Source of the DNA: Paenibacillus sp. R14(2021)
GTDB lineage: Bacteria; Bacillota; Bacilli; Paenibacillales; Paenibacillaceae
Assembly: GCF_019431355.1 (NCBI RefSeq)
Contig: NZ_CP080269.1
Span: forward strand, 2,108,001 to 2,172,000
DNA length: 64,000 nt
Reading direction: 5' to 3'
Shown: one piece after another, positions 1 through 64,000 of the stretch
How the letters are laid out: each line of letters starts with the position of its first letter
How positions within the stretch are numbered: position 1 is the first letter of the stretch
Notes under the pieces: model-generated
Seen by the model: only the letters and a program-made list of their open reading frames with translations
What the model was told of the DNA's origin: nothing
Database searches by the model: none
Program-made: the position numbers and the translations under genes

Positions 1-30
1 AAAAAGACACGGGCACTCTGCCCATGTCTT
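1..30 (-). terminator. Rho-independent terminator
   Basis: Stem GACAcGGGC / GCCCaTGTC followed on the minus strand by a run of five T. It lies just after the stop codon of the HTH regulator gene that ends at 45. Confidence 0.8.
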
Positions 31-44
31 CATTCGCCATCTAT

Positions 45-698
45 TCAAAGGCCGGCAATGCGGTAGCTGCATTTGCCCCCGCCCTTCGCCAGGCATTCCG
101 TTCGTTCCACTTTCGCTTCAAGCAGCTGCTGAAACAGCGACAGCTCGCACTGACAAGCCTGCTGATATCGGTTCGCCACCTGCGCGATCGGACAATTGTA
201 TTCATGTAGAACGAGATCGTTTCCGCTGCTCTCCACCTGAACCATATAGCCGCCGTCATTTTGGATCGCTGCAAGCTCCGATACTTTCTCCTGCAGTGAT
301 TTCCCTTCCATGCGATGCGCGTACCGTTCAATCAACTTGCGCTTGCGGCCTTCAAACAACCGGTCAATCGTCCCCGGATCCTCAAGCTCTTCCAGCAAAT
401 CCAGCGCAAGAACATGATAATTCTTAGGAAACAACAGCTCGGCCTGCTCCGTCAAACTAAACATATGCGTCGGTCTCCCCATCGCTTGACGTACGATTGT
501 CGGTGCGATCAGGCCGTCGCGTTCCAGCGTGTTAAGATGGCGGCGCACTGCCATTTCCGTAATCTGCAGCTGTTTTGCCAGCTCGCCCGCATTCATCTGA
601 CCGTTCGTCTTCAGCAGCGTCAATACCGTCTGACGGGTAGAGCCTTCCTGCCTTGCCGCTTGTTCTCTTTGCATAAACGGCTTTCCATCCTGTTCCAT
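45..698 (-). CDS. HTH transcriptional regulator with C-terminal cysteines (SufR/COG2345-like)
   Basis: Protein of 217 residues. The N-terminal third carries a winged helix-turn-helix (TVLTLLKTNGQMNAGELAKQ, then EMAVRRHLNTLERDGLI). The C-terminal half contains four cysteines in the contexts YNCPIA, CQCEL, TECLAKGGGKCSY. This architecture matches DeoR/ArsR-like regulators of the SufR type, in which cysteines hold an iron-sulfur cluster; cluster binding here is inferred, not shown. I chose the ATG at 698 because AAGGTGG lies 8 bases upstream; a GTG at 710 is possible. It is the last gene of a four-gene minus-strand run (Dabb protein, small membrane protein, DUF86 protein, this regulator). Confidence 0.75.
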   Translation of the reverse strand: MEQDGKPFMQREQAARQEGSTRQTVLTLLKTNGQMNAGELAKQLQITEMAVRRHLNTLERDGLIAPTIVRQAMGRPTHMFSLTEQAELLFPKNYHVLALDLLEELEDPGTIDRLFEGRKRKLIERYAHRMEGKSLQEKVSELAAIQNDGGYMVQVESSGNDLVLHEYNCPIAQVANRYQQACQCELSLFQQLLEAKVERTECLAKGGGKCSYRIAGL

Positions 699-789
699 TG
701 CCTTCACCACCTTCAGCCGCCAGGACCGCTTTTGTCGTCAATTGTAACGCATTTTCAGCGTTTCGTAAATCGACATCAAGCTTGCCCTG

Positions 790-1215
790 CTAAGCGCCAA
801 GCTCTTGAATCAAATACGATTCAACTGCTTGTCGGAATGCGGTGAGAACGGCGGGCAATTGTGCAGCGGACGGATGAAGCTGCCCCCTGTCCCATTCGAA
901 ATAATCCTGAACCAGCGGCCTGCGCAGCCGCACCAGTTCAAGAAGCGGCTCCTGCAAGTCCTCAGGGAACACCTTCTCACCGGCGATAATTGTAATAATA
1001 TCCTCATAGCTGCTGGCATCGCGCATAATAAACCCGTCGATTAAGCAGCTGCCGATATCGGTTACGGCTTCGATCGCCAGATGGAGCGCCCGCTCCTGCG
1101 CCATGCTTTGAATCAGACTGCCGTTCCAATTGGCCTGCAGCCATTGGAGCGCTTCAACAACCTCGGGAATAACGGTAAGACGAACAGATAACTGCTCGCG
1201 ATTCACATAATACAT
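790..1215 (-). CDS. DUF86 / HepT-like HEPN-fold protein (YutE-like)
   Basis: Protein of 141 residues matching the DUF86 family by size and by the segment ALHLAIEAVTDIGSCLIDG followed by a C-terminal RRPLVQDY motif. HepT ribonuclease toxins carry an R-x4-6-H motif at that place (RNxLVHxY). Here the histidine is replaced by glutamine, so ribonuclease activity is doubtful. No MNT-type nucleotidyltransferase antitoxin gene is adjacent, which also argues for a housekeeping YutE-like role rather than a toxin-antitoxin pair. The start ATG has GAGG about 9 bases upstream. Confidence 0.75.
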   Translation of the reverse strand: MYYVNREQLSVRLTVIPEVVEALQWLQANWNGSLIQSMAQERALHLAIEAVTDIGSCLIDGFIMRDASSYEDIITIIAGEKVFPEDLQEPLLELVRLRRPLVQDYFEWDRGQLHPSAAQLPAVLTAFRQAVESYLIQELGA

Positions 1216-1237
1216 CTTGCATGACCTCAGTTTCCGG

Positions 1238-1345
1238 TTAAGACCGTTTGTTCTTACGTGCTTTAAGCTTCAGCCAGACCGTCATCACGACTAAACTAAA
1301 GATGACGACCAGCAGATACGTCATCATTTCAAACACATCGCCCAT
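1238..1345 (-). CDS. Small single-span membrane protein (35 residues)
   Basis: A short frame starting MGDVFEMMTYLLVVIFSLVV and ending in a basic tail KLKARKNKRS. It has one predicted membrane helix (about residues 8-25) followed by a positive C-terminus, so the N-terminus should face outside. It sits 14 bases after the Dabb gene and 22 bases before the DUF86 gene, all on the same strand, which supports it being a real member of that operon. The ribosome binding site is weak (GGGCGG about 8 bases upstream). Function unknown. Confidence 0.6.
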   Translation of the reverse strand: MGDVFEMMTYLLVVIFSLVVMTVWLKLKARKNKRS

Positions 1346-1359
1346 ATCCGCAGCCGCCC

Positions 1360-1647
1360 TTACGATTCGTAATCTACGCTTGCAGATGCTTCGCGAACTT
1401 CGGTCATATGCGCAATAACCACTTTATGTACCGGGTGAACTTGGTACGCTGCCAAAGCTTCCATCGATTCGAAACGAGTGACGAGCGCAATATGATACGA
1501 ACGGTCGGAATGAACGATGTCGGTTCCCACTTCGATGTACTTCAATTCATCGATTTTGCCTTCCATGTCTCTTAGCACTTGAGCCGTGTGGGCCACGCTT
1601 TCCGGACTGCCGTCTTTCAGTTTAAATAGGACGATATGCGTAATCAA
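1360..1647 (-). CDS. Dabb family stress-responsive alpha/beta-barrel protein
   Basis: Protein of 95 residues with the Dabb (ferredoxin-like dimeric alpha/beta barrel) pattern: MITHIVLFKLKDGS at the N-terminus, a central IEVGTDIVHSDRSYHIALVT strand pair, and YQVHPVHKVV near the C-terminus. Family members are small stress-related or polyketide-cyclase-like proteins; the substrate here is unknown. First gene of the run that continues through the small membrane protein, DUF86 and HTH regulator genes. Confidence 0.85.
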   Translation of the reverse strand: MITHIVLFKLKDGSPESVAHTAQVLRDMEGKIDELKYIEVGTDIVHSDRSYHIALVTRFESMEALAAYQVHPVHKVVIAHMTEVREASASVDYES

Positions 1648-1756
1648 GATAAATTCGCTCCTTCATAAATTGTGGTTGGGATGGGGATAACCCTTTTGTC
1701 ACATAATAACCCAAGGTGCCGCCACTCGGCAAACATTCAGTAAAGGGGATACAGCC

Positions 1757-2005
1757 ATGCGTTATCCGGTTACGATTACGGCAACATTGATCGGCCTGGT
1801 GCTCTGTCTATATAACTCCACGGGCTATGATCCGCACAATATGGTGTTCTTTATGTTCAGCGTGCCTGCTTGGATTGCAGATCTGATCGTCGATATTCAT
1901 CAAGTGAACGTATATCTCATGTATGTGCTCACGGTAGCTACATGGGCGCTGCTCGGATTTATATGCGACTGGGCTATTGCTAGAAACCGCCGTCGGTCCT
2001 ACTAG
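1757..2005 (+). CDS. Small two-span membrane protein, unknown
   Basis: Protein of 82 residues with hydrophobic segments at roughly residues 5-20 and 51-72, separated by an aromatic, acidic loop (YDPHNMVFFMFSVPAW). The start is supported by AGGGGA 8 bases upstream of the ATG. I do not recognise a family. It stands alone on the plus strand between two minus-strand operons and is followed by a bidirectional terminator. Confidence 0.6.
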   Translation: MRYPVTITATLIGLVLCLYNSTGYDPHNMVFFMFSVPAWIADLIVDIHQVNVYLMYVLTVATWALLGFICDWAIARNRRRSY

Positions 2006-2033
2006 CCAATCCGTCAGCGATGGCGCTGCTATT

Positions 2034-2068
2034 TAAAAAAGGAGCCGTCAGCGGGCTCCTTTTGTTTT
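2034..2068. terminator. Bidirectional terminator
   Basis: Stem AAGGAGCC / GGGCTCCTT with A-run on the left and T-rich run on the right. It serves the small membrane-protein gene ending at 2005 and the convergent cupredoxin gene ending at 2070. Confidence 0.8.
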
Positions 2069-2069
2069 C

Positions 2070-2453
2070 TTATTCAACAATCAGTACAGATTTCATATTC
2101 GCATGGCCAACTCCGCACATGACGGCGCAATGCATCTCGTACGTGCCCGGCTTATCGAAAGTAACTTCTTGCTCGAGCTTATCGTCTTTCAACTCGATGC
2201 CCAATTCAGGAATAGCAAGGCCGTGAACGCCGCTTTTGTTAATCAGCTTCAGCTTTACTTTCTCGCCTTTCTTCACTTTGTATTCCTTCTGGTCAAATAC
2301 AAAGTCGGCAGAAGCTTCCACTTTCATCAAGGTAACGCCGGGCGGCAGCGACGCGGCTTCATCAACCGGCTTGCCCGGAAGCTGAGTAGTCAGCAAGTAT
2401 ACGCCCAAAAGCGAAGCTGCTGCGAAAACGACAAACATAATCCACTTATGCAT
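2070..2453 (-). CDS. Membrane-anchored CuA-type cupredoxin (cytochrome oxidase subunit II-like)
   Basis: Protein of 127 residues: an N-terminal membrane anchor (HKWIMFVVFAAASLLGVYLL) and an extracytoplasmic cupredoxin domain. The copper ligands of a CuA site are visible: VHGLAIPELG supplies the upstream His, and CAVMCGVGHANM gives C-x3-C-x3-H-x2-M. It lacks the second transmembrane helix of a full oxidase subunit II and no oxidase genes are nearby, so it may act as a stand-alone electron-transfer or copper-handling protein. GGGGAG lies 8 bases before the ATG at 2453, favouring that start over one at 2477. Confidence 0.8.
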   Translation of the reverse strand: MHKWIMFVVFAAASLLGVYLLTTQLPGKPVDEAASLPPGVTLMKVEASADFVFDQKEYKVKKGEKVKLKLINKSGVHGLAIPELGIELKDDKLEQEVTFDKPGTYEMHCAVMCGVGHANMKSVLIVE

Positions 2454-2575
2454 TGATCTTGCTCCCCTTTTCGTCAAATGTCTACTCCTTATATTACCTA
2501 AGATCGTCCGATATTCTCAACCTTAAACTTCGCGAACAAATAAACTTTTTTCTTTTTTTGACAAATCAATGAACG

Positions 2576-2974
2576 TTATTTGGTCAAATATGTTTTCAGT
2601 ACACGCTCCGCTTCGGCCTTCACAAACGCCCAAGGCATTGAGAACGTGCGCTGGTACCCCATGCACCGATAGCTTACCGTTAGCTGCACCTTGTCCCTGT
2701 GCTCCTCGTATACGCCGATCCCGCTATCTCGGAATTGCTTGCGCATGGCGGCGAGCTCCAGCAGCACCCGGTCTTGGAGGCCGCGCAGCATGGATTCATA
2801 CAGACGAGGCAGCTTCGTGGCCGTCGCCCCTACGATACGAATATCATGCTCAAGGATGACGTTCACGATGCCAAGGAGCGCATAGCGCTTAACAAGCTCC
2901 AGCTCCTTGCCCATCTGGACGGGCGGTGAAACTGCCGTTCCCGGATCCAAATCCTCTTCCACGTCCAAGACCAT
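2576..2974 (-). CDS. Unknown conserved protein under a LexA box
   Basis: Protein of 132 residues, mixed alpha/beta, no membrane segment or signal. It begins MVLDVEEDLDPG and contains ILEHDIRIVGATATKLPRLY and a C-terminal SMPWAFVKAEAERVLKTY. I do not recognise the family. GGAGG sits 8 bases before the ATG at 2974, so I prefer this over the upstream in-frame codons, which would overlap the promoter. A sigma-A promoter and a good LexA operator lie directly upstream, so the gene is probably induced by DNA damage. Confidence 0.65.
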   Translation of the reverse strand: MVLDVEEDLDPGTAVSPPVQMGKELELVKRYALLGIVNVILEHDIRIVGATATKLPRLYESMLRGLQDRVLLELAAMRKQFRDSGIGVYEEHRDKVQLTVSYRCMGYQRTFSMPWAFVKAEAERVLKTYLTK

Positions 2975-3002
2975 GCGCATTCCCTCCAGACCGCAAAAAA
3001 TA

Positions 3003-3046
3003 AGAACATTTGTTCCTATTATAACAAGGCAGTTAACAAAACGCAA
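3003..3046 (-). promoter_or_regulatory. Sigma-A promoter with overlapping LexA (SOS) box
   Basis: Reading the minus strand: -35 TTGCGT (3041-3046), 17-base spacer, -10 TATAAT (3018-3023, preceded by TGT), then GGAACAAATGTTCT (3003-3016). The last element fits the Bacillus SOS box pattern GAAC-N4-GTTC. It would cover the transcription start, as expected for a LexA-repressed gene. Confidence 0.75.
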
Positions 3047-3073
3047 TGGTACTGTACCGTACATAAACGAAGT

Positions 3074-3105
3074 AAAAGGGCCATCCCGTTCAGGATGACC
3101 CTTAA
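3074..3105. terminator. Terminator hairpin
   Basis: Stem AAGGGcCATCC / GGATGaCCCTT between the holin-like gene's upstream neighbour and position 3105. The arms are complementary with A/T-rich flanks, so it may act in either direction. Confidence 0.5.
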
Positions 3106-3125
3106 GTCATGCAGCTATACATCGG

Positions 3126-3518
3126 CTATTTCTTATTCTTAAGCACTTGTATCAGATCGCGGAGCCGATCGGGCATAGGAACGCCAATACGGCCTAAATT
3201 CTCCGTAATGGACAGCAGTTCATTAGCCAAATAGAAGTACACGGCTCCTCCCATCGCGATATTGCTCAATTCGAGTAAAATATCTATACGATGCGCCAGC
3301 AGTATGACAAGCAGCATCATGCCTTTGCGCGCGAGTCCCCACGATCCGATCGTGCTGCTTAATCCCTGCTTCTCCCGTATTGCAGCCGTGATTCCTGTCA
3401 CGTAATCGATGCCCATGGCAACAATCAGTAAGGTCAGAGACTCAGGCCACATCCCGAAAGAAAAGGTCAGTATGGAACCGAAAATCGCCGAAACGCTGCA
3501 GTAAATGGTATGCGGCAC
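3126..3518 (-). CDS. Phage-type holin family 4 protein (TcdE/Cph1-like)
   Basis: Protein of 130 residues. The segment LIVAMGIDYVTGITAAIREK, then SSTIGSWGLARKGMMLL, is typical of holin family 4 (PF05105). There are three to four hydrophobic segments and a basic C-terminal tail (RDLIQVLKNKK). Holins form membrane pores that release an endolysin or other proteins. No endolysin or other phage gene is nearby, so this is an orphan copy, common in Bacillota chromosomes. The GTG at 3518 has GGGAG 10 bases upstream; the GTG at 3527 is too close to the same site. Confidence 0.75.
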   Translation of the reverse strand: MPHTIYCSVSAIFGSILTFSFGMWPESLTLLIVAMGIDYVTGITAAIREKQGLSSTIGSWGLARKGMMLLVILLAHRIDILLELSNIAMGGAVYFYLANELLSITENLGRIGVPMPDRLRDLIQVLKNKK

Positions 3519-3624
3519 CGACCTCACTCTCCCTTCAAAATACGCTGCAGTACAGCATATTCGGAAGGGGGGCAGGTTGTCCGTTCGAATGTCCCTATGA
3601 AATAGGTTTATCTAACCCATGCTT

Positions 3625-5811
3625 CTACTTCGCGATGAAGCGGTGAACCGTGCTGAAGTAATCGCCGTGCGCTCTTTCCTTCGCAACGCCGGCATACATC
3701 AGCTCGTCGCCGCCGACCCGTTCGCCCGTGCCAACCCACTCGTAGTTCAAGCCGCTGTTCAGTCCTTTCAGCTTGAGACGTCCAAGCGGCGCATTCGCTT
3801 CGTTCAGAACGGCGACATGCACGACCAGCGCCTCGCGTTGATCCGGCGAGACGAACATCCAAGCCGTCTCGTTCCCCTCGAATGGGCTGAGCAGACGGTA
3901 AAACTTGCCGTACTGCACCAGCTCGCGAACTTCCTTGACCATTGCAACTTGACGCTTCACTTCTTCTTTCTCCGCTTCGGTGAATACGGTCAGATCCAGC
4001 TCATAGCCGAAATTGCCCGACATCGCCACGTCACCGCGTGTTTTCAGCGGGGTGCTCCGCCCTACTTGATGATTCGGCACGGCTGATACATGGGCGCCCA
4101 TTGTGCTGATCGGATAAACAATGCTTGTGCCGTATTGGATCTTCAGCCTGCTGATGGCATCGGAATTGTCGCTTGTCCACGTTTGCGGCATGTAGTAGAG
4201 CATGCCCGGATCAAAGCGTCCGCCGCCGCCGGAGCAGCTCTCGAACAGAATTTGCGGGAATGCCGACGTAATCCGCTCGAGCACATTGTAGAGTCCCAGC
4301 ATGTATCGGTGAGCCGTTTCCCGCTGACGGTTCGCAGGCAGCAGGGCGGAACCGATTTCACTCATGTTCCGGTTCATATCCCACTTCACATAGGTAATCG
4401 GCGCACTGCCAAGAATACTGCTCAGCGCATCCACGATATAATTCTGCACGTCTTTGCGGGACAGATCGAGAATCAGCTGCTGGCGGCCCTCGGAACGGCG
4501 GCGCCCCGGCACGTGCAGGCACCAATCCGGATGCGCGCGGTACAAATCGCTGTCCGGCGATACCATTTCCGGTTCGAACCAGAGGCCAAATTCCAGCCCT
4601 TGGCTGCGAACGCGTTCCGCAAGATCCTCAAGCCCATTCGGAAGCTTCTTCTTGTCGACGACCCAATCGCCGAGCGAGCTGTTGTCGCTGTCGCGGTGAC
4701 CGAACCAGCCGTCATCAAGCACGAACAGCTCCAAACCGAGCTCACTGCCCGCTTTGGCAATGGCTTCGATTTTGTCTGCATTGAAATTGAAGTAAGTCGC
4801 TTCCCAGTTGTTGACCAGAATCGGACGCACGGCATCGCGGAACGCGCCGCGGCATAGACGGGTGCGGTACAGCTCATGATACGTATGCGACATGCCGCCA
4901 AGTCCTTCCGCCGAGTACACCATAACGGCTTCCGGCGTCTGAAACGCTTCGCCGGCTTCCAGGCGCCACGAGAAATCGAACGGGTTGATCCCGAGGTAGG
5001 CGCGCGCCGTATGGTACTGATCAACCTCTACGCCGCCCGCGAAGCTGCCGCTATAGACGAGGCTGAAGCCGTAGACGTCGCCGTGATCCTCGGTTGCGCC
5101 TTTCGCAAGAAGCGCGAAGAACGGGTTGTTATTGTGACTGCTGGAACCGCGGCGGCTTTCGATCGCCTGCAGACCCGGAACAAGCTCGCGCTTGTGCACG
5201 TAACGCTCGCGCGCCCATGCGCCTGACAGCTGCAGCATGTCGAACTGATCGTTCGGGAGGTCCACGCTGAAGCTTAGCGCGCGGTTCAATAGCATTACGT
5301 CTTCGCTGTTGTTAATAAAACGAACGGACCGGATGACTGCATCGAAGGCTTCGAATACGGTATAGGATAATTCCGCCTTCAAGCCGGACAGCTTGTCCTC
5401 AAGCGTAACAATGAGCGTCTCCGCTTCGCTGCCCTTATCAGCGTATACGGCCGGGAGCCCTTCCAGCGCAGGCTTGCCTGCACGAATCTCATGGGAAGCA
5501 TACAGCAGCTCCGTCACCGTTGTGCCGTTGGCAAGCTGCACGGCATAAGCAGGCGTGCGGAAGTCGCTGGAGCCGAAGCCCGGATATTCCTGCGGCAGCG
5601 TGTCAAGCGAGATTGTTCGGTCTTCGGGCACCGGATTTGGGCTGAACGAACAGCGTTCAACGCGCTTCAGCAGGCGGGCTGCATTTCCTTCACTGATTTT
5701 GCGTCCCCAATAGAGATGGGCTGGATAACCTTCAAGGGCTTGGAACATATAGCTCATTGTGCGTGTTTGTAAATGAAATAGGCCGGTTGCGGCGTGATAC
5801 GCGATCGACAT
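3625..5811 (-). CDS. Alpha-galactosidase, GH36
   Basis: Protein of 728 residues, the usual length of bacterial GH36 enzymes. An N-terminal beta-sandwich precedes a TIM barrel with GLEFGLWFEPEMVSPDSDLY, then YVKWDMNR carrying the catalytic nucleophile Asp (about residue 478), ESCSGGGGRFDPG, and TWTSDNSDA carrying the acid/base Asp (about residue 548). It hydrolyses terminal alpha-1,6-galactosides such as melibiose and raffinose. No signal peptide is present, so it is cytoplasmic and would act on imported oligosaccharides. AAGGGGGAT precedes the ATG. It is monocistronic; no galactoside transporter is adjacent. Confidence 0.95.
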   Translation of the reverse strand: MSIAYHAATGLFHLQTRTMSYMFQALEGYPAHLYWGRKISEGNAARLLKRVERCSFSPNPVPEDRTISLDTLPQEYPGFGSSDFRTPAYAVQLANGTTVTELLYASHEIRAGKPALEGLPAVYADKGSEAETLIVTLEDKLSGLKAELSYTVFEAFDAVIRSVRFINNSEDVMLLNRALSFSVDLPNDQFDMLQLSGAWARERYVHKRELVPGLQAIESRRGSSSHNNNPFFALLAKGATEDHGDVYGFSLVYSGSFAGGVEVDQYHTARAYLGINPFDFSWRLEAGEAFQTPEAVMVYSAEGLGGMSHTYHELYRTRLCRGAFRDAVRPILVNNWEATYFNFNADKIEAIAKAGSELGLELFVLDDGWFGHRDSDNSSLGDWVVDKKKLPNGLEDLAERVRSQGLEFGLWFEPEMVSPDSDLYRAHPDWCLHVPGRRRSEGRQQLILDLSRKDVQNYIVDALSSILGSAPITYVKWDMNRNMSEIGSALLPANRQRETAHRYMLGLYNVLERITSAFPQILFESCSGGGGRFDPGMLYYMPQTWTSDNSDAISRLKIQYGTSIVYPISTMGAHVSAVPNHQVGRSTPLKTRGDVAMSGNFGYELDLTVFTEAEKEEVKRQVAMVKEVRELVQYGKFYRLLSPFEGNETAWMFVSPDQREALVVHVAVLNEANAPLGRLKLKGLNSGLNYEWVGTGERVGGDELMYAGVAKERAHGDYFSTVHRFIAK

Positions 5812-5969
5812 GACGGATAATCCCCCTTATGGAATAAACGACGCTCTTGAAATTGCTGCATCGTTACGATTGTTGACTACAAGTATAGGTCTTAGTCACG
5901 CTGCATGGCATGGATGCTTTTAGCCATGATATGGACTTTTGTAGGATGCTCCCGTATATTCTGGCGCTG

Positions 5970-6010
5970 CAAAAAAACAGCCGCACCCGACTGCGTATCG
6001 GATGCGGCCT
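5970..6010 (-). terminator. Rho-independent terminator after fucU
   Basis: On the minus strand, stem GCCGCATCCGA / TCGGGTGCGGC followed by seven T. It closes the metallophosphoesterase-hydrolase-FucU run. Confidence 0.85.
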
Positions 6011-6032
6011 GCCTGCGCCACTCATGGTGCGA

Positions 6033-6461
6033 TCAGGTGATAACGCCTTTCTTCAAAATCACATTCGCGTAAGGCGCACGCTCCCCTGTCGCGATAATCG
6101 CATAAGCTCGACGAGCCCGCTCATAGAACGCAAACCGCTCCACGGTTTCAAACGGATCTGCCACGCCAGAGCGTTCTTGGATGATGGCTGCGTACGTATC
6201 CCAAATCGGCGTCTCCACCGAGTCGCCTGCGACCACCTGCATCAATGCGGCTGGCTTGTCGACATAGGAATCAAGCGGAAACAGCTTCAGCATCGCGTCA
6301 AGCAGCTCCGGGATGGCATGGCCGTCGCTGCGAACGAGCCTCTGTGCGTGGCTGGCCGCCGGAAAGTTCGCATCCGCCAGCACGATTTCGTCGCCATGTC
6401 CCATTTCCATCAATAACTTGAGTAGTTCGGGGGAAAGCACATGCGGTATGCCGATCAGCAT
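6033..6461 (-). CDS. fucU: RbsD/FucU family sugar mutarotase (L-fucose mutarotase-like)
   Basis: Protein of 142 residues. MLIGIPHVLSPELLKLLMEM, GHGDEIVLADANFPA, and the C-terminal GERAPYANVILKKGV are typical of FucU. These cytoplasmic ring-shaped enzymes interconvert sugar anomers. The other family member in this window is rbsD at 48527. AGGAGGAG lies just before the ATG at 6461. There are no other fucose genes nearby; it follows the alpha/beta hydrolase gene by 37 bases on the same strand. Confidence 0.85.
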   Translation of the reverse strand: MLIGIPHVLSPELLKLLMEMGHGDEIVLADANFPAASHAQRLVRSDGHAIPELLDAMLKLFPLDSYVDKPAALMQVVAGDSVETPIWDTYAAIIQERSGVADPFETVERFAFYERARRAYAIIATGERAPYANVILKKGVIT

Positions 6462-6498
6462 TCTTACTCCTCCTCGATTTTGAAAATCATGGATCGCG

Positions 6499-8808
6499 TT
6501 AATTCGCAAGCACGTTCGCGATGCCGATGTCATCGAGCATCACTTTGCCTTGGTCGCTCATGAAGTAGAACGTCACGCGCGATAGCTGCGCCGGATCAAA
6601 TTCCGCGCTGCCTGCTTGAAACGCTTTGAACGGCAGGCTGTAGGTCTGGAATACCGGCTCCGTCGGCTCCTTATACTTGCCGTTCATCACGCGCTTCTCC
6701 ATCCAAGGAAAAAGCGTGAAATGCGTATACGGCAGAGGCGTTACGGATTTGAACTGAGCAAGCGGCAGACGCACGGAAGCGCCGTTTCGGCTTTGGAGCT
6801 CGATCTCGACTTCAGGCAGCGGAATCGCCATGCCTTCGTCATCATCGCTGTCGAAGCCGGGCAATTCCCGCTCCAAATTCGTCATATTGAAGACAAATTG
6901 CTGCGAATTGGCCGAGGTCCCGCGATGCAGCTCATCCATCGAAGCAGGCAGCTGCAGCGTGTAGCTGCCGTCACCCTGCTTCCACTGCAGCACGGCGCCG
7001 CGCGTGCCCTTGTCCTTGCCGTCGCGGTCTTCGGCGGAAGCCTCGGACCATTGGAGCTTATCCGCCTTGGCTGTCGCCCCGTTGCTAAGGGTCGTCTTGT
7101 CATAATCCTCGTCGAGTCTTGCAATCGGCAGGAAGCTGCCGTCTTCATAGCGGTTGATGTATGTCGCGTTCGGCAGCCAGGCAGCGCCGGTGCGATAGTC
7201 TTCGAACAGCTTGGCGTATGCCTGCTTGCCGTGAAACGCGGTTTCCAGGAAAGCAGAGACGTACACTTTGGCGATCTGCCGCTGATCCGCGGCGTCCATC
7301 ATTTCGCTGCTGCTGAGCAGCAATCCTCCCGGCAGGCTGTCGTCCATCGTGCCCCATGACGTATTAAAGCGGCTGTGATTCGCCTCTCCAATATAGAGCG
7401 TAGATTTGAAGCGGCCGGAATCCGGCGAGAAGGTCGTACGGATATACTGCCGTTCCCCGTTAAACGTATCCACGTCGCCGTCGCTTGCACCTTGCAGGGA
7501 CAAGTAGTAGGTGTTCTTCAGCTCCGCTTTCTTCTTGTCCACTGTCGTATCCGTCGGCGCAATGGCAATGACTGCTTGAATGCCTATGCCGGACAGACTT
7601 GCGAGCGTTTTGTCGTCCGCGAACCATTTGGTTCGGTCCGCCGCCATCGCCACGGCCTGCCCGCCGCGTGAATGGCCCATTAGCGCGACCTGCTCCAAAT
7701 TCACATGCCCGTAGAACGGGTTGCCCGCACGTGTGTTATAGTCGGCGATCTGCTGCAAATGCTTCAACAAGATCCAGGCGCGAACCTTCATGTCGTTATC
7801 CGGAATGTTCCCCCAGAAGGAATAGTTCAAGAAGTTTGCGTCCACGGATACGGCGATGAAGCCGCGGCTTGCAAGCATTTCGCCCAAATACGCATACCCT
7901 TCGTCCGAAAACTGCTCCATGAGATGATTCCCATGCACCATCAGCACGAGCGGGAAGATGCCTTCGCCTTCCGGCATCCAAACTCGCCCGTTAATCGGCA
8001 GTGCCGTTTCGTCGAAGCCCCAGAACAAGCTTCGCAGCCATTTCCACCGGTGGATATACGCTGAAGCATCCACCGATTGGGATGTGACCGCCGCTCCTGA
8101 CGAGAATTCATTCCGTTTGGTATCTCCCCCGCTGCCGTAGGTGAAGGATTGCACCCGATACAGCCCGGTATCGGCCGGATTATCGGCCTGCAGCAAAGGA
8201 ACTTCCGGTTCGGCCGCAGCCGGCACTGCATCGGCCGGAACATCGCCGTATGCATTAATGGGCCAATTGTTAAAGCTAAGTGCAGCTATCGTTATGGCGG
8301 CAATGAGTGTGATTTTGACCCATGCGGAAACGCGCCGATGAATGAGAAGGCCGACGAATAGCCCGCCGATCAAACCAATCGCGGCAACAGCCGACGCGAG
8401 CACGATCGACAACGAATCACCGACGTCCGTTTCGTCGAACACGTACCAGCTGACTAAGCCCGTGAAGGTCAGTACGCCCGTGCTTAGGCGAGGAATCGGC
8501 ACATAACAAAGTGCCAGTATATAAGCCGCAGCGAAGCCGGCAATCGTCATCGCGAGCGTCCCGATCAGAGCGGCGATGACGACATCGACAGCGGCTCCGA
8601 GCCCTGTCGGCATGCCGAGCGCGGTGACGATGAGCACCGCGCAGCTCATCAGCCAAAGCCCCGCGATGGCAGCGCGCCAAAGCGGTGTATCGAAATGAAG
8701 CGTCGCCTTGCCGCGATTCGCCAGCCAGCCCGCGAACCGTCTCCACCTTGGCTCGCGCGCAGGCGGCAGGGGCAGCGGCGCTTCCGGTCCAATCCATTCA
8801 AGTTCCAT
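6499..8808 (-). CDS. Membrane-anchored alpha/beta hydrolase
   Basis: Protein of 769 residues. The N-terminal ~200 residues hold about five hydrophobic helices (for example LWRAAIAGLWLMSCAVLIV and ITLIAAITIAALSF). A hydrolase domain follows with LVLMVHGNH, the nucleophile elbow MGHSRGGQAV (Ser near residue 380) and IAPTDTTVDKKK. The C-terminal ~180 residues look like a beta-sandwich. The domain resembles dienelactone-hydrolase/cutinase-type esterases; the substrate cannot be assigned. GGGGAG precedes the ATG at 8808. It lies between the metallophosphoesterase and fucU on the same strand. Confidence 0.8.
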   Translation of the reverse strand: MELEWIGPEAPLPLPPAREPRWRRFAGWLANRGKATLHFDTPLWRAAIAGLWLMSCAVLIVTALGMPTGLGAAVDVVIAALIGTLAMTIAGFAAAYILALCYVPIPRLSTGVLTFTGLVSWYVFDETDVGDSLSIVLASAVAAIGLIGGLFVGLLIHRRVSAWVKITLIAAITIAALSFNNWPINAYGDVPADAVPAAAEPEVPLLQADNPADTGLYRVQSFTYGSGGDTKRNEFSSGAAVTSQSVDASAYIHRWKWLRSLFWGFDETALPINGRVWMPEGEGIFPLVLMVHGNHLMEQFSDEGYAYLGEMLASRGFIAVSVDANFLNYSFWGNIPDNDMKVRAWILLKHLQQIADYNTRAGNPFYGHVNLEQVALMGHSRGGQAVAMAADRTKWFADDKTLASLSGIGIQAVIAIAPTDTTVDKKKAELKNTYYLSLQGASDGDVDTFNGERQYIRTTFSPDSGRFKSTLYIGEANHSRFNTSWGTMDDSLPGGLLLSSSEMMDAADQRQIAKVYVSAFLETAFHGKQAYAKLFEDYRTGAAWLPNATYINRYEDGSFLPIARLDEDYDKTTLSNGATAKADKLQWSEASAEDRDGKDKGTRGAVLQWKQGDGSYTLQLPASMDELHRGTSANSQQFVFNMTNLERELPGFDSDDDEGMAIPLPEVEIELQSRNGASVRLPLAQFKSVTPLPYTHFTLFPWMEKRVMNGKYKEPTEPVFQTYSLPFKAFQAGSAEFDPAQLSRVTFYFMSDQGKVMLDDIGIANVLAN

Positions 8809-8914
8809 TAGCAGCTCCCCTAGTGGATGCGTCCTAAACATACAACGGTATACAACGATCAATCTATTAATTATACGACGTAACAGACTTCCGACCAATA
8901 CGCATTTGTTGTCT

Positions 8915-10054
8915 TTACTGGCAGTTAAACCGCACGATGATGGACAAAATCTCGCTGCGGCTGCCGATTCGGATCGGCGGTCCCCATGTCCCGTACCCGG
9001 AGGAGACGATCGCGTGAAGGCTTCCCTTGCGCAGATAACCCCAATCCAGCTCAAAAATTCGCTTGGTCACCAGATGATTAGGCGCCATTTGACCGCGGTG
9101 CGTGTGGCCATGCAGCGACAGGTCAATGCCGGCTTCAGCGATTTCGCGCAGCGCGCCCGGCTGATGGTCCAGCATGATCATCGGCTTGGCCCCATCCAAG
9201 CCTGCGCTCAGCTCTGCCGCCGAAGCGCGGTTGCGGTCAGTCTTGTCTTTGCGCCCGATGAGGTAGAAGCTGCCATCGATGAGAAGCGTCTCGTCCAGCA
9301 GCACGGGAAGACCGAGCTCTCGCATGCGCTTCACATATGTTTCAATGCCGCCCCCGTAATACTCGTGGTTGCCGAGGATGGCATAGGTACCGAAACGGGT
9401 TTGGATTTGGGCCAATTGACTGCCGAAATCATGACGGATGAACGGCTCGACGTCGTCATCCAGCACGTCGCCGGGAAGCAGCATGATGTCGGCCTGCAGG
9501 CCATTTACGCGCTCCACGAGCCGGTTCAAATGCTTGCGGCCGACCGTCGTGCCCAAATGCAGGTCCGATGCGACGACGATATGGAGCTGCTGCAGCTCGC
9601 CGGCTGCCTTATCGATCGTAATCTCATAGTTCCGAATGACGGGGCTCCATGCATTCCAAGAGCCTCGCAGCATAATAGCAGCAAGCAGCAGAATAACCGC
9701 GCTTCCGACGCACATAATCGCTGTATCCTTCGGCACAGACGCCGCCCGCAGCAGCCATACGAGCAGATCAGCCGGCGGCAGCATGAGCACGCTGTACTCG
9801 AAGACCGCGATCCATAAGGCGCCAGCCTTCTTGAGTCCGGTCACCAAGAAACCCGGCAGCACCCTGCGAAGCAGTCTTGCGAACAAATAGCCGAAGGCAA
9901 TCAGGACATAGAGCGGCCAGAAAACCGCTCCCAGTATGCCGGTTCCCGTGGCTTCTTCGAGGTAGAACTGCAGATGCCACCCGACGTAAGCCTGCAAGAA
10001 AGTAAACAGCAGCAGAATAAGCAGCACTCTGAGAGGAGCCGGTAATTTACGCAT
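8915..10054 (-). CDS. Membrane metallophosphoesterase (YkuE/YaeI-like)
   Basis: Protein of 379 residues. About four transmembrane segments fill residues 1-130. A calcineurin-like phosphoesterase domain follows with all metal-binding motifs: VASDLHLG, LPGDVLDDD, LGNHEYY, LDHQPG and LHGHTHRGQ. Family members hydrolyse phosphodiesters such as lipid-linked phosphate groups; the substrate is unknown. GGGGGAC lies 5-6 bases before the ATG. It is the first gene of a run with the hydrolase and fucU genes. Confidence 0.88.
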   Translation of the reverse strand: MRKLPAPLRVLLILLLFTFLQAYVGWHLQFYLEEATGTGILGAVFWPLYVLIAFGYLFARLLRRVLPGFLVTGLKKAGALWIAVFEYSVLMLPPADLLVWLLRAASVPKDTAIMCVGSAVILLLAAIMLRGSWNAWSPVIRNYEITIDKAAGELQQLHIVVASDLHLGTTVGRKHLNRLVERVNGLQADIMLLPGDVLDDDVEPFIRHDFGSQLAQIQTRFGTYAILGNHEYYGGGIETYVKRMRELGLPVLLDETLLIDGSFYLIGRKDKTDRNRASAAELSAGLDGAKPMIMLDHQPGALREIAEAGIDLSLHGHTHRGQMAPNHLVTKRIFELDWGYLRKGSLHAIVSSGYGTWGPPIRIGSRSEILSIIVRFNCQ

Positions 10055-10178
10055 GAATGTCCCCCGTGAATGTTCGATTTAAGTTGATGCTCCGAATCTA
10101 GCAAGTCTCCTATCAGTATAGCGATTTTACGATTAAAATGCGATGCTCCCCGGTCTCTCCCCAAGAAGCCGAACATCG

Positions 10179-10215
10179 CAAAAAAACCGCAGTCCGCTCA
10201 AGGCGACTGCGGTTC
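10179..10215 (-). terminator. Rho-independent terminator after AraC gene
   Basis: On the minus strand, AACCGCAGTCGCC / GGaCTGCGGTT stem followed by T7. It overlaps the last codon of the AraC gene and is almost identical to the terminator at 12099-12132. Confidence 0.85.
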
Positions 10216-11063
10216 TAGCTGATGCGATAATCCCTAGGCGGCAGACGGAACCGTTTCTTGAACACCCGTTCGAAGTGCGGCAGCGTGTTGAAGCCGGAGG
10301 CAAAGCAGATTTCCGTCACCGGCAGCCGGGTCGTTCTCAGTAATGACCGCGCGAACTGAAGCCGCAGCTCCTGCACGTATGACTGGAACGTGGCGCCTGT
10401 ACCTTTGCGGAAGCATTCGCTGAAGTAGTTGGCGGACAAGCCGCAGTACGCGGCTGTTTCCTGAAGCGAGAGTGTTTCGCGGAAATGATGCTGGATGTAA
10501 ATGAGCGCCTTGCGCACCGCCGAGGGAATTGCCTGCCCGGTCACTGTTGCTCGGTACGCTGAGTTTTGCGCCGCACGGCACTTGCGGGACAATTCAACGA
10601 GCAGACGTTCGACGCTGCCCTGAATGAGAAGCTCGCTTCCCGGCTCCCTATGTTCAGCCTCCTGCCAGATGAGCGCGAATTCACGCTCCGCGTATTCGGT
10701 GTCCTCGAGCCCATAATCTGCGGCGTAAACCATCCGGTAATCGAACAAAAGCTCCAGCAGCGGTTCACGAATAAACGGATCATTGAAGATCAAATCATAC
10801 AACTGCAGCGTTTCGCCGGGATGCGGCTCCAGGCTGTGAAAATCGGCAGGCGTCAGCAGGAAGACACTCCCCCGCGAAAGCGGCATGGCAACCCCATTTA
10901 GAATATGTGTCCCGCTCCCGGCAACGACAAAGCCCATTTCAAAAAATTCGTGCCAATGCGTGTCGATCCGACCGTCGATCCGATGCCGGAAGAGACGGAC
11001 GGGTGACGCTAGCGTCATATAGCTGTCGTTCAACAGCCTTTGCGGTTCTTTATCGGCGCCCAT
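10215..11063 (-). CDS. AraC family transcriptional regulator with N-terminal cupin
   Basis: Protein of 282 residues. The N-terminal AraC-type sensor cupin (DGRIDTHWHEFFEMGFVVAG, then LSRGSVFLLTPADFHSL) is followed by two HTH motifs: LSLQETAAYCGLSANYFSEC and LPVTEICFASGFNTLPHFER. It ends in a canonical RLPPRDYR. The sensed ligand is unknown. It lies just downstream of two phytanoyl-CoA-dioxygenase-like genes on the same strand and probably regulates one or both. Confidence 0.88.
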   Translation of the reverse strand: MGADKEPQRLLNDSYMTLASPVRLFRHRIDGRIDTHWHEFFEMGFVVAGSGTHILNGVAMPLSRGSVFLLTPADFHSLEPHPGETLQLYDLIFNDPFIREPLLELLFDYRMVYAADYGLEDTEYAEREFALIWQEAEHREPGSELLIQGSVERLLVELSRKCRAAQNSAYRATVTGQAIPSAVRKALIYIQHHFRETLSLQETAAYCGLSANYFSECFRKGTGATFQSYVQELRLQFARSLLRTTRLPVTEICFASGFNTLPHFERVFKKRFRLPPRDYRIS

Positions 11064-11120
11064 GCGTATTGATCCGCCTCCTTCGCTAGGCTATCATCTT
11101 TTCTTACTATTATACGTCAA

Positions 11121-11864
11121 CTATACGTTAACGAAATTGTTTCCTGCGATATCTTTCCCGCGTGCCAGCCAGACCTTGAAGCCCGGGTTCTTCTCCGGAA
11201 ACACCTTCGCGTCCGTGGCAAAATAACGCATCGTATAGCCGCATCGGCGATTAGGGCTCGAATTGGCTGCTGCACCGTGAATGATGCGAGAATCGTGGAT
11301 CGAGCATTGGCCCGGCTCCAATTCGAAATAAACGGCTTTGGTTGCATCGATATTCTTAATTTGGGTGGCGAAAATATTGTCGTCCTCGCTAACCGCCTCA
11401 TAATGCGAGAAACCGTTCTTATGCGTGCCCGGTATGACGCGCATGCAGCCGTTCTCTTGCGAGCTTCGGTCGATCGCGAGCCAAACGGTCGCGATTTTAT
11501 CGAATCGACTGAGCCGGCCGTTCCAGTACGCGGAATCTTCATGCCAGGGGGTCTGCTTGCCGATGTGCGGCTCCTTGCAGATGAAATGGCTTGACCACAG
11601 TCCGATATTAGGGCCGAGAATAGGCTCGACCAGATCTAACACCTCATCGCTGAGCAGAAACTTCAGCAGCCGCTCGTCGCGAAAATGCGGCGTATCCAGC
11701 TCGCTGTTCAGCCTTCGGCCTACCAGTTCCCACTGCTCTTCGAAAATCGCTGTCAGCTCCGCCTGCTTCTCCGCGCTGAAGAGCTGATTCCTATAGATCG
11801 CATACCCGTTCTCCTCATAAAACTCCACGTCCGCCTCCGGTAACTTCCCATGAAAAGTCGACAT
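11121..11864 (-). CDS. Phytanoyl-CoA dioxygenase (PhyH) family protein, copy 1
   Basis: Protein of 247 residues of the Fe(II)/2-oxoglutarate oxygenase superfamily. The iron facial triad is visible as H-x-D in QTPWHEDSAYW and a distal His in IHDSRIIHGAAANS, followed by the 2-oxoglutarate-binding Arg (PNRRCGY). The substrate is unknown. AGGAGG lies 8 bases before the ATG at 11864. A 41-bp tandem hairpin repeat sits directly upstream in the leader. A second family member starts at 12962 on the same strand. Confidence 0.85.
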   Translation of the reverse strand: MSTFHGKLPEADVEFYEENGYAIYRNQLFSAEKQAELTAIFEEQWELVGRRLNSELDTPHFRDERLLKFLLSDEVLDLVEPILGPNIGLWSSHFICKEPHIGKQTPWHEDSAYWNGRLSRFDKIATVWLAIDRSSQENGCMRVIPGTHKNGFSHYEAVSEDDNIFATQIKNIDATKAVYFELEPGQCSIHDSRIIHGAAANSSPNRRCGYTMRYFATDAKVFPEKNPGFKVWLARGKDIAGNNFVNV

Positions 11865-11880
11865 TGAAAAAACCTCCTGA

Positions 11881-12014
11881 AAGTTTTGTGATAGCAAAAC
11901 TCGCTTCGTAAGCATCGGCTTAAGTTTTGCGATAGCAAAACTCGCTTCGTAAGCATCGGCTTAAGTTTTGCGATAGCAAAACTCGCTTCGTAAGCATCTA
12001 CTTAAGTTTTGCGC
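11881..12014 (-). repeat. 41-bp tandem repeat with hairpins in the leader of the PhyH gene
   Basis: Copies begin at 11881, 11922, 11963 and 12004 (last one partial), exact period 41. Each full unit contains AGTTTTGC-GATA-GCAAAACT, a near-perfect 8-bp hairpin, and the smaller GCTTCGTAAGC palindrome. The first copy differs at one base (TGTG for TGCG). The array ends only a few bases before the ribosome binding site of the dioxygenase gene, so it would lie in its mRNA leader. The period is not a multiple of three, so it is unlikely to be read as a repeated peptide. Confidence 0.9.
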
Positions 12015-12098
12015 TGCTACTACTCGTATTATCGCGCGGCGGCGGCGGAAGCGCTTACCTTCTTCACCGATAAAGTATGCTTATTTTCGGCAGACCTC

Positions 12099-12132
12099 AA
12101 AAAACCGCAGTCCGCTCAAGGCGGCTGCGGTT
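12099..12132 (-). terminator. Rho-independent terminator after second PhyH gene
   Basis: Minus-strand stem AACCGCAGCCGCC / GGaCTGCGGTT plus T-run. It differs at one position from the terminator at 10179-10215. It isolates the second PhyH gene from the repeat-preceded first copy. Confidence 0.85.
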
Positions 12133-12152
12133 ATGAACGAGGGCAAGCATGA

Positions 12153-12962
12153 TTAGTGATAGGTGAACTCCCCGACTTCAATGCCGCAAGGACCGCCGTC
12201 GGGATTGCCCGCAAGCTCCACTTCCGTGCCGTCCGCTTTGTAGAGCGGATTGTAGTGCACATTGATGCTGGCAGCCGAAGCGTTGGCATAATGACAGATG
12301 AACGCCCGGCGGAACTGATCCTTCGTTTTGTTCCGGTAGGAGCCGTGGATCAGGTTGCCATTGAAGAACAGCACGTCGCCTTTATCCATAACGACAGGCA
12401 TGACAACGCCGTCCTTGGGCGGCTTTACAAAATGATTCGTGAAGGATTCCGTCGTATCGGCATGCTCAGGACAAGTGATTTCATGCGCCTGCGTCTTCGG
12501 CACCACGAGCAGGCTGCCATTATCCTCGTGCGCGGCATCGATCGCCGTCCAGGCTGCGATGCAGTTGCCCGGCTCGACTTTCAAATAGAAGTTATCCTGA
12601 TGCAGCGCCTGGCCTCTGGAGCCTGGCGGCTTGTAATAGAACATGCTTTGCGCCGCGTAGGCTTCTTCGCCGTACAAATCCGCCAACACGGCAAGCACCG
12701 GCTGATGCAGCATATATTTCTTCGCCGTTTCGTTGAATCGGTGCGGATGCATTACGCGCGGATAGCGCCTCAGCGGATCCAGGGAGTCCCCCTTCAAATT
12801 CGGCTCGAAATAGCCGGGAATTGTCTCATAGCTCATCTGCTCGAACGTATCTCCAATTGCCGTCAGATCCTCCTGCTGGAACAATCCTTTTACGATCAAA
12901 TACCCTTCCGTATCAAACTGCCGCTTCTGTTCTTCCGTCAGCACCCGCAATGTCTTTGCCAT
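12153..12962 (-). CDS. Phytanoyl-CoA dioxygenase (PhyH) family protein, copy 2
   Basis: Protein of 269 residues. The iron site is HQD in GQALHQDNFYLKVEPG and the distal His in FFNGNLIHGSYRNKT, with Arg in QFRRAFICHY. Fe(II)/2-oxoglutarate hydroxylase fold. It is only distantly similar to copy 1, so they are not a recent duplication. The start is at an ATG preceded by AGGGGGAA. It is divergent from the AraC gene at 13106, which probably regulates it. Confidence 0.87.
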   Translation of the reverse strand: MAKTLRVLTEEQKRQFDTEGYLIVKGLFQQEDLTAIGDTFEQMSYETIPGYFEPNLKGDSLDPLRRYPRVMHPHRFNETAKKYMLHQPVLAVLADLYGEEAYAAQSMFYYKPPGSRGQALHQDNFYLKVEPGNCIAAWTAIDAAHEDNGSLLVVPKTQAHEITCPEHADTTESFTNHFVKPPKDGVVMPVVMDKGDVLFFNGNLIHGSYRNKTKDQFRRAFICHYANASAASINVHYNPLYKADGTEVELAGNPDGGPCGIEVGEFTYH

Positions 12963-13105
12963 TCGTTCTTCCCCCTATCAATCGTTCGCTATAGCTTTAT
13001 TGTAAGCAGGAATGCTACACTGCTGAAGTAAGAATCATGCTAAAAACAATAACAATCCTGCTATATTCCATTGTTCTTATAAGCACCTGGCGAGGGGGAT
13101 TCGCG

Positions 13106-13921
13106 ATGAGCGCATCGGATAGACAGCTGCCTTCGGTCATTAAAGAACGGGGCGAAACGGCGGTAATCGCCGGTCATTTCTATGAGACGGATAATTATGC
13201 TGCCAAGAGACCGTCCGGCATGAGCGACTGGCTCATTACCTACACGCTTGACGGAAGCGGCTGCTTCCTGGTCGACGGACAGGAACGATTCTGCCGGAAA
13301 GGGGACGTGACGCTGCTGCAGCCCGGCGTTGCCCATCAATACGGTACGAACGGGACCCATTGGCAGTTTATGTGGGTGCATTTCACCTCGCGCGTAACCG
13401 AGACCAGTCTGTTGCCCGTAGAGAAGCTGCTCGTCCATACGATCGACAACGATTCTGCCCGCAAGCGCATCCACCGTGCATTCCGGCGAATCGTTGCCGA
13501 CTCCATCGAGCGGAGCGCCTATTGGAGCGAGCTGTGCGAGAACACCCTGCGCGAAATTCTCCTGCTGCTGGCTCGCCGTTTGTCGAAGCCGCTCGATCCG
13601 CGCATCGATGAAATCCAGCATCTGCTGTCCTCGCGCATGCAGGAGCCGGTTCGAATCGATGAGCTGGCCCGAACAGTCGGTCTGTCCCCTTCCAGGCTGT
13701 CGCATCTCTACAAGGAATCGACCGGCACCTCCATCGTCGATTCACTTAACGATATGCGCATTCGCCAAGCAGCGCTGCTGCTGGAGCATACGGACCGGCA
13801 GGCGGCTGAAGTGGCGCTGGATGTCGGCTTCCAGAACTATAATCATTTTGCCGGCCAGTTTCGCAAGCGTTACGGCATGAATCCCCGCGCCTTCAAGAAC
13901 AGGGATGTGCCGCATTTCTGA
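13106..13921 (+). CDS. AraC family transcriptional regulator with N-terminal cupin
   Basis: Protein of 271 residues. The sensor cupin contains SDWLITYTLDGSGCFLVDGQ, KGDVTLLQPGVAHQYGTNG and QFMWVHFTSR, a pattern seen in sugar-type AraC regulators. C-terminal HTHs are VRIDELARTVGLSPSRLSHL and AAEVALDVGFQNYNHFAGQF, ending YGMNPRAFK. GAGGGG lies 8 bases before the ATG at 13106, so the in-frame codon at 13037 is not needed. Divergent from the PhyH gene starting at 12962. Confidence 0.87.
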   Translation: MSASDRQLPSVIKERGETAVIAGHFYETDNYAAKRPSGMSDWLITYTLDGSGCFLVDGQERFCRKGDVTLLQPGVAHQYGTNGTHWQFMWVHFTSRVTETSLLPVEKLLVHTIDNDSARKRIHRAFRRIVADSIERSAYWSELCENTLREILLLLARRLSKPLDPRIDEIQHLLSSRMQEPVRIDELARTVGLSPSRLSHLYKESTGTSIVDSLNDMRIRQAALLLEHTDRQAAEVALDVGFQNYNHFAGQFRKRYGMNPRAFKNRDVPHF

Positions 13922-13922
13922 C

Positions 13923-13972
13923 AAAAAGAGGCGTATGAAAGGGATCACTCCATTCCATACGCCTTTTGTTTA
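13923..13972. terminator. Bidirectional terminator
   Basis: Stem AAAAGAGGCGTATG / CATACGCCTTTTGTTT between the convergent AraC gene (ends 13921) and MFS gene (ends 13985). Confidence 0.85.
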
Positions 13973-13984
13973 CCCTAAGGATGC

Positions 13985-15436
13985 TTAAGCAGCGACTGCT
14001 GCCGCTTTGGCGGCTTTCCCTTTCCTGCGAATCAACAGTGTGAACGGGATGGCGGCAACCGCAATGTAAGTGGCGACCAGGAACACATCGTTCACGCTCA
14101 TCGTGAAGGAAGACAGCGGGATAAGCTTCGGATTGTCAGCACCGCTCTTCGTCAGCTCTGCGATATGCGTGATCGTATGCGATGCCAGCAGCGAGGTGAA
14201 GAGCGCGATTGCGAACGAACCGCCGACATTACGCACCCAGTTGGTCACAGACGACGCATGACCGACCATCGAAGGCCCGATTTCCTCCATGCCCGCCGTG
14301 CTTGTCGCAGCAGCCGCAAACGATACGCCCAGGTTGCGGACTGACATCCACAAGATAATATAGAAGTCCGTACTGTCCGTTTTCATGTGCGTCATTTCAA
14401 AGCTGCCGTAAATAATGAGCGCAAGCCCCACGATCGTCATCCATTTCGCGCCGACGCGCGGGTAGATTTTGCCCGCGATGGGCATGGCCAGCGCCATGAT
14501 TAGAGATGCCGGCAGCAGGATAAGTCCTGTCTTAACCGGCGACATTTGCTGAACGTTTTGCAGGAACAAAGGCACAAGCAGCGTACCGGAATACAAGCTG
14601 ATCGTAATGATCGTATTCGCGACCAACGTAATGGAGAAGCGGAAGTTGCCGAATACGCGCAGATTCAGCAGCGGCTCCTTCGCTCGAAGCTCCCATATAA
14701 TGAAGCCGATCAGGAAAATACCCCCGATGATGAACAAGCTGAGCGTTCTGGCGGAATCCCAGCCCCATAGGCGGCCCTGGCTCAGCGCGACAAGCAGCGA
14801 AGCGCTGCTGATGACGACGGAAAGCAAGCCCAGAATATCGAGCTTCTTGGCGCTGCCAATCCGGTAAGCGGGAATCATCACGGCAATGAAGAGAATCGCG
14901 ATAATGCCGATCGGCACGTTGATGAAGAACAGCCAGCGCCAGCTAAGCTGCTGAATGAGCAAGCCGCTGATCGTAGGTCCGAACGCAGGGGCTAGCATGG
15001 CGGACAAACCCCAGATGCTGACGGCAAACGGCTGTCTTTCTTTCGGAATCACTTGGAAAATGATCGTCATTGTCGTTGGGAGAATTAGTCCGGTAAACAA
15101 GCCTTGAATAATCCGGAATACAATCAGCGATTCAATTCCCCATGCAAATCCGCACAGCAGGGAAAATAGAACAAACCCGATCATGGCGTACAAATAAACG
15201 GTTTTATAACCGAATTTATCGCCCAAGTAACCGGTCAGCGGGGCAACAATGCCGAGCGACAGCATGAACCCGGTCAGCGTCCACTGCACCGTGCTGATCT
15301 GCGAATGGAAATCCTGCATGAAAATAGTCAAAGCCACGTTAATGGTGCTGATCCCCAGAATGCTTAAAAATGCGCCAAAAAAGATCGCGGTCATGACGGG
15401 CCAGAAACGGATGTTCGCTACGTTCGTCGTACTCAT
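13985..15436 (-). CDS. MFS multidrug transporter, DHA2 (EmrB/QacA) family
   Basis: Protein of 483 residues with about 14 transmembrane helices. Typical DHA2 motifs include INVALTIFMQDFHSQISTVQ, TGYLGDKFGYK (motif A) and ISGLLIQQLSWRWLFFINVP (motif C region). It is a proton-driven exporter of drugs or metabolites. AAAGGAGAG precedes the ATG. Divergent from a TetR gene, the usual arrangement for an inducible exporter. The C-terminus is Ala/Lys rich. Confidence 0.9.
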   Translation of the reverse strand: MSTTNVANIRFWPVMTAIFFGAFLSILGISTINVALTIFMQDFHSQISTVQWTLTGFMLSLGIVAPLTGYLGDKFGYKTVYLYAMIGFVLFSLLCGFAWGIESLIVFRIIQGLFTGLILPTTMTIIFQVIPKERQPFAVSIWGLSAMLAPAFGPTISGLLIQQLSWRWLFFINVPIGIIAILFIAVMIPAYRIGSAKKLDILGLLSVVISSASLLVALSQGRLWGWDSARTLSLFIIGGIFLIGFIIWELRAKEPLLNLRVFGNFRFSITLVANTIITISLYSGTLLVPLFLQNVQQMSPVKTGLILLPASLIMALAMPIAGKIYPRVGAKWMTIVGLALIIYGSFEMTHMKTDSTDFYIILWMSVRNLGVSFAAAATSTAGMEEIGPSMVGHASSVTNWVRNVGGSFAIALFTSLLASHTITHIAELTKSGADNPKLIPLSSFTMSVNDVFLVATYIAVAAIPFTLLIRRKGKAAKAAAVAA

Positions 15437-15468
15437 AAATAGTTCGTCTCTCCTTTAATGATGGTACC

Positions 15469-15513
15469 TCACTTTAGTGAACTGATCATAACCCAAAAAA
15501 TAGATTAAGTAAA
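15469..15513 (-). promoter_or_regulatory. MFS promoter with inverted-repeat operator
   Basis: Minus strand: -35 TTTACT (15508-15513), 17-base spacer, -10 TATGAT (15485-15490). The 12-base inverted repeat TCACTTTAGTGA (15469-15480) lies at about the transcription start and is the likely site for the divergent TetR protein. The link to TetR is inferred from position. Confidence 0.6.
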
Positions 15514-15611
15514 CTCATTTCAATGAATTTAGTTTAGTTCGGCTATTTAGTTTATTTTCATGGCTCAGTTGTGTATACTGATGGTTATAGAAAGAGAGTG
15601 TGACGACGCTT

Positions 15612-16295
15612 ATGGACACGACCAATGAATCGCAAAACTGCCGCTATACCGACGACTCCATCAAATCCAAGTACGTGGCAAAGCTGCTTCATCCGGTTAA
15701 ATTAAGCGGCTTTCAGGGACTTCGCATGGACGACATCGCGAAGACGATGGACATTTCAAAAGCAACGCTTTATAAATATTTCACCTCTCGCGACGAGATT
15801 ATCGAGCATTTGGCTCGGATTTTCATGACGTATATTGTCGGCACCGAAGGAACGCTCGGCACAGGAAGCAGCGATGCGATCATCCAGGGCTTCAAAACCT
15901 CCTTCATCCAAACGCTGTTGATCGCAAATTACGGAACCGAGATCTTATTTCACGATTTCCGCGAAGTTTATCCACAGCTGATGGCAGACATCGATTCGGC
16001 GATCAGCCAACGGAACGAGCGGCTGCGTGTTTTCTACGAACGGGGCATGGAAGAAGGATATTTGCATCTTACTAATGCGACGCTCATTGTCCTGCAGGAT
16101 GAACTGCTGTTCCGCAACCTGCTCGATCCTCACTATTTGATGAAAAATAACCTGACGCTTCGAAACGCAATCGGAGATTATTATCAAATCAAGAAGCTTC
16201 AGCTGTTTAAGCCGGATATCCACGCCCAATTCGACGATACAGGCATGGCCGAGCGGATCGAGCAGCTGGTTCGTAAAGTCTCCTATGGCGTCTAA
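15612..16295 (+). CDS. TetR family transcriptional regulator
   Basis: Protein of 227 residues. The N-terminal HTH reads RMDDIAKTMDISKATLYKYF, then TSRDEIIEHLAR. The C-terminal ligand domain is not specific enough to predict an inducer. Probable repressor of the divergent MFS exporter. The start is uncertain: an in-frame GTG at 15600 touches the AGAGAG element, whereas the ATG at 15612 is 13 bases from it. A plausible -10 TATACT lies upstream near 15575. Confidence 0.83.
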   Translation: MDTTNESQNCRYTDDSIKSKYVAKLLHPVKLSGFQGLRMDDIAKTMDISKATLYKYFTSRDEIIEHLARIFMTYIVGTEGTLGTGSSDAIIQGFKTSFIQTLLIANYGTEILFHDFREVYPQLMADIDSAISQRNERLRVFYERGMEEGYLHLTNATLIVLQDELLFRNLLDPHYLMKNNLTLRNAIGDYYQIKKLQLFKPDIHAQFDDTGMAERIEQLVRKVSYGV

Positions 16296-16298
16296 TAA

Positions 16299-16352
16299 AA
16301 ACAAAGGTCCGCTGGACATGCTGCCTTACGCATGTAGCGGACCTTTGTTTTA
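16299..16352. terminator. Bidirectional terminator
   Basis: Long stem AAAACAAAGGTCCGCT / AGCGGACCTTTGTTTT between the convergent TetR gene (ends 16295) and slipin-like gene (ends 16354). Confidence 0.9.
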
Positions 16353-16353
16353 T

Positions 16354-17469
16354 CTATGTGCGATCCTGTCCGGATTTCAGCAGCAGGCTCATATGCTCGA
16401 GCAGCCCTCCTCCTCCGCCCATCAACGAAACCGTACCGATCTTCTCGCACATCTTCTCTAAGTATTCAAGCTCCTTTAGGCGGAACAGCGTTCCATTCTC
16501 CTCCATTAGCTTCGCCGTGTTTAACAGGCTGCGTGTCGAGGCCGTCTCTTCCCTTCTTGTGATGAGATTCGCTTGCGCCTTCTTCTCCGCAAGCAGCACC
16601 GTGTTCAGAATGTCCTTCACGTCTCCCGGCAAAATGACGTCCTTCACGCCCGCAGAGCTGAAAGTCACGCCAAACTCCGCTTCCTTCTCGCGAAGCCGAT
16701 TCAATACGTAGTCGCCGACCTCCCGTTTCACGCGCAGCAGCTCATCGAGCTTCATCGTCCCGACATACTCCCTTAAGATCAGCTGCAGCAAAATATAGAG
16801 CTGGTCTTTCATCTGGGCAATCGTGATCGTCTGCAGCGGATTCGTCACCTGATACTGGCAGACAAAATTAAGACGCAGCGGTATTTTATCCTCCGTCAGC
16901 ATTTCTTGACCTGTCATGTCGAGCTGCTGCCTCCGCATGTCGATGGTCTTCACGACGACAGCTGATGGGCCGCGCCAGAAGTAATAACGTCCTGGCTGGA
17001 GCTGCCGCTGAAGCTCATGATTAAAATACAATAACCCGATTTCCTGCTCGCCAACGTCGCAGATCTGAACATGCGTGCCAAGCTTCGGAATGATAGAACG
17101 GTCAAGTGACGCTGACAATTCCGGCTCGCGTACATCCGCGCGCACGAATTCTTGCTTCGCGAAGACAGTCCAGAACGCGTATTTTCCGGGCTTGAGGAAC
17201 CCGGCATATTTGCCATCCTCGTACCAGAGCACATACTCGTAGTCCCGCACATCGATAACCGCCAGCTCCCGCAGCAGCGCCTGATCTTGCAGAAAAATAT
17301 GCAGGTCCTTCCCCTGCACGGCAAATGGCTTGGTAACATTCAGTACCTCTACTTTATCGACCGAGAAAGACGACAATCGGTACGTACCCGGCTGTAAGCA
17401 TCGGATATAGCTCCCTCGGCGGAAAAGCATACCGCGCTGATCGTTCTGAATCGTTATTTTCTTAAACAT
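16354..17469 (-). CDS. SPFH/band-7 (slipin-like) protein with three N-terminal LxPGxY repeats
   Basis: Protein of 371 residues. The SPFH core (about residues 165-300) contains LTEDKIPLRLNFVCQYQVTN, IAQMKDQLYILLQLILREYV and the helix LLAEKKAQANLITRREETAS, typical of slipins. There is no N-terminal transmembrane hairpin. Instead residues 1-165 hold three repeats spaced about 66 residues apart, each ending in LQPGTYRL, LKPGKYAFW or LQPGRYYFW. The ATG at 17469 has AGGAGG 9 bases upstream; the in-frame TTG at 17478 is part of that spacing. SPFH proteins build membrane-associated rings. A structured tRNA-like RNA lies immediately upstream on the same strand, with no terminator between. Confidence 0.85.
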   Translation of the reverse strand: MFKKITIQNDQRGMLFRRGSYIRCLQPGTYRLSSFSVDKVEVLNVTKPFAVQGKDLHIFLQDQALLRELAVIDVRDYEYVLWYEDGKYAGFLKPGKYAFWTVFAKQEFVRADVREPELSASLDRSIIPKLGTHVQICDVGEQEIGLLYFNHELQRQLQPGRYYFWRGPSAVVVKTIDMRRQQLDMTGQEMLTEDKIPLRLNFVCQYQVTNPLQTITIAQMKDQLYILLQLILREYVGTMKLDELLRVKREVGDYVLNRLREKEAEFGVTFSSAGVKDVILPGDVKDILNTVLLAEKKAQANLITRREETASTRSLLNTAKLMEENGTLFRLKELEYLEKMCEKIGTVSLMGGGGGLLEHMSLLLKSGQDRT

Positions 17470-17499
17470 GTATATCAACCTCCTAAAGAAGATAAATGA

Positions 17500-17940
17500 C
17501 GCTGCAAGTCTGCGCGGAACCCCGCGGGCTGCGAACGGAGCTGCGCTTCAGGCGGGATGGCCTCGTTTGGGCGGCAAGCGGTCAAGTGCCGAATGCGCGC
17601 TTGTCATGCAAGCGGGCTTTCTGGCATGAATCCTGCTGCAGCTCCTTACGAAGCTCGGCCGGCCGGTATCTGCCCAGCTGCAAAGCTCTTGCCCGGTGCC
17701 CGGAAGACAGGCTGGGTGCTTCGTGCAGACTCGCGTTTAATTGTTTGGTGCTCGATCCAATGTCGAGTGCTCTACCATGAGCGGGTCGCAGTGAAGGCGA
17801 CGGGATTCGAACCCTGATAAGGAGCTGCAGGGAACCCGAACTGACAGTACACCGGGACACAGCGTGCCCGAAGCTGCGGGATGATCGACATCCCTGCTTG
17901 CGTAAGCCGGCATTCCAACTGGAGCTTCTTCATTATTGCG
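17500..17940 (-). ncRNA. Structured RNA with a permuted, capped tRNA-like module (YrlA-like candidate)
   Basis: Minus-strand RNA between the terminator of the GGDEF gene and the slipin gene. Its core gives, in order: a T-arm GGG-TTCGAAT-CCC (17802-17814), a capped acceptor-like stem GTCGC-CTTCACT-GCGAC (17785-17801), two linker bases, a D-arm GCTC-ATGGTA-GAGC (17769-17782), one linker base, and an anticodon-like arm of 5 bp with loop CATTGGA (17751-17767). A 13-bp helix closes the module (17818-17830 with 17636-17648) and a 7-bp helix (17718-17724 with 17648-17654) stacks beside it. Upstream hairpins include GGGATG-TCGAT-CATCCC. This order, with the tRNA ends joined by a loop, matches the tRNA-mimic module described for bacterial Y RNAs. 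The ends of the RNA are approximate and no promoter is evident. Confidence 0.65.
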
Positions 17941-17987
17941 GAAAAGCCGGAAAGCGAACATGGCGTAAGTATTACAACCGCAGCAAT

Positions 17988-18036
17988 AAAATAAGCCGCG
18001 CAAGCGTCAGTATCTAAACCGATCGCTTGCGCGGCA
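17988..18036 (-). terminator. Rho-independent terminator after the GGDEF gene
   Basis: Minus-strand stem GCCGCGCAAGCG / CGCTTGCGCGGC followed by TTATTTTATT. Confidence 0.9.
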
Positions 18037-18047
18037 CGCGCTAAACC

Positions 18048-21000
18048 TTATGATCCCGATAATTCCGTTAATTCCAATATCCCTTCGCCGCTGTGGACCG
18101 CGACCGTATTGCGCGTCCGCTTTGCCTGATACAGCATGATGTCGGCGGCAGACACAAGCGCTTCTTCGCTGACTTCTGGCTCCGGAATAACCGATGCGAC
18201 GCCAAAGCTGACCGTCAAATACGAGCTGACTTTAGACTTGCTGTGAGGGATGCACTTGTTCTCGACTCCGGCTCGTATGGCTTCCCCAAGCGCAGCTGCT
18301 TCCAGAAGCGTCGTATTCGGCAGCACGATGCCGAATTCCTCGCCGCCGTAACGGGCGACGAACCCCTCCGGATCCACCAAGGAGGACCGCGCGTACGCAG
18401 CGACTGATTTCAAGGCTGTATCGCCTCTAAGATGACCGTAGCTGTCGTTATAGGACTTAAAGTAATCGATATCGAACATGATCAGCGATAACGGCTGCTG
18501 CTTATGCGCATGGAGCTGCCAATACTCGTGCAGCTGCTCGTTGAAGTATCTTCGATTGAAGACGCCTGTCAGTCCATCCAGCGAGGACAGCTTCATCAGC
18601 TCATTGTTGGCTGCTTTAAGCTCGTTCTGAATCGCAATCCGGCTCGTAATATCCGACAACGAGATGAGCACGCTTCGCATCCTGCCTTCGCGATCGAAGG
18701 TCGGCGAGCAATTGCACGAGATCATGACGCGGGTGCCGTTCGGACGCTTGACGATGAATTCCGAATTCGATACCCGGTCCCGCGTTCGAATCGCAATCGT
18801 AACGGGATAATCCTCGGCTTGCATGCGCTTCCCGTCAAAATCATAAATCTCCCATGCGGCATCGTCATAAGGCCGGTTCTCAATATCCCCTTTATTCATC
18901 CCGAATATCTCTTCGGCCATCCGATTCGCCATGGAGATCATGCCGTTCTCTTCAACGACGACGATTCCGTTCGGTACCGTCTCGATGATCGTGCTCAGCC
19001 TGGATTGGCTCATGGCAGCCAAGTATTCCAGCTCCTTGCGCACCGTTACATTTTGCAAATAGACCGATAGACCGTCTTTGGACGGATAGATATGCACTTC
19101 ATACCAGGCGTTCAGATGCGGCATATACTCTTCCGTAGATATCGGGACCTGTTCCTTCACGGCCCTGCGGAAACAAGCATGCATATGGCTATTCAGCATA
19201 CTCGGATAAACCTCCGCCAGCGCCCTGCCCATGATTTGCGGTCTTTCCCTGCCGAGAATGACTTCCGCTTCGCTGTTGACGTACGTAAACAGCCAGTCGT
19301 TATCAAGCGCCATGAAGGCATCCGTAATGCTTTCCAAGATATTCGCGATTCGCTCCTGGGATTCCCGGTATGCCTCCTCTGCCGCCTTCAGCTGCGTAAT
19401 GTCGCGGCTGACAGAGACAACACCTTTGACGACACCTCCGTTATTCCGAAGCGTCGAGTATGAGGTTTGATGATAATACGCAGCGCCTGTCGGCGATTGG
19501 ATCGACCAATCAAGCACCGTGTTCTTGCCTTCCAATGCTATGCGCTGCGCGTTCTCGTGCATGCGGGCATTGACGGGATTGAGCAGTTGGTGAATCGTCT
19601 TGCCGGAATAGAGCTCCTGCGATTCGTTGAGAAACCCGTCCATAGCTCTGCCGTACACGCCCATCAGCTTCAAATCGGAATCGAACGTGGATACGACCTC
19701 ATCCATGGAGCCGACGAGCAGCCGAAACCGTTCTTCGTTATCGATAAGCGATTGTTCGATTTGACGCTGCTCCGTGATATCGATACCGATACTGATAATA
19801 TGTTTGATTCCGCCGCTTGCTTCCAGATGAATCGAGTTGTTCCAAGCGATGAGACGAAGCTCGCCGGACCGCGTGCGCCAGTGGTTCTCGTTGCGGTAAC
19901 TGCCCCCAGCCTCAAGCAGGTCTTGAAAGTGCCCGCTCACGCTCTGCACTTCTTCTTCCGGGATGAGAAAGTTGTAGATCGAAGCATGCTGCAGCTCATC
20001 GAAGGTGTAGCCGGTGACAAGCTCGCAGCTGCGATTAAACTGCAGGATGCCCCCGTCCTTATCGAGCACCACGATCAGGGAAGCAGCCGTATCAATAATA
20101 GAAGCGGCAAAATTCCGTTCTTTGCTCAGCGCTTCGGTATGCTCCATGATCGTGTCCGCCATGGAATTGAACAGCCGGCACAGCTGCTGAAATTCCAATG
20201 TGGAGGACATCAGGGTGCGCTGATCGATCCGGTAATGATAACCGCCGTCCTTGATCATACGAACCCCCGTCAGAAGCTGATGCAGCGCGTGCGAGATCCG
20301 TTTCGAGATGCGTAGCATCAAGAGGATCGCTGCCAGCACCGACAGCAGAGTGAACAAACCCGCGTATTTCAACTCGGTGTACAGCGATGCCAGAACATCC
20401 TGCCGGGCAGCTTCGCCGATAAGGAGCCAATTGCCGTTGTTCGCCCATCGATAGCCGCCGTACACAGTCACGCCGGCGTAGTTGACATAGGCATCCGTAG
20501 ATATGGAGCCGGCTGCCGCGCGTTCAAGAAGCCACGGCTTCACCTTAGCCGGCTGCGCTGTCCCGCTTCCCGCACCAGTAATCAATTGGCCGTCCTTACT
20601 GACCAGGTAGGTCTGACCATCCTCGCCGTACGAGAACTGCTGCATGAACCGCTCGATGGTCGTCAGCTCCACCGTGCCCATCACGATTCCGCCGAATGAG
20701 TGATCTTCGTTCTCGATCGGCGTAGAGAAGACGATGATACGCTTGCCGTCGACGCGCGAGAAAAGCACATCGGATACGGATTCCTTCCCTTGCTGCGCTG
20801 CGCGGAAATAAGGGCGGTCCTGTATGGAAATGCCAATTTCATTGAAGCCGTTCTTGCCGATGACGTTGACCGATCGAAACTCGCTGTGATTGCGCTTAGC
20901 CAGTGCGATGATTTGCTCTAATTTCGCTTGCTGCCCATGCTTCGTCTCTGGCAGATTCGCAAGCAGCCGAATGTCGGACATGCGATCACTCATCCATTTA

Positions 21001-21200
21001 TCTATAAACTGCTGCTGCAGCACAAGCGTTTGCGCCAATTGCCGGTGGATATTCTTCTCCTGATGATTCAATTCAATATAAGAGAACATCGCCGTACATG
21101 CCGCCCCGACAATGAGCACGATAACGAATCCGAGCGTGCGCAGCTTGTTATTTAAAGTCCTTGCCTTGCCAAATATGAATGGAATCGAGTTGATTTGCAT
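18048..21200 (-). CDS. Membrane sensor diguanylate cyclase (Cache-HAMP-PAS x4-GGDEF)
   Basis: Protein of 1050 residues. An N-terminal helix (about 20-42), an extracellular dCache sensor (about 45-280, with DRPYFRAAQQGKESVSDVLF), a second helix (about 285-300) and HAMP precede four PAS domains between residues 365 and 870. The C-terminal GGDEF domain has SSLDGLTGVFNRRYF, FDIDYFKSYND, GHLRGDTAL and ARYGGEEF, so the active site is intact for making c-di-GMP. The inhibitory I-site RxxD is replaced by DPEG. No EAL or HD-GYP domain is fused. AGGGAG lies just before the ATG. Monocistronic. Confidence 0.92.
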   Translation of the reverse strand: MQINSIPFIFGKARTLNNKLRTLGFVIVLIVGAACTAMFSYIELNHQEKNIHRQLAQTLVLQQQFIDKWMSDRMSDIRLLANLPETKHGQQAKLEQIIALAKRNHSEFRSVNVIGKNGFNEIGISIQDRPYFRAAQQGKESVSDVLFSRVDGKRIIVFSTPIENEDHSFGGIVMGTVELTTIERFMQQFSYGEDGQTYLVSKDGQLITGAGSGTAQPAKVKPWLLERAAAGSISTDAYVNYAGVTVYGGYRWANNGNWLLIGEAARQDVLASLYTELKYAGLFTLLSVLAAILLMLRISKRISHALHQLLTGVRMIKDGGYHYRIDQRTLMSSTLEFQQLCRLFNSMADTIMEHTEALSKERNFAASIIDTAASLIVVLDKDGGILQFNRSCELVTGYTFDELQHASIYNFLIPEEEVQSVSGHFQDLLEAGGSYRNENHWRTRSGELRLIAWNNSIHLEASGGIKHIISIGIDITEQRQIEQSLIDNEERFRLLVGSMDEVVSTFDSDLKLMGVYGRAMDGFLNESQELYSGKTIHQLLNPVNARMHENAQRIALEGKNTVLDWSIQSPTGAAYYHQTSYSTLRNNGGVVKGVVSVSRDITQLKAAEEAYRESQERIANILESITDAFMALDNDWLFTYVNSEAEVILGRERPQIMGRALAEVYPSMLNSHMHACFRRAVKEQVPISTEEYMPHLNAWYEVHIYPSKDGLSVYLQNVTVRKELEYLAAMSQSRLSTIIETVPNGIVVVEENGMISMANRMAEEIFGMNKGDIENRPYDDAAWEIYDFDGKRMQAEDYPVTIAIRTRDRVSNSEFIVKRPNGTRVMISCNCSPTFDREGRMRSVLISLSDITSRIAIQNELKAANNELMKLSSLDGLTGVFNRRYFNEQLHEYWQLHAHKQQPLSLIMFDIDYFKSYNDSYGHLRGDTALKSVAAYARSSLVDPEGFVARYGGEEFGIVLPNTTLLEAAALGEAIRAGVENKCIPHSKSKVSSYLTVSFGVASVIPEPEVSEEALVSAADIMLYQAKRTRNTVAVHSGEGILELTELSGS

Positions 21201-21342
21201 TCACTCCCTGATTTGCAGCTCCTGTAAAGGAGTTTTATCCCTTGCCAATTCGACAAAAACCCTCATTTTCCTTCATAAAAAGGCTATATTTGTCGTTTAT
21301 TGCGGTTTACTATTCGCACCGAACTCGTTCGGATGCCTAAAC

Positions 21343-21372
21343 AGCAAAAAAGCCCGTGCATGCAGCGGGCTT
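21343..21372 (-). terminator. Rho-independent terminator
   Basis: Minus-strand stem GAAGCCCGCTG / CACGGGCTTTTTT after the phospholipase-D-like gene. Confidence 0.85.
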
Positions 21373-21400
21373 CCTTCGCTTCCATTTCAAGCTTCCGTAC

Positions 21401-22210
21401 TCATCTCTCGCAGGCGATTCCGTCTCCGTCTCCGTCCATCTTGGCGTTATAGCCTGGGTCACCCTTGCGGAGCGGCGCTTTCCCTGCGGCCTTCGCCTCT
21501 GCGCAGCTCCTGTAGATCACCTTCGAGCCGGATGCACCAGACGTGCTGGATTTGACGGATGCGTCCGGCAAATCCGCACCTTCCTCGGGCGCAGCTTTGT
21601 CTCCCTCGTTCGCGGCGTTCACCTCAACTGCGTCCTCGGCGATAATCGGCGTGATGGCCTCGAACGCAGCCGTATCGTCCCACATCGCTTGAAATTGTTT
21701 TTCGAACGATGCGGCTATATCGCTGTTATGCAGCAACATGAGCACCTCGTCGTTGTCCGTGCTCGCAGCCTTGGAATAATTAAACGAGCCGGTCGTGGCC
21801 GTCTTCCCGTCCGCGATCGTTATTTTGAGATGCATCAATCCGCTGTGCTTGTTTATCTTGAGCGGAACACCTGCGCTGCCCAGCAGCTTGAGCGCTTCCT
21901 TCTGGCTCTTGCCTCTCGCTTGAATACGGTCCGTAATGATCCGGACCGAGACACCCCGCTTCTTGGCCTGTTTAATGGCATCCACGATATCCGGCTTCGT
22001 CAAACTGTATATCGCGATATCCAGCGTGTCCGCTGCGCCGTCGATGACCCCGATCAACAGCTGATCCGGTTGCTGTTCCGCCTGGGTGAATGCCCATTCC
22101 ACCTCAGAGTTGTCCACCTTGGACGTGGAGGCCGTGGTAGAAGTGTGAGTGGAACAGCCCGCGACGAACAGGGCTAACGCTGCCGGAAGTACGTATCGGA
22201 TGAATTTCAT
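21401..22210 (-). CDS. Phospholipase-D-like nuclease lipoprotein with C-terminal Excalibur domain
   Basis: Protein of 269 residues. A lipoprotein signal ends in the lipobox LFVAGC. The PLD-like domain follows with one HKD motif, HLKITIADGKTATTGSFNYS (His near 126). An acidic Ala/Glu linker leads to a C-terminal Excalibur calcium-binding module: YRSCAEAKAAGKAPL and DGDGDGIACE with two Cys. Single-HKD proteins of this kind are often nucleases (Nuc-like) that dimerise; here the enzyme would be tethered outside the membrane and could process extracellular DNA. The role is inferred from domains only. Confidence 0.85.
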   Translation of the reverse strand: MKFIRYVLPAALALFVAGCSTHTSTTASTSKVDNSEVEWAFTQAEQQPDQLLIGVIDGAADTLDIAIYSLTKPDIVDAIKQAKKRGVSVRIITDRIQARGKSQKEALKLLGSAGVPLKINKHSGLMHLKITIADGKTATTGSFNYSKAASTDNDEVLMLLHNSDIAASFEKQFQAMWDDTAAFEAITPIIAEDAVEVNAANEGDKAAPEEGADLPDASVKSSTSGASGSKVIYRSCAEAKAAGKAPLRKGDPGYNAKMDGDGDGIACER

Positions 22211-22273
22211 GCTGCAGCCCCCTTGCTTGCGTTTTCCCTTAGTTTACCACGAATGGGGGCAGGAACATAAACG

Positions 22274-22314
22274 CAGAAAAACCCCTGCAAACGGAGCAAC
22301 CGTCTGCAGGGGCT
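22274..22314 (-). terminator. Rho-independent terminator
   Basis: Minus-strand stem CCCCTGCAGACGG / CCGTTTGCAGGGG followed by T5. Positioned to end transcription from the VOC gene. Confidence 0.75.
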
Positions 22315-22378
22315 TGATATTGCCTGCTATTACGCCTTGATGCGCTCTTTGTTTAGCAGCAGACAACTCAATCGGCGA

Positions 22379-22795
22379 TTAGCCTTGATTCACTGCGCTG
22401 TCGTCCATGTAAAGAACTTCCCATAGATGCCCGTCGATATCTTGAAAGCTCCAAGCGTACATGAAGCCATGATCAATTGGATCATTGGAGATTTTACCGC
22501 CGTTCGAAAGCGCCTTATAGACGATTTCATCCACGCTTTCTTTGCTTGCTGCGGATAAGGCCAAAATAACTTCCGTGCTTGCAGCCGCGTCGGCTACCGG
22601 TTTCTTCGTAAACGTGCGGAAATAGTCTTCGGACAGCAGCATCACGTAGATATGCTCGCTGATCACCATGCAGGCCGCATTCGCGTCGGTAAATTGGTCG
22701 TTAAATCCAAAACCGACAGAATTGAAAAATGCGACAGACTTGCTCAAATCTTTTACGGGTAAATTGACGAATATTTTGCCAGATGTAACTCCCAT
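22379..22795 (-). CDS. VOC family (glyoxalase/bleomycin-resistance fold) protein
   Basis: Protein of 138 residues with the paired beta-alpha-beta-beta-beta VOC fold: KIFVNLPVKDLSKSVAFFNS at the N-terminus and DIDGHLWEVLYMD at the C-terminus, carrying the usual conserved Glu. The PhnB/YaeR-like subgroup is likely; the reaction cannot be predicted. GAGGTG lies 9 bases before the ATG. Confidence 0.85.
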   Translation of the reverse strand: MGVTSGKIFVNLPVKDLSKSVAFFNSVGFGFNDQFTDANAACMVISEHIYVMLLSEDYFRTFTKKPVADAAASTEVILALSAASKESVDEIVYKALSNGGKISNDPIDHGFMYAWSFQDIDGHLWEVLYMDDSAVNQG

Positions 22796-22853
22796 TATCG
22801 ATCACCTCTTCGTCAGAATAGAGGATGAGCCCCCTTCATGTCAAATTTCGCGA

Positions 22854-24071
22854 CTATTGGGCGACGCTGGAAGCGGATGCGGTTTCTTTGTCCGGCAAAT
22901 CGGCGCTGTGCTTCTTGAGCACCGATAACACAATGAGACCGATGCAGACGGCGCCGATCACCGCAAGCGTCCAAGCCGGCGCACTCAAATTGCGATAGCC
23001 GCTGAAATAGAACAGGTCGCGCAAGCCTTCGACCGAGAATCGCATCGGAAGCCACGAGTACAGGAAATGATGGCTGAACTGCGGAAGCATCTGCGGCGGA
23101 ATCGATAATATCGGTGCACCGAAGAAGAAGACGAGCACGATAAGCGGTACGCCAGCGAAGCCGATCCAGCTGACAAGGGTCGTTTGGATCAGGAAGAACA
23201 CGAATCCGGCAAAGAACAGGAACCAACCGATATCCGAATAATCCGGTATGTAGAGCCCTATCCATTTGCCTGAAATATAGACCACGCTGAGTGAAGCAAC
23301 GCCTGTCGCTACCGCGCCCATCGCGATTTGAGAGAGACGGATTTCGAGCCGATGCATGCGCAGCCCGTGCTGCGTCGCTTTTCCAGCTGCAATGAAGAGC
23401 ATCATCGTCGCCACCATCGCGCCAAACCAGATCAGCTGCGTCAGAACGACCGGTGCGTTGCCGTTCGCGCTGTCCGTGCCTACTGCATTCACGTTACGGC
23501 TGTCTACCATCACCGGCAGCGCCAGTGCCTTCGTCTGATTGACCGTTAACGTGCCCCCGTGTCCGCTTGCGAAATTCAGGATCTGATTGCGGATCTGCGA
23601 GTTGACCCCGCTCATAATTTGCGTCATGACTTGATTCGTGATGGTCGAACCGTTGTAATTCATCCCTTGATTGATGAACAGCGTCACCTTCGCGGGCTCC
23701 GGGTTCGGCGACAGCAAGCTTGTCAGCTTCCGAGAGAAATCTGCCGGAATTAGCAGCGCTGCATAGGCTGCCTCATTATTCATGGCCGCAATGGCATCCT
23801 CCTCCGATTTAGCCTCATTCCAGAGAAGCGGCGATTGAACGCCGTTCGGGCCTTCGGCAGCCGTTATTTTATCGCTGATTAATTTACCGAAATTCATCTC
23901 TTGCCCGTCCGGCGTATTCGCGCCGCTGTCCAGCTGCACGAGAATGACCGGCAGATCCTTGGGCACAGGATTCACGGATGATCCAAGCTGCGCCCAACCG
24001 AGAACCAGGATGACGACAAAAACGATGATGAGCGTCAAAAACGGATGTCGCTGCCTGAAAAAATGAAACAT
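22854..24071 (-). CDS. ABC-2 type / YhgE-Pip-like membrane permease
   Basis: Protein of 405 residues. One N-terminal helix (about 10-30) is followed by a ~190-residue extracytoplasmic region (DLPVILVQLDSGANTP, MNNEAAYAALLIPADFSRKL). Five C-terminal helices follow (LIWFGAMVATMMLFIAAG through LAVIGAVCIGLIVLSVL). This arrangement is that of YhgE/Pip and ABC-2 permeases of the DrrB/YhaP type. No ATPase gene is adjacent. It lies 63 bases after a TetR gene on the same strand, so it is probably the regulated target and may export a toxic or lipid-like compound. Confidence 0.8.
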   Translation of the reverse strand: MFHFFRQRHPFLTLIIVFVVILVLGWAQLGSSVNPVPKDLPVILVQLDSGANTPDGQEMNFGKLISDKITAAEGPNGVQSPLLWNEAKSEEDAIAAMNNEAAYAALLIPADFSRKLTSLLSPNPEPAKVTLFINQGMNYNGSTITNQVMTQIMSGVNSQIRNQILNFASGHGGTLTVNQTKALALPVMVDSRNVNAVGTDSANGNAPVVLTQLIWFGAMVATMMLFIAAGKATQHGLRMHRLEIRLSQIAMGAVATGVASLSVVYISGKWIGLYIPDYSDIGWFLFFAGFVFFLIQTTLVSWIGFAGVPLIVLVFFFGAPILSIPPQMLPQFSHHFLYSWLPMRFSVEGLRDLFYFSGYRNLSAPAWTLAVIGAVCIGLIVLSVLKKHSADLPDKETASASSVAQ

Positions 24072-24134
24072 GAAATTTACACTTCCTTCATTTAATTAAT
24101 TCAACGTTTGGTGAATGAAATGGATAAAAAGAAA

Positions 24135-24764
24135 TCACTTTCGCCATTGTGCAACGGTGAAAGCGACCATATTGCGAATGTAGGTTTCAGTCTCATCTTT
24201 GGTTCCAATCAAATTAATAAAGGAAACTTCGCACAGCACAGAAACGAGTCCGACGGACAAAATTTGATGCGCTGCAAGACCGAAGTCCATCATGTGAATT
24301 TCGCCAGATGCCGCGCGTTTCTCCAGCACGGCCGTCAATGATTTGTGCCGCTGCTGTATGATCTCGAGCATAAAGTTCTTATTGTCCGACAGAATAGATT
24401 CCGAATCGCGGAACATAATCTTAATAAACTCCCTGTCTCCCGTAAGCGTCTTGAACATGCCGAACAGAAACTGCGTCAACGCTGTTTCGAGCGGCAGGTC
24501 TGGTCCGATGGATGCAATGAGCTTGTCCAAGACGGCTACTCGGGCTTCCTGGGCTTCGTTAAATATCGTCTCAAGAATTTCCTGTTTGCCGCCGGGAAAA
24601 TAATGATAAAGCAATCCGTCCGTGATCCCGACATGCTTATTGATCATGCGCATCGACGTGCCGTGAAACCCATGTTCGGCGAACATTTCCTTCGAGCCCT
24701 GCAAAATTTGGTCTCTGCGCTCCGCGGCTTGATAATCGCGGCTTGTTCTTGGAACTCGCTTCAA
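24135..24764 (-). CDS. TetR family transcriptional regulator
   Basis: Protein of 209 residues. HTH: DQILQGSKEMFAEHGFHGTS and MRMINKHVGITDGLLYHYFP. The start is most likely the TTG at 24764, because GAGGAGG lies 8 bases upstream, whereas the GTG at 24773 lies inside that element. It heads an operon with the YhgE-like permease gene. A sigma-A promoter with an inverted repeat is directly upstream, suggesting autoregulation. Confidence 0.85.
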   Translation of the reverse strand: MKRVPRTSRDYQAAERRDQILQGSKEMFAEHGFHGTSMRMINKHVGITDGLLYHYFPGGKQEILETIFNEAQEARVAVLDKLIASIGPDLPLETALTQFLFGMFKTLTGDREFIKIMFRDSESILSDNKNFMLEIIQQRHKSLTAVLEKRAASGEIHMMDFGLAAHQILSVGLVSVLCEVSFINLIGTKDETETYIRNMVAFTVAQWRK

Positions 24765-24801
24765 TACTGTCACCTCCTCTTCGCTTCCTTTTCATTCTAC
24801 G

Positions 24802-24843
24802 TTCGTATAACGAATGATAACGCACAAGAAGCGCTGTAGTCAA
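24802..24843 (-). promoter_or_regulatory. Promoter and operator of the TetR-permease operon
   Basis: Minus strand: -35 TTGACT (24838-24843), 18-base spacer, -10 TATCAT (24814-24819), then the inverted repeat TTCGTTATACGAA (24802-24814) at the transcription start. The repeat is the likely autoregulatory site. Confidence 0.65.
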
Positions 24844-24907
24844 GCGGTGATGATTGTCACTGGCTGCGGTTCACGCCAAGCCGCAGCAGTCGATTGCGCG
24901 AATATAT

Positions 24908-24961
24908 GAAGAAGCAAACCGCCCGCGGCTCTCAGGAGCTGCGGGTGGTTTGCTTCTTCAG
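24908..24961 (-). terminator. Rho-independent terminator after ilvD
   Basis: A long stem, GAAGCAAACCACCCGCAGC paired with GCCGCGGGCGGTTTGCTTC, on the minus strand. The T-run is weak. Confidence 0.75.
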
Positions 24962-24973
24962 CCTTCGCTTTGA

Positions 24974-26662
24974 TTAGAACAGATCCGTTACCGCGCCTCT
25001 TGAAGCAGAAGAGACCAACCGCGCGTATTTAGCGAGCACACCGCTCTTCACCTTGAGCGGCGGCGCCGTCCATCCTGCCCTGCGCACCGCAAGCTCGGCC
25101 TCCGACACATCGAAGGAAATCTCCTGTGTCCCGCTGTCGATGGTAACCAGGTCGCCGCTGCGCAGCAGGGCAATCGGACCTCCTGCCTGCGCTTCCGGTG
25201 CTGCATGGCCGACAACGAAGCCATGTGAGCCGCCGGAGAATCGGCCGTCGGTAATGAGCGCAACATCGCCGCCGAGTCCCTTGCCTACAATCAAGGCGGT
25301 CACCGACAGCATTTCCGGCATGCCTGGTCCTCCCTGCGGCCCGCAGTAACGAATAACGAGCACATCGCCGGCTTGGATTTCATCCCTCATAATCGCTTCC
25401 GTCGCTTCTGTCTCGCTGTCGTAAACGCGTGCCGGCCCGGTGAACCGCTGCTTCTTGATCCCGGACATCTTCGCAATTGCACCCTCGGGCGCCAGATTGC
25501 CGCGAAGCACAATCAAGGGTCCCTGCGGCTTAAGCGGGTTGTCCATCGGACGGATAATGGTCTGGTCCGCCGCGAGAGGCGCCGAATCCGCCAGTGTTTC
25601 CGCCAAAGAACGGCCTGTCACCGTCAAGCAGTCTCCATGAAGCAGTCCCGCCGTCAGCAGCTGCTTCATCACGCCCTGAACACCGCCGATTTGATTCAAG
25701 TCCTCCATTACGTACTTGCCGCTCGGCTTCAAATCCGCCAAATGCGGAACACGCTGCCGGATTCTTTCAAAATCGTCGTAGGTCAGCTCGACTTCGACGG
25801 AATGCGCGATCGCAATGAGATGAAGGAACGCGTTCGTGGAGCCGCCAAGCGCCATGACGACGGTAATGGCATTTTCGAAGGCCTCCTTCGTCATAATATC
25901 GCGCGGGTAGATTCCCTGCTTGAGCAGCTCAAGCACCTGCTGGCCCGCCTCCTTGCACTCCTCTGCCTTCCGCGCCGAGACTGCTGCCGTCGAAGAGGAT
26001 CCGGGCAGGGTCATTCCCATGGCTTCCGCGGCGGCCGCCATCGTATTCGCCGTATACATTCCGCCGCAAGCACCGGGTCCCGGACAGGCACTGCATTCCA
26101 CTTTATGCAGCTCTTCCTCCGTTATCCGGCCGTCGTGATAGCTGCCTACAGCCTCGAAGGCGCTGACGATATCGACGTCCTTGCCGTCCAGCTTGCCCGG
26201 CAGTATCGTTCCGCCGTAAACGTACACGGCAGGTAAATTCATTCGCCCGATCGCCATTAGACAAGCAGGCGTGTTCTTGTCGCAGCCGCCGACGGCAACC
26301 AGCCCGTCGAACCGCTCCGCACCGGTCACGATTTCGATAGAATCGGCAATCGTCTCGCGGCTTGGCAGCGAGAATGTCATCCCTTCGTGACCCATGGAAA
26401 TGCCGTCCGATACCGTAATCGTGTTGAAAATAAGCGGTGCTCCGCCATTCTGCTTCGCACCTTCCTTGGCCGCGACAGCCAGCCGGTCGATATGCATGTT
26501 GCACGGCGTGACTTCGCTCCACGTACTTGCGATCCCGATCATCGGCTTCTTGAAATCCTCGTCCTGAAACCCGACGGCGCGCAGCATCGCACGGTTCGGC
26601 GCGCGGTTCGCGCCTTCGCTGATCACCTTGCTGCGAATCCTCAAATCTTTGTTTTCCGTCAT
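24974..26662 (-). CDS. ilvD: Dihydroxy-acid dehydratase
   Basis: Protein of 562 residues, normal length. It dehydrates 2,3-dihydroxy-3-methylvalerate and -isovalerate in isoleucine and valine synthesis. Iron-sulfur ligands appear in [14 protein letters not shown] and [18 protein letters not shown]. The C-terminal signature is [25 protein letters not shown] lies about 10 bases before the ATG at 26662. It stands apart from other ilv/leu genes, under its own promoter with a large inverted repeat, so it may be a second or separately regulated copy. Confidence 0.95.
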
Positions 26663-26711
26663 ATAAACTGCTCCTCCCGCTGCTTCATGGATATAAACAT
26701 CATCTTCTGAA

Positions 26712-26752
26712 ATATATGTATCCAATATATCGCATACATATATCTAGTGCAA
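26712..26752 (-). promoter_or_regulatory. ilvD promoter overlapped by a 10-bp inverted repeat
   Basis: Minus strand: -35 TTGCAC (26747-26752), 17-base spacer, -10 TATATT (26724-26729). ATATATGTAT (26712-26721) and ATACATATAT (26734-26743) form a perfect inverted repeat with a 12-base gap that straddles the -10. The binding protein is not identifiable. Confidence 0.6.
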
Positions 26753-26805
26753 TAGCTGATCCAAGGACACGTCAATCCTTAATCAGTCTTTCCAGGAATG
26801 GAAAA

Positions 26806-26836
26806 ATAAAAAACGCAGCCGGATCGGCTGCGTTTC
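26806..26836 (-). terminator. Rho-independent terminator
   Basis: Minus-strand stem ACGCAGCCG / CGGCTGCGT followed by T6. It lies about 100 bases after the TetR gene that ends at 26932. Confidence 0.75.
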
Positions 26837-26931
26837 AATGGCACGGGACTTAGCTGCAATTTTCGCATTTCTCATGTAACGATGGAACTCAGATTGTAAT
26901 CGATTATCGCGGCGCCGGGTTGTACGTGCCT

Positions 26932-27528
26932 TTACTTTACGCTTCTTAAGCTGCCGCTCACGAAAGCAGTAAAATCCTGCGCCGTGAACGTCGGAGCCGT
27001 ATTTGGAATTGACGACCTTGTGCGCAATCCGAGCGCGAGTACAACGAACAGCTCCGCCATTTTGTCCGCGTCGACGGCATCCGCGATCACGCCGTGCTGC
27101 TGGCCGGTCACGATCCAATGCCTGGAGAATTGGACGGAACGCTCGTAAAACTGCTGCAGCACCTCCGCCACAGCAGGCTCATCCTCCTTGCCCAGCAAGT
27201 ACATGAGCACTTTGTTAGTCGGATTGCCGGCAGCTTCCAGATCCGCAAATCCGCGTGCAATCATCTGCATGGGCTGCTCGAACGTCGCGCCGCGCCGCTC
27301 GACCTCGCTGGCGAATCGGCTGTTCGTTTCCTCCAAGCTTTCTCCCAGCACCCAAGCGAACAGTTCGAATTTACTCTTCACATAATGGAAAATCGCGCCT
27401 TTGGACAGCTCCGACCGTTCCATAATATCCTTCATCGTAATCTCATGACAGCCTTTCTCTTGTATAAGCGCTTTCGTTGCGTCGAGCAGCTGCCGGATAG
27501 TTTGCTGGCGCCGTTCTTCCTGTCTCAT
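26932..27528 (-). CDS. TetR family transcriptional regulator
   Basis: Protein of 198 residues. HTH: EKGCHEITMKDIMERSELSK and GAIFHYVKSKFELFAWVL. The C-terminal domain contains TNKVLMYLLGKEDEPAVAEV, as in YxaF/TetR_C_33-type regulators, but ligand is unknown. Its own promoter holds an operator that is nearly identical to one upstream of the DUF2269 gene at 36246, so it probably represses both itself and that distant gene. Confidence 0.87.
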   Translation of the reverse strand: MRQEERRQQTIRQLLDATKALIQEKGCHEITMKDIMERSELSKGAIFHYVKSKFELFAWVLGESLEETNSRFASEVERRGATFEQPMQMIARGFADLEAAGNPTNKVLMYLLGKEDEPAVAEVLQQFYERSVQFSRHWIVTGQQHGVIADAVDADKMAELFVVLALGLRTRSSIPNTAPTFTAQDFTAFVSGSLRSVK

Positions 27529-27560
27529 CTGCTATGCCCCCGTATAATAATCTTCTCTTC

Positions 27561-27589
27561 ATTATACATACGGACCATCGGTTTTCAAA
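27561..27589 (-). promoter_or_regulatory. TetR gene promoter with operator between -35 and -10
   Basis: Minus strand: -35 TTTGAA (27584-27589), 17-base spacer, -10 TATAAT (27561-27566). The spacer AACCGATGGTCCGTATG matches the corresponding spacer at 36316-36332 in 15 of 17 positions. Confidence 0.7.
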
Positions 27590-27747
27590 TTTGGAAGGCA
27601 ATTGGTAGCTTATTGGACTTATACATACCCTTCATTATTAGCAGCTTTGTGAGTGATGCTTGAGAACAGTAACGCCTCGTGCCTATCCCCGCTCCGCGGT
27701 CATCTCCACGCCGATAAAGTATCTGGGAATTCCCTACAAATCAAGTT

Positions 27748-28860
27748 TTAGGCAGCTCCCCGCCGCTTCGTTTCTCCGGGTTTAATCCGGAAAATCAATC
27801 GCAGGAGCGGCGGAACGACAAAGAATATAAAGAACATCCGAAACAGCTGATAGCCGGCGACGATCGACAAATCCGCATGAATCGCGTGTGCGATGATACC
27901 CATCTGATCCATGCCTCCGGGTGCCAGACTCAGCAGCCCGGTGGATTGGGAGATCGAGGGCTCCAATACCGTCAGCAGCAGGCTGAAGCCTAGTGCGCCG
28001 ATAATGAGAAGCAAGCCGCTAATCACCGCTAGCGTCAGCGTGCGGACTTTATTGGGCAGCTGCGCCGGCCGCAGCATGAGTCCGACGTAAGTGCCGATCA
28101 TCAGCTGCGCGATATTAATGATCGCGACTGGCAGCGCCGGCCCATGTACGCCAGCTAGCTGCAGTGCCGTTGTCCCCAGCGCCGGACCGAGCAAATACGC
28201 AGTCGGAAGCTTGATGCGCTGACCGACGAATGCGCCCGCGATACAGACCGGTATGAAGAGCAGCAGATTCGGAAAGAGTCCGCCCCAGCCAGGCGTACCG
28301 GCATGAACGGCTGCTGCCGCAACGGCAGCAGCGTCTTGTACCTGCCCGAGTATAGGACTGAAGACGATAAGCGGCACGCAAATCACGATCATCATCAGCC
28401 TTATGACCTGCGTCACGGTCACGGCCGTGATGTTAATGCCTTCCGTCTCCTCCGCCAAGATGAGAATCTGCGATAACCCCCCCGGAACGCTGCCCATCAG
28501 CGCGGTTTTGAAGCCCATGCCGGATACTTTGGACACGAGGTATGCGATGCCGCCGCAGTACAAGAGCAAGATGACGGTCATGAGCAGCATATAAGGCAAT
28601 TGACCCGCCATCTCCTGCAATGCTGCGGCTGTCAAGGAGAGCCCGATCGTATAGCCCACGATGATCATCCCCGTGCTTCGGAGCGGACTCGGCCAAGCGA
28701 TTCGCTGCGGAATGGCATTGATGCCGATTAACGCCCCGAACATGGGACCGAGCAGCCACGGCAGCGGAATATGGATAAGCTTGAACAACACTGCTCCCGC
28801 AAGCGTAATCGCAAGCATTGTGATGACAGACCGGATGGACAAGTGCCTGCGTCCACTCAT
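27748..28860 (-). CDS. AbrB family (AmoA-homologue) membrane protein
   Basis: Protein of 370 residues with about ten membrane helices arranged as two repeats of the AbrB duplication family (PF05145): LAGAVLFKLIHIPLPWLLGP and, in the second half, RIKLPTAYLLGPALG. Each repeat contains the conserved PxxLLGP. Often misannotated as ammonia monooxygenase; better viewed as a putative transporter. The ATG at 28860 follows AGAGGGAAG. It lies 94 bases downstream of an Rrf2 regulator gene on the same strand. Confidence 0.85.
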   Translation of the reverse strand: MSGRRHLSIRSVITMLAITLAGAVLFKLIHIPLPWLLGPMFGALIGINAIPQRIAWPSPLRSTGMIIVGYTIGLSLTAAALQEMAGQLPYMLLMTVILLLYCGGIAYLVSKVSGMGFKTALMGSVPGGLSQILILAEETEGINITAVTVTQVIRLMMIVICVPLIVFSPILGQVQDAAAVAAAAVHAGTPGWGGLFPNLLLFIPVCIAGAFVGQRIKLPTAYLLGPALGTTALQLAGVHGPALPVAIINIAQLMIGTYVGLMLRPAQLPNKVRTLTLAVISGLLLIIGALGFSLLLTVLEPSISQSTGLLSLAPGGMDQMGIIAHAIHADLSIVAGYQLFRMFFIFFVVPPLLRLIFRIKPGETKRRGAA

Positions 28861-28954
28861 TTGACTTCCCTCTCTTCCCTTTCTAGATTGGCTGCATCCG
28901 TTTGCTGCACAACTCATAATTTGAGCAAACTTTTGCACATTTATGGCGAAAAAA

Positions 28955-29359
28955 TTAGCGGTTCAGTAGATCCGCTACGGTGTAGTTTCCAAGGACAAGC
29001 CTGACTTGCGAATTGATATCCGTCATGATTTTCTGGAAGGATTCATTCACCATCTGGCCGAACGAGTGATTGCCTGTCGTATCCAGCATGCGGTCCCATT
29101 GGGGCTGCTCTTCATGCAGGGATGTATAAATCTCGAACAGCGTAATTCGTACCGGTGCGCGCGTAAGCTGGTAACCGCCTGAACGGCCCTGCCTCACCTC
29201 GATGATACCGGCTTCAACGAGCTGCGCCAACACCTTCCGAAGCGCCGTCGGCTCGCATTGGATTTGCTCCGCGATTTCCGCGCTTGAGCATTGATTGGCA
29301 TTAGATGCAAGCACGATAAGCGCTTGAAGCCCCCAGCCGAATCGTTTTAATTGCGCCAT
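28955..29359 (-). CDS. Rrf2 family transcriptional regulator
   Basis: Protein of 134 residues. Winged HTH with CSSAEIAEQIQCEPTALRKV, LAQLVEAGIIEVRQGRSGGY and LTRAPVRITLFEIY, matching Rrf2 proteins (NsrR/YwnA/CymR group). The three conserved cluster-binding cysteines of NsrR/IscR are absent from the C-terminal half, so it is likely YwnA-like. The start at 29359 is preferred, because the earlier in-frame ATG at 29422 would place a perfect operator palindrome inside the coding region. Confidence 0.82.
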   Translation of the reverse strand: MAQLKRFGWGLQALIVLASNANQCSSAEIAEQIQCEPTALRKVLAQLVEAGIIEVRQGRSGGYQLTRAPVRITLFEIYTSLHEEQPQWDRMLDTTGNHSFGQMVNESFQKIMTDINSQVRLVLGNYTVADLLNR

Positions 29360-29390
29360 ACCCTCACGAAGCCTCTCTGTCGTACATAGT

Positions 29391-29440
29391 GTGCTAATAT
29401 TAGCACAGTTTATTGCTGCCAAGCAAATACGATTCGTATT
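29391..29440 (-). promoter_or_regulatory. Rrf2 gene promoter with two palindromes
   Basis: GTGCTAATATTAGCAC (29391-29406) is a perfect 16-base palindrome that includes a -10 TAATAT; TTGCTT lies 18 bases upstream as a -35. A second palindrome AATACGATTCGTATT (29426-29440) lies just before the -35. Both are candidate operators, the first probably for the Rrf2 protein itself. Confidence 0.6.
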
Positions 29441-29574
29441 ATTTCCTGGGTAATGTATTGCGTGTTTACTTCAGCACGCTTGCATGCTAGACGGCGCAAA
29501 GAGAGCACGCCGTCATCTTCGACGAGGTGCTCTAGCAGCTTACGGCAGGATGCTTGAATGTCAACGGTACAGCT

Positions 29575-30145
29575 TCAGGCCTCACCGCGCCTAAGAATAA
29601 TAAACGCTGCGGAAGACAGCTCCTTATGCCGTTGGGGAATGATTTCGTTAACATAATAAGCAGGAAACGCAGCCAAATAGCGGAAAATGTCACGGTCCTT
29701 GATCGTTTCCACGACTTGAGGCTCCGTCCCGCGCGCTATCCGCGTATATAGCACGACTACGTTCGGCCCCGTACTAAAAATATCGTGCAGCGTCGCTAGA
29801 AAATCGTCTTCCTCCGTAATGTGATAGAGGACATCCAAGCAAATGGTCAGCTCCACTTCCAGAAAGCCGCGGTTGAAGAATGCTCTGGGCCTATAGAGCA
29901 TGAAGCTCTTGCTTGCATCCTGCTTATACTTCTCTGCGCACAGCTGCACCGCCGTCGATGAAATATCGAGTCCGAGATAAACAGTCCCCGCAGCCAAATT
30001 CCATGACGCGCTGTATGCCGTACCGTTCAATCACTCCATTGATGACCTCCGCCTTAAAGATCGCTAGTGGCCCGTAAGACCATTGGCCAGACGTACCGCC
30101 GTTCTTGTAATGCTTCTCCCAATAACGGATGTAATCGAACGTCAT
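29575..30145 (-). pseudogene. Broken class I SAM-dependent methyltransferase gene
   Basis: Two overlapping frames make one methyltransferase. The first starts at 30145 (MTFDYIRYWEKHYKNGGTSG) and reaches motif I as RVMEFGCGD before losing frame. The second resumes as VYLGLDISSTAVQLCAEKY and runs through ICLDVLYHITEEDDFLATLH to 29575. About ten residues normally found between GCGD and the second strand are missing as well, so this looks like a small out-of-frame deletion in the SAM-binding site rather than a single-base error. It lies 39 bases after an intact methyltransferase gene. Confidence 0.7.
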
Positions 30146-30184
30146 GGGTAACTCCTTCCTTTTCCCGCCATTGGATGCACCCTT

Positions 30185-30862
30185 TTACACGTTCAATCGT
30201 CTCTGCAGCACCGCCCTGTAGCAGTACAGCCTCCCCCACAAATCCGATTTAATGGCATCCGCAGGCAGCGTATCGCTATAGCCGCCAACGATTTCGAAGC
30301 CAGCTTGATCCGCAAGCTCTCGAAATTGCTCCAAATTGACCGTCGGATAATCGAAGGTCAACACAACCTTGCCGCTAGGCTTCAATGTTCGGTAAAACTC
30401 ATGCAGTGCCGCCCGCAGATCGGAGGTATTCAAATGCTCAAGCACCGAAATGCAAAATATCGTATCAAAGTAACGAACCGAATACGGCATGGCGGAAATG
30501 CTTGCCTGCGTCCGGCGCACCCGATTTAAGCAGCCGCTTCGCATCAAGGATTCCGCCGCTCCCTTCCCGAAATCACGGATGATATCCATATAAACGTCCG
30601 GATCGGACATAATTCGTCCATCCCAGTCGCATGCGTGCGTTTCCTTGCACACCGAAGCTAAATGAAATTTAAACGGATGTGAAATCCCGCAGGCTGCATC
30701 CAGTACGACGTCATCCGGTTTCGCAAACGATGCGCACCACGCATACTCGTATGGTCTGCTCCACCACGGCTCCGGGAGCGGAAAAACAAACGAGTCCGCC
30801 CTCGTGTCCGATTCTGTGAAAAATCGGGCGGCTGAAGCCGATTCTTCCGTTCGTGCGCTCAT
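30185..30862 (-). CDS. Class I SAM-dependent methyltransferase
   Basis: Protein of 225 residues. SAM-binding motif I is VVLDAACGISHPFKFHLA. The acidic loop is ACDWD, and motifs IV-V are YFDTIFCISVLEHLNTSDLR and RTLKPSGKVVLTFDYPTVNL. The acceptor substrate is unknown. GAGGAGG precedes the ATG by 8 bases. It is cotranscribed with the broken methyltransferase gene. Confidence 0.85.
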   Translation of the reverse strand: MSARTEESASAARFFTESDTRADSFVFPLPEPWWSRPYEYAWCASFAKPDDVVLDAACGISHPFKFHLASVCKETHACDWDGRIMSDPDVYMDIIRDFGKGAAESLMRSGCLNRVRRTQASISAMPYSVRYFDTIFCISVLEHLNTSDLRAALHEFYRTLKPSGKVVLTFDYPTVNLEQFRELADQAGFEIVGGYSDTLPADAIKSDLWGRLYCYRAVLQRRLNV

Positions 30863-31223
30863 AGCGGCACCTCCTCTTCCTGTTTGACGGCTTCTACACC
30901 CTTGAGCTCGGGGGAGAGCACAGTTTCGGGGTAGGATTTATTATGCAGCACGGAAGCATCGTCCGGCCGATATTGGCTGCCGAGCCGGGGCACTTGTCGG
31001 ACAACTCACATGGGCTGCCTTCCGTCATCGGCCGTGCATTTCGGTCAAGTCACCTTCCAATCACCATTGTTTCCCCAAGAATATTACTACTTTATGGCAC
31101 ATAACTCTCAATATTCCTACCCTCCAGGTACTGACGATTATACTTTTATCCTGATTCACCAGCACCTTACTTTAAGAAGCTGCTGATTATTCGGCAGCTC
31201 CTTTCTTATAGGAACAGAGTCCA
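30863..31223. other. Gene-poor interval
   Basis: About 360 bases without a convincing gene. It contains the leader of the methyltransferase gene at its left end (GGAGGAGGTGCC-type ribosome site) and an A/T-rich stretch around 31080-31160. A 30-codon plus-strand frame at 31094-31186 has no ribosome binding site. No structured RNA or palindrome stood out. Confidence 0.5.
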
Positions 31224-31262
31224 TTAAAAAGGACTGCACCCGAGACGGGCGCAGTCCTCTAT
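31224..31262 (-). terminator. Rho-independent terminator of the agr-like operon
   Basis: Minus-strand stem AGGACTGCGCCCG / CGGGTGCAGTCCT followed by T5. Confidence 0.9.
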
Positions 31263-31288
31263 GAAACACGTATGAATATGTACCGCTG

Positions 31289-31675
31289 TCAGCCGAAAGC
31301 CAAGGATGTGTGTGTTCCAGGCAATTCTTTGATAAGCTTCCTGAAATTCTCGCCGGAGATGGCGCATCTCTTCGATTTGCTCGTTGTCGGCCATTCGAAG
31401 AAAGCCATTTTGCTGTTTGGTTCCAGATAAACGATTCTGTCGACGTTAACGGTGCTGTTTCGGTCGCAAATTCTGAAATGGTATCCGGTCGCATTCAGCG
31501 ATTCCGTGAAAAACTTCAAGGTGCCCATCGTGTAAAAGGTACCTTCAATGGTGTGGACAATGATTCTGTTATCGATACCGTCGTAGAGCGCAAACAGGAT
31601 CTGGTTGATTTCAACCTGCATGAGACCCAATTTGCCGTCTTTATCCTTCGAGAGAGAAAGATAATTGCATTCCAT
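31289..31675 (-). CDS. Stand-alone LytTR DNA-binding protein
   Basis: Protein of 128 residues consisting essentially of a LytTR domain: IIVHTIEGTFYTMGTLKFFT, then GYHFRICDRNSTVNVDRIVY and the C-terminal EWPTTSKSKRCAISGENFRK. It has no receiver domain, unlike AgrA, so it cannot be phosphorylated in the usual way. AGGAG lies 9 bases before the ATG at 31675. Last gene of the agr-like operon, 21 bases after agrD. The direct repeats upstream of the operon (33385-33417) are a natural candidate binding site. Confidence 0.85.
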   Translation of the reverse strand: MECNYLSLSKDKDGKLGLMQVEINQILFALYDGIDNRIIVHTIEGTFYTMGTLKFFTESLNATGYHFRICDRNSTVNVDRIVYLEPNSKMAFFEWPTTSKSKRCAISGENFRKLIKELPGTHTSLAFG

Positions 31676-31696
31676 ACTAACCAACTCCTGCAATAA

Positions 31697-31816
31697 TTAC
31701 TTCAGTTCCTCAGGTGTAGGTTCTTGGTGGATGAATGCCCAGCTAGCCGTTGTCACGACTACGACCGCAAGCGAAGCTAATGCAGTTGCCAGGACGAAAA
31801 AGAAATTTTTCTTCAT
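31697..31816 (-). CDS. agrD: AgrD-like cyclic lactone autoinducer precursor
   Basis: A 39-residue peptide with an N-terminal amphipathic, hydrophobic leader (MKKNFFFVLATALASLAVVV) and the segment SWAFIHQEPTPEELK. The tail EPTPEELK matches the acidic C-terminal recognition segment of AgrD proteins. The residue preceding the four-residue hydrophobic stretch is Ser25 instead of the usual Cys. The predicted signal is therefore a five-membered lactone ring Ser-Trp-Ala-Phe-Ile. AGGAGGTG lies 8 bases before the ATG, inside the 3' end of agrB. Too short for most gene finders. Confidence 0.85.
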   Translation of the reverse strand: MKKNFFFVLATALASLAVVVVTTASWAFIHQEPTPEELK

Positions 31817-31823
31817 TGTTTTC

Positions 31824-32372
31824 TCACCTCCTTTTATGAATTAACAATACTGCCTGTACGAAAAACGAAGCGGCAATGACTGAGTTTCCATAAAAGTAAC
31901 CAAGTAAAATGAGGAGAAGAGAGATTACCTTGAGGATAAAATAATAGGCTGGGCGGCCCCAGATAACCTTTTCCCGCAGCCTTAACGGGATACGGGTCTG
32001 TTTCTCAATTTGAGCCGGCGCATAAATCAGCGAAAGTATAAAAGCCAGCGCGAGTAAGAGGTGATTAACTGCGGTTGAAAATGTGGAAAAAGATAGCAGA
32101 ATGATGACACCCGTTGAGACCGTGATGCAAAGCATGCCTGATTTCAGATGATATCCGCCTGAAACTTGCCGCAGCAAAGCAAAGGAAATTAGCGCAATGA
32201 ACGTCTCCTCGACTTTCCCTGTGATGAAAGCAGTCACAATCGCGAGGAGCACAATGGAAACCGTATTGAGCAAGAACGAGACCGAATATTTCAAAACATT
32301 TACGCTTGCTGGATGATCCGGAGCCTTTGCTTTGATGACGGTTGCGATCTTCAACGACAACGTTTCTATCAA
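31824..32372 (-). CDS. agrB: AgrB-like accessory gene regulator protease
   Basis: Protein of 182 residues with about five membrane helices. The cysteine-protease pair is visible as HLKSGMLC (His75 and Cys82, same spacing as S. aureus AgrB His77/Cys84), after the conserved RQVSGGY. It removes the AgrD tail and forms the ring. I assign the start to the TTG at 32372, which has GAGGGA 6 bases upstream and overlaps the stop codon of the preceding gene (TTGA), indicating translational coupling. Confidence 0.9.
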   Translation of the reverse strand: MIETLSLKIATVIKAKAPDHPASVNVLKYSVSFLLNTVSIVLLAIVTAFITGKVEETFIALISFALLRQVSGGYHLKSGMLCITVSTGVIILLSFSTFSTAVNHLLLALAFILSLIYAPAQIEKQTRIPLRLREKVIWGRPAYYFILKVISLLLILLGYFYGNSVIAASFFVQAVLLIHKRR

Positions 32373-32989
32373 TCCGGCTCCCTCTCTTTCCTCAGAGCAT
32401 ACAATAATAGAATGACAAGTGAAACAAAAAAACCAATCAAGCTGCCTACCACGTTCAAGAAGTACATCATAACGCCCAGAAAAACCATGAACGCGATAAT
32501 CATAACAAAAACAAGCATGTGCTCCCATTCAAAACGAAGCTTCTCGAAATCTTTCGTATAGCCGTAGCCCTGCTTATATATAAACCAACCGACGAAAGTG
32601 CCGATTACTCCTGTCAACAGCTGCACGAGATGCGCCTTGGAGGGATTGGTTTGAATAATCTGCATCGAGAAGAGTGAATTGATAAGCGTCGCTTGGATGA
32701 GTATGAACCCCGCATATCCGACTGCGGTCATAATCAATGCTCCGATCAACGGAATTCGCGCGATGATCTTTAAGAAGAGTACGGTGATAATCAAATTGAC
32801 GATAGGCGCTATGTAGGATAAAGATGCAATTTCTTCTCTTGTCAGGAAGTTTTGAAGATTAATAAGCTCGATGATCACAAGCGAATGCCAGATGAAACGC
32901 CTGAAGTCGTATCTAAAAATATAAAGCGCCATCGCATAAATCGCCAAGCCTTCCAGCGTTGAAAAAAACATAAAGGAAAAGAAACTCAA
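32369..32989 (-). CDS. Kinase-less AgrC-like membrane protein
   Basis: Protein of about 206 residues with six to seven membrane helices and a short basic C-terminal tail (YALRKEREPD). The opening FMFFSTLEGLAIYAMALYIF, then RYDFRRFIWHS, resembles the N-terminal sensor domain of AgrC-type kinases. No histidine-kinase domain follows. The start is uncertain: a TTG at 32989 has GGTGG 4 bases upstream and puts the first helix at the N-terminus, whereas an ATG at 33061 would overlap the HTH gene by 23 bases. Coupled to agrB by a 4-base overlap. Likely receptor for the lactone peptide, by context. Confidence 0.75.
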   Translation of the reverse strand: MSFFSFMFFSTLEGLAIYAMALYIFRYDFRRFIWHSLVIIELINLQNFLTREEIASLSYIAPIVNLIITVLFLKIIARIPLIGALIMTAVGYAGFILIQATLINSLFSMQIIQTNPSKAHLVQLLTGVIGTFVGWFIYKQGYGYTKDFEKLRFEWEHMLVFVMIIAFMVFLGVMMYFLNVVGSLIGFFVSLVILLLYALRKEREPD

Positions 32990-33038
32990 GATTCCACCGT
33001 CCCGACAGAGTAAAGCTAATTTGTAGTAATCACGCGAG

Positions 33039-33371
33039 TCAATCGTTTTTCCGCCAATCATCGGATTTCACTTTATATTCAACGATATCCCGTTCCAGCC
33101 AGAAAGGCCTGGTACCGACAGTCACTGCGGGCTGCGGGAAAAATTTCGTTCGTTTCTTATGGTGCATGTTTCGGGAATCGATGCCGAGCCGTTCCGCCAC
33201 CTCCGTACTTCCAAGAAGCGCAGGCAGCTTCTGACCAGCCAATTCACTACGCAGATCTTCGATTTCCGTCACTAAATCAAGAACCAATCTTTCCGTTTCC
33301 CCACCCAGCTCTGCCGCTCTTTCCCGGTAGTCCTTCAGAGCCTTAATCAAACGATCACCTGCCTTGTCCAT
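33039..33371 (-). CDS. Excisionase/AlpA-like HTH protein with N-terminal coiled coil
   Basis: Protein of 110 residues. The N-terminal half is a predicted coiled coil (RLIKALKDYRERAAELGGET, VLDLVTEIEDLRSEL). The C-terminal half resembles AlpA/MerR-type winged HTHs: LGSTEVAERLGIDSRNMHHK, then FFPQPAVTVGTRPFWLERDI. First gene of the agr-like operon. It may be a DNA-binding output or autoregulator of the module. AGGTAAG precedes the ATG. Confidence 0.7.
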   Translation of the reverse strand: MDKAGDRLIKALKDYRERAAELGGETERLVLDLVTEIEDLRSELAGQKLPALLGSTEVAERLGIDSRNMHHKKRTKFFPQPAVTVGTRPFWLERDIVEYKVKSDDWRKND

Positions 33372-33384
33372 CTTACCTAAATTT

Positions 33385-33417
33385 AAGACATTCCCATATA
33401 TTAATCAAGACATTCCC
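33385..33417 (-). promoter_or_regulatory. Paired direct repeats upstream of the agr-like operon
   Basis: GGGAATGTCTT occurs twice on the minus strand (33407-33417 and 33385-33395), spaced 22 bases start to start, about two helical turns. LytTR regulators such as AgrA bind paired direct repeats about two turns apart. The -35/-10 assignment here is weak, consistent with activator dependence. Confidence 0.55.
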
Positions 33418-33447
33418 GTATAAAAAATGACGGATTTACTCAGATAA

Positions 33448-33492
33448 ACCAATTCCCCTCCGACCTCGGATTCAGGAAGGAGAGGAATTTAT
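33448..33492 (-). terminator. Possible terminator after the propeller gene
   Basis: Minus-strand stem AATTCCTCTCC / GGAGGGGAATT followed by a T-rich stretch. Confidence 0.55.
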
Positions 33493-33494
33493 GC

Positions 33495-34805
33495 CTATTT
33501 CTGCGGTTTAACATAAAATTGAAGAACAGGTTCCCAATTCCACTGTTCATAGAAATTGGTCCCCAGGTCGATTTTCTTAATCCAAGGCACGGCATGCAAG
33601 CCGCCCGAAGCAGCAGCCAACATGACATCGGCAGATTCACGATTCGATCGGACCCAAGATAAGGAAGACGCCGACAATGAAACGGGATTGTAATCCCCCC
33701 AGCCTGCGGCCGGCTTCGTGATCCGCCGCTGTCCTTCGCTTCCTGTATGGACAATTGTTAAAAATGGCCTCGATCTTAACTGCGGATTGCTGGACCATGC
33801 CTGCGCCTTAGCCCTTGAGACGATTATTTCCCGATTGCCGTACCATGCCAAGCTCTGATCCACGAACCCTGCCGGTGTATAGTTAACCTTTCGCAGTTCA
33901 GGAATGGCGGTTACGATCAATTGTTTATTCGAGACCGCCTCCCTTCCTATTCCGCCGATGTAGGCAAGCCGTTCGCTCGCCAATCGATCGCCAGCCGGAG
34001 ACCATTGAAACCATTGCTCGTTCTTAGCCATCTGGTCTAACGTAATTAACTGTTTACCGTCGGCGGACAGCACGCATAATGTGTTGCTATCCGCCGATAA
34101 GGAGGCTGTCGGCATCGCAAGAAATGCAATCCAGCGCCCTGAAGCCGACCACTTGAAACGGCTTGTTCCAACGACAATCAGTTCGTTGATCTGTTTGGGT
34201 AGCACGTGAAGCTGTTCGGATTGAACAGGATCGGCCGACCCGGGCTGCAGTAGAATGCGGCTGATCACGACAGGTGTCCAGCCGTCAGGAAGCAGCTCCG
34301 CCGCGGACGAGACAAGAAACCCGCTTCCGTCCGGCAGCCAGCTGAAGCTCCCTATAGCTGATGCAACCTCAATCGGCTCCGCCCCCTCTTCAACCCCGAC
34401 GACAAACAGCTTCTCCTCCTTGCTGTAAGCCAGCTGATTGTGAAGCGGCGACCATTGGAACTGTCTACCGCCGTCTGGGGCTGCCAGATGGCTCTTCCCC
34501 GATTGCCGCTCAAGCAGCCACAGCCCCCGCTCGTCTTCTCCGCGGGTATAGGCAATATAGCGGCCGTCCGAAGACCAAGCCGGATTACGAGCTGTGATTC
34601 CTGCTTCGGTTAGCTGGCGTTCTCGTTCGTTCGTTTTGTCCCATAACGCTCCGCCTCGAATGAAAGCCGCCTGTTCATCTGGATGAAAGCGAGGCTCCGC
34701 TTCGATTGCCGGTATCGACCCAATCTGAAAAACGCTGATTCCAATGATAATCGCCGCCAGCCGCATCCAACGGGCAGCGCGTTTATTGGTTTGCAAGAGT
34801 TTCAT
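33495..34805 (-). CDS. Exported TolB-like beta-propeller protein
   Basis: Protein of 436 residues with an N-terminal signal or anchor helix (RLAAIIIGISVFQIGSIPAI). Repeated blades follow the pattern W-S-x-D/A-G-x-x-I/L-A (NPAWSSDGRYIAYTR, FSWLPDGSGFLVSS, FKWSASGRWIAFLA, FQWSPAGDRLAS). Such propellers usually bind proteins or ligands outside the cell; no enzymatic motif is seen. AAGAGGC precedes the ATG. Confidence 0.78.
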   Translation of the reverse strand: MKLLQTNKRAARWMRLAAIIIGISVFQIGSIPAIEAEPRFHPDEQAAFIRGGALWDKTNERERQLTEAGITARNPAWSSDGRYIAYTRGEDERGLWLLERQSGKSHLAAPDGGRQFQWSPLHNQLAYSKEEKLFVVGVEEGAEPIEVASAIGSFSWLPDGSGFLVSSAAELLPDGWTPVVISRILLQPGSADPVQSEQLHVLPKQINELIVVGTSRFKWSASGRWIAFLAMPTASLSADSNTLCVLSADGKQLITLDQMAKNEQWFQWSPAGDRLASERLAYIGGIGREAVSNKQLIVTAIPELRKVNYTPAGFVDQSLAWYGNREIIVSRAKAQAWSSNPQLRSRPFLTIVHTGSEGQRRITKPAAGWGDYNPVSLSASSLSWVRSNRESADVMLAAASGGLHAVPWIKKIDLGTNFYEQWNWEPVLQFYVKPQK

Positions 34806-34968
34806 CGTGCGCCTCTTTCTGCAGGGCTGACTTGACCGCTGCGTCCATTTCCTAGTATGAGCGGGATTGTTCGTTATTATGGCGAGAAATTAGCTCTCAC
34901 GCCTGCCTGAGCGGCTTCATACGATATGGCATAGACTAAAGCCTACGACATGAAAGGCAGGGAACAAT

Positions 34969-35679
34969 GTGGCCCCCTCAACCATGAACTTCGCTTCGCC
35001 GACGGTTCAGTTTACGAGTGATTTGAAGAACAATCTGTTCTTTAAGAAAGACGCAAGAAATTATATTAACGTACTTAACATCAACCAATTAAATACACTC
35101 GGCAATTACTCATTGCTCGATGTTTTCTTAAGCGCGGGCAGCCTCGTCGAACCGCATTATCATCCGAACTGCTCCGAGCTTATTTACTGCATTTCTGGAG
35201 CCGGCGTCGTGTCCATCCTTAATCCGTTTACCAATCAGCTGACGCATTTCCCTGCAAAGCCCGGGCAAGTCGTGAACGTCCCGCAAGGCTGGTGGCATTA
35301 TGATATCGCCACGGTTGACCATACCCATTTCCTAGCCATTTTCGATGCGCAGGTAGCGAATGTGATTTTCGGTTCCGACATTCTCCGATTGACGCCCGCT
35401 AACGTATTTGCTTACGCCTATTGCCTGAACGAAGACAAAGTCGAGGATACGCTTGCCCCGATCCACGGCACTGTCATTATTAGTCCGCCCGCCGAATGCA
35501 AACCCGCCTCAGTCGCCGGTGCGTCAACAGCTGCGCCAGCGAAGTCATACAGCATGAGCGCCGCCGTCGGCTACCAGCAGCGCCATTCGACGCCGAGCAG
35601 CTACCCCCAGCAAACACCGGTAATTGGTAATGGCTGGGATTACAGTTACCGAAATGAATGGAAGAGTACAACCGAATAA
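34969..35679 (+). CDS. Cupin domain protein (spherulin / oxalate-decarboxylase-like)
   Basis: Protein of 236 residues. A single cupin: motif 1 VEPHYHPNCSELIYCISGAG and motif 2 GQVVNVPQGWWHYDIA, giving two His, Glu and a late His as likely metal ligands. The C-terminal ~60 residues are low complexity, rich in Ser, Gln, Tyr and Pro. No signal peptide is present. The start is a GTG with CAGGGAA upstream; the overlapping ATG two bases earlier runs into a stop after six codons. Confidence 0.82.
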   Translation: MAPSTMNFASPTVQFTSDLKNNLFFKKDARNYINVLNINQLNTLGNYSLLDVFLSAGSLVEPHYHPNCSELIYCISGAGVVSILNPFTNQLTHFPAKPGQVVNVPQGWWHYDIATVDHTHFLAIFDAQVANVIFGSDILRLTPANVFAYAYCLNEDKVEDTLAPIHGTVIISPPAECKPASVAGASTAAPAKSYSMSAAVGYQQRHSTPSSYPQQTPVIGNGWDYSYRNEWKSTTE

Positions 35680-35698
35680 TAGATCTTGTTATACAAAA

Positions 35699-35724
35699 TG
35701 GCCCTCTTCTCAGAGGGCCGGCCA
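35699..35724 (-). terminator. Terminator between cupin and DUF2269 genes
   Basis: Stem GGCCCTC / GAGGGCC. The T-run (ATTTTG) is on the minus strand, fitting the DUF2269 gene; it may also help end the cupin transcript. Confidence 0.55.
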
Positions 35725-35784
35725 TTGGTAACTTGAATACAAACATGGTACAGCTTATGTTCGAAATTCAATTTTCAAGCAAGC

Positions 35785-36246
35785 TCAGAAGTTTTTCGAT
35801 ACCATGAAATACAAAATAACGAGCGGCAGCAGCGTAGCAGCAATGCCAAATATATCCCATAGTCTCGATGCGCGGCGGTAAGCGCTCGTAACTGCGCCCT
35901 TCTCGACCGAAGCAGCACTGTGGCGGATCATCGCCCGCTGCAACGGGATAAGCAGCGTCAGCCAGATCAAGCCCGTAACGGCAAACAATAGCAGCGAAAC
36001 TGTCAGCCAATTCAAACCATACATGGGCAGCTTGGCTTGGACCGCCATGGACACACCGGAAACGATAATGAGCAGCAAGCCTGGAACCGTGAAGACATAA
36101 TCCGCGACCATGACATTTCGGACGGTACTGTGAATGACCGTCGGATTCTTCCCGATTTCCGCACGCACCTTCCAGAAAGCCGCCGTAATGATATTGCCCA
36201 GAAACAGCAGCACGCCAATGAAATGAACAACTAGCCAACCCGTCAT
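35785..36246 (-). CDS. DUF2269-like integral membrane protein
   Basis: Protein of 153 residues with four membrane helices (LVVHFIGVLLFLGNIITAAF, VPGLLLIIVSGVSMAV, SLLLFAVTGLIWLTLLIPL, IAATLLPLVILYFMV). It matches the DUF2269 family. GGGGGAC lies 8 bases before the ATG at 36246. The promoter carries the operator shared with the TetR gene at 27528, so expression is probably controlled by that regulator from 9 kb away. Confidence 0.8.
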   Translation of the reverse strand: MTGWLVVHFIGVLLFLGNIITAAFWKVRAEIGKNPTVIHSTVRNVMVADYVFTVPGLLLIIVSGVSMAVQAKLPMYGLNWLTVSLLLFAVTGLIWLTLLIPLQRAMIRHSAASVEKGAVTSAYRRASRLWDIFGIAATLLPLVILYFMVSKNF

Positions 36247-36309
36247 ATTCTTGTCCCCCTGTCGTTTCTCGATTCGGAATGTCACCTTTCAGATGTATCT
36301 ATTGCCTCC

Positions 36310-36338
36310 ATTGTACATACCGACCAGCGGTTTGTAAA
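36310..36338 (-). promoter_or_regulatory. DUF2269 promoter with TetR-type operator
   Basis: Minus strand: -35 TTTACA (36333-36338), 17-base spacer, -10 TACAAT (36310-36315). The spacer AACCGCTGGTCGGTATG is part of a palindrome of form ACAAACCG...CGGTATGT and matches the TetR gene promoter at 27561-27589. Confidence 0.7.
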
Positions 36339-36433
36339 TACCCTATTGAAATGTTTACCACTGCCGCAGCCTCTGCCATCCTGCGATTCAGGAAACACTA
36401 GCGTTACTTCTTCATTCCTGGAGGTTTACGCCC

Positions 36434-36835
36434 GTGTATTTGGACAAAATCAATCGGCAATGGTCCGCCTTCATGGCAGCCGCCGGCCCTTTTCCTTTCG
36501 TTCAAATTACCAATACCACTCGTATCGTCCCTTTCGATGGCGCGTATATGCTTGAATTTGAGCGAAACGGCATAACGTATCATTTCTATTCTATTCCGGG
36601 GGAAGCCCATCATGAGCTGCGCGTGCTGGAGCCCGCTTACCCGATGACGCAGCTTGAAGCCGCGTTCGGCATGCCGTCTTATGAAGCGAACGCATTTCGC
36701 GAAGCCATAGATCACTTTATGCGCGAACACTACTTCGGGATTCAAACGTCCGTAGACGGCTCGCTCGGATTGGCATATGCGAAGCATTATATTTACAGCG
36801 TCCGCTTAAAGCGAAACCGTGCGGGGCAATATTAA
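36434..36835 (+). CDS. Unknown conserved protein
   Basis: Protein of 133 residues, soluble, mixed alpha/beta. It includes INRQWSAFMAAAGPFPFVQI, FERNGITYHFYSIPGEAHHE and a C-terminal KHYIYSVRLKRNRAGQY. I recognise no domain. The start is a GTG with GGAGG 9 bases upstream. It is monocistronic, followed by a hairpin near 36880. Confidence 0.7.
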   Translation: MYLDKINRQWSAFMAAAGPFPFVQITNTTRIVPFDGAYMLEFERNGITYHFYSIPGEAHHELRVLEPAYPMTQLEAAFGMPSYEANAFREAIDHFMREHYFGIQTSVDGSLGLAYAKHYIYSVRLKRNRAGQY

Positions 36836-36879
36836 TGCGGCCTGCAGTTGCTCTCATTTCGATTGCCAGCATCACACAC

Positions 36880-36916
36880 TAAGAAGGAGCGGCCCGCTAA
36901 GGGCTGCTCCTCTTCC
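36880..36916 (+). terminator. Terminator hairpin
   Basis: Stem AGGAGCGGCCC / GGGCTGCTCCT followed by a C/T-rich stretch, after the unknown gene ending at 36835. Confidence 0.65.
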
Positions 36917-37055
36917 TCACTGCTATTACCCTCAAGCAATTCCGAATCCTTGACAACTGGGTTCGGCGCCATCTCTTGACATAGGCGCAAGAACGACGCG
37001 GTATCTGAGCGGTAGGTTAGTTTATTGCGGAACGGTCATGATTGTTTAATACCGC

Positions 37056-38042
37056 TTAGACGTTGAATTTCAATCCGGTAAGCTGCTCGCTTATATGCCA
37101 GAGCCGCTCTGCCTGCTCTGCATCGGTCGCCCAAGAAAATACGCCCGGCGAGTAGAAATTCTCTGTCGGTACGGCGATGTCCGCGTTCTCGCAGTATACG
37201 CCGCCCATACCATCCAGTTGACGGTTGGCTGCGCACCATACGATTGTTGCCGCTCCTTCTTCGACGGTTTTGAACTCGTCGTTGAATTCGGCAAATGCCC
37301 GTTCCCCTTGCTCGTTCAACGCACCCATGGCACGCATCTCATCGTCGGACAAGTTCCGCGACAAATCCGTTACGATAGAGCCAGGGTGAACGGAGAAGCT
37401 TCGAACGCCATGCGCTCTTCCCCGCTTGTCCATTGCTACGGCAAACAAGGCATTGGCCGTCTTGGACTGGCCGTATGCAACCCACTTGTCATAGGGACGG
37501 CTCTCAAAGTTCAGGTCTTCAAAATCGATGCCGCTGATTTGATGTCCGCGCGAAGAGACAGCAACGATTCTTGCGCCACTCGCGCCTTTCAATGCCGGCC
37601 AGAGCAGTGCCGCTAGTTGGAAATGTCCCAGATGGTTCGTGGACAGCTGAGATTCATAGCCGCGCGAATCTCTGCCGAGCGGATTCGCCATAGTCCCCGC
37701 GGCATGGATCAGCATATGCAAAGGCCGCTTTGAGTCCAGGAAACGATTGGCGAAGGCAGTGATCGATGCCGGATCCATGAGGTCCATGCTTTCAAGCTCG
37801 ATGCCGCGAATAGCGCTCAAAGCCGCTTGGGCCTTCTCAAGCGTTCGAGCAGGAACAATGACCGTTGCTCCCGCAGAAGCCAGAACTTTGGCCGTTTCGA
37901 GGCCGAGACCGGAATAACCTCCGGTAATGATTGCAATCTTGCCGGTCAGATCTTGTGCGCCCAGCGCCTCCTGCGCTGTTGTTCTGGGTCCAAAACCCGA
38001 CGAGATGGGCAGTTGAGCTGTTGGTTGGCTTAGGTTTGTCAT
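37056..38042 (-). CDS. Short-chain dehydrogenase/reductase, copy A
   Basis: Protein of 328 residues. Cofactor site TGGYSGLG, NNAG-equivalent HAAGTMA, and catalytic VSSRGHQ with YGQSK (Tyr-x3-Lys). It most resembles the oxidoreductase/retinol-dehydrogenase-like SDRs with NADP preference. GGAGG lies 8 bases before the ATG at 38042. It is the third gene of the MerR-SDR-SDR operon and a clear paralogue of copy B. Confidence 0.9.
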   Translation of the reverse strand: MTNLSQPTAQLPISSGFGPRTTAQEALGAQDLTGKIAIITGGYSGLGLETAKVLASAGATVIVPARTLEKAQAALSAIRGIELESMDLMDPASITAFANRFLDSKRPLHMLIHAAGTMANPLGRDSRGYESQLSTNHLGHFQLAALLWPALKGASGARIVAVSSRGHQISGIDFEDLNFESRPYDKWVAYGQSKTANALFAVAMDKRGRAHGVRSFSVHPGSIVTDLSRNLSDDEMRAMGALNEQGERAFAEFNDEFKTVEEGAATIVWCAANRQLDGMGGVYCENADIAVPTENFYSPGVFSWATDAEQAERLWHISEQLTGLKFNV

Positions 38043-38073
38043 GATCAACCTCCACTGTCAATTCATTATCCTA

Positions 38074-39069
38074 TTACAAAAATTTCACGCCGGTCATTTC
38101 CTCGCTCAGCCGCCACAATCGGCTTGCCAGGTCAGGATCTGTCGCCCAGGGCGATACGCCGCCGCCCTGCGGCTCATCCGCAGATACGGGCCCTGCGATA
38201 TCGACATCCTCGCAATACACGCCGCCGCGTCCATCCAGCTGCATGTTTGCCGCGCACCATACGCTGGTTGCAGCTCCCTGCTCGACCGTCTTGAATTCGC
38301 GCCTATTATCGAACGCGGTGCGGCGCCCTTGTTCGTCCAGCGCGCCCATTGCGCGCATCTCGTCATCCGACAAATGACGGCTCAAGTCCGTCACGATGAC
38401 GCCGGGATGAACCGAGAACGCGCGAACGCCGAAGGCATAACCGCGCCGGTCCAGCTCGACCGCAAACAACGCGTTCGCCGACTTGGATTGACCGTAGGCG
38501 AGCCATTTCTCATAAACCCGACGTTCAAAGTTCGGATCCTCCAAATCAACGCCGCCAAAGCGGAGCGCGCGCGAAGAAACGGACACGACGCGGGCCGCAC
38601 CAGCCTGCTTCAGAGCAGGCCAGAGTCTAGCCGTCAATTGAAAATGTCCTAGATGATTGACCGCAAACTGCGATTCATAGCCGCGGACGTCCTTGACGAA
38701 GGGAACAGCCATGATGCCTGCTCCGTTCACGAGGATATCAAGCGGTCTCCCCGATTTCATAAAACGCGCCGCGAAGGCATCAATCGAAGAGGGATCCAGG
38801 AGATCCATCGACTCCAGCTCTACTCGCGGAATACCTGCTAATGCCTCTGCTGCCTTGTCCGGCGTGCGCGCAGGCACGATGACCGCCGCACCGGCTTCAG
38901 CCAGAACACGGACCGTCTCAAGACCAAGACCGGAATAGCCTCCGGTTACGATGGCGGTTCTTCCGTGCAAGTCCCTTCCTCCTAGCGCTTCCCGCGCTGT
39001 TGTTTCTTTCCCATAGCCCGATGGAATGGGGGCTTGCAATGTCGTTTCATATGATCTCGTATGCGGCAC
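38074..39069 (-). CDS. Short-chain dehydrogenase/reductase, copy B
   Basis: Protein of 331 residues with TGGYSGLG, NGAGIMA, VSSRALR and YGQSK. It aligns with copy A from end to end with long shared stretches (GYSGLGLETVRVLAEAGA against GYSGLGLETAKVLASAGA), so the pair arose by tandem duplication. GTG start with GGAGGAGG upstream. It lies between the MerR gene (14 bases upstream) and copy A (31 bases downstream). Confidence 0.9.
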   Translation of the reverse strand: MPHTRSYETTLQAPIPSGYGKETTAREALGGRDLHGRTAIVTGGYSGLGLETVRVLAEAGAAVIVPARTPDKAAEALAGIPRVELESMDLLDPSSIDAFAARFMKSGRPLDILVNGAGIMAVPFVKDVRGYESQFAVNHLGHFQLTARLWPALKQAGAARVVSVSSRALRFGGVDLEDPNFERRVYEKWLAYGQSKSANALFAVELDRRGYAFGVRAFSVHPGVIVTDLSRHLSDDEMRAMGALDEQGRRTAFDNRREFKTVEQGAATSVWCAANMQLDGRGGVYCEDVDIAGPVSADEPQGGGVSPWATDPDLASRLWRLSEEMTGVKFL

Positions 39070-39083
39070 GATACCCCTCCTCC

Positions 39084-39452
39084 TTACTCCTTCTTATTGA
39101 TTAACGTCTGGAAATTGCCCAGCTTGTAAACCAGCGTCTCTAGCGAGCTGTTCAGATCCTTGATTTCCTGCTCGATTCTGAGCTTATGCTCATGCAGCAC
39201 GCCGTAACAGGCTTCGAATTGCCCCTCATTATAGCAGCGGATGTACCGCTCGATTTCCTTCAGCGGCATTTGCGTCCTTTTCAGATGCGTAATGAACGTG
39301 AACCGGTTGAGATCTGACTGCGAATACACCCGGCGCCCGTTCTCCTTGCGCTGAATGGCAGGCAGTACGCCAATCTTCTCGTAATAACGGATAACATCAA
39401 TGCTGAGACCCGTTTTCTCGGAAATATCCGCGATTGCATAGGTATGTTCCAC
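39084..39452 (-). CDS. MerR family transcriptional regulator
   Basis: Protein of 122 residues. N-terminal HTH YAIADISEKTGLSIDVIRYY and wing GVLPAIQRKENGRRVYSQSD, followed by a dimerisation coiled coil (HEHKLRIEQEIKDLNSSLET). It belongs to the short MerR class that senses aldehydes or other electrophiles (AdhR/NmlR type), here without the conserved Cys near the wing. It heads the operon with two SDRs. GTG start with GGAGG 7 bases upstream. Confidence 0.9.
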   Translation of the reverse strand: MEHTYAIADISEKTGLSIDVIRYYEKIGVLPAIQRKENGRRVYSQSDLNRFTFITHLKRTQMPLKEIERYIRCYNEGQFEACYGVLHEHKLRIEQEIKDLNSSLETLVYKLGNFQTLINKKE

Positions 39453-39504
39453 GATTGACCTCCTCGTCCCGGATAACCATTCGCGCTGCGGCCTTGCAGA
39501 ACGT

Positions 39505-39535
39505 ATCGTACAACCTGAACTATACTTCAGGTCAA
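39505..39535 (-). promoter_or_regulatory. MerR-type promoter (19-bp spacer) with operator
   Basis: Minus strand: -35 TTGACC (39530-39535), 19-base spacer, -10 TACGAT (39505-39510). The spacer contains ACCTGAAGTATAGTTCAGGT, a perfect 7-bp inverted repeat. The long spacer and centred palindrome are diagnostic of MerR-activated promoters. Confidence 0.85.
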
Positions 39536-39610
39536 GCCGCCCGCTGATTGTTAATCCTTGTCATTTGAGCAGCCGGCAAACAGTTCGCCCAAAATTTTCT
39601 TAAAACCATC

Positions 39611-39636
39611 AAACCGCCTGCGGCTTTTGTTCGTTA
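39611..39636 (+). promoter_or_regulatory. ECF-type promoter upstream of the copper-protein operon
   Basis: AAACC (39611-39615), 16-base spacer, CGTTA (39632-39636). This fits the AAC-N16/17-CGT pattern of ECF sigma factors. The operon it precedes encodes its own ECF sigma factor, so autoregulation is likely. Confidence 0.6.
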
Positions 39637-39672
39637 CCTCTAAAGGATGACCCATTACAAGGAGGAACGAAC

Positions 39673-41259
39673 ATGAAAAAACGACGTTTTGGCCTTTATT
39701 TGATCCTGCTGCTATTATGCGCCGCCTTGCTGATCCCTTCGATTAACGCAGCCGCGGAGGATAATGCTGCCTCCGTCACCACGGATGGGCAGACCGCTGC
39801 GAAACTGGGATTGCTGCTCGGCGACGGAAGCGGCGTATCGGAAAGTTACTTGAGCAAATCCGCGACGCGCTTGCAAGCCGCGATCATCTCGCTGCGTCTG
39901 CAAGGTTATCTAACGGAAGCCATGGCCTATAAAGGCTCGGCTAATTTTGCAGACGCCGCTTCCGTCGGCGCAGGCAATCAAGCCGTGCTCGGCTACTTGA
40001 AGGATCATCCGGAGCTCGGCTGGAACGGCATGGGCAATGGCAAATTCCTTCCGCTTGAGCCGATCAGCTCCCAACAGCTGTACAAAGTGCTGCTTGAAGC
40101 GCTCGGCTTCCGCTCCGGTACGGATTTCACGTATGCTGCGACCGAATCGTTTGCCGCAGGCAAGGGACTTGATCAAATTGCCGGCGCCACCGCCATTACG
40201 AACGCGCATATCGCTACGGCGCTAATTGAAGCATTGGCAGCATCCGCGAAGGACGGTGCAAGCTTCTTCGGAAAACTGCAGGAGAGAGGTGTTATCCCGG
40301 CTTCCGCAGTTCTACCTACCGGCGAACGCCTTCGACTTCATAAGGATGCTAAGCTCGGTACATTGTTCACAGACAAACAAGGTCGCACGCTGTACTTCTT
40401 TACGAAAGACGCAGCGGATTTGAACAGCTGCACGGGCGACTGCCTGAAGGCATGGCCGATCTACCATGCGACGGATTTGCAAATTCCGGCGGCGCTTAAT
40501 GCAGGTGATTTCGGCGTGCTGAAGCGCCCGGATGGCACGGAACAGACAACGTACAAGAGCTGGCCGCTCTATTACTTCGTGAAGGACCAAAAGCCCGGAG
40601 ATACGCTCGGCGAAGGTGTCGGCGGCGTATGGTTCGCGGCCAAATCGGATTACGCCGCGATGCTCGGCACATCCGCTGCGCTCGGCAATTACTTAACGGA
40701 TGCGAACGGCCGGACGCTATACTATTTTGACAAGGATACCGTCGGCAAGAGCGTATGCGAAGGAACATGCTTGGCCAATTGGCCAGCCTACCATGCGGCA
40801 GGCACTTCCGTTCCGACGGGCATAGCCGCTGCCGATTGGGGAACGATTACCCGCTCGGACGGCAGTCAGCAATCTACGTTCAAGGGCTATCCGCTCTATT
40901 ACTTCGTCAAGGACAAAGCCCACGGCGATACGCTTGGCCAAGACGTGAACCAAGTCTGGTTCGTTGTGAATCCTGCGACCTTCTCAGGCACAACCGCGCC
41001 GGTGGCCAAAACCTACCACGTAGACATTAAAGAATACTCGTTCGGGACCGGACCGCTGACGGTCGAAGCCGGTTCAAGCATCGTGTTCACCAATTTCGAC
41101 GATATGCAGCATAACGCCGTCGATGTGGACGGCAGCTTCGCCACACCGCTCTTGTCCAAAGGTGACAGCTACACCATCACGCTTAGCAAACCTGGTGTTT
41201 ACGATTATTTCTGCGTGCCGCACAAGAAATTCATGACAGGTCAAATTATTGTTAAATAG
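39673..41259 (+). CDS. Exported protein: N-terminal domain, two lipoprotein_15 repeats, C-terminal blue-copper domain
   Basis: Protein of 528 residues with a signal peptide (LYLILLLLCAALLIPSINA). Residues ~40-215 are SLH-like. Two copies of the PF03640 (secreted repeat) module follow: LGTLFTDKQGRTLYFFTKDA with SCTGDCLKAWP, and LGNYLTDANGRTLYYFDKDT with VCEGTCLANWP. The C-terminal cupredoxin has QHNAVDVDGSF and DYFCVPHKKFMTG, giving the His, Cys-x2-His-x4-Met type-1 copper ligands. Likely a surface electron-transfer or copper protein. Strong RBS (AAGGAGG). First gene of a four-gene operon with a second cupredoxin, an ECF sigma factor and an anti-sigma factor. Confidence 0.87.
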   Translation: MKKRRFGLYLILLLLCAALLIPSINAAAEDNAASVTTDGQTAAKLGLLLGDGSGVSESYLSKSATRLQAAIISLRLQGYLTEAMAYKGSANFADAASVGAGNQAVLGYLKDHPELGWNGMGNGKFLPLEPISSQQLYKVLLEALGFRSGTDFTYAATESFAAGKGLDQIAGATAITNAHIATALIEALAASAKDGASFFGKLQERGVIPASAVLPTGERLRLHKDAKLGTLFTDKQGRTLYFFTKDAADLNSCTGDCLKAWPIYHATDLQIPAALNAGDFGVLKRPDGTEQTTYKSWPLYYFVKDQKPGDTLGEGVGGVWFAAKSDYAAMLGTSAALGNYLTDANGRTLYYFDKDTVGKSVCEGTCLANWPAYHAAGTSVPTGIAAADWGTITRSDGSQQSTFKGYPLYYFVKDKAHGDTLGQDVNQVWFVVNPATFSGTTAPVAKTYHVDIKEYSFGTGPLTVEAGSSIVFTNFDDMQHNAVDVDGSFATPLLSKGDSYTITLSKPGVYDYFCVPHKKFMTGQIIVK

Positions 41260-41272
41260 GAGAGTGACTAGA

Positions 41273-42082
41273 ATGAGCGCACAACGACAACAACCGGCTT
41301 CACGACTGCGGCTGCGCGGGTTCGGCTTCCTCCTCCTTGTACTCATGCTGCTGCTCTCGGCTTGCGGTAATACAGCCGATACTTCGGGCAATACGGCAGG
41401 CAATGAACCAAAACAGAATGAACCGAATAATTCGCAAGCAGCCAATGCCGATCCAGGCACCAATACAAGCGTTAATGCCGGCGGTAAAAAGGCGGATGAC
41501 GCATCCGATAACGTCAAACCGGCCGGCGACCCTGATGCCGCATCCGATGATCCAACCTCGAAACCCGACGATTCCAGACCAACCGGGGGCAACGGCGCTT
41601 CATCTTCCCCAGTCAAGGAAGACACGCATACGGACGACAAACCCGCAGGAGACACGGGCAAGGATACGAAAGGCGGAGGCAAAAAAAGCGACAATGATGA
41701 CGTCAAGTCCGGAAGCACGGGTGCAGTCAAGCCGCATACATCGGCCGGGCACAGCGGAGCTAAGCCTGTTCAAGGCAGCAAGCCGCCCGCTTCACCTGCC
41801 GCCGGCGCGGACGACAAGGCAGCGAAGCCGAAAACCTATGTCGTTGAAATCGTCGACTTCGCTTTCTCGCCTGCCACGCTTGATATTAAAGCCGGTGACA
41901 GCGTGACCTTCATTAACCGAGACGATGTGAAGCATTCCGCGACCTCCGTTGATCAAGTATTCGACACGGATCTGCTGGCAAAGGACGCTTCCAAGACAGT
42001 GAAGTTTGAGACTGCGGGAAGCTTCAGCTATATTTGCTCTCCGCATCCGGCGATGAAGGGTACCGTTACGGTTACAAAATAG
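41273..42082 (+). CDS. Lipoprotein with low-complexity linker and amicyanin-like cupredoxin domain
   Basis: Protein of 269 residues. Signal with lipobox LLLSACG (Cys near residue 29), then a ~140-residue linker rich in Asn, Asp, Lys, Gly and Pro, then a cupredoxin domain (VVEIVDFAFSPATLDIKAGD, HSATSVDQVF, FSYICSPHPAMKG). The copper ligands His, Cys-x2-His-x2-Met match amicyanin spacing. AGGAGAG lies 8 bases before the ATG at 41273. The linker would let the domain reach through the cell wall. It follows the larger copper protein by 13 bases. Confidence 0.87.
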   Translation: MSAQRQQPASRLRLRGFGFLLLVLMLLLSACGNTADTSGNTAGNEPKQNEPNNSQAANADPGTNTSVNAGGKKADDASDNVKPAGDPDAASDDPTSKPDDSRPTGGNGASSSPVKEDTHTDDKPAGDTGKDTKGGGKKSDNDDVKSGSTGAVKPHTSAGHSGAKPVQGSKPPASPAAGADDKAAKPKTYVVEIVDFAFSPATLDIKAGDSVTFINRDDVKHSATSVDQVFDTDLLAKDASKTVKFETAGSFSYICSPHPAMKGTVTVTK

Positions 42083-42170
42083 TGCTGGCTCCCGCAAGAA
42101 ATATCAGCTGGCCCCCGCTGCTTCTGATACAATGAGAATCATATTACATGCCTGTCTGGAGGGTGTCGGA

Positions 42171-42746
42171 ATGCAGAACCTGTCGGATTACGAACTGATG
42201 CTGCTCATCAAAGGCAAACAGCATGCCGCGCTCTCCGCCCTCTACGACCGGTATGCGAGTCTCGTGTATTCCTTCGCGTGGAAGTCGCTGAAGGAAGAAC
42301 CGGCAGCCAGAGATATCGTACAGTCTGTCTTTCTCAGGCTGTGGACGACGGAATCGGACTATGACCCCGCCAAGGGCAAGTTTACCAGCTGGCTGCTGAC
42401 CATTGTGCGTAATTTAACCACGGACCTGCTGCGGAAGCGGCGGCGGGACAATGTAGGCATCGTCCATTTTCTCCGGGAGGATCTCGAACGTATTCCGGAC
42501 CAGCGTAACTTGTCCCCGGACGTTCTGGTGGAGCATCAATTCGTCAAAGAACAAATTCGAACCGCCTACCGCCACTTGAATAAGCAGCAGATTCTGCTGC
42601 TGGAGCATTTCTATTGGCAGGGCTATACGTTAAGCGAACTCGCGGCGATTTATAATCAACCGCTGGGCACGGTTAAGAATCGGCTTCATCAAGCTTTGAA
42701 AATCTTGCGCAGACATCTATGTGCTGAAGGTGAGGGAACGGGATGA
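42171..42746 (+). CDS. ECF RNA polymerase sigma factor (SigK/SigW-like)
   Basis: Protein of 191 residues. Region 2 (YELMLLIKGKQHAALSALYD, DIVQSVFLRLWTTESDYDPA, FTSWLLTIVRNLTTDLLRKR) and region 4 (LLLEHFYWQGYTLSELAAIY, QPLGTVKNRLHQALKILRRH) are complete. GGAGGG lies 8 bases before the ATG at 42171. The stop overlaps the anti-sigma start (ATGA). It probably transcribes its own operon from the ECF-type promoter at 39611-39636. Confidence 0.93.
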   Translation: MQNLSDYELMLLIKGKQHAALSALYDRYASLVYSFAWKSLKEEPAARDIVQSVFLRLWTTESDYDPAKGKFTSWLLTIVRNLTTDLLRKRRRDNVGIVHFLREDLERIPDQRNLSPDVLVEHQFVKEQIRTAYRHLNKQQILLLEHFYWQGYTLSELAAIYNQPLGTVKNRLHQALKILRRHLCAEGEGTG

Positions 42747-43537
42747 CGGAACGTGGACGGCTGCCGGCTTGCGAACACAGTCTGGACTACTTGGCTGGCT
42801 TATGCAGCGAAGAAGATAAATTTGTTTTCGAACGTCATCTCCCCCATTGCGCCAGCTGCCAGCAGGAGCTTGAAGAGCTGCGATTCGTTTGGGAGGCACT
42901 TCCTGCACATATGGAACTGATGGAACCGCCTGTCGATTTGAAGCAGCAAGTCATGGATGCCGCATTAACTGCGGAAGTTAAGCGTGCGGATAACGGCAGC
43001 AATAGCCGTCCGCTGCCAGCGGCAGAGGCCGCGGCCGTTGCACGCCGCCCATGGTTCGGGCGCAAGTCGGCGGCCGCCTTATTCTCGGCCGCTGCCGCAG
43101 TCATTTTGCTGCTATCGCTCTGGAATATCCAGCTTCGGAGCGAGCAGAACCATGCGCCGCTGCCGATCGAAGAGGCCTTGTCCGTCTCGGCAGCTCAAAT
43201 CACCCACCTGGTGAAGCTGCAGTCCAAGACGCCTGAAGCCACCGATTCATCAGGCGTAGCCTGTATCGTGGATAACGGGCACAGCAAGCAATTCGTCACT
43301 TACATCTTCGGAGCCGCGGCGACGACCGGCAGCGAGGCTTACCAGGTATGGCTGATCAAGGACGGCAAGCGAAGCAGCGCAGGCACCTTCCGCATCGGCG
43401 CAAGCGATCGCGGCATTGGTCTGCTGGCCATGCCGATCAAGGGAGACGGGCTTGATTTCGACGCCGTCGGCATTACGCTCGAGCCGGACGATCGGGGCAG
43501 CCAGCCGCGAGGCATGAAGGTATATGGTTCCGTATAA
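42743..43537 (+). CDS. Zinc-finger anti-sigma factor (RskA-like)
   Basis: Protein of 264 residues. The N-terminal ZAS motif is H32-x3-C36-x2-C39 (RHLPHCASCQQE). A membrane helix (SAAALFSAAAAVILLLSLW, about 108-127) separates it from an extracytoplasmic RskA domain (TYIFGAAATTGSEAYQVWLI, LLAMPIKGDGLDFDAVGITL). It should hold the ECF factor inactive at the membrane until a signal outside the cell, perhaps copper or redox state, triggers release. Overlaps the sigma gene by 4 bases. Confidence 0.92.
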   Translation: MTERGRLPACEHSLDYLAGLCSEEDKFVFERHLPHCASCQQELEELRFVWEALPAHMELMEPPVDLKQQVMDAALTAEVKRADNGSNSRPLPAAEAAAVARRPWFGRKSAAALFSAAAAVILLLSLWNIQLRSEQNHAPLPIEEALSVSAAQITHLVKLQSKTPEATDSSGVACIVDNGHSKQFVTYIFGAAATTGSEAYQVWLIKDGKRSSAGTFRIGASDRGIGLLAMPIKGDGLDFDAVGITLEPDDRGSQPRGMKVYGSV

Positions 43538-43555
43538 TCGCTAGCTTTGCAGCGA

Positions 43556-43597
43556 ACAGCAAACAACCCGGACGCATCAGTGCTCCGGGTTGTTTGT
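43556..43597 (+). terminator. Rho-independent terminator of the ECF operon
   Basis: Stem CAAACAACCCGG / CCGGGTTGTTTG. Confidence 0.88.
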
Positions 43598-43724
43598 ATG
43601 AGGTTAACGAATCGAATCGGCTAACAGCCGGAGCAAACTTACGCTTCTTTTCCACTCCCCCGCCAATTATAATCCTAATGAAGCTTGCTTCCACTCCATT
43701 CTATACCGAGAGGATACATGTGTC

Positions 43725-44426
43725 ATGCAAGATACCATCGATTCGGAAACATCGGAATCGCCAATGAAGGGGCAAGCAAGCATTCGCCCCAGGCTCCTCT
43801 TGCTCGGCGACAATGCGCGCGCCCTCTGGCATCCGCTCGCGCCTGTCAAGGAACAGCTCGACGCTATGCTGGGCAGCGCCTTCGATATATTTGTCTCAGA
43901 GGACTATGATGCCCTTGCGTCGCTGCATGAGCGCGATTATGACGCCCTCTTGTCCTACGCGGACTGCTGGGAAAGCAAGCTGACGCCGGAGCAAACGGCT
44001 GGATTGCTGCGCTTTGTCTCCCAGGGCGGAGGTCTGCTCGTGATCCATAACGGCATTTCCCTGCAAGTCAGCTATGAACTGGCACAGGTGATCGGAGCCA
44101 AATTCATCGGTCATCCGCCTTACCAGCCGTTAACCTATGTGAGAGCGGCATTCGACCATCCGCTGCTGGAAGGCGTCAGCGACTTTACTGTGGAGGAAGA
44201 GCCCTATCGGTTCGAATTGGACACCTTCACGCCGCGCCGTATTTTGCTGGAATTCGACTATGAGGGCGCTCGATATCCGGCAGCCTGGGAGCATCCTTAC
44301 GGACTCGGGAGAGTCGTCTATCTGCAGCCTGGACACTGCGCGGCTTCATTTCAACCCGCGTCTTACCGGCGATTGATCGTAAACAGCCTGCGCTGGGTAA
44401 GCACACGGTTGCAAGCAAGAGATTGA
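43725..44426 (+). CDS. ThuA-like domain protein
   Basis: Protein of 233 residues with the glutamine-amidotransferase-like ThuA fold: RLLLLGDNARALWHPLAPVK, YDALLSYADCWESKLTPEQT, GGGLLVIHNG, FIGHPPYQPL and YGLGRVVYLQPGHC. ThuA proteins are linked to sugar (trehalose, glycoside) metabolism, with no proven reaction. It is a single gene with AGAGGA 10 bases upstream of the ATG. Confidence 0.85.
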   Translation: MQDTIDSETSESPMKGQASIRPRLLLLGDNARALWHPLAPVKEQLDAMLGSAFDIFVSEDYDALASLHERDYDALLSYADCWESKLTPEQTAGLLRFVSQGGGLLVIHNGISLQVSYELAQVIGAKFIGHPPYQPLTYVRAAFDHPLLEGVSDFTVEEEPYRFELDTFTPRRILLEFDYEGARYPAAWEHPYGLGRVVYLQPGHCAASFQPASYRRLIVNSLRWVSTRLQARD

Positions 44427-44512
44427 AGATAAGCCCCCGTAAGCGCATCATCTCCTCCAAACGAGCCCCCTGAAGCCGTCATTTTATCGCCCCAGGAATA
44501 TAGGAATGATTA

Positions 44513-45037
44513 TCAGAGCCAAAAAGTCGGATACTTGCGCTTCTGATCCAAATTGTTGACGAACAGCGCGACCAGCACAATGACGACGGAACCAATCAAC
44601 ACGGGAGAGACGAGAAATGTCCAGCTGCTTCCCGCCAATATAACGACAAGCGGATCGGCGCCGGCCGGCGGGTGCGTGGTTCGGGTCAGCATCATCAGGC
44701 CGATTGCCAGCCCTACACCCGCGGCCATGACCCAAGTTCCATGCCCGAACAGATGGAAGAGCGTCAAGCCGGCCAGTGTCGAAATCAAATGGCCCCCGAT
44801 AATATTGCGAGGCTGCGACAATGGCGCATCCCAGAGGCCAAACGCAAGCACGCAGCTTGCGCCGAACGGGGCCATCATCCAAGCTGCAGAAGTGAGATTC
44901 GTCAAGAGCGCCAATATTGCGATTGCAATGAACCCGCCTGCTGCTCCGATGCCTGCGTTCCGAGGAACGACTTTCAGCGGACTCCGCCCTTGGCCCTTCA
45001 TCTTCTTCCAGTAGCCCGCGCTTGTTGAATCTTTCAA
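44513..45037 (-). CDS. HPP family membrane protein
   Basis: Protein of 174 residues with four to five membrane helices. The family signatures APFGASCVLAF, PLSQPRNIIGGH and TRTTHPPAGADPL (the HPP motif) are all present. Plant homologues transport nitrite; the bacterial role is unclear. TTG start with GAGGTG 8 bases upstream. Divergent from a GntR gene with similar AT-rich motifs in both promoters. Confidence 0.88.
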   Translation of the reverse strand: MKDSTSAGYWKKMKGQGRSPLKVVPRNAGIGAAGGFIAIAILALLTNLTSAAWMMAPFGASCVLAFGLWDAPLSQPRNIIGGHLISTLAGLTLFHLFGHGTWVMAAGVGLAIGLMMLTRTTHPPAGADPLVVILAGSSWTFLVSPVLIGSVVIVLVALFVNNLDQKRKYPTFWL

Positions 45038-45063
45038 AACCCAATCACCTCATAATTCATATT

Positions 45064-45172
45064 TAACTAGTTATTTAGTTATATTATTTAATTCATAGGC
45101 TGTCAATACGCAAATATTATCAGTGGATTATTGATCGCTAATCTTTGCCTGACTTCCCCTTAACGCTATAAT
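45064..45172. promoter_or_regulatory. Divergent promoters of the HPP and GntR genes
   Basis: Minus: -35 TTGACA (45101-45106), 17-base spacer, -10 TATAAC (45078-45083). Plus: -35 TTGCCT (45145-45150), 16-base spacer, -10 TATAAT (45167-45172). The motif ATAACTA occurs twice on the HPP side, next to the palindrome TAACTAGTTA (45064-45073), and once just after the GntR -10, suggesting that GntR controls both. Confidence 0.65.
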
Positions 45173-45204
45173 AGAGCTAGATAACTATGAAATGAGGCAT
45201 CTTC

Positions 45205-46173
45205 ATGTCAGATAAACCAATGCTCCTGCAAGTCGATCCCGATCTGACTTTCAATGTGAACACGCAAATCAAAGAGCAGCTGAAATGGCTCATAGGCATC
45301 GGACAGATCAAACCAGGCGATATGCTGCCTGCGGCCAGCCAACTGGCGGAGCAGCTCGGCTTGAATCGCAATACCATCAATTGGGTGTATTCGCAATTGC
45401 GCGACGAGGGACTTGTTACGATTCAGAAAGGACGAGGCACGCAGGTAACCGATGGCAGCGAAACGCAGCTGCTGCGCAAGGAACGCCAGCCGCTCCAACA
45501 ACTGCTGGAGCAGACACTACGCGAGGCCAAGCTGCTTGGACAGGAACCAAAGCCGTTCCTCAAGGCCAGTCTCGCCTATGTCCTTCTAAGTGAACCGCAG
45601 CCTTCCGATCAGCTGCGCATTCTCCTTGTGGAATGCAGAGGCCATGACCATCCCTTCTACCGTCAGTCCATCGAGCAGGCTGCTGGCGGCATCGTCACTA
45701 CCCTCTTCCTTGAGGATTTGGTCGGGAATGAGCAGGCGCTAGGAGCAGCCGTCCAAGGGGTTCATGCCATCGTAACGACACTGAACCATGCAGAAGAGGT
45801 CAAAGCGCTATTCGCCCGCAGTGAACGCAAGATATGGGTAATCGGAGCTTCTGTCGACACGCATTTGCTGCTGGAGATTGCCAGACTGCGAGAAGGCGCC
45901 AAAGTCGCTTTCGTCTGCCTCGGCAAAATCGGCGGCGAGTGGATGGCAAACCGCGTCCGCGAAGCCGGCATTCATCAAATTCGCAGCCATTCCATGGGTC
46001 TCGACAGCCGCGAACAGCTGTCGCTCTCGCTTCAAGACTGGGATAAAATTTACGCTTCGGAAGCAGTTTACACCGAGCTCGGCCTGCTTGCGCCGGGTAA
46101 AGTCGAGCTGTTTCCCATGCAGCTCGAACGAAGCAGCGAGAACCTGCTTCACGAGCTGTCGATAACGCAATAA
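45205..46173 (+). CDS. GntR family regulator with long C-terminal effector domain
   Basis: Protein of 322 residues. The N-terminal GntR HTH is clear (LKWLIGIGQIKPGDMLPAAS, QLAEQLGLNRNTINWVYSQL, RDEGLVTIQKGRGTQV). The remaining ~230 residues look like a Rossmann-like or PBP-like ligand domain (LRILLVECRGHDHPFYRQSI, IWVIGASVDTHLLLEIAR). It is not an MocR aminotransferase and has no clear UTRA match. TGAGG lies 8 bases before the ATG. Probable regulator of the divergent HPP gene. Confidence 0.82.
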   Translation: MSDKPMLLQVDPDLTFNVNTQIKEQLKWLIGIGQIKPGDMLPAASQLAEQLGLNRNTINWVYSQLRDEGLVTIQKGRGTQVTDGSETQLLRKERQPLQQLLEQTLREAKLLGQEPKPFLKASLAYVLLSEPQPSDQLRILLVECRGHDHPFYRQSIEQAAGGIVTTLFLEDLVGNEQALGAAVQGVHAIVTTLNHAEEVKALFARSERKIWVIGASVDTHLLLEIARLREGAKVAFVCLGKIGGEWMANRVREAGIHQIRSHSMGLDSREQLSLSLQDWDKIYASEAVYTELGLLAPGKVELFPMQLERSSENLLHELSITQ

Positions 46174-46175
46174 TC

Positions 46176-46214
46176 GGAAAGGAGGCAGCCCATCTCGGGG
46201 CTGCCTCCTTTCAT
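46176..46214 (+). terminator. Rho-independent terminator
   Basis: Stem GAAAGGAGGCAGCCC / GGGCTGCCTCCTTTC after the GntR gene. Confidence 0.9.
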
Positions 46215-46465
46215 TGTCCAGACTTTATTCCTCCATGCATTCATGCCAGGCATGCATCCCCATTGCCTCTTCGATTTATGCTGCCATCCGCAGTTCAATC
46301 CCCCTATCTGCAATACGACTTCGAACAACGAGAAGAATTAAAGCGCCTTAAAATGTCCATCTTATTACCCATAGCTCTTCCAGCCAAATCGGACAGCGAG
46401 TATCTAGTAATGTTTTACAGCACGAAACAAGCTATTGCCTTTCCATACATGCCGTGATATATTTC
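46215..46465. other. Non-coding interval before the ribose operon
   Basis: No convincing gene. A 64-codon frame (46263-46457) has no ribosome binding site and no recognisable sequence. The right end leads into the A/T-rich regulatory region of rbs. Confidence 0.5.
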
Positions 46466-46469
46466 AACA

Positions 46470-46565
46470 TGTAACCGGTACCACATTGTTAATTTAAAAC
46501 TCAAACCAAATAAATAAAGGGCATTTCATATAGGAATATTATTCATGTGTTACCGTTACCACATG
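46470..46565 (+). promoter_or_regulatory. Ribose operon control region: two cre/LacI-type operators
   Basis: TGTAACCGGTACCA (46470-46483) matches the catabolite-response consensus at 13 of 14 positions. CATGTG-N10-CACATG (46544-46565) contains TGTTACCGTTACCA. Both share ACCG-T-ACCACAT. The second is 5 bases before the ribosome binding site of rbsR and could block translation-proximal transcription. One may bind RbsR and the other CcpA. Confidence 0.6.
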
Positions 46566-46585
46566 ATAAAGGAGGTTGATTCTCC

Positions 46586-47602
46586 ATCGCTACGATTCGC
46601 GACGTAGCTAAGCTGGCAGGCGTTTCCGTTGCCACCATCTCACGCTACCTTAACAAAAGCGGCTACGTAAACGCCGAAACAGAGCAAACCATCCGCTCCG
46701 CCATCTCCAAGCTGAACTATGTTCCGAATCATGTCGCGCGCGGCCTGGCCGGCAAGAAAACGAATACGATCGCGCTCTTGCTGCCCGATATATCCAACCT
46801 GTTCTTCTCCGACTTGGCCCGCGCCGTGGAAGATGTGGCGGCGATGTACGGCTACACCGTTATTTTCGGTAATTCGGATGACCAGGGGTTCAAAGAAAAA
46901 AAATATATCGAAACGCTCAAAAATAAGTACATCGACGGCATCATCTTCGCATCCTACACCTTCGAGCGTGACGAAGCGGATATGCTGACGAAGCTCGGCA
47001 TTCCTTTCGTCTGTCTCGACCGCGGCCCTTCGGAGGCCACATCGAGCATCGTCAGAGCCAAGAACCGGGAAGGCGCGGTGATGGCCGTCCGCCATCTGCT
47101 CGAAATCGGCTGTAGAAAGATCGCGCATATTTACGGCCCCCAGCATTTGGTGACGGCTAAGGAACGGCTGATCGGCTACGAGCAAGCTTTGGCTGATGCC
47201 GATTGGTACTCGCCATCCCTGCTCGAACCCGGCAACTTTCGAATTGCCGAGGGCATCAAGGCGACCGAAGAGCTCATGAGCAGGCATCCCGATATCGACG
47301 GTATATTCGCAGGCAATGATCAAATGGCCATCGGTTCGCTCAAAGCGCTGAACCGCATGGGAATATCGGTCGGGGAACAAGTCGCCGTCTGCGGTTTCGA
47401 CGGCATCCAGACGACGGAGATTACGTCGCCGGAGCTGACCACGGTCGCGCAGCCGATCTACGATATGGGCGCGACCATATCCCGCTTATTGATTAAGAAG
47501 ATCGAAGGCAAGCTGGATGAAGATAAGCTGTACGAGCTTGACGTGAAGCTCATTATCCGGGATTCGACTTCAAGGAGGACAAGCACTCATGAACAAACCT
47601 AA
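46586..47602 (+). CDS. rbsR: LacI family ribose operon repressor, ATC start
   Basis: The intact LacI reading frame gives 338 residues: HTH IRDVAKLAGVSVATISRYLN, hinge YVPNHVARGLAGKKTNTIAL, and a PBP-like sensor domain (AVCGFDGIQTTEITSPELTT). No ATG, GTG or TTG exists in frame before the HTH; a TGA lies at 46577-46579. The only codon placed properly after GGAGG (46571-46575, 10-base spacing) is ATC at 46586. The first in-frame ATG (46778) would remove the DNA-binding domain. So either ATC is used or the start is mutated. First gene of rbsRKDACB; overlaps rbsK by 14 bases. Confidence 0.85.
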   Translation: MATIRDVAKLAGVSVATISRYLNKSGYVNAETEQTIRSAISKLNYVPNHVARGLAGKKTNTIALLLPDISNLFFSDLARAVEDVAAMYGYTVIFGNSDDQGFKEKKYIETLKNKYIDGIIFASYTFERDEADMLTKLGIPFVCLDRGPSEATSSIVRAKNREGAVMAVRHLLEIGCRKIAHIYGPQHLVTAKERLIGYEQALADADWYSPSLLEPGNFRIAEGIKATEELMSRHPDIDGIFAGNDQMAIGSLKALNRMGISVGEQVAVCGFDGIQTTEITSPELTTVAQPIYDMGATISRLLIKKIEGKLDEDKLYELDVKLIIRDSTSRRTSTHEQT

Positions 47603-48530
47603 GCTCGTTGTGATCGGCAGCTTGAATATGGACATCGTCGTAGAAACAGACCGCTACCCGCAGGTTGGGGAAACGCTGCTTGGCCGCAGCGTCCGCTTCA
47701 TTCCGGGGGGCAAAGGCGCGAATCAAGCGGTCGCCGCTGCCCGACTGGGAGCCGAGACCGCGATGATCGGCGCTGTGGGCGATGATTCGTTCGGCGACGA
47801 TTTGCTCCGCTCGCTGCAACAAGACGGCGTAGACATCTCGGGCGTTAAGCGCGCTGCCGGATCGGCAACGGGAATCGCATCCATCTACGTGGCCGAGGGC
47901 GACAACAGCATCGTCGTCGTGCCGGGCGCCAATTATTTGGTCGAGCCGGCAGACATCGACCGTAACGAAGCGAAGCTGCGGGAGGCGGACATCGTACTGC
48001 TTCAGCTCGAAATTCCGATTGAAACCGTCGTCCATGCCGCCAAGAAAGCGAAGCAGCTCGGCAAGACCGTCGTGCTTAATCCGGCTCCCGCCCAACCGCT
48101 TCCCGATGAACTGTTCAGTTGCATCGATTATTTGACGCCTAATCGGACGGAGCTTGCGGAATACACGGGCATGAACACAGTGGGCATTCACCTCGAAGCA
48201 GCCATGCGCCGCATGAAAGACATGGGAGCCGCCCATGTTGTCACAACGCTAGGCGCCGATGGTTCCGCTTTTCTCGGTGCGGACGGCACCATGCGCTTTA
48301 TTAACAGCTACCGGGTGCCTGTCGTTGACACGACTGGAGCCGGCGATTGCTATAATGCCGGGCTCGCGCTGTCCATCGCGAGCGGCGGCAGCCTGGATCA
48401 AGCCGTTGCGTATGCCTCCCTCGCATCCGCCGTCGCCGTGACCAAATTCGGTGCGCAAACCGGCATGCCAACGGCTGACGAGGTACAGCAGTTCAGCCGT
48501 CAGTATTCGGCAGGAGGCGAGCAGCAATGA
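47589..48530 (+). CDS. rbsK: Ribokinase
   Basis: Protein of 313 residues, PfkB family. Substrate motif GSLNMDIVVETDRYPQVGET, GGKGANQAVAAARLG, and the catalytic DTTGAGDCYNAGLALS (Asp about residue 253). It phosphorylates ribose to ribose-5-phosphate. GGAGGACA precedes the ATG, inside the 3' end of rbsR. Stop overlaps rbsD by 4 bases. Confidence 0.95.
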   Translation: MNKPKLVVIGSLNMDIVVETDRYPQVGETLLGRSVRFIPGGKGANQAVAAARLGAETAMIGAVGDDSFGDDLLRSLQQDGVDISGVKRAAGSATGIASIYVAEGDNSIVVVPGANYLVEPADIDRNEAKLREADIVLLQLEIPIETVVHAAKKAKQLGKTVVLNPAPAQPLPDELFSCIDYLTPNRTELAEYTGMNTVGIHLEAAMRRMKDMGAAHVVTTLGADGSAFLGADGTMRFINSYRVPVVDTTGAGDCYNAGLALSIASGGSLDQAVAYASLASAVAVTKFGAQTGMPTADEVQQFSRQYSAGGEQQ

Positions 48531-48922
48531 AGAAAATCGGCATTATCAACAGTGAAATTTCGCGCGTGATCAGCGAGCTGGGCCATACGGATATGATTGT
48601 TATCGCGGACAGCGGCCTTCCGATTCTGCCCGGCGTGAAACGAATCGATTTGGCCTTGAAGTGCGGCGTGCCCAGCTTTCTAGAAACACTGGAGACGGTC
48701 TTGACGGAAATGCAGGTCGAGAAATATACGATTGCCTCTGAGATGAAGCACGTCAGCCCCGGGTTGCTCGAACCAACGGAACGCTTGCTTGCCGGAGCAG
48801 CGGCGGACAGCATTAGCCATGAGGCGTTCAAGGCATTAACCCGCGAGGCCAAAGCGGTCATCCGTACGGGCGAATTTACGCCTTACGCGAATATAATCCT
48901 GCACGCTGGCGTCACATTCTAA
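48527..48922 (+). CDS. rbsD: D-ribose pyranase
   Basis: Protein of 131 residues, normal length. MKKIGIINSEISRVISELGH, DMIVIADSGLPILPGVKRID and the C-terminal GEFTPYANIILHAGV are characteristic. It converts ribopyranose to furanose forms for ribokinase. Start overlaps rbsK stop (ATGA). Confidence 0.95.
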   Translation: MKKIGIINSEISRVISELGHTDMIVIADSGLPILPGVKRIDLALKCGVPSFLETLETVLTEMQVEKYTIASEMKHVSPGLLEPTERLLAGAAADSISHEAFKALTREAKAVIRTGEFTPYANIILHAGVTF

Positions 48923-48943
48923 CGACACAAAGGAGGTCATTCC

Positions 48944-50452
48944 ATGACGGCGCAACTGCTTGAAATGAAGGGAATTAGCAAGAGCTTCTCCGAAGTAAGC
49001 GTGCTGAAGGAAGTACAGTTCTCGCTGGATACGGGCGAAGTGCATGCCCTGATGGGTGAGAACGGCGCAGGCAAATCGACGTTAATGAAAATATTGAACG
49101 GCATTTATTCCAAGGACACGGGAACGATCTCGGTCAAAGGCACCGAGCAAAACATTTCGAATCCTTCCGCCGCACAGGCGCTCGGCATCGTCATGATTCA
49201 CCAGGAGCTGAATCTGATTCCGCATTTGACGGTTATGGAGAACATCTTCCTTGGACGCGAATTCACCTTCGGTCCGAAGCTGATCAATTGGCGCAAAATG
49301 AAGAAGGAAGCGAACCGTTACCTCTCGCAGCTCGGGCTTGCCATCGATCCCGATAAAGTCGTCGGGGAGCTGTCCGTAGGCCAGCAGCAGATGGTCGAAA
49401 TCGCCAAGGCGTTATCGATGAATACGCAAATATTGGTATTGGACGAGCCGACTGCGGCGCTGACTGACCGCGAGATCGACGCGCTGTTCACCGTCATCAC
49501 GAACCTGAAGCAAAGCGGCGTCGGCATGATCTACATTTCGCACCGCATGGAGGAAATTTTCCGAATTTGCGATCGGATTACGGTTATGCGGGACGGCCAC
49601 TACGTCGGGACAGAACGAACTGCAGAAACCGGCATGGATCAGATCGTTCGCATGATGGTTGGACGCGAGATTAAAGACCGATTTCCAAAGGTCGAGCTGA
49701 CGATTGGCGAAGAGAAGCTGAAGGTTGAAGGACTTTCGCGCAAAGGCGTGCTTCATAATATCTCCTTCTCCGTTCGCGCAGGCGAAATCGTCGGCTTCGC
49801 AGGTCTCATGGGCGCAGGGCGGACGGAACTGGCTAAGGCGCTGTTCGGCGTTGATGCCATCGATGCCGGAACGATATCCATTGACGGCAAGCCCGTTTCC
49901 ATCCGCAAGCCGATGGATGCTATCCGCGCCGGTATGGCGCTCGTGACGGAGGACCGTAAGGATGAAGGACTGCTCCTTCCGATGTCGATCAGCGATAACC
50001 TGTCGATGCCGAACCTGCAGCGGGTTTCGGGCAGCATGGGCTTTCTGAAGGGTTCTAAGGAACGCGAATTGGCTGACACAATGATCAAATCGCTATTGAT
50101 CAAAGCCTCAAGCGGCGCACAGCCCGTCGGCTCTCTAAGCGGAGGCAACCAGCAGAAAGTCGTTATTGGTAAATGGCTGGCCACGAATCCGCAGGTATTC
50201 ATACTGGACGAGCCGACAAGGGGCGTCGACATCGGCGCGAAGAAGGAAATTTACGACTTGATGAACAAGCTGGCCGCTTCAGGCGTCGCGATCTTGATGA
50301 TCTCCTCCGAGCTTCCCGAGGTACTCGGCATGAGTGATCGCATTCTCGTCATGCATGAAGGAAAAATTTCGGGACAATATAGCCGTGAAGAGGCAACACA
50401 AGAAAAAATCATGTTAAGCGCAACAGGGGGAGGAGATCGTCATGCAAGCTAA
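48944..50452 (+). CDS. rbsA: Ribose ABC transporter ATP-binding protein
   Basis: Protein of 502 residues with two ABC domains. First: Walker A GENGAGKST, signature LSVGQQQMVEIAKAL, Walker B ILVLDEPTAAL. Second: degenerate Walker A GLMGAGRTE, signature LSGGNQQKVVIGKWL, Walker B VFILDEPTRGVD. This asymmetry is normal in RbsA/MglA. AAGGAGG precedes the ATG. Overlaps rbsC by 11 bases. Confidence 0.96.
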   Translation: MTAQLLEMKGISKSFSEVSVLKEVQFSLDTGEVHALMGENGAGKSTLMKILNGIYSKDTGTISVKGTEQNISNPSAAQALGIVMIHQELNLIPHLTVMENIFLGREFTFGPKLINWRKMKKEANRYLSQLGLAIDPDKVVGELSVGQQQMVEIAKALSMNTQILVLDEPTAALTDREIDALFTVITNLKQSGVGMIYISHRMEEIFRICDRITVMRDGHYVGTERTAETGMDQIVRMMVGREIKDRFPKVELTIGEEKLKVEGLSRKGVLHNISFSVRAGEIVGFAGLMGAGRTELAKALFGVDAIDAGTISIDGKPVSIRKPMDAIRAGMALVTEDRKDEGLLLPMSISDNLSMPNLQRVSGSMGFLKGSKERELADTMIKSLLIKASSGAQPVGSLSGGNQQKVVIGKWLATNPQVFILDEPTRGVDIGAKKEIYDLMNKLAASGVAILMISSELPEVLGMSDRILVMHEGKISGQYSREEATQEKIMLSATGGGDRHAS

Positions 50453-51398
50453 CGCAGTCGGCGCTCGTAAAGGAAAACGAGTCAAGCTCCAAGGACTCGG
50501 GTCGTTAATCGGGTTGGTTCTTATTATTATCGCGCTTTCGATCGCGACGGATAATTTCTTTACGGTGCACAACCTATTCAACGTGTTCCGGCAAATTTCC
50601 ATTAATGCCTTGATGGCCTTCGGGATGACCTTCGTCATTCTGACCGGGGGCATTGATCTGTCCGTCGGGTCCATTCTGGCACTGTCCAGCGCGCTGACGG
50701 CGGGAATGATGGCCGCAGGTTCTGGCACGTTCGTATCCGTCGTCGTCGGACTCGCTGCCGGTCTTGTCATGGGAGCCATTAACGGCATTTTGGTCGCACA
50801 TGGAAGGTTGGCTCCCTTCATCGTCACGCTGGGTACTTTAACCGTGTTCCGCGGATTAACGCTCGTCTACACCAACGGGAGACCGGTAACCGGCTTGAGC
50901 GAAAGCTTCGGTTTCCTGGGGAAAGGGTATTTTCTGCAAATTCCGATGCCGATCATTTGGATGGCGCTTGCATTTGCAGTTTCATACATCATTTTGAGAC
51001 ATACGACTTTCGGACGGCGGGTTTATGCGGTCGGAAGTAACGAGGAGGCGACGTGGCTTTCAGGAATAAGCACATCGAGGGTCAAAATATGGGTGTATGC
51101 CATCAGCGGACTACTTGCTGCCATCAGCGGCATGATTCTAACGTCCCGGCTGAACTCAGCTCAGCCTACTGCCGGCGTTTCCTACGAGCTTGACGCAATT
51201 GCGGCGGTCGTTCTGGGCGGTACGAGCCTATCAGGAGGCAAAGGGTGGATTGTCGGTACGCTAATCGGTGCCATTATTATCGGTGTGCTCGACAATGGAC
51301 TTAATTTGCTCAATGTATCATCCTTCTACCAACAAGTTGTCAAAGGGGTCGTTATTCTTATCGCAGTCTTGTTTGACCGGTCGAAAGGCCATAAATAA
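50442..51398 (+). CDS. rbsC: Ribose ABC transporter permease
   Basis: Protein of 318 residues with eight to ten membrane helices. Typical RbsC segments: FRQISINALMAFGMTFVILT, GGIDLSVGSILALSSALTAG and AAVVLGGTSLSGGKGWIVGT. Starts within the end of rbsA with GGAGGAGATC upstream. Confidence 0.96.
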   Translation: MQANAVGARKGKRVKLQGLGSLIGLVLIIIALSIATDNFFTVHNLFNVFRQISINALMAFGMTFVILTGGIDLSVGSILALSSALTAGMMAAGSGTFVSVVVGLAAGLVMGAINGILVAHGRLAPFIVTLGTLTVFRGLTLVYTNGRPVTGLSESFGFLGKGYFLQIPMPIIWMALAFAVSYIILRHTTFGRRVYAVGSNEEATWLSGISTSRVKIWVYAISGLLAAISGMILTSRLNSAQPTAGVSYELDAIAAVVLGGTSLSGGKGWIVGTLIGAIIIGVLDNGLNLLNVSSFYQQVVKGVVILIAVLFDRSKGHK

Positions 51399-51423
51399 AA
51401 ACATATCAAGGGAGACTACACAC

Positions 51424-52386
51424 ATGAAAAAACACATTCTCGGAACCATGATGCTTCTGCTTGCAGCCATGCTCGTCCTTGCTGCATGCTCGTCCGGAAA
51501 TACAAAAAACAATGGCAATACCGATACAGGCAGTAACGCCCCTGCAAACAATGCAGGCAACAACGGCAAGCTTACCATCGGGATATCGCTCTCGACGCTC
51601 AACAACCCGTTCTTCGTCACGCTGAAGGATGGTGCCGAGAAAGCGGCTAAGGAGGCAGGCGCAGATCTGATCGTCGTGGATTCCCAGGACGACACCGCCA
51701 AGCAGATCAGCGGCATCGAGGACTTGATCTCGAAGAAAGTCAGCGTCATTCTCATTAACCCGACGGACAGCGACGCAGTCGTCTCCGCTGTTCAATCGGC
51801 TAACGATGCAGGTATTCCGGTCATTACGGTTGACCGCGCGGCAAACGGCGGAACCGTTGTCACGCACATCGCGTCCGATAACGTGAAGGGCGGCGAACTG
51901 GCTGGTGAATATATACTGAAGGAGCTCGGCGGCAAAGGAAACATTGTCGAGCTGCAAGGCCAGGCAGGTACTTCCGCGGCCCGCGACCGCGGCGACGGCT
52001 TCCATAAAGCAGTCGACGGCAAATCAGGTGTCAAAGTCGTCGCTTCGCAGCCGGCCGATTTCAACCGCGCGAAAGGATTATCCGTAATGGAAAACATTTT
52101 GCAAGGCAACAGCGACGTTCAAGCCGTGTTCGCCCATAACGACGAAATGGCGCTGGGAGCGCTTCAAGCGCTTGACGCTGCGGGCAAGAAAAACGTCATC
52201 GTCGTCGGCTTCGACGCAACGGACGACGCCGTGGCAGCCGTCAATGCTGGCAAAATGGCGGCAACTGTCGCCCAGAAACCTGAGCTGATCGGTAAGCAAG
52301 CCATCGAAACCGCCGTTAAAGTCAGCAAAGGCGAGAATGTCGAAAAATCCATTCCGGTCGAGCTTGAATTGATCACGAAGAAATAA
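51424..52386 (+). CDS. rbsB: Ribose ABC transporter substrate-binding lipoprotein
   Basis: Protein of 320 residues. Lipobox LVLAACSS, then the sugar-binding domain KLTIGISLSTLNNPFFVTLK, INPTDSDAVVSAVQSANDAG, ITVDRAANGGTVVTHIASDN and VVGFDATDDAVAAVNAG. GGGAGA lies 9 bases before the ATG at 51424. Last gene of the operon. Confidence 0.96.
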   Translation: MKKHILGTMMLLLAAMLVLAACSSGNTKNNGNTDTGSNAPANNAGNNGKLTIGISLSTLNNPFFVTLKDGAEKAAKEAGADLIVVDSQDDTAKQISGIEDLISKKVSVILINPTDSDAVVSAVQSANDAGIPVITVDRAANGGTVVTHIASDNVKGGELAGEYILKELGGKGNIVELQGQAGTSAARDRGDGFHKAVDGKSGVKVVASQPADFNRAKGLSVMENILQGNSDVQAVFAHNDEMALGALQALDAAGKKNVIVVGFDATDDAVAAVNAGKMAATVAQKPELIGKQAIETAVKVSKGENVEKSIPVELELITKK

Positions 52387-52393
52387 TCGGCAA

Positions 52394-52455
52394 CGCAATC
52401 GGGGCAAACCTTCTCGTCCGCATGGACGAGGAAGGTTTGTCCCGATTTTCATTTT
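52394..52455. terminator. Strong terminator after rbsB
   Basis: Stem AATCGGGGCAAACCTTC / GAAGGTTTGTCCCGATT, capped by TCGTCC-GCAT-GGACGA, ending in TTTT. It may act in both directions against the convergent DUF1304 gene. Confidence 0.92.
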
Positions 52456-52474
52456 ACTGCTCGCTCCCTCATCT

Positions 52475-52831
52475 TTAAAGCGCCAATACAAGCACCAACG
52501 CGATCAATGCGGGCAGTCCTTGAACGAGCCATATAGAACGCTTCGCCGTCGCTCCGCCATACAGGGCTGCAACGAGAACGCAAATCAAGAAAAAGATATC
52601 GATGGATTGTCCTGTTTGACCATTCGGATGCACAAGCCCCCAAACAAGTCCGGCTGCCAAAAATCCGTTATACAAGCCTTGGTTTGCGGCCAGCGATTTA
52701 GTGGCTGCAGCCCCTTCCTTTGTCATCCCGAATGACTTCATTCCGCGCGGCGTCGTCCACAGAAACATCTCCAACACCAGAATGTACAAATGCTCCAAAG
52801 CTACAAGTCCGACAAGTATTGCTGCAAGCAT
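52475..52831 (-). CDS. DUF1304 family membrane protein
   Basis: Protein of 118 residues with four membrane helices. Family motif HLYILVLEMFLWTTPRGMKS, then ANQGLYNGFLAAGLVWGL and AALYGGATAKRS. Function unknown. GGGAGG lies 8 bases before the ATG. Confidence 0.9.
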   Translation of the reverse strand: MLAAILVGLVALEHLYILVLEMFLWTTPRGMKSFGMTKEGAAATKSLAANQGLYNGFLAAGLVWGLVHPNGQTGQSIDIFFLICVLVAALYGGATAKRSIWLVQGLPALIALVLVLAL

Positions 52832-52956
52832 GAAGCATTCCTCCCCAAGTTTTACTAGTCGTATTCTAGCATAATAGAGACGAATAGATGCCTTTTCTTA
52901 TGAAAAATGATAAAATGCATGCTTAGAACGACATGCGAATCTGGAGGTATTTAACG

Positions 52957-54036
52957 ATGGTGACAACGACAACCTTTGCTTTTATCGGCTCTTATGCGAA
53001 CGCGGACGGGCCTGGACTATATGCTTGCGCGTTTGACGATCAGACAGGTGCATTGAAGCTCCTAAGTCAAGCGGAGGGCTTGCAGAACCCCACGTTTCTC
53101 GTTCCGAACGAAGCTAACCGAACGCTGTACACCATTCTCGAAGGCACGGACACCGAGGGACGTCGCTGCGGAGCCGCTGCTGCGTACCGGTTCGACCCTG
53201 CTTCAGGCATTCTGGAGCGCTTGAACGAAGAAATTACGCTCCCTGCCACGACATGCCATATCTCGCTTGATCCTTCCCGCCGCTTCGCTATGACGGCAAG
53301 CTATCACGGCGGTATGATCAGCCTCTCTCCCCTGCTGGATGACGGACGAATCGGTCCTACAGCAGACATTCACCGGCACGAGGGATCCAGCATCCTCCCG
53401 GCTCAGAGCCAAGCCAGGGCCCATTCGGTCATCCCGGACCGTGCAGGCCGCTACGCCGTTGCGTCCGACCTTGGACTCGACAAGCTGTTCGTTTATCGGC
53501 TGGATCTTCCGAATAAGAGCATGCGTATTCAGAGCGAGACGAGCATCGCCCCCGGTTCGGGACCGCGCCATTTCGTCTTCCATCCGGACCTTCCTTACGG
53601 CTATGGCATTAACGAATTGAACAGCACGTTTACGGTCTACGCTTACGATGCGGAGGAAGGCAGCCTCAGCGTCGTTCAGACGATCTCTACGCTGCCGGAT
53701 TCTTATGAGGGAGACAATGCCACCGCGGATATCCACATCTCGCCGGATGGCAAATTCCTCTACGGCTCCAATCGGGGGCATGACAGCCTGGCGGTCTGCG
53801 CCATCGATGCGGCAACCGGAATGATTACGCCGGTGGAGTACGCGCCAACACTCGGCGGCCACCCGCGTAACTTCGCGATTTCACCGGACGGAAGGTTCGT
53901 CCTCGTTGCAAACCGTGACGGAAACAACATCGTGACCTTCAGCCGCGATGCCGCAAGCGGGAAGCTGCAGCCGACGGGAAGCGAATTTGCTGCATCCAAG
54001 CCGGTATGCATCCGTTTCGCGGAGATAACGGTATAG
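52957..54036 (+). CDS. Lactonase family beta-propeller (6-phosphogluconolactonase type, YkgB-like)
   Basis: Protein of 359 residues, seven-bladed propeller. IGSYANADGPGLYACAFDDQ, CHISLDPSRRFAMTASYHGG, GPRHFVFHPDLPYGYGINEL, ADIHISPDGKFLYGSNRGHD and HPRNFAISPDGRFVLVANRD match the lactonase family (PF10282). It would hydrolyse 6-phosphogluconolactone or a related lactone. GGAGG lies 9 bases before the ATG at 52957. Confidence 0.9.
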   Translation: MVTTTTFAFIGSYANADGPGLYACAFDDQTGALKLLSQAEGLQNPTFLVPNEANRTLYTILEGTDTEGRRCGAAAAYRFDPASGILERLNEEITLPATTCHISLDPSRRFAMTASYHGGMISLSPLLDDGRIGPTADIHRHEGSSILPAQSQARAHSVIPDRAGRYAVASDLGLDKLFVYRLDLPNKSMRIQSETSIAPGSGPRHFVFHPDLPYGYGINELNSTFTVYAYDAEEGSLSVVQTISTLPDSYEGDNATADIHISPDGKFLYGSNRGHDSLAVCAIDAATGMITPVEYAPTLGGHPRNFAISPDGRFVLVANRDGNNIVTFSRDAASGKLQPTGSEFAASKPVCIRFAEITV

Positions 54037-54045
54037 CTTTCAAGT

Positions 54046-54096
54046 AAACAATAAGGCCGCTTCAGCATATTTGACGCTGAGGCGGCCTTCTTTCGT
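54046..54096 (+). terminator. Rho-independent terminator
   Basis: Stem AAGGCCGCtTCAGC / GCTGAgGCGGCCTT followed by CTTTC, after the lactonase gene. Confidence 0.85.
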
Positions 54097-54253
54097 TGAA
54101 TCGCAATAAAATAAACAATAATAAATACGATTACAATGAATGGTTCATAGCCAAAAATAAAAAGATTAGCAATATTATGCAACCTTTAATAAAATAGGCC
54201 CGTCTACCTTCATGAATGAATAACTACAAAACAACTCCATGAGGTGAAAGAAA

Positions 54254-55660
54254 ATGAAAAAAACATTCAAAATGCTTACACTTACCGCAACTGCGGCTCT
54301 ATCCCTTACATTTGCAAGCCAAAGCTTCGCTGCTGCCGGCTCCTTCACCGATCTGAACGGCGACGCGGCAAAGGATAAAATCATCTCGCTGCACGACAGA
54401 GGCCTTGTAAAAGGCGTTTCGGCCGAGCACTTCGCTCCGCATGCAACCGTTACGGCTGCACAAGGCGTACAGCTCATCGTGAACGCATTGAACCTGAACC
54501 TTGATTTGGTACGCTTCTTTAAAGAACCGAAAGCGTCCGATTACTTCACGAATGCCAAAGACAACGCTTGGTACGCGAACGCGTTCATCATCGCTGCCGT
54601 CAATAATCTTGACCTTCCTAAGGATCTTGATCCGAACAAACAATTGAGCCTCGAAGAATTTACGCATATGCTCATTCATGCCATCGAAGCGAGCGGCAAG
54701 CTGCCGATGGTTAAACCGGTTGTCGTCGATATCAAGGACCAAGATCAAATCAACGTTGACTACACAGGCTCCATCCAACGCGCCCTCAATTACGGCGTCC
54801 TTCAATTAAGCGCAGACGGCAAAGTGAATCCGAAAGCCCAAATCACGCGTTCCGCTGCAGCTGAAGAAATCTACAATGCGCTGGAATACATCAAAGCACA
54901 TCCAGCACCTGCGGATAGCGCAACAGTTACCGGCACGCAAGCCGTTCAATTGATTAAAGACGCTGTAGGCGTTGCACCGGTGCTGGATGCCGAGCTTGCT
55001 CCTGAGGCAGCACTTTCGCGTGAAGCCTTCACCGACCTGCTCGTGCATGCGATTGAAACGGCAGGCAAGCTGCCGATGATCAACCCGGTCGTTGTTGAAA
55101 TCAAGGACCAGGACCAAATCAACGTCGTGTACTCCGGTTCCATCCAACGTGCAATCAGCTACGGCATCGTTAAGCTTGGCGAAGACGGCACTTTCAATCC
55201 GAAAGGCGAAATCTCCCGTGCAGATGCGACGGATGCAATCAACAAAGCCGTATCGTACTTGAAAGCTCATTCCGCCGATGCGAACGAAATCATCACGGCA
55301 GACCAAGGCGTCCAGCTGATCGCCAAAGAACTGGGCATTACGGTTGACCTGAAGAGCTTCGAAATCGACCCAAGCAGCAAGCTGAAGCGCGAAGCGTTCA
55401 CGCATGTGCTTATTAAATCCCTGCAAACAAACGGCAAGCTGCCGATGGTTAAGCCGGTTGTTGCAGACATCAAGGATGCAGACCAAATCAACACGCTGTA
55501 CTCCGGATCTGTTCAAACGGCGCTTTCCCTTGGCGTTGTGAAATTGAGCGCGGAAGGCAAATTCGAGCCGAAGGCTGAACTGACGCGCGGCAACGCTGCC
55601 GAAGAAGTAAGCAATGCCCTTCTTGCCATCGCAAAATACGCGCCCGCTCCACAGCAATAA
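54254..55660 (+). CDS. Exported S-layer-homology-type protein with three internal repeats
   Basis: Protein of 468 residues. Signal peptide MLTLTATAALSLTFASQSFA. The rest is three similar modules of 110-145 residues. Each has a first SLH-like segment (TAAQGVQLIVNALNL), then EFTHMLIHAIE with GKLPMVKPVVVDIKDQDQIN, and a closing segment (SIQRALNYGVLQLSADGKVN, ITRSAAAEEIYNAL). The core GKLPM(V/I)(K/N)PVV is nearly invariant in the three copies. Likely a cell-surface protein; no enzymatic domain. AGGTGAAAG precedes the ATG. Confidence 0.82.
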   Translation: MKKTFKMLTLTATAALSLTFASQSFAAAGSFTDLNGDAAKDKIISLHDRGLVKGVSAEHFAPHATVTAAQGVQLIVNALNLNLDLVRFFKEPKASDYFTNAKDNAWYANAFIIAAVNNLDLPKDLDPNKQLSLEEFTHMLIHAIEASGKLPMVKPVVVDIKDQDQINVDYTGSIQRALNYGVLQLSADGKVNPKAQITRSAAAEEIYNALEYIKAHPAPADSATVTGTQAVQLIKDAVGVAPVLDAELAPEAALSREAFTDLLVHAIETAGKLPMINPVVVEIKDQDQINVVYSGSIQRAISYGIVKLGEDGTFNPKGEISRADATDAINKAVSYLKAHSADANEIITADQGVQLIAKELGITVDLKSFEIDPSSKLKREAFTHVLIKSLQTNGKLPMVKPVVADIKDADQINTLYSGSVQTALSLGVVKLSAEGKFEPKAELTRGNAAEEVSNALLAIAKYAPAPQQ

Positions 55661-55671
55661 TATTTCGCTGA

Positions 55672-55716
55672 ACAACAACAAGCTGCCGTGATTTTTCACG
55701 GCAGCTTGTTTGTTCA
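55672..55716. terminator. Bidirectional terminator
   Basis: Stem AACAAGCTGCCGTG / CACGGCAGCTTGTT between the convergent SLH-type gene and asd. Confidence 0.9.
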
Positions 55717-55736
55717 GATCCATTCTCGTTATTCTT

Positions 55737-56819
55737 CTACTTCGCTTGAATATAGCCTTCAGCTTTAAGCAGCTCGGCGATCAATACAGCCCCGCCAGCC
55801 GCGCCCCGCAGCGTGTTATGCGAGAGACCGACGAATTTATAATCGTAAATCGAATCCTCGCGCAATCTACCCACCGATACGCCCATGCCTCGCTCAATAT
55901 CGCGGTCCAGCTTCGTCTGCGGTCTGTTCTCTTCTTCGAAATACGTGATGAACTGCTTCGGAGCGCTTGGCAGGCCAAGCTCCTGCGGACGTCCTTTGAA
56001 GGTCAGCCAATGATGCAGCACTTCTTCCTTCGAAGGTTTGTTCTCGAACGAGACGAATACGGTAGCCAAATGGCCGTCCGTGACCGGAACGCGAATGCAC
56101 TGCGTCGTAATTAACGGCGCGCTGGCTTTCACGATTTCATTGTTCACGACGCTGCCCCAAATGCGCAGCGGCTCCTGCTCGCTCTTCTCTTCCTCGCCGC
56201 CGATATAAGGAATGACATTGTCCAGCATTTCCGGCCAGTCGGTAAAGTTCTTGCCGGCGCCGGAGATCGCTTGATATGTCGATGCAACCACTTGGGTCGG
56301 GTTGTACGCCTGCAGCGCATGAAGCGCAGGTACATAGCTCTGAATGGAGCAGTTCGGCTTCACGGCGATAAAGCCCGTCGAGGTGCCAAGCCGCTTACGC
56401 TGCGCGGCAATGACTTCCAGATGCCCGGGATTGATTTCCGGAATGACCATCGGGATATCAGGCGTCCAGCGGTGCGCCGAATTATTCGAGACGACGGGCG
56501 TTCCCGTCTTGGCGTATGCATCTTCCAGTGCTTGAACTTCGTACTTGCCCATATCCACCGCGCAGAAAATAAAATCGACCTGAGCTGCTACCGCCTCGAC
56601 CTTCGAAGCATCCTGAACGATGATCCCTTTCACCGCTTCGGGAATAGGCGAACTCAGCTTCCAACGGCCCTGCACGGCCTCTTCGTATGTTTTGCCGGCC
56701 GAACCTGCGCTAGCCGCAATCGTTGTTACCTCGAACCAAGGATGCTGATCCAGCAGCTGTACGAACCGCTGACCAACCATACCTGTACCTCCGACAATGC
56801 CGACCTTCAATTTTGCTGT
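55737..56819 (-). CDS. asd: Aspartate-semialdehyde dehydrogenase
   Basis: Protein of 360 residues of the archaeal/fungal-type ASADH branch. NADP site VGIVGGTGMVGQRFVQLL, catalytic Cys in AVKPNCSIQSYVPALHAL, and substrate residues near HRWTPDIPMVIPEINPGH. It makes aspartate semialdehyde, the branch point to lysine, diaminopimelate, threonine and methionine. I use the ATG at 56819; an ATG at 56846 is also in frame. The gene is preceded by a complete T-box leader. Confidence 0.93.
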   Translation of the reverse strand, partial: TAKLKVGIVGGTGMVGQRFVQLLDQHPWFEVTTIAASAGSAGKTYEEAVQGRWKLSSPIPEAVKGIIVQDASKVEAVAAQVDFIFCAVDMGKYEVQALEDAYAKTGTPVVSNNSAHRWTPDIPMVIPEINPGHLEVIAAQRKRLGTSTGFIAVKPNCSIQSYVPALHALQAYNPTQVVASTYQAISGAGKNFTDWPEMLDNVIPYIGGEEEKSEQEPLRIWGSVVNNEIVKASAPLITTQCIRVPVTDGHLATVFVSFENKPSKEEVLHHWLTFKGRPQELGLPSAPKQFITYFEEENRPQTKLDRDIERGMGVSVGRLREDSIYDYKFVGLSHNTLRGAAGGAVLIAELLKAEGYIQAK

Positions 56820-56965
56820 CATCCGAAATTCATATCCTTTCATCATGGCATAATAGTGGGAAATCAGTCATCGTGCGCATCTGGTTTACATGGTCTACCC
56901 TAAACTATTCAGAGCAGGCTGTAATGGTTTACAGGATGCCGCTTGCCGTCCTGCGACGTCAGCGG

Positions 56966-57275
56966 CAATAAAAAAATCCCACCCCCAAGACTGAAATCAG
57001 TCTCAGGGACGAGATTGTATGCTCGTGGTACCACCCGGATTCGCTGACATGTCGCCATATCAACCTCTTCGAGTACGGCATTGGCTGGCAATGCGTATAC
57101 TCTAGCTCTGTAACAGGAGCTCCCGGCACACCTGTTCCACGTTACATGGGTTCCTGATGTGCTGCTCTGAGCCTTTTTTCGGTAAAGCACTCTTTGCTCC
57201 TTTTCAGCTGCCGGAGCTCTCTGCGAAAGAATCCATTTACCTACTCTTCTCTTCATCGCATTTGAATATTGCGAT
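56966..57275 (-). promoter_or_regulatory. T-box riboswitch (leader of asd)
   Basis: The minus strand holds the T-box sequence GGGTGGTACCACG (57022-57037) in the antiterminator, and a terminator (stem of GAGACTG-ATTT-CAGTCTT inside CCC/GGG arms) ending in T7 at 56970-56976. Upstream, stem I has the AGTA motif next to GGTAAA (paired with TTTACC), the AGAGAG element and GGCAGCTGAAA distal loop. The specifier side reads GAA-AAA-AGG, so a lysine codon AAA is my best reading, at low confidence. Confidence 0.88.
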
Positions 57276-57276
57276 A

Positions 57277-57305
57277 ATAGTATCAAATAACCGTCGCGAG
57301 GTAAA
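57277..57305 (-). promoter_or_regulatory. Sigma-A promoter of the T-box-asd unit
   Basis: Minus strand: -35 TTTACC (57300-57305), 17-base spacer, -10 TACTAT (57277-57282), just before the T-box leader. Confidence 0.7.
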
Positions 57306-57349
57306 CATTTTTTTAAAAATAATTTCGGCTGCCGCTTATTCGTTTCCGC

Positions 57350-58255
57350 TTACCGGTGCGATGCGTACTGGTTCGCTCTGGTTGCGGCGCGGATTGCATC
57401 CCGTTCGCCGTCTGAAAGCACTGCACCTGCGGCCGATACATTGCTCCTGAGCTGCTCCAAGCTGCTTGCGCCCGGAATGACCATGCTCACGGCAGGATCG
57501 CTCAGCGCATAGCGAATTGCCGTCTGCGCCAGTGTGCGCGTATCTCCGGCGAGCTCCAGCAGATGCCGGCGCAGGGCAGGCAGCTCCTCCTGGCCGTAAT
57601 CCAGGTAGTCCCGATTCGCCTTGAGCTCTCCGCCTTCCGTAAGAATGCCGCCGGCAAGCGGTCCGCGCGCGATCAAGCCGATTTCCCGACTCGCAATCAA
57701 CGGGAGAACCTCCTCCTCAGCACGCCTGTCGAGCATGCTGTAGGGGTTCATTACGCTTATGATGCCGGAACGGCTGACATATTCGCGGATCACGTTCGGA
57801 CGGATGGACGATATCCCGTAATGCCGGATCAGTCCTTCCCGCTTCAGCTCCTCGAACGCTTCAATGGTTTCGCCGATCGGATCTTCGATGGTTCCCCCGT
57901 GCAGCTGGTACAGATCGATATAGTCCGTTCCGAGCCTTCTCAGGCTTTCTTTGACGGCTGCTTGTATATACGCCTTCGATGGATCCCAGGTCCAACCCTG
58001 CTTGCCCGGCTCCCTGCGGTTCCCGACCTTGGTGGCAACGATGACGTCCGCGCGTCGATGTCGTATCGCTTGGCGGACCAGCTCCTCGTTCCGGCCTTCA
58101 TCATACAGATCAGCGGTGTCGAGGAAATTGATGCCGTGCTCCAAGGCTTCGTTAATAATGGAGACCGCTTTCGCCTCGTCCGTTCCGAGCGACATGCAGC
58201 CGAGACCGATCTCGCTGACGTACAGGTCCGATTGTCCCAGTCGATTTCGTTTCAT
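57350..58255 (-). CDS. Aldo/keto reductase
   Basis: Protein of 301 residues. Catalytic tetrad visible: Asp in NFLDTADLYDEG, Tyr in the same stretch, Lys in VIVATKVGNRR and His in YQLHGGTIED. NADP-binding C-terminal motif IPGASSLEQLRSN. Related to the YhdN/general-stress group. GGGAGG lies 8 bases before the ATG. Confidence 0.9.
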   Translation of the reverse strand: MKRNRLGQSDLYVSEIGLGCMSLGTDEAKAVSIINEALEHGINFLDTADLYDEGRNEELVRQAIRHRRADVIVATKVGNRREPGKQGWTWDPSKAYIQAAVKESLRRLGTDYIDLYQLHGGTIEDPIGETIEAFEELKREGLIRHYGISSIRPNVIREYVSRSGIISVMNPYSMLDRRAEEEVLPLIASREIGLIARGPLAGGILTEGGELKANRDYLDYGQEELPALRRHLLELAGDTRTLAQTAIRYALSDPAVSMVIPGASSLEQLRSNVSAAGAVLSDGERDAIRAATRANQYASHR

Positions 58256-58303
58256 AAGAATGACCTCCCTGTTTGTTCATCGCCGAGTTGATGCAATTAC
58301 TTA

Positions 58304-60244
58304 TTACTCCGCAAGCTCCATCCAAGCCGCCATGAGCGTATTCAGCCGCACCTGCAGCGCTTCCCGCGCCTGCCAGCCCGCCTCAAGCTGAGCCGTATCG
58401 CCGCCGGTTGAAACCAGCCCGTTTAACCGTTCATCCGCTAGGAGCAGCTGGGCTTCAACGCTTGCGATGTCCCGTTCGAGCTGTTCCGCCGTCCGCTTGT
58501 TCGCGCGCTCCTCCATACTGCGATTCGCCGCCCTGCTTTGAGGTTGATCCCGATCGGCTCCTGCCCTTGCTTCTTTCTTTGGCTTGTTTGGCGACGCAGT
58601 TCTCTGAGACGAGTGCTCAGTATCCTTCGCTCTGTAGGCGTCGTAATTACCGAGATAAGCCGAGATGCTGCCTTCCGACAACTCCCACACGCGCTTCGCC
58701 AGGCGATTGATGAAATAACGGTCATGCGAGATCGCCAGAATCGTGCCCGGATAGTCCTGCAGCGCCTCCTCCAGCGCCTCGCGCGAAGCTGCGTCAAGAT
58801 GATTGGTCGGCTCGTCGAGCAGCAGCAGATTCGGCTTGCGCCTCACGAGCAGCGCCAGCCGCAGCCGCGTCCATTCCCCGCCGGAAAGACGCGCCAGCGG
58901 TTTGAAGACGTCCGCGCCATAGAACAGATACGCGGCGAGCACATGCCGGGCTTCGCCTTCCTCATATTCGCCTTCCGTACGAAAATAGTCCAGCACCGTC
59001 GTTTGATGATCCTGCACCGGCTCCTGCTGCGCCAAATAGCCGACTTCCACGCGGGCGCCGAGCGCGATCTCGCCTGCATCCGGTTCGAGAGCGCCAAGCA
59101 GCAGCTTGAATAGCGTCGTCTTCCCGGAGCCGTTGCCGCCGAGCAGCACGACTTTCTCGCCGAACAACAAGCTCCCTTCCGCCCCGTTCAATATTTGCCG
59201 ATCTCCGAAACGCTTCGTCACGCCCTCAAAGGTAATGACCCTCTTACCAGATCGGTCGTTCAGCGATAACGCGAAATCGGCTGTTTTCTGCTCCAGGACC
59301 GGACGTTTGACCCGCTCCATCCGTTCCAGCGCCTTGCGAATCGAAGCGGCACGCTTGAAAAACTTCTCGTTGCCTCCGATGCGCCCCCATTCCTCCAGCT
59401 GACGGATCGTCTCCTTCATCTTCTTGATGACCTTCTGCTGCTCCTGGTACTGGGCGAACTGCTGCAGCAGCCGCTCCTCCTTCTCCTTTAGGTAGCCGCT
59501 GTAATTGGCGAGATACGTATGCGCCTCGCCGTCCTCGAGCTCGATCATTTTCGTACCGACCGCATCCAGAAAATACCGGTCATGCGACACGATCACGCAG
59601 GCGCCTTCGTAGCGCTGAAGGAATTTCTCCAGCCACTCGATGCCGTTCAAGTCCAGATGATTGGTCGGTTCGTCCAAGAGCAGCAGCGCCGGACGGACCA
59701 CCAGCTGCGACGCCAGCACGACGCGCGTCTTCTCGCCGCCGGATAAGCTGCCGAACCGGCGCTCATCCCCGCTCCGGTCGATTTGCAGGCCGCTCGCCGC
59801 CTGATCGATCGATGTATCCATATCATAGCCGCCGCCGCGTTCATACCGTTCTTGCAGAGCCGCATACATTCGGAGCAGCTGCTCCATGAGCTCGGGGCTG
59901 CCGGCTGCTTCCGTTCCTGACATCCGCGCTTCAAGCTGGGACATCTCCTGCATCACAGCTGTCAACGCCCGATAACCGTAGGATAAGACTTCATAGACGG
60001 ACAGATCCTCGAACTCGGCAGGAATCTGCGGTAAGTAACCGATGTGCAGCTCTTTCTTGATCGCAAGCATGCCGTCATCGACCTGGTCGTGCCCAGCGAT
60101 CAATCGCAGCAGCGTTGATTTGCCGCTTCCGTTGCGGCCGATCAGCCCGATCTTCTCTCCCTCCTGAATTTGAAGGGTCACACCGTCCAGAATTAGGTTC
60201 GCCGCGTAGTATTTTTTTACCTCTTGCATGTTAACAATAATCAT
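58304..60244 (-). CDS. ABC-F family ATPase, probable ribosome-protection type
   Basis: Protein of 646 residues with two ABC domains and no membrane segment. First: IGRNGSGKSTLLRL, LSGGEKTRVVLASQ, LLLLDEPTNHLD. Second: LGGNGSGKTTLFKL, LSGGEWTRLRLALL, LLLLDEPTNHLD. The inter-domain linker (GGNEKFFKRAASIRKALERM) and a charged C-terminal coiled coil are typical of ABC-F proteins such as the Vga/Lsa/CplR antibiotic-resistance group. AGGAGG lies 8 bases before the ATG at 60244. A leader peptide and an attenuator lie upstream, as in drug-inducible ABC-F genes, which supports a resistance role. Confidence 0.88.
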   Translation of the reverse strand: MIIVNMQEVKKYYAANLILDGVTLQIQEGEKIGLIGRNGSGKSTLLRLIAGHDQVDDGMLAIKKELHIGYLPQIPAEFEDLSVYEVLSYGYRALTAVMQEMSQLEARMSGTEAAGSPELMEQLLRMYAALQERYERGGGYDMDTSIDQAASGLQIDRSGDERRFGSLSGGEKTRVVLASQLVVRPALLLLDEPTNHLDLNGIEWLEKFLQRYEGACVIVSHDRYFLDAVGTKMIELEDGEAHTYLANYSGYLKEKEERLLQQFAQYQEQQKVIKKMKETIRQLEEWGRIGGNEKFFKRAASIRKALERMERVKRPVLEQKTADFALSLNDRSGKRVITFEGVTKRFGDRQILNGAEGSLLFGEKVVLLGGNGSGKTTLFKLLLGALEPDAGEIALGARVEVGYLAQQEPVQDHQTTVLDYFRTEGEYEEGEARHVLAAYLFYGADVFKPLARLSGGEWTRLRLALLVRRKPNLLLLDEPTNHLDAASREALEEALQDYPGTILAISHDRYFINRLAKRVWELSEGSISAYLGNYDAYRAKDTEHSSQRTASPNKPKKEARAGADRDQPQSRAANRSMEERANKRTAEQLERDIASVEAQLLLADERLNGLVSTGGDTAQLEAGWQAREALQVRLNTLMAAWMELAE

Positions 60245-60286
60245 CTTTAAGAGCCTCCTGGCTGATAAAGACCCTAACTTCCTGCA

Positions 60287-60319
60287 CAAAAAAGAGCCGC
60301 GGCAACAAGCCCGCGACCC
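60287..60319 (-). terminator. Attenuator terminator in the ABC-F leader
   Basis: Minus-strand stem GGTCGCGG / CCGCGGCT followed by T6. It lies between the leader peptide stop (60347) and the ABC-F start (60244), so it must be bypassed for expression. Confidence 0.8.
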
Positions 60320-60346
60320 TTAGGAATGACCAAGCAATCCGTGTGG

Positions 60347-60490
60347 TTAAGGTAGGCGTCTTCTCGCGAATGGTTGAAACGTATGGTCGAAATCGGACAG
60401 ACGGATCCCGTTCGCGGAAAATGCATGCGTAATGCCAGCCATAGCAATCGGCAGCTGGCTAATGCGGTTGTTAAGCCATTCGTGATTCAC
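60347..60490 (-). CDS. Putative leader peptide of the ABC-F gene (47 residues)
   Basis: GTG start with GGAGG 8 bases upstream, reading MNHEWLNNRISQLPIAMAGI and ending FARRRLP. It is not similar to known proteins. The mRNA around its start (AGGTAGG and CGAATGG) can pair with its 3' end (CCATTCG and CCTACCT), so ribosome stalling or slow translation could change folding and prevent formation of the attenuator at 60287-60319. This is the logic of drug-sensing leaders of erm and ABC-F genes. Confidence 0.6.
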   Translation of the reverse strand: MNHEWLNNRISQLPIAMAGITHAFSANGIRLSDFDHTFQPFARRRLP

Positions 60491-60499
60491 CTACCTCAC

Positions 60500-60775
60500 C
60501 TCCCTCACATTCGATTTCAAAACTATACCATGGCGGCGCTTGTCTTAGCAAGGCAATGTCAATAATAATCCATAATTTCCCTCTCCTCCGTAGAAGCGGA
60601 ATAATAAAGGGATTGTAAATTATTTACATGAATAGCAATGTAATATATAAAATTTTCGACAAAACCTACTATTACTCGCCTCTTCAGTTCGACTTACTTT
60701 TTAATTACTTCCCTATACAATTTTATTATTCAGATAAATAAAAAACATGATGCTATCAAAAGGAGAAATCGACTT
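60500..60775. other. A/T-rich intergenic region
   Basis: Left end: probable ABC-F promoter on the minus strand (TTGCTA, 18 bases, TATAGT near 60524-60553). The rest is strongly A/T-rich (for example 60600-60670 and 60715-60755) and holds no gene. Promoter-like TATACAATTTTATTATT precedes the gene at 60781. Confidence 0.5.
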
Positions 60776-60780
60776 TACAA

Positions 60781-61245
60781 ATGATTAAAAAAGAATTTGA
60801 TGCCCAGGCGACTTTTGATGCACAGATCTCCCGTTTGGTTCCTACCTGTACAAGAAGGAAAGCGATCGACATGGCCGCATTCGAATTAAACAAGGACAAT
60901 GTCCACCTGGATCGGCTAAAGCTGCAAAACGACATGGGGGAATCCGTCACCTTTTCCGTGCAGCAAGTGGAGGCACTGGAATGGTTTGACGCGGAATTCA
61001 CGGAATGCTGCAACCAATTTCGTGTATTTGGACGTATCCGATTATCGATTAGCCTGCTGCAGGCTGCGAGAAGCATCATTGAAGCTGAGCCCGTTCCTTA
61101 TAAACTCCCGTTAACAACTGTCTACGACAAACCTATTTTAGTGATTTCAGAGGGCGTTAACCATATCTTCCTGACCGTATGGCAGCAGGAGATGGAATGG
61201 AAATCGACGAGACATACGATGAACCCCTTCATCAGGCTCGCTTGA
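60781..61245 (+). CDS. Unknown protein of 154 residues
   Basis: Soluble, begins MIKKEFDAQATFDAQISRLV and includes FSVQQVEALEWFDAEFTECC and LISVSEG-like ILVISEGVNHIF. No recognised domain. An AAAAGGAGAAA element lies 15 bases upstream of the ATG, longer than usual. It may be cotranscribed with the small gene at 61279. Its lower GC than the surroundings and its isolation could indicate recent acquisition. Confidence 0.55.
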   Translation: MIKKEFDAQATFDAQISRLVPTCTRRKAIDMAAFELNKDNVHLDRLKLQNDMGESVTFSVQQVEALEWFDAEFTECCNQFRVFGRIRLSISLLQAARSIIEAEPVPYKLPLTTVYDKPILVISEGVNHIFLTVWQQEMEWKSTRHTMNPFIRLA

Positions 61246-61278
61246 TTGTTTACTTATGAAGAGAGGGAGCTGGCGAAC

Positions 61279-61431
61279 GTGCGAACGATTTATGAAAATT
61301 ACAGAGGGTTTAAAGTGTACCAGCAGACGAACACGTACAATGCAGTCAGCCATCATGATCAAGAGATTATATTTTGCCATTGGCAATTAATCAAAGTCTT
61401 GAATACCATCGATTCCTATATCGACAAATAA
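61279..61431 (+). CDS. Small unknown protein (50 residues)
   Basis: GTG start with GAGGGAG 9 bases upstream, reading MRTIYENYRGFKVYQQTNTY and ending NTIDSYIDK. Aromatic and polar, no signal or membrane helix. It follows the 154-residue protein by 33 bases. Function unknown. Confidence 0.5.
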   Translation: MRTIYENYRGFKVYQQTNTYNAVSHHDQEIIFCHWQLIKVLNTIDSYIDK

Positions 61432-61479
61432 GGACAGCTCACCGTTCTTGAATACGCCGAACCGCGTAATTGACGTGTA

Positions 61480-61517
61480 AGCCCGAGCCCGGTCAACCGC
61501 CGCGCCCGGGTTTTTTA
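61480..61517 (+). terminator. Rho-independent terminator
   Basis: GCCCGAGCCCGG / CGCCCGGGTTTTTT on the plus strand after the small gene. Confidence 0.75.
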
Positions 61518-61539
61518 CTGTTTAGAGTTGTTTCCGCGA

Positions 61540-61572
61540 AACAAAAACGCAGCCTTCGCGGCTGCGTTATAA
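61540..61572 (-). terminator. Rho-independent terminator after GH43
   Basis: Minus-strand stem ACGCAGCCGCG / CGAAGGCTGCGT followed by T5. Confidence 0.88.
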
Positions 61573-61577
61573 TTCGC

Positions 61578-62576
61578 TTACAGATACGAATCGATCGTCT
61601 GAATCGTGCCGTCCTCGTTATAGTGAAGCTCGGTGAATTTGACGCTGCGCTTGTGATCAACGCCACCGGACAAGGAGGCATCGTGGTAGAACAAGTACCA
61701 TTTATCCTGAAACTGCACGATGGAATGATGCGTGGTCCATCCGAGAACCGGCGTCAGAATCGTCCCTTTAAAGACGAACGGCCCCTGCGGATGCTCGCTT
61801 ACCGCGTAAACGAGCTTGTGCGTCGTACCCGTGGAGTAAGACAGATAATAAAGACCGTTATACTTATGCATCCACGGGCCTTCGAAATATCTGCGGTCCT
61901 CGTCTCCTGCCAGAATCGGACTGCCATCCCCGCCCACGATTGAAATTTCCACAGGCGATTCCGCAAACGTCAGCATATCGTCGCTAAGCTCCGCAACGCG
62001 GGGACCAAGCGCCGGCTCCGCCGCATCCGGACCCTCGGCATCCGGTAGAAAGACGCCGGTCTGCCATTTCTCCAGCTGACCGCCCCATAAGCCGCCGAAA
62101 TACATATAGGCCTTGTTATCGTCGTCAACGAATACCGCCGGATCGATACTGAAGCTTCCCGGCATATAATTCGCTTCCGCTTGGAACGGACCGGCCGGAG
62201 ACTCGCCTTTGGCGACACCGATCCGGAATATCCCGTCCTTGTCCCTTGCCGGGAAGAACAAATAGTACGTATTGCCGCGATACGCGGCGTCCGGCGCCCA
62301 CATCTGCTTCGACGCCCAGGGCACGTCCTTCACATGGAGCGCTTCGCCATGATCGATGCAGGGCGAATCTATGCCGTCCAAGGATAAGACATGATAGTCT
62401 TCCATGGCATACTGGTCTCCGTTATCGTTGGTTGGACCGTCATGGTCGATGTCATGCGAGGGATACACGTAGAGCTTGCCTTCAAAGACATGGGCGGAAG
62501 GATCAGCTGTATAGATGTGCGTAACTAATGGTTCATTCTGCACCGCGCGCTTCTTGGCATTGGCGGAATTGGACAT
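61578..62576 (-). CDS. Glycoside hydrolase family 43 protein
   Basis: Protein of 332 residues, single five-bladed propeller. Catalytic residues: Asp in YTADPSAHVF, second Asp in FSIDPAVFVDDD, Glu in YFEGPWMHKYNG. Related to arabinofuranosidase/xylosidase enzymes of GH43. No signal peptide, so intracellular action on imported oligosaccharides. AAGGAGAG lies 8 bases before the ATG at 62576. It follows the sugar-binding lipoprotein gene by 33 bases and should be in the same operon. Confidence 0.92.
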   Translation of the reverse strand: MSNSANAKKRAVQNEPLVTHIYTADPSAHVFEGKLYVYPSHDIDHDGPTNDNGDQYAMEDYHVLSLDGIDSPCIDHGEALHVKDVPWASKQMWAPDAAYRGNTYYLFFPARDKDGIFRIGVAKGESPAGPFQAEANYMPGSFSIDPAVFVDDDNKAYMYFGGLWGGQLEKWQTGVFLPDAEGPDAAEPALGPRVAELSDDMLTFAESPVEISIVGGDGSPILAGDEDRRYFEGPWMHKYNGLYYLSYSTGTTHKLVYAVSEHPQGPFVFKGTILTPVLGWTTHHSIVQFQDKWYLFYHDASLSGGVDHKRSVKFTELHYNEDGTIQTIDSYL

Positions 62577-62609
62577 CGCTTCTCTCTCCTTGGCATTCAA
62601 TTGGTCGGA

Positions 62610-63944
62610 TTACTTGCCTGCTTTAAGCGCGTCGTCCTGTTTCTTGATGAACTCCTCCGGCGTAGCGGCTTTGCCGAGCAGCGCCTGCACCAGATTATGG
62701 TGAGCATAAGAGGCGCCCGGTTTCATTTGGGTGTCGAGATATAAGGTGACCTTGCTCGCTTTGTTCAGCTCATTCAGCAGATCGATAAACATTTGCGGCA
62801 GCTTGATTGCGGAGGTGTCGATTTTGGTAGCCGGAATGACGCCTGCATCCGTAATGGAATGCTCGCCCCATTTCTGGACGAAGAAGCTGACGAATTTCTT
62901 CGCTTCGTCGATCTGCTTGGAGTTCTGGGAGACGAACAAGCCGACCCCCGGCCCGCCTACCCAATCGTCTACGCTGCCTTTGCCGCCTGCGGCAGCCGGG
63001 AACTTGAAATAACCGATCTTGTCCTTAAACGTTTGCGGGACGCCTTGAACCGTCGTGTAGTTCGGCACTTCCCACGTACCCATTGCGAACATCGCCGCCT
63101 TCTCGTTCATGAACAGCGCCTTCGCTTCGTCATTGGATAGGCCGTTGTAGCCTTTGACGAAAGCGTTCAAGTTGACCAGTTCTTGGGCTTCTTTCGCAGC
63201 TGCAAGCAGGGAAGGATCGGTAAAGCTGCTGCTCGCGACTGCTTTGTCCAGCACGTCCGGACCCCCAATGCGGTCTGCCAAGTACATGTACCAGAATGAG
63301 GACGGCCAAGCATCCTTGCCGCCGAGCGTAATCGGCGTCACATTGTTGTCGTTCAGCGTTCTGATGATGTTCTTCAGATCGTCAGTCGTTTGCGGGGGCT
63401 TTAAGCCGTACCTGGCAAAAATCGCTTTGTTATAGTAGACAGGCACAATGTTCAGCTCGACCGGAAGCGCGAAGGTTTTGCCGCTGAAAGAGAAGGCTTC
63501 CGTCGTGCCGGCTACGAATTTATCTTTCAGCTCGCCCTGCAGCAGATCGTCAACCGGCGCGAACATGCCGCCGTTCACGTAAGGGTCCATGAAGCCCGCT
63601 GCCCAAGTGAAGCCGACATCCGGCAGATTGTTGGAAGCGGACAGCACCTTCAGCTTGTTCTTGTACTGCTCGTTCTCCAGCACTTCCGTGGTGATTGTCG
63701 TGTCCGGATTCGCCGTTTCGTACTCCTTGATGATTTCCAGCACCATTTTATTCTGAGCTGAATTGCTGTCCGGCCACAGATGCATCATTCTGAGCGTGAT
63801 TTTCTCTGCGGAGCCGAAATCGGCGCTTACGGCTTCCCCATCGGATTCATGATTCGACGATACGGAATTACTGCTTCCGCAAGCGGTTGCAGCGAGTAGT
63901 AAAGCGGCAAGCAGGGTCCCCGTCGATAAAACCTTGCTCTTCAT
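62610..63944 (-). CDS. ABC transporter sugar-binding lipoprotein
   Basis: Protein of 444 residues. Lipobox LLAATACGSS (Cys near residue 22). Bacterial extracellular solute-binding family 1 features: MLHLWPDSNSA-type opening, VYYNKAIFARYGLKPPQTTD, and GTWEVPNYTTVQGVP. It would capture oligosaccharides for a CUT1 importer whose permeases presumably lie upstream, beyond the right edge of the window or elsewhere. GGGGGAAT precedes the ATG. Confidence 0.92.
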   Translation of the reverse strand: MKSKVLSTGTLLAALLLAATACGSSNSVSSNHESDGEAVSADFGSAEKITLRMMHLWPDSNSAQNKMVLEIIKEYETANPDTTITTEVLENEQYKNKLKVLSASNNLPDVGFTWAAGFMDPYVNGGMFAPVDDLLQGELKDKFVAGTTEAFSFSGKTFALPVELNIVPVYYNKAIFARYGLKPPQTTDDLKNIIRTLNDNNVTPITLGGKDAWPSSFWYMYLADRIGGPDVLDKAVASSSFTDPSLLAAAKEAQELVNLNAFVKGYNGLSNDEAKALFMNEKAAMFAMGTWEVPNYTTVQGVPQTFKDKIGYFKFPAAAGGKGSVDDWVGGPGVGLFVSQNSKQIDEAKKFVSFFVQKWGEHSITDAGVIPATKIDTSAIKLPQMFIDLLNELNKASKVTLYLDTQMKPGASYAHHNLVQALLGKAATPEEFIKKQDDALKAGK

Positions 63945-64000
63945 GGATCAATTCCCCCTTAAACCTGCGCGAAACATGTATGCGCTTTCCTACTGTAAGT
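63945..64000. other. Start of region upstream of the sugar-binding lipoprotein
   Basis: Only 56 bases are available. They hold the ribosome binding site of the lipoprotein gene; no other feature can be read. Confidence 0.4.

Follow-up and report, generated by a model that had tools for sequence, protein, structure and literature searches.

A conserved permuted tRNA-like RNA upstream of slipin genes in Paenibacillaceae and a promoter motif in common with RNA-repair genes

The slipin locus and its structured leader

A slipin/SPFH gene lies on the minus strand of the 64-kb window, which is the whole stretch of Paenibacillus DNA that was analysed. Its product matches the SPFH/Band-7 domain (PF01145, E 9.6e-26). 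The neighbours of slipin in the window are PAS/GGDEF, TetR and MFS genes; RtcB is not adjacent. The gap between the PAS/GGDEF gene (18048-21200) and the slipin start at 17469 contains a structured leader on the minus strand. Read from the promoter side, the features of the locus are:

17956..17977, minus strand: promoter/operator motif TTGTAATACTTACGCCATGTTC, whose 11-bp direct repeat overlaps the -35 region
17932..17937, minus strand: -10 element AATAAT, exactly 18 nt after the motif
17878..17894, minus strand: 5' hairpin H1, GGGATG...CATCCC, with compensatory changes in Paenibacillaceae leaders
17843..17877, minus strand: hairpin H2, GCAGTGCC...GGTAT..CTG in relatives, with compensatory changes
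17818..17830, minus strand: 5' side of a 13-bp long-range helix (CTGCAGCTCCTTA/TAAGGAGCTGCAG), not generally conserved
17736..17817, minus strand: whole permuted module as matched by covariance model R1 (65 bits, E 1.9e-19)
17801..17816, minus strand: T-arm, loop TTCGAAT, stem of 3 bp (GGG/CCC)
17785..17801, minus strand: acceptor-like hairpin joining the tRNA ends, 5 bp (GTCGC/GCGAC), 7-nt loop CTTCACT
17769..17782, minus strand: D-arm, GCTC-ATGGTA-GAGC
17751..17767, minus strand: anticodon-like arm, 5 bp, 7-nt loop CATTGGA
17663..17672, minus strand: 3' conserved box, CAGATACCGG here and GGATACCG in relatives
17636..17648, minus strand: 3' side of the 13-bp long-range helix, not generally conserved
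17536..17551, minus strand: further conserved stretch before the slipin start, consensus CT.AAG..TCCG
17476..17485, minus strand: slipin ribosome binding site, read from the sequence
16354..17469, minus strand: slipin/SPFH gene, 371 aa from ATG

Transcription would start near 17925. A T-box leader was found elsewhere in the window (57002-57265, minus strand, 99.4 bits).

Read directly on the minus strand between 17751 and 17816, the arms of the module come in the order T, acceptor, D, anticodon. Two bases separate the acceptor-like hairpin from the D-arm and one base separates the D-arm from the anticodon-like arm. An ordinary tRNA runs from the 5' side of the acceptor through D, anticodon and T to the 3' side of the acceptor. 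The module is therefore a tRNA whose ends are joined by a loop and whose opening lies in the variable region, as the initial annotation had proposed. The annotation had also stated that the elements follow tRNA geometry exactly except for order; the arms and their order are present as described, but "exactly" is overstated because the T-arm stem has just 3 bp. ARAGORN found no tRNA gene in the 64-kb window, which together with the non-standard arm order rules out an ordinary tRNA. Rfam models, whose use had been recommended along with a tRNA gene search, gave no match that would assign the RNA to a known family; this is a weak test, because evident Y-type RNAs of Ro60 loci were likewise unmatched. 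The R1 match was the only one in the window up to E 1, the locus itself being a seed of the model. Energy folding of the module alone did not form the T and anticodon arms of this sequence (z -1.0), so the structure rests on comparison of relatives; folding of 207 nt gave a z of -2.45.

RNAalifold analysis of 73 non-redundant Paenibacillaceae leaders (of 94 aligned) supported H1, H2, the T-arm, the acceptor hairpin and the anticodon arm. The ATACC of the 3' conserved box is complementary to the GGTAT of H2; the pairing of the two is unproven, because both are nearly invariant. A long-range pairing of the D-loop to GATACC suggested by RNAalifold was rejected for the same reason. The initial annotation had further placed the module inside the 13-bp helix, with a second, 7-bp helix nearby. 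Both complements exist exactly in this sequence, CTGCAGCTCCTTA/TAAGGAGCTGCAG being perfect and the shorter one being ACGAAGC/GCTTCGT. As a conserved design, the 13-bp helix did not survive comparison. Among the 83 loci with both anchors, for flanks of about 55 nt ahead of the T-arm and 70 nt beyond the 3' box, the longest complement was at chance level (8.05 observed vs 8.05 shuffled), and only this sequence and L076 exceeded all 40 of their own shuffles.

Conservation of the module and its resemblance to a tRNA gene junction

Searches that used different thresholds and counted the source genome detected slipin relatives in 15 of 299 genomes from the class, 8 of 398 from the phylum and 96 of 245 from the family. 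The family set (96 slipin genomes) was made up of 30 loci from the search, 60 fetched upstream regions and three from earlier searches, the upstream regions of G723, G734 and G742 being left out. A total of 109 loci was analyzed, with L043 and L056 dropped as repeats of L004 and L008, and with L001 standing for L011 (one genome).

The permuted tRNA-like RNA upstream of slipin is real and conserved. The module is present upstream of slipin in 102 of the 109 loci, comprising 38 model seeds, which match by selection since they were chosen for a complete, alignable module, and 64 of the 71 others, counted at E below 0.001 and including many close kin of the seeds. The proposed pairing of a tRNA-like RNA with an SPFH/slipin gene, and the expectation that the arms recur upstream of homologous slipins, were thereby borne out. 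A search of 98 Paenibacillaceae whole genomes with R1 placed its best 23 matches (86.6 to 42.2 bits, several of them model seeds) directly upstream of slipin genes. The seven loci without a full module match are L017, L021, L022, L024, L025, L114 and L115; L017 has a partial match only and L022 what looks by eye like a diverged copy. Upstream of the short slipins of L017 and L025 are tRNA-like stretches, containing GGTTCGAATCC, that depart from the permuted model, and the stretch of L017 may, by eye, keep the normal arm order without a D-arm.

Two comparisons with shuffled sequences support the structure. A complete T-acceptor-D-anticodon parse was obtained for 63 of 106 slipin-upstream regions (the 109 minus L001, L017 and L025) vs 15 of 1150 T-loop-anchored shuffles; this slightly favours the real loci, for which the best of the candidate T-loops was used and for each shuffle one. 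In a MAFFT alignment of the 38 loci made with no structure input, 86.8% of cells were paired vs 78.4% in shuffles, double (compensatory) changes were found in 14 of 18 pairs and the covariation score was 0.238 vs 0.114. None of the 500 shuffles reached any of the three values, and most of the signal was lost when the partners were shifted by one to three columns. Compensatory changes in homologues, the check that the initial annotation had named, are thus present. The acceptor-like hairpin has a compensatory change in all four of its counted pairs. The D-stem is the weakest element, at 60% of cells paired, owing to unequal loop lengths and to a shift of some rows by one column.

Some loci contain more than one module or part of it. 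A second T-arm and hairpin follow the first module in L001 (Kroppenstedtia), L009, L010, L013 and L014. In G523, from another family of the phylum, two tandem T-acceptor-D modules lie between RtcB (PF01139, E 2.8e-85) and slipin.

Of the lower R1 matches (from 41.7 bits down), each of the 15 that were examined spans the junction of ordinary tRNA-Glu and tRNA-Lys genes in tandem. Such a junction reads T-arm, acceptor 3' side, spacer, acceptor 5' side, D-arm, anticodon arm. The junction of the source genome has the T-loop and the D-arm sequence TGGTAGA in common with this locus and three relatives, and the tRNA-Lys loop ACTTTTAAT in common with L052 and L006. Among 62 loops identified by a rule of 5 bp and 7 nt, 44 keep the tRNA signature of T at position 2 and A at position 6, and eight are CTTTTAA, the loop of the source genome's tRNA-Lys. 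The junction order, the common sequence and the tRNA-like loops suggest that the module may descend from a tRNA-Glu/tRNA-Lys junction, in which case a pair of tRNA genes, and not a cut circle, would be the source of the permutation.

A promoter motif in common with RNA-repair genes

The motif TTGTAATACTTACGCCATGTTC has one copy in the 64-kb window at up to 3 mismatches, vs 0.06 expected. This 22-base motif, with its 11-bp direct repeat, was found upstream of the leader in 77 of 109 slipin regions. A -10 hexamer with A at position 2 and T at position 6 follows it by exactly 18 nt at 76 of 77 slipin sites and at 41 of 43 others. A plain σ70 consensus scan detected no promoter at the motif (17956-17977). 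In the family, the motif is present in 65 of 98 genomes at no more than 1 mismatch, and the backward control in 9.

The source genome contains three copies at no more than 2 mismatches, and one of the backward pattern. The second copy lies some 60 bp before the likely start of RlaP (PF10127, E 2.8e-99), which is followed by RtcB. The search for RtcB suggested at the outset therefore located RlaP-RtcB in trans, behind the same promoter motif. A gene whose product has WYL and WCX domains (hereafter WYL2) is oriented divergently from them, and the other gene beside the WYL gene has no Pfam match. The third copy (L118 1501-1705, from 4390595) is followed by about 150 nt ending, by eye, in a terminator-like hairpin; the transcript is a possible small RNA of the regulon.

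Outside the slipin loci, 40 regions with the motif were picked by hand among the matches listed. RlaP and/or RtcB lie downstream of the motif in 18 of these 40, with RtcB in fragments in one of the 18 (L149). A TROVE/Ro60 gene was found in seven of the 40, five of them within the 18 with RlaP/RtcB, and Hen1 in two. In all seven Ro60 leaders a Y-type RNA sequence, read by eye in the order anticodon-T-acceptor-D, lies between promoter and gene. Again among the matches listed, a family of about 700 residues occupies nine of the 40 regions (L128, L131, L133, L136, L140, L141, L144, L147, L159), and the two members scanned match NF041916, the MXAN_6230/SCO0854 family, below the cut-off. A family of about 310 residues occupies three of the 40 (L130, L137, L164), the member scanned (L137) having no Pfam match over the cut-off. 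None of these genes was seen behind the motif in six of the 40.

RNA-repair genes were also sought by tblastn up to 900 nt upstream of the slipin loci, with matches of 59-98% identity over the part visible. The end of RtcB was detected immediately before the slipin RNA in 14 of the 109 loci and RlaP in one, and WYL2, the protein that is divergent from RlaP-RtcB in the source genome, is divergently transcribed in 19. Coordinates confirmed the order RtcB, RNA, slipin in four genomes (G753, G713, G061, G749), and the motif precedes RtcB in three of them. We infer that a WYL protein controls the promoter.

Co-occurrence was tabulated for 98 family genomes, with the slipin column copied by hand from the family slipin search, one slipin partial (G723) and one RtcB broken (G750). 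The motif was present in 35 of 37 genomes with slipin vs 30 of 61 without (p 1.8e-6), and RtcB in 30 of 37 vs 31 of 61 (p 0.003), both tests ignoring kinship; RtcB was not found in seven of the 37 slipin genomes. Two kinds of RtcB occur in these 98 genomes, with E values to PF01139 near 1e-115 and near 1e-67. The first kind includes the copies beside the slipin RNA in the four genomes named above, the second those seen with RlaP.

The slipin protein and possible roles of the RNA

The initial annotation had considered a membrane system as one possibility. This slipin has no membrane segment, the maximum 19-residue Kyte-Doolittle mean being 1.06 vs 3.04 in the same scan of the short slipin of L017, and a membrane slipin/stomatin with a hydrophobic anchor is thereby ruled out. 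As modelled, the protein is composed of three tandem beta repeats followed by the SPFH domain and a C-terminal helix. Two vault chains align with it from residue 4 through the SPFH domain, and the N-terminal repeats alone had no Foldseek match at E 0.001 or better.

We consider it probable that the leader gives rise to a structured non-coding RNA, driven by a regulated promoter that precedes slipin, which acts as a partner of the slipin protein. The RNA would most likely be released from the slipin transcript and bind the soluble SPFH protein. The tRNA-shaped module would then be the docking or mimic part, bringing the assembly to RtcB, RlaP or damaged tRNA during RNA damage. Support for this partner RNA comes from the covarying structure, the linkage to slipin, the promoter common to RtcB, RlaP, Ro60 and Hen1 genes, the operon with RtcB in some relatives and the WYL regulator nearby. 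Since the slipin locus and RNA-repair genes have a promoter in common, RtcB and RlaP are the likely partners of the locus. Weighing against the partner-RNA reading are the missing RtcB beside slipin in the window, the seven slipin genomes in which RtcB was not found, the missing association of slipin with TROVE, the seven loci lacking a full module match, the energy fold of the isolated module, the negative σ70 scan and the six motif regions that lead to none of the named genes. Processing of the RNA, its binding by slipin, assembly of a ring and a role in repair are steps that we infer.

Several known systems bear on this reading. Burroughs and Aravind reportedly predicted in 2016 an SPFH/Band-7 scaffold with a cognate "novel tRNA-like molecule" in RNA-repair systems. 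The slipin described here is likewise an SPFH/Band-7 protein with a tRNA-like RNA next to its gene, and the locus is very probably a system of the same kind, with the difference that RtcB is encoded in trans, behind the same promoter. The combination of SPFH protein and tRNA-like RNA in RNA repair had thus reportedly been predicted already; what is apparently added here is the covariation, the arm order, the likeness to a tRNA junction, the promoter and its genes, the WYL neighbour and the repeat architecture. The hint thereby becomes a testable system, in which RNA and promoter are defined, the regulator is a probable one and several genes lie behind the same promoter. In Pseudomonas aeruginosa, the SPFH gene of PaFlo8 is described within an RtcA/RtcB/RtcR locus (PMC13086221). 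It resembles the slipin in its tie to an RtcB-type repair locus and differs in that its regulator is RtcR; the passage describing it mentions no tRNA-like RNA. No evident description of a slipin-linked permuted RNA was found in the literature searched, which consisted mostly of papers outside subscription.

A bolder form of the partner-RNA reading, which we offer tentatively, is a vault-like soluble SPFH particle whose permuted tRNA gates damaged tRNA and which a WYL protein switches on with RtcB, RlaP, Hen1 and Ro60-Y. The eukaryotic vault consists of the major vault protein with vault RNA, and its component TEP1 carries a TROVE domain. As modelled, the slipin would resemble it in having tandem beta repeats, of vault type in this view, followed by an SPFH-like shoulder and helix, and a putative small RNA partner, in this case perhaps born from a tRNA-Glu/tRNA-Lys junction. 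If so, one regulon would use two different tRNA permutations to serve two different proteins. The slipin system as a whole bears on whether the vault has a bacterial counterpart, on the purpose of bacterial Ro60 and Y RNAs, and on how RNA repair is switched in these bacteria, the studied case using RtcR.

The RNA could instead be a cis-acting leader, the tRNA-like element controlling translation or stability of slipin mRNA, for instance through capture of a tRNA-handling enzyme that is less available in free form once tRNA has been damaged. It lies on the slipin strand and upstream of slipin wherever it was found, a scan of this locus revealed no terminator-like site between RNA and slipin, and the stretch at 17536-17551 is conserved shortly before the slipin start. 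We nevertheless regard a cis-acting role as rather unlikely. In Ro60 loci with the same promoter, a Y-type RNA (recognized by eye) occupies the same leader position, which favours a partner RNA over a leader element more strongly than any other argument, and the second T-arm or second module of some loci also speaks against it.

Improbable, in our estimate, is a decoy for anticodon nucleases or toxins, i.e. a permuted tRNA that soaks up the nuclease and spares real tRNA. A role as competitive inhibitor was proposed for YrlA (PMC7790460), the 63 loci with a complete parse include an anticodon-like arm, and most of the loops keep the tRNA signature, the tRNA-Lys loop among them. However, the anticodon position varies, with 13 triplets among the 44 signature loops, the loop CATTGGA of this locus has lost the signature, and by eye the anticodon arm is lost or replaced in L007, L077 and L080.

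It is very improbable that the RNA is a Y RNA (YrlA) whose Ro60 gene sits elsewhere or was lost. YrlA also has a circularly permuted tRNA-like domain (PMC11472068), Y RNAs act as partners of a ring protein and in some bacteria are encoded alongside repair genes (PMC7790460, PMC8394870), and Ro60-Y loci of relatives use the promoter of the slipin RNA. Yet the arm orders differ, the slipin RNA opening in the variable region and the Y-type RNAs, by eye, between the D and anticodon arms, which agrees with the suggestion that the slipin RNA is distinct. The linkage is to slipin rather than Ro60/Rsr, and no conserved counterpart of the long stem that pairs the ends of YrlA (PMC8394870) was seen in the part examined (83 loci, flanks of about 55 and 70 nt). 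The absence of a Ro60 gene, pointed out earlier for the window, extends to the source genome (0 TROVE matches in 5.98 Mb, 95% complete), and slipin and TROVE were not associated in the 98 genomes (8 of 37 with slipin vs 15 of 61 without, p 0.81). Ro60 was accordingly rejected as the partner.

A chance or decayed tRNA pseudogene, or a tandem tRNA gene junction, is hardly credible: a real tRNA-Glu/tRNA-Lys junction does show this arm order, with scores reaching about 41 bits, and the module may well descend from one, but a bare tRNA remnant is already contradicted by the covariation, with compensatory changes across 38 loci, and the linkage to slipin and the lack of a tRNA gene in the 64-kb window also weigh against it.

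Two minor observations concern other regions behind the promoter. In L125 (854-1252), two copies of the repair promoter flank four ordinary tRNA genes. Between the promoter and the gene of the family of about 700 residues, L128 and L147 have the repeated stem sequences CAGGCTA...TCCTTCCTTCTAA...GCTTTCCTG; a third RNA-protein pair may be encoded there.
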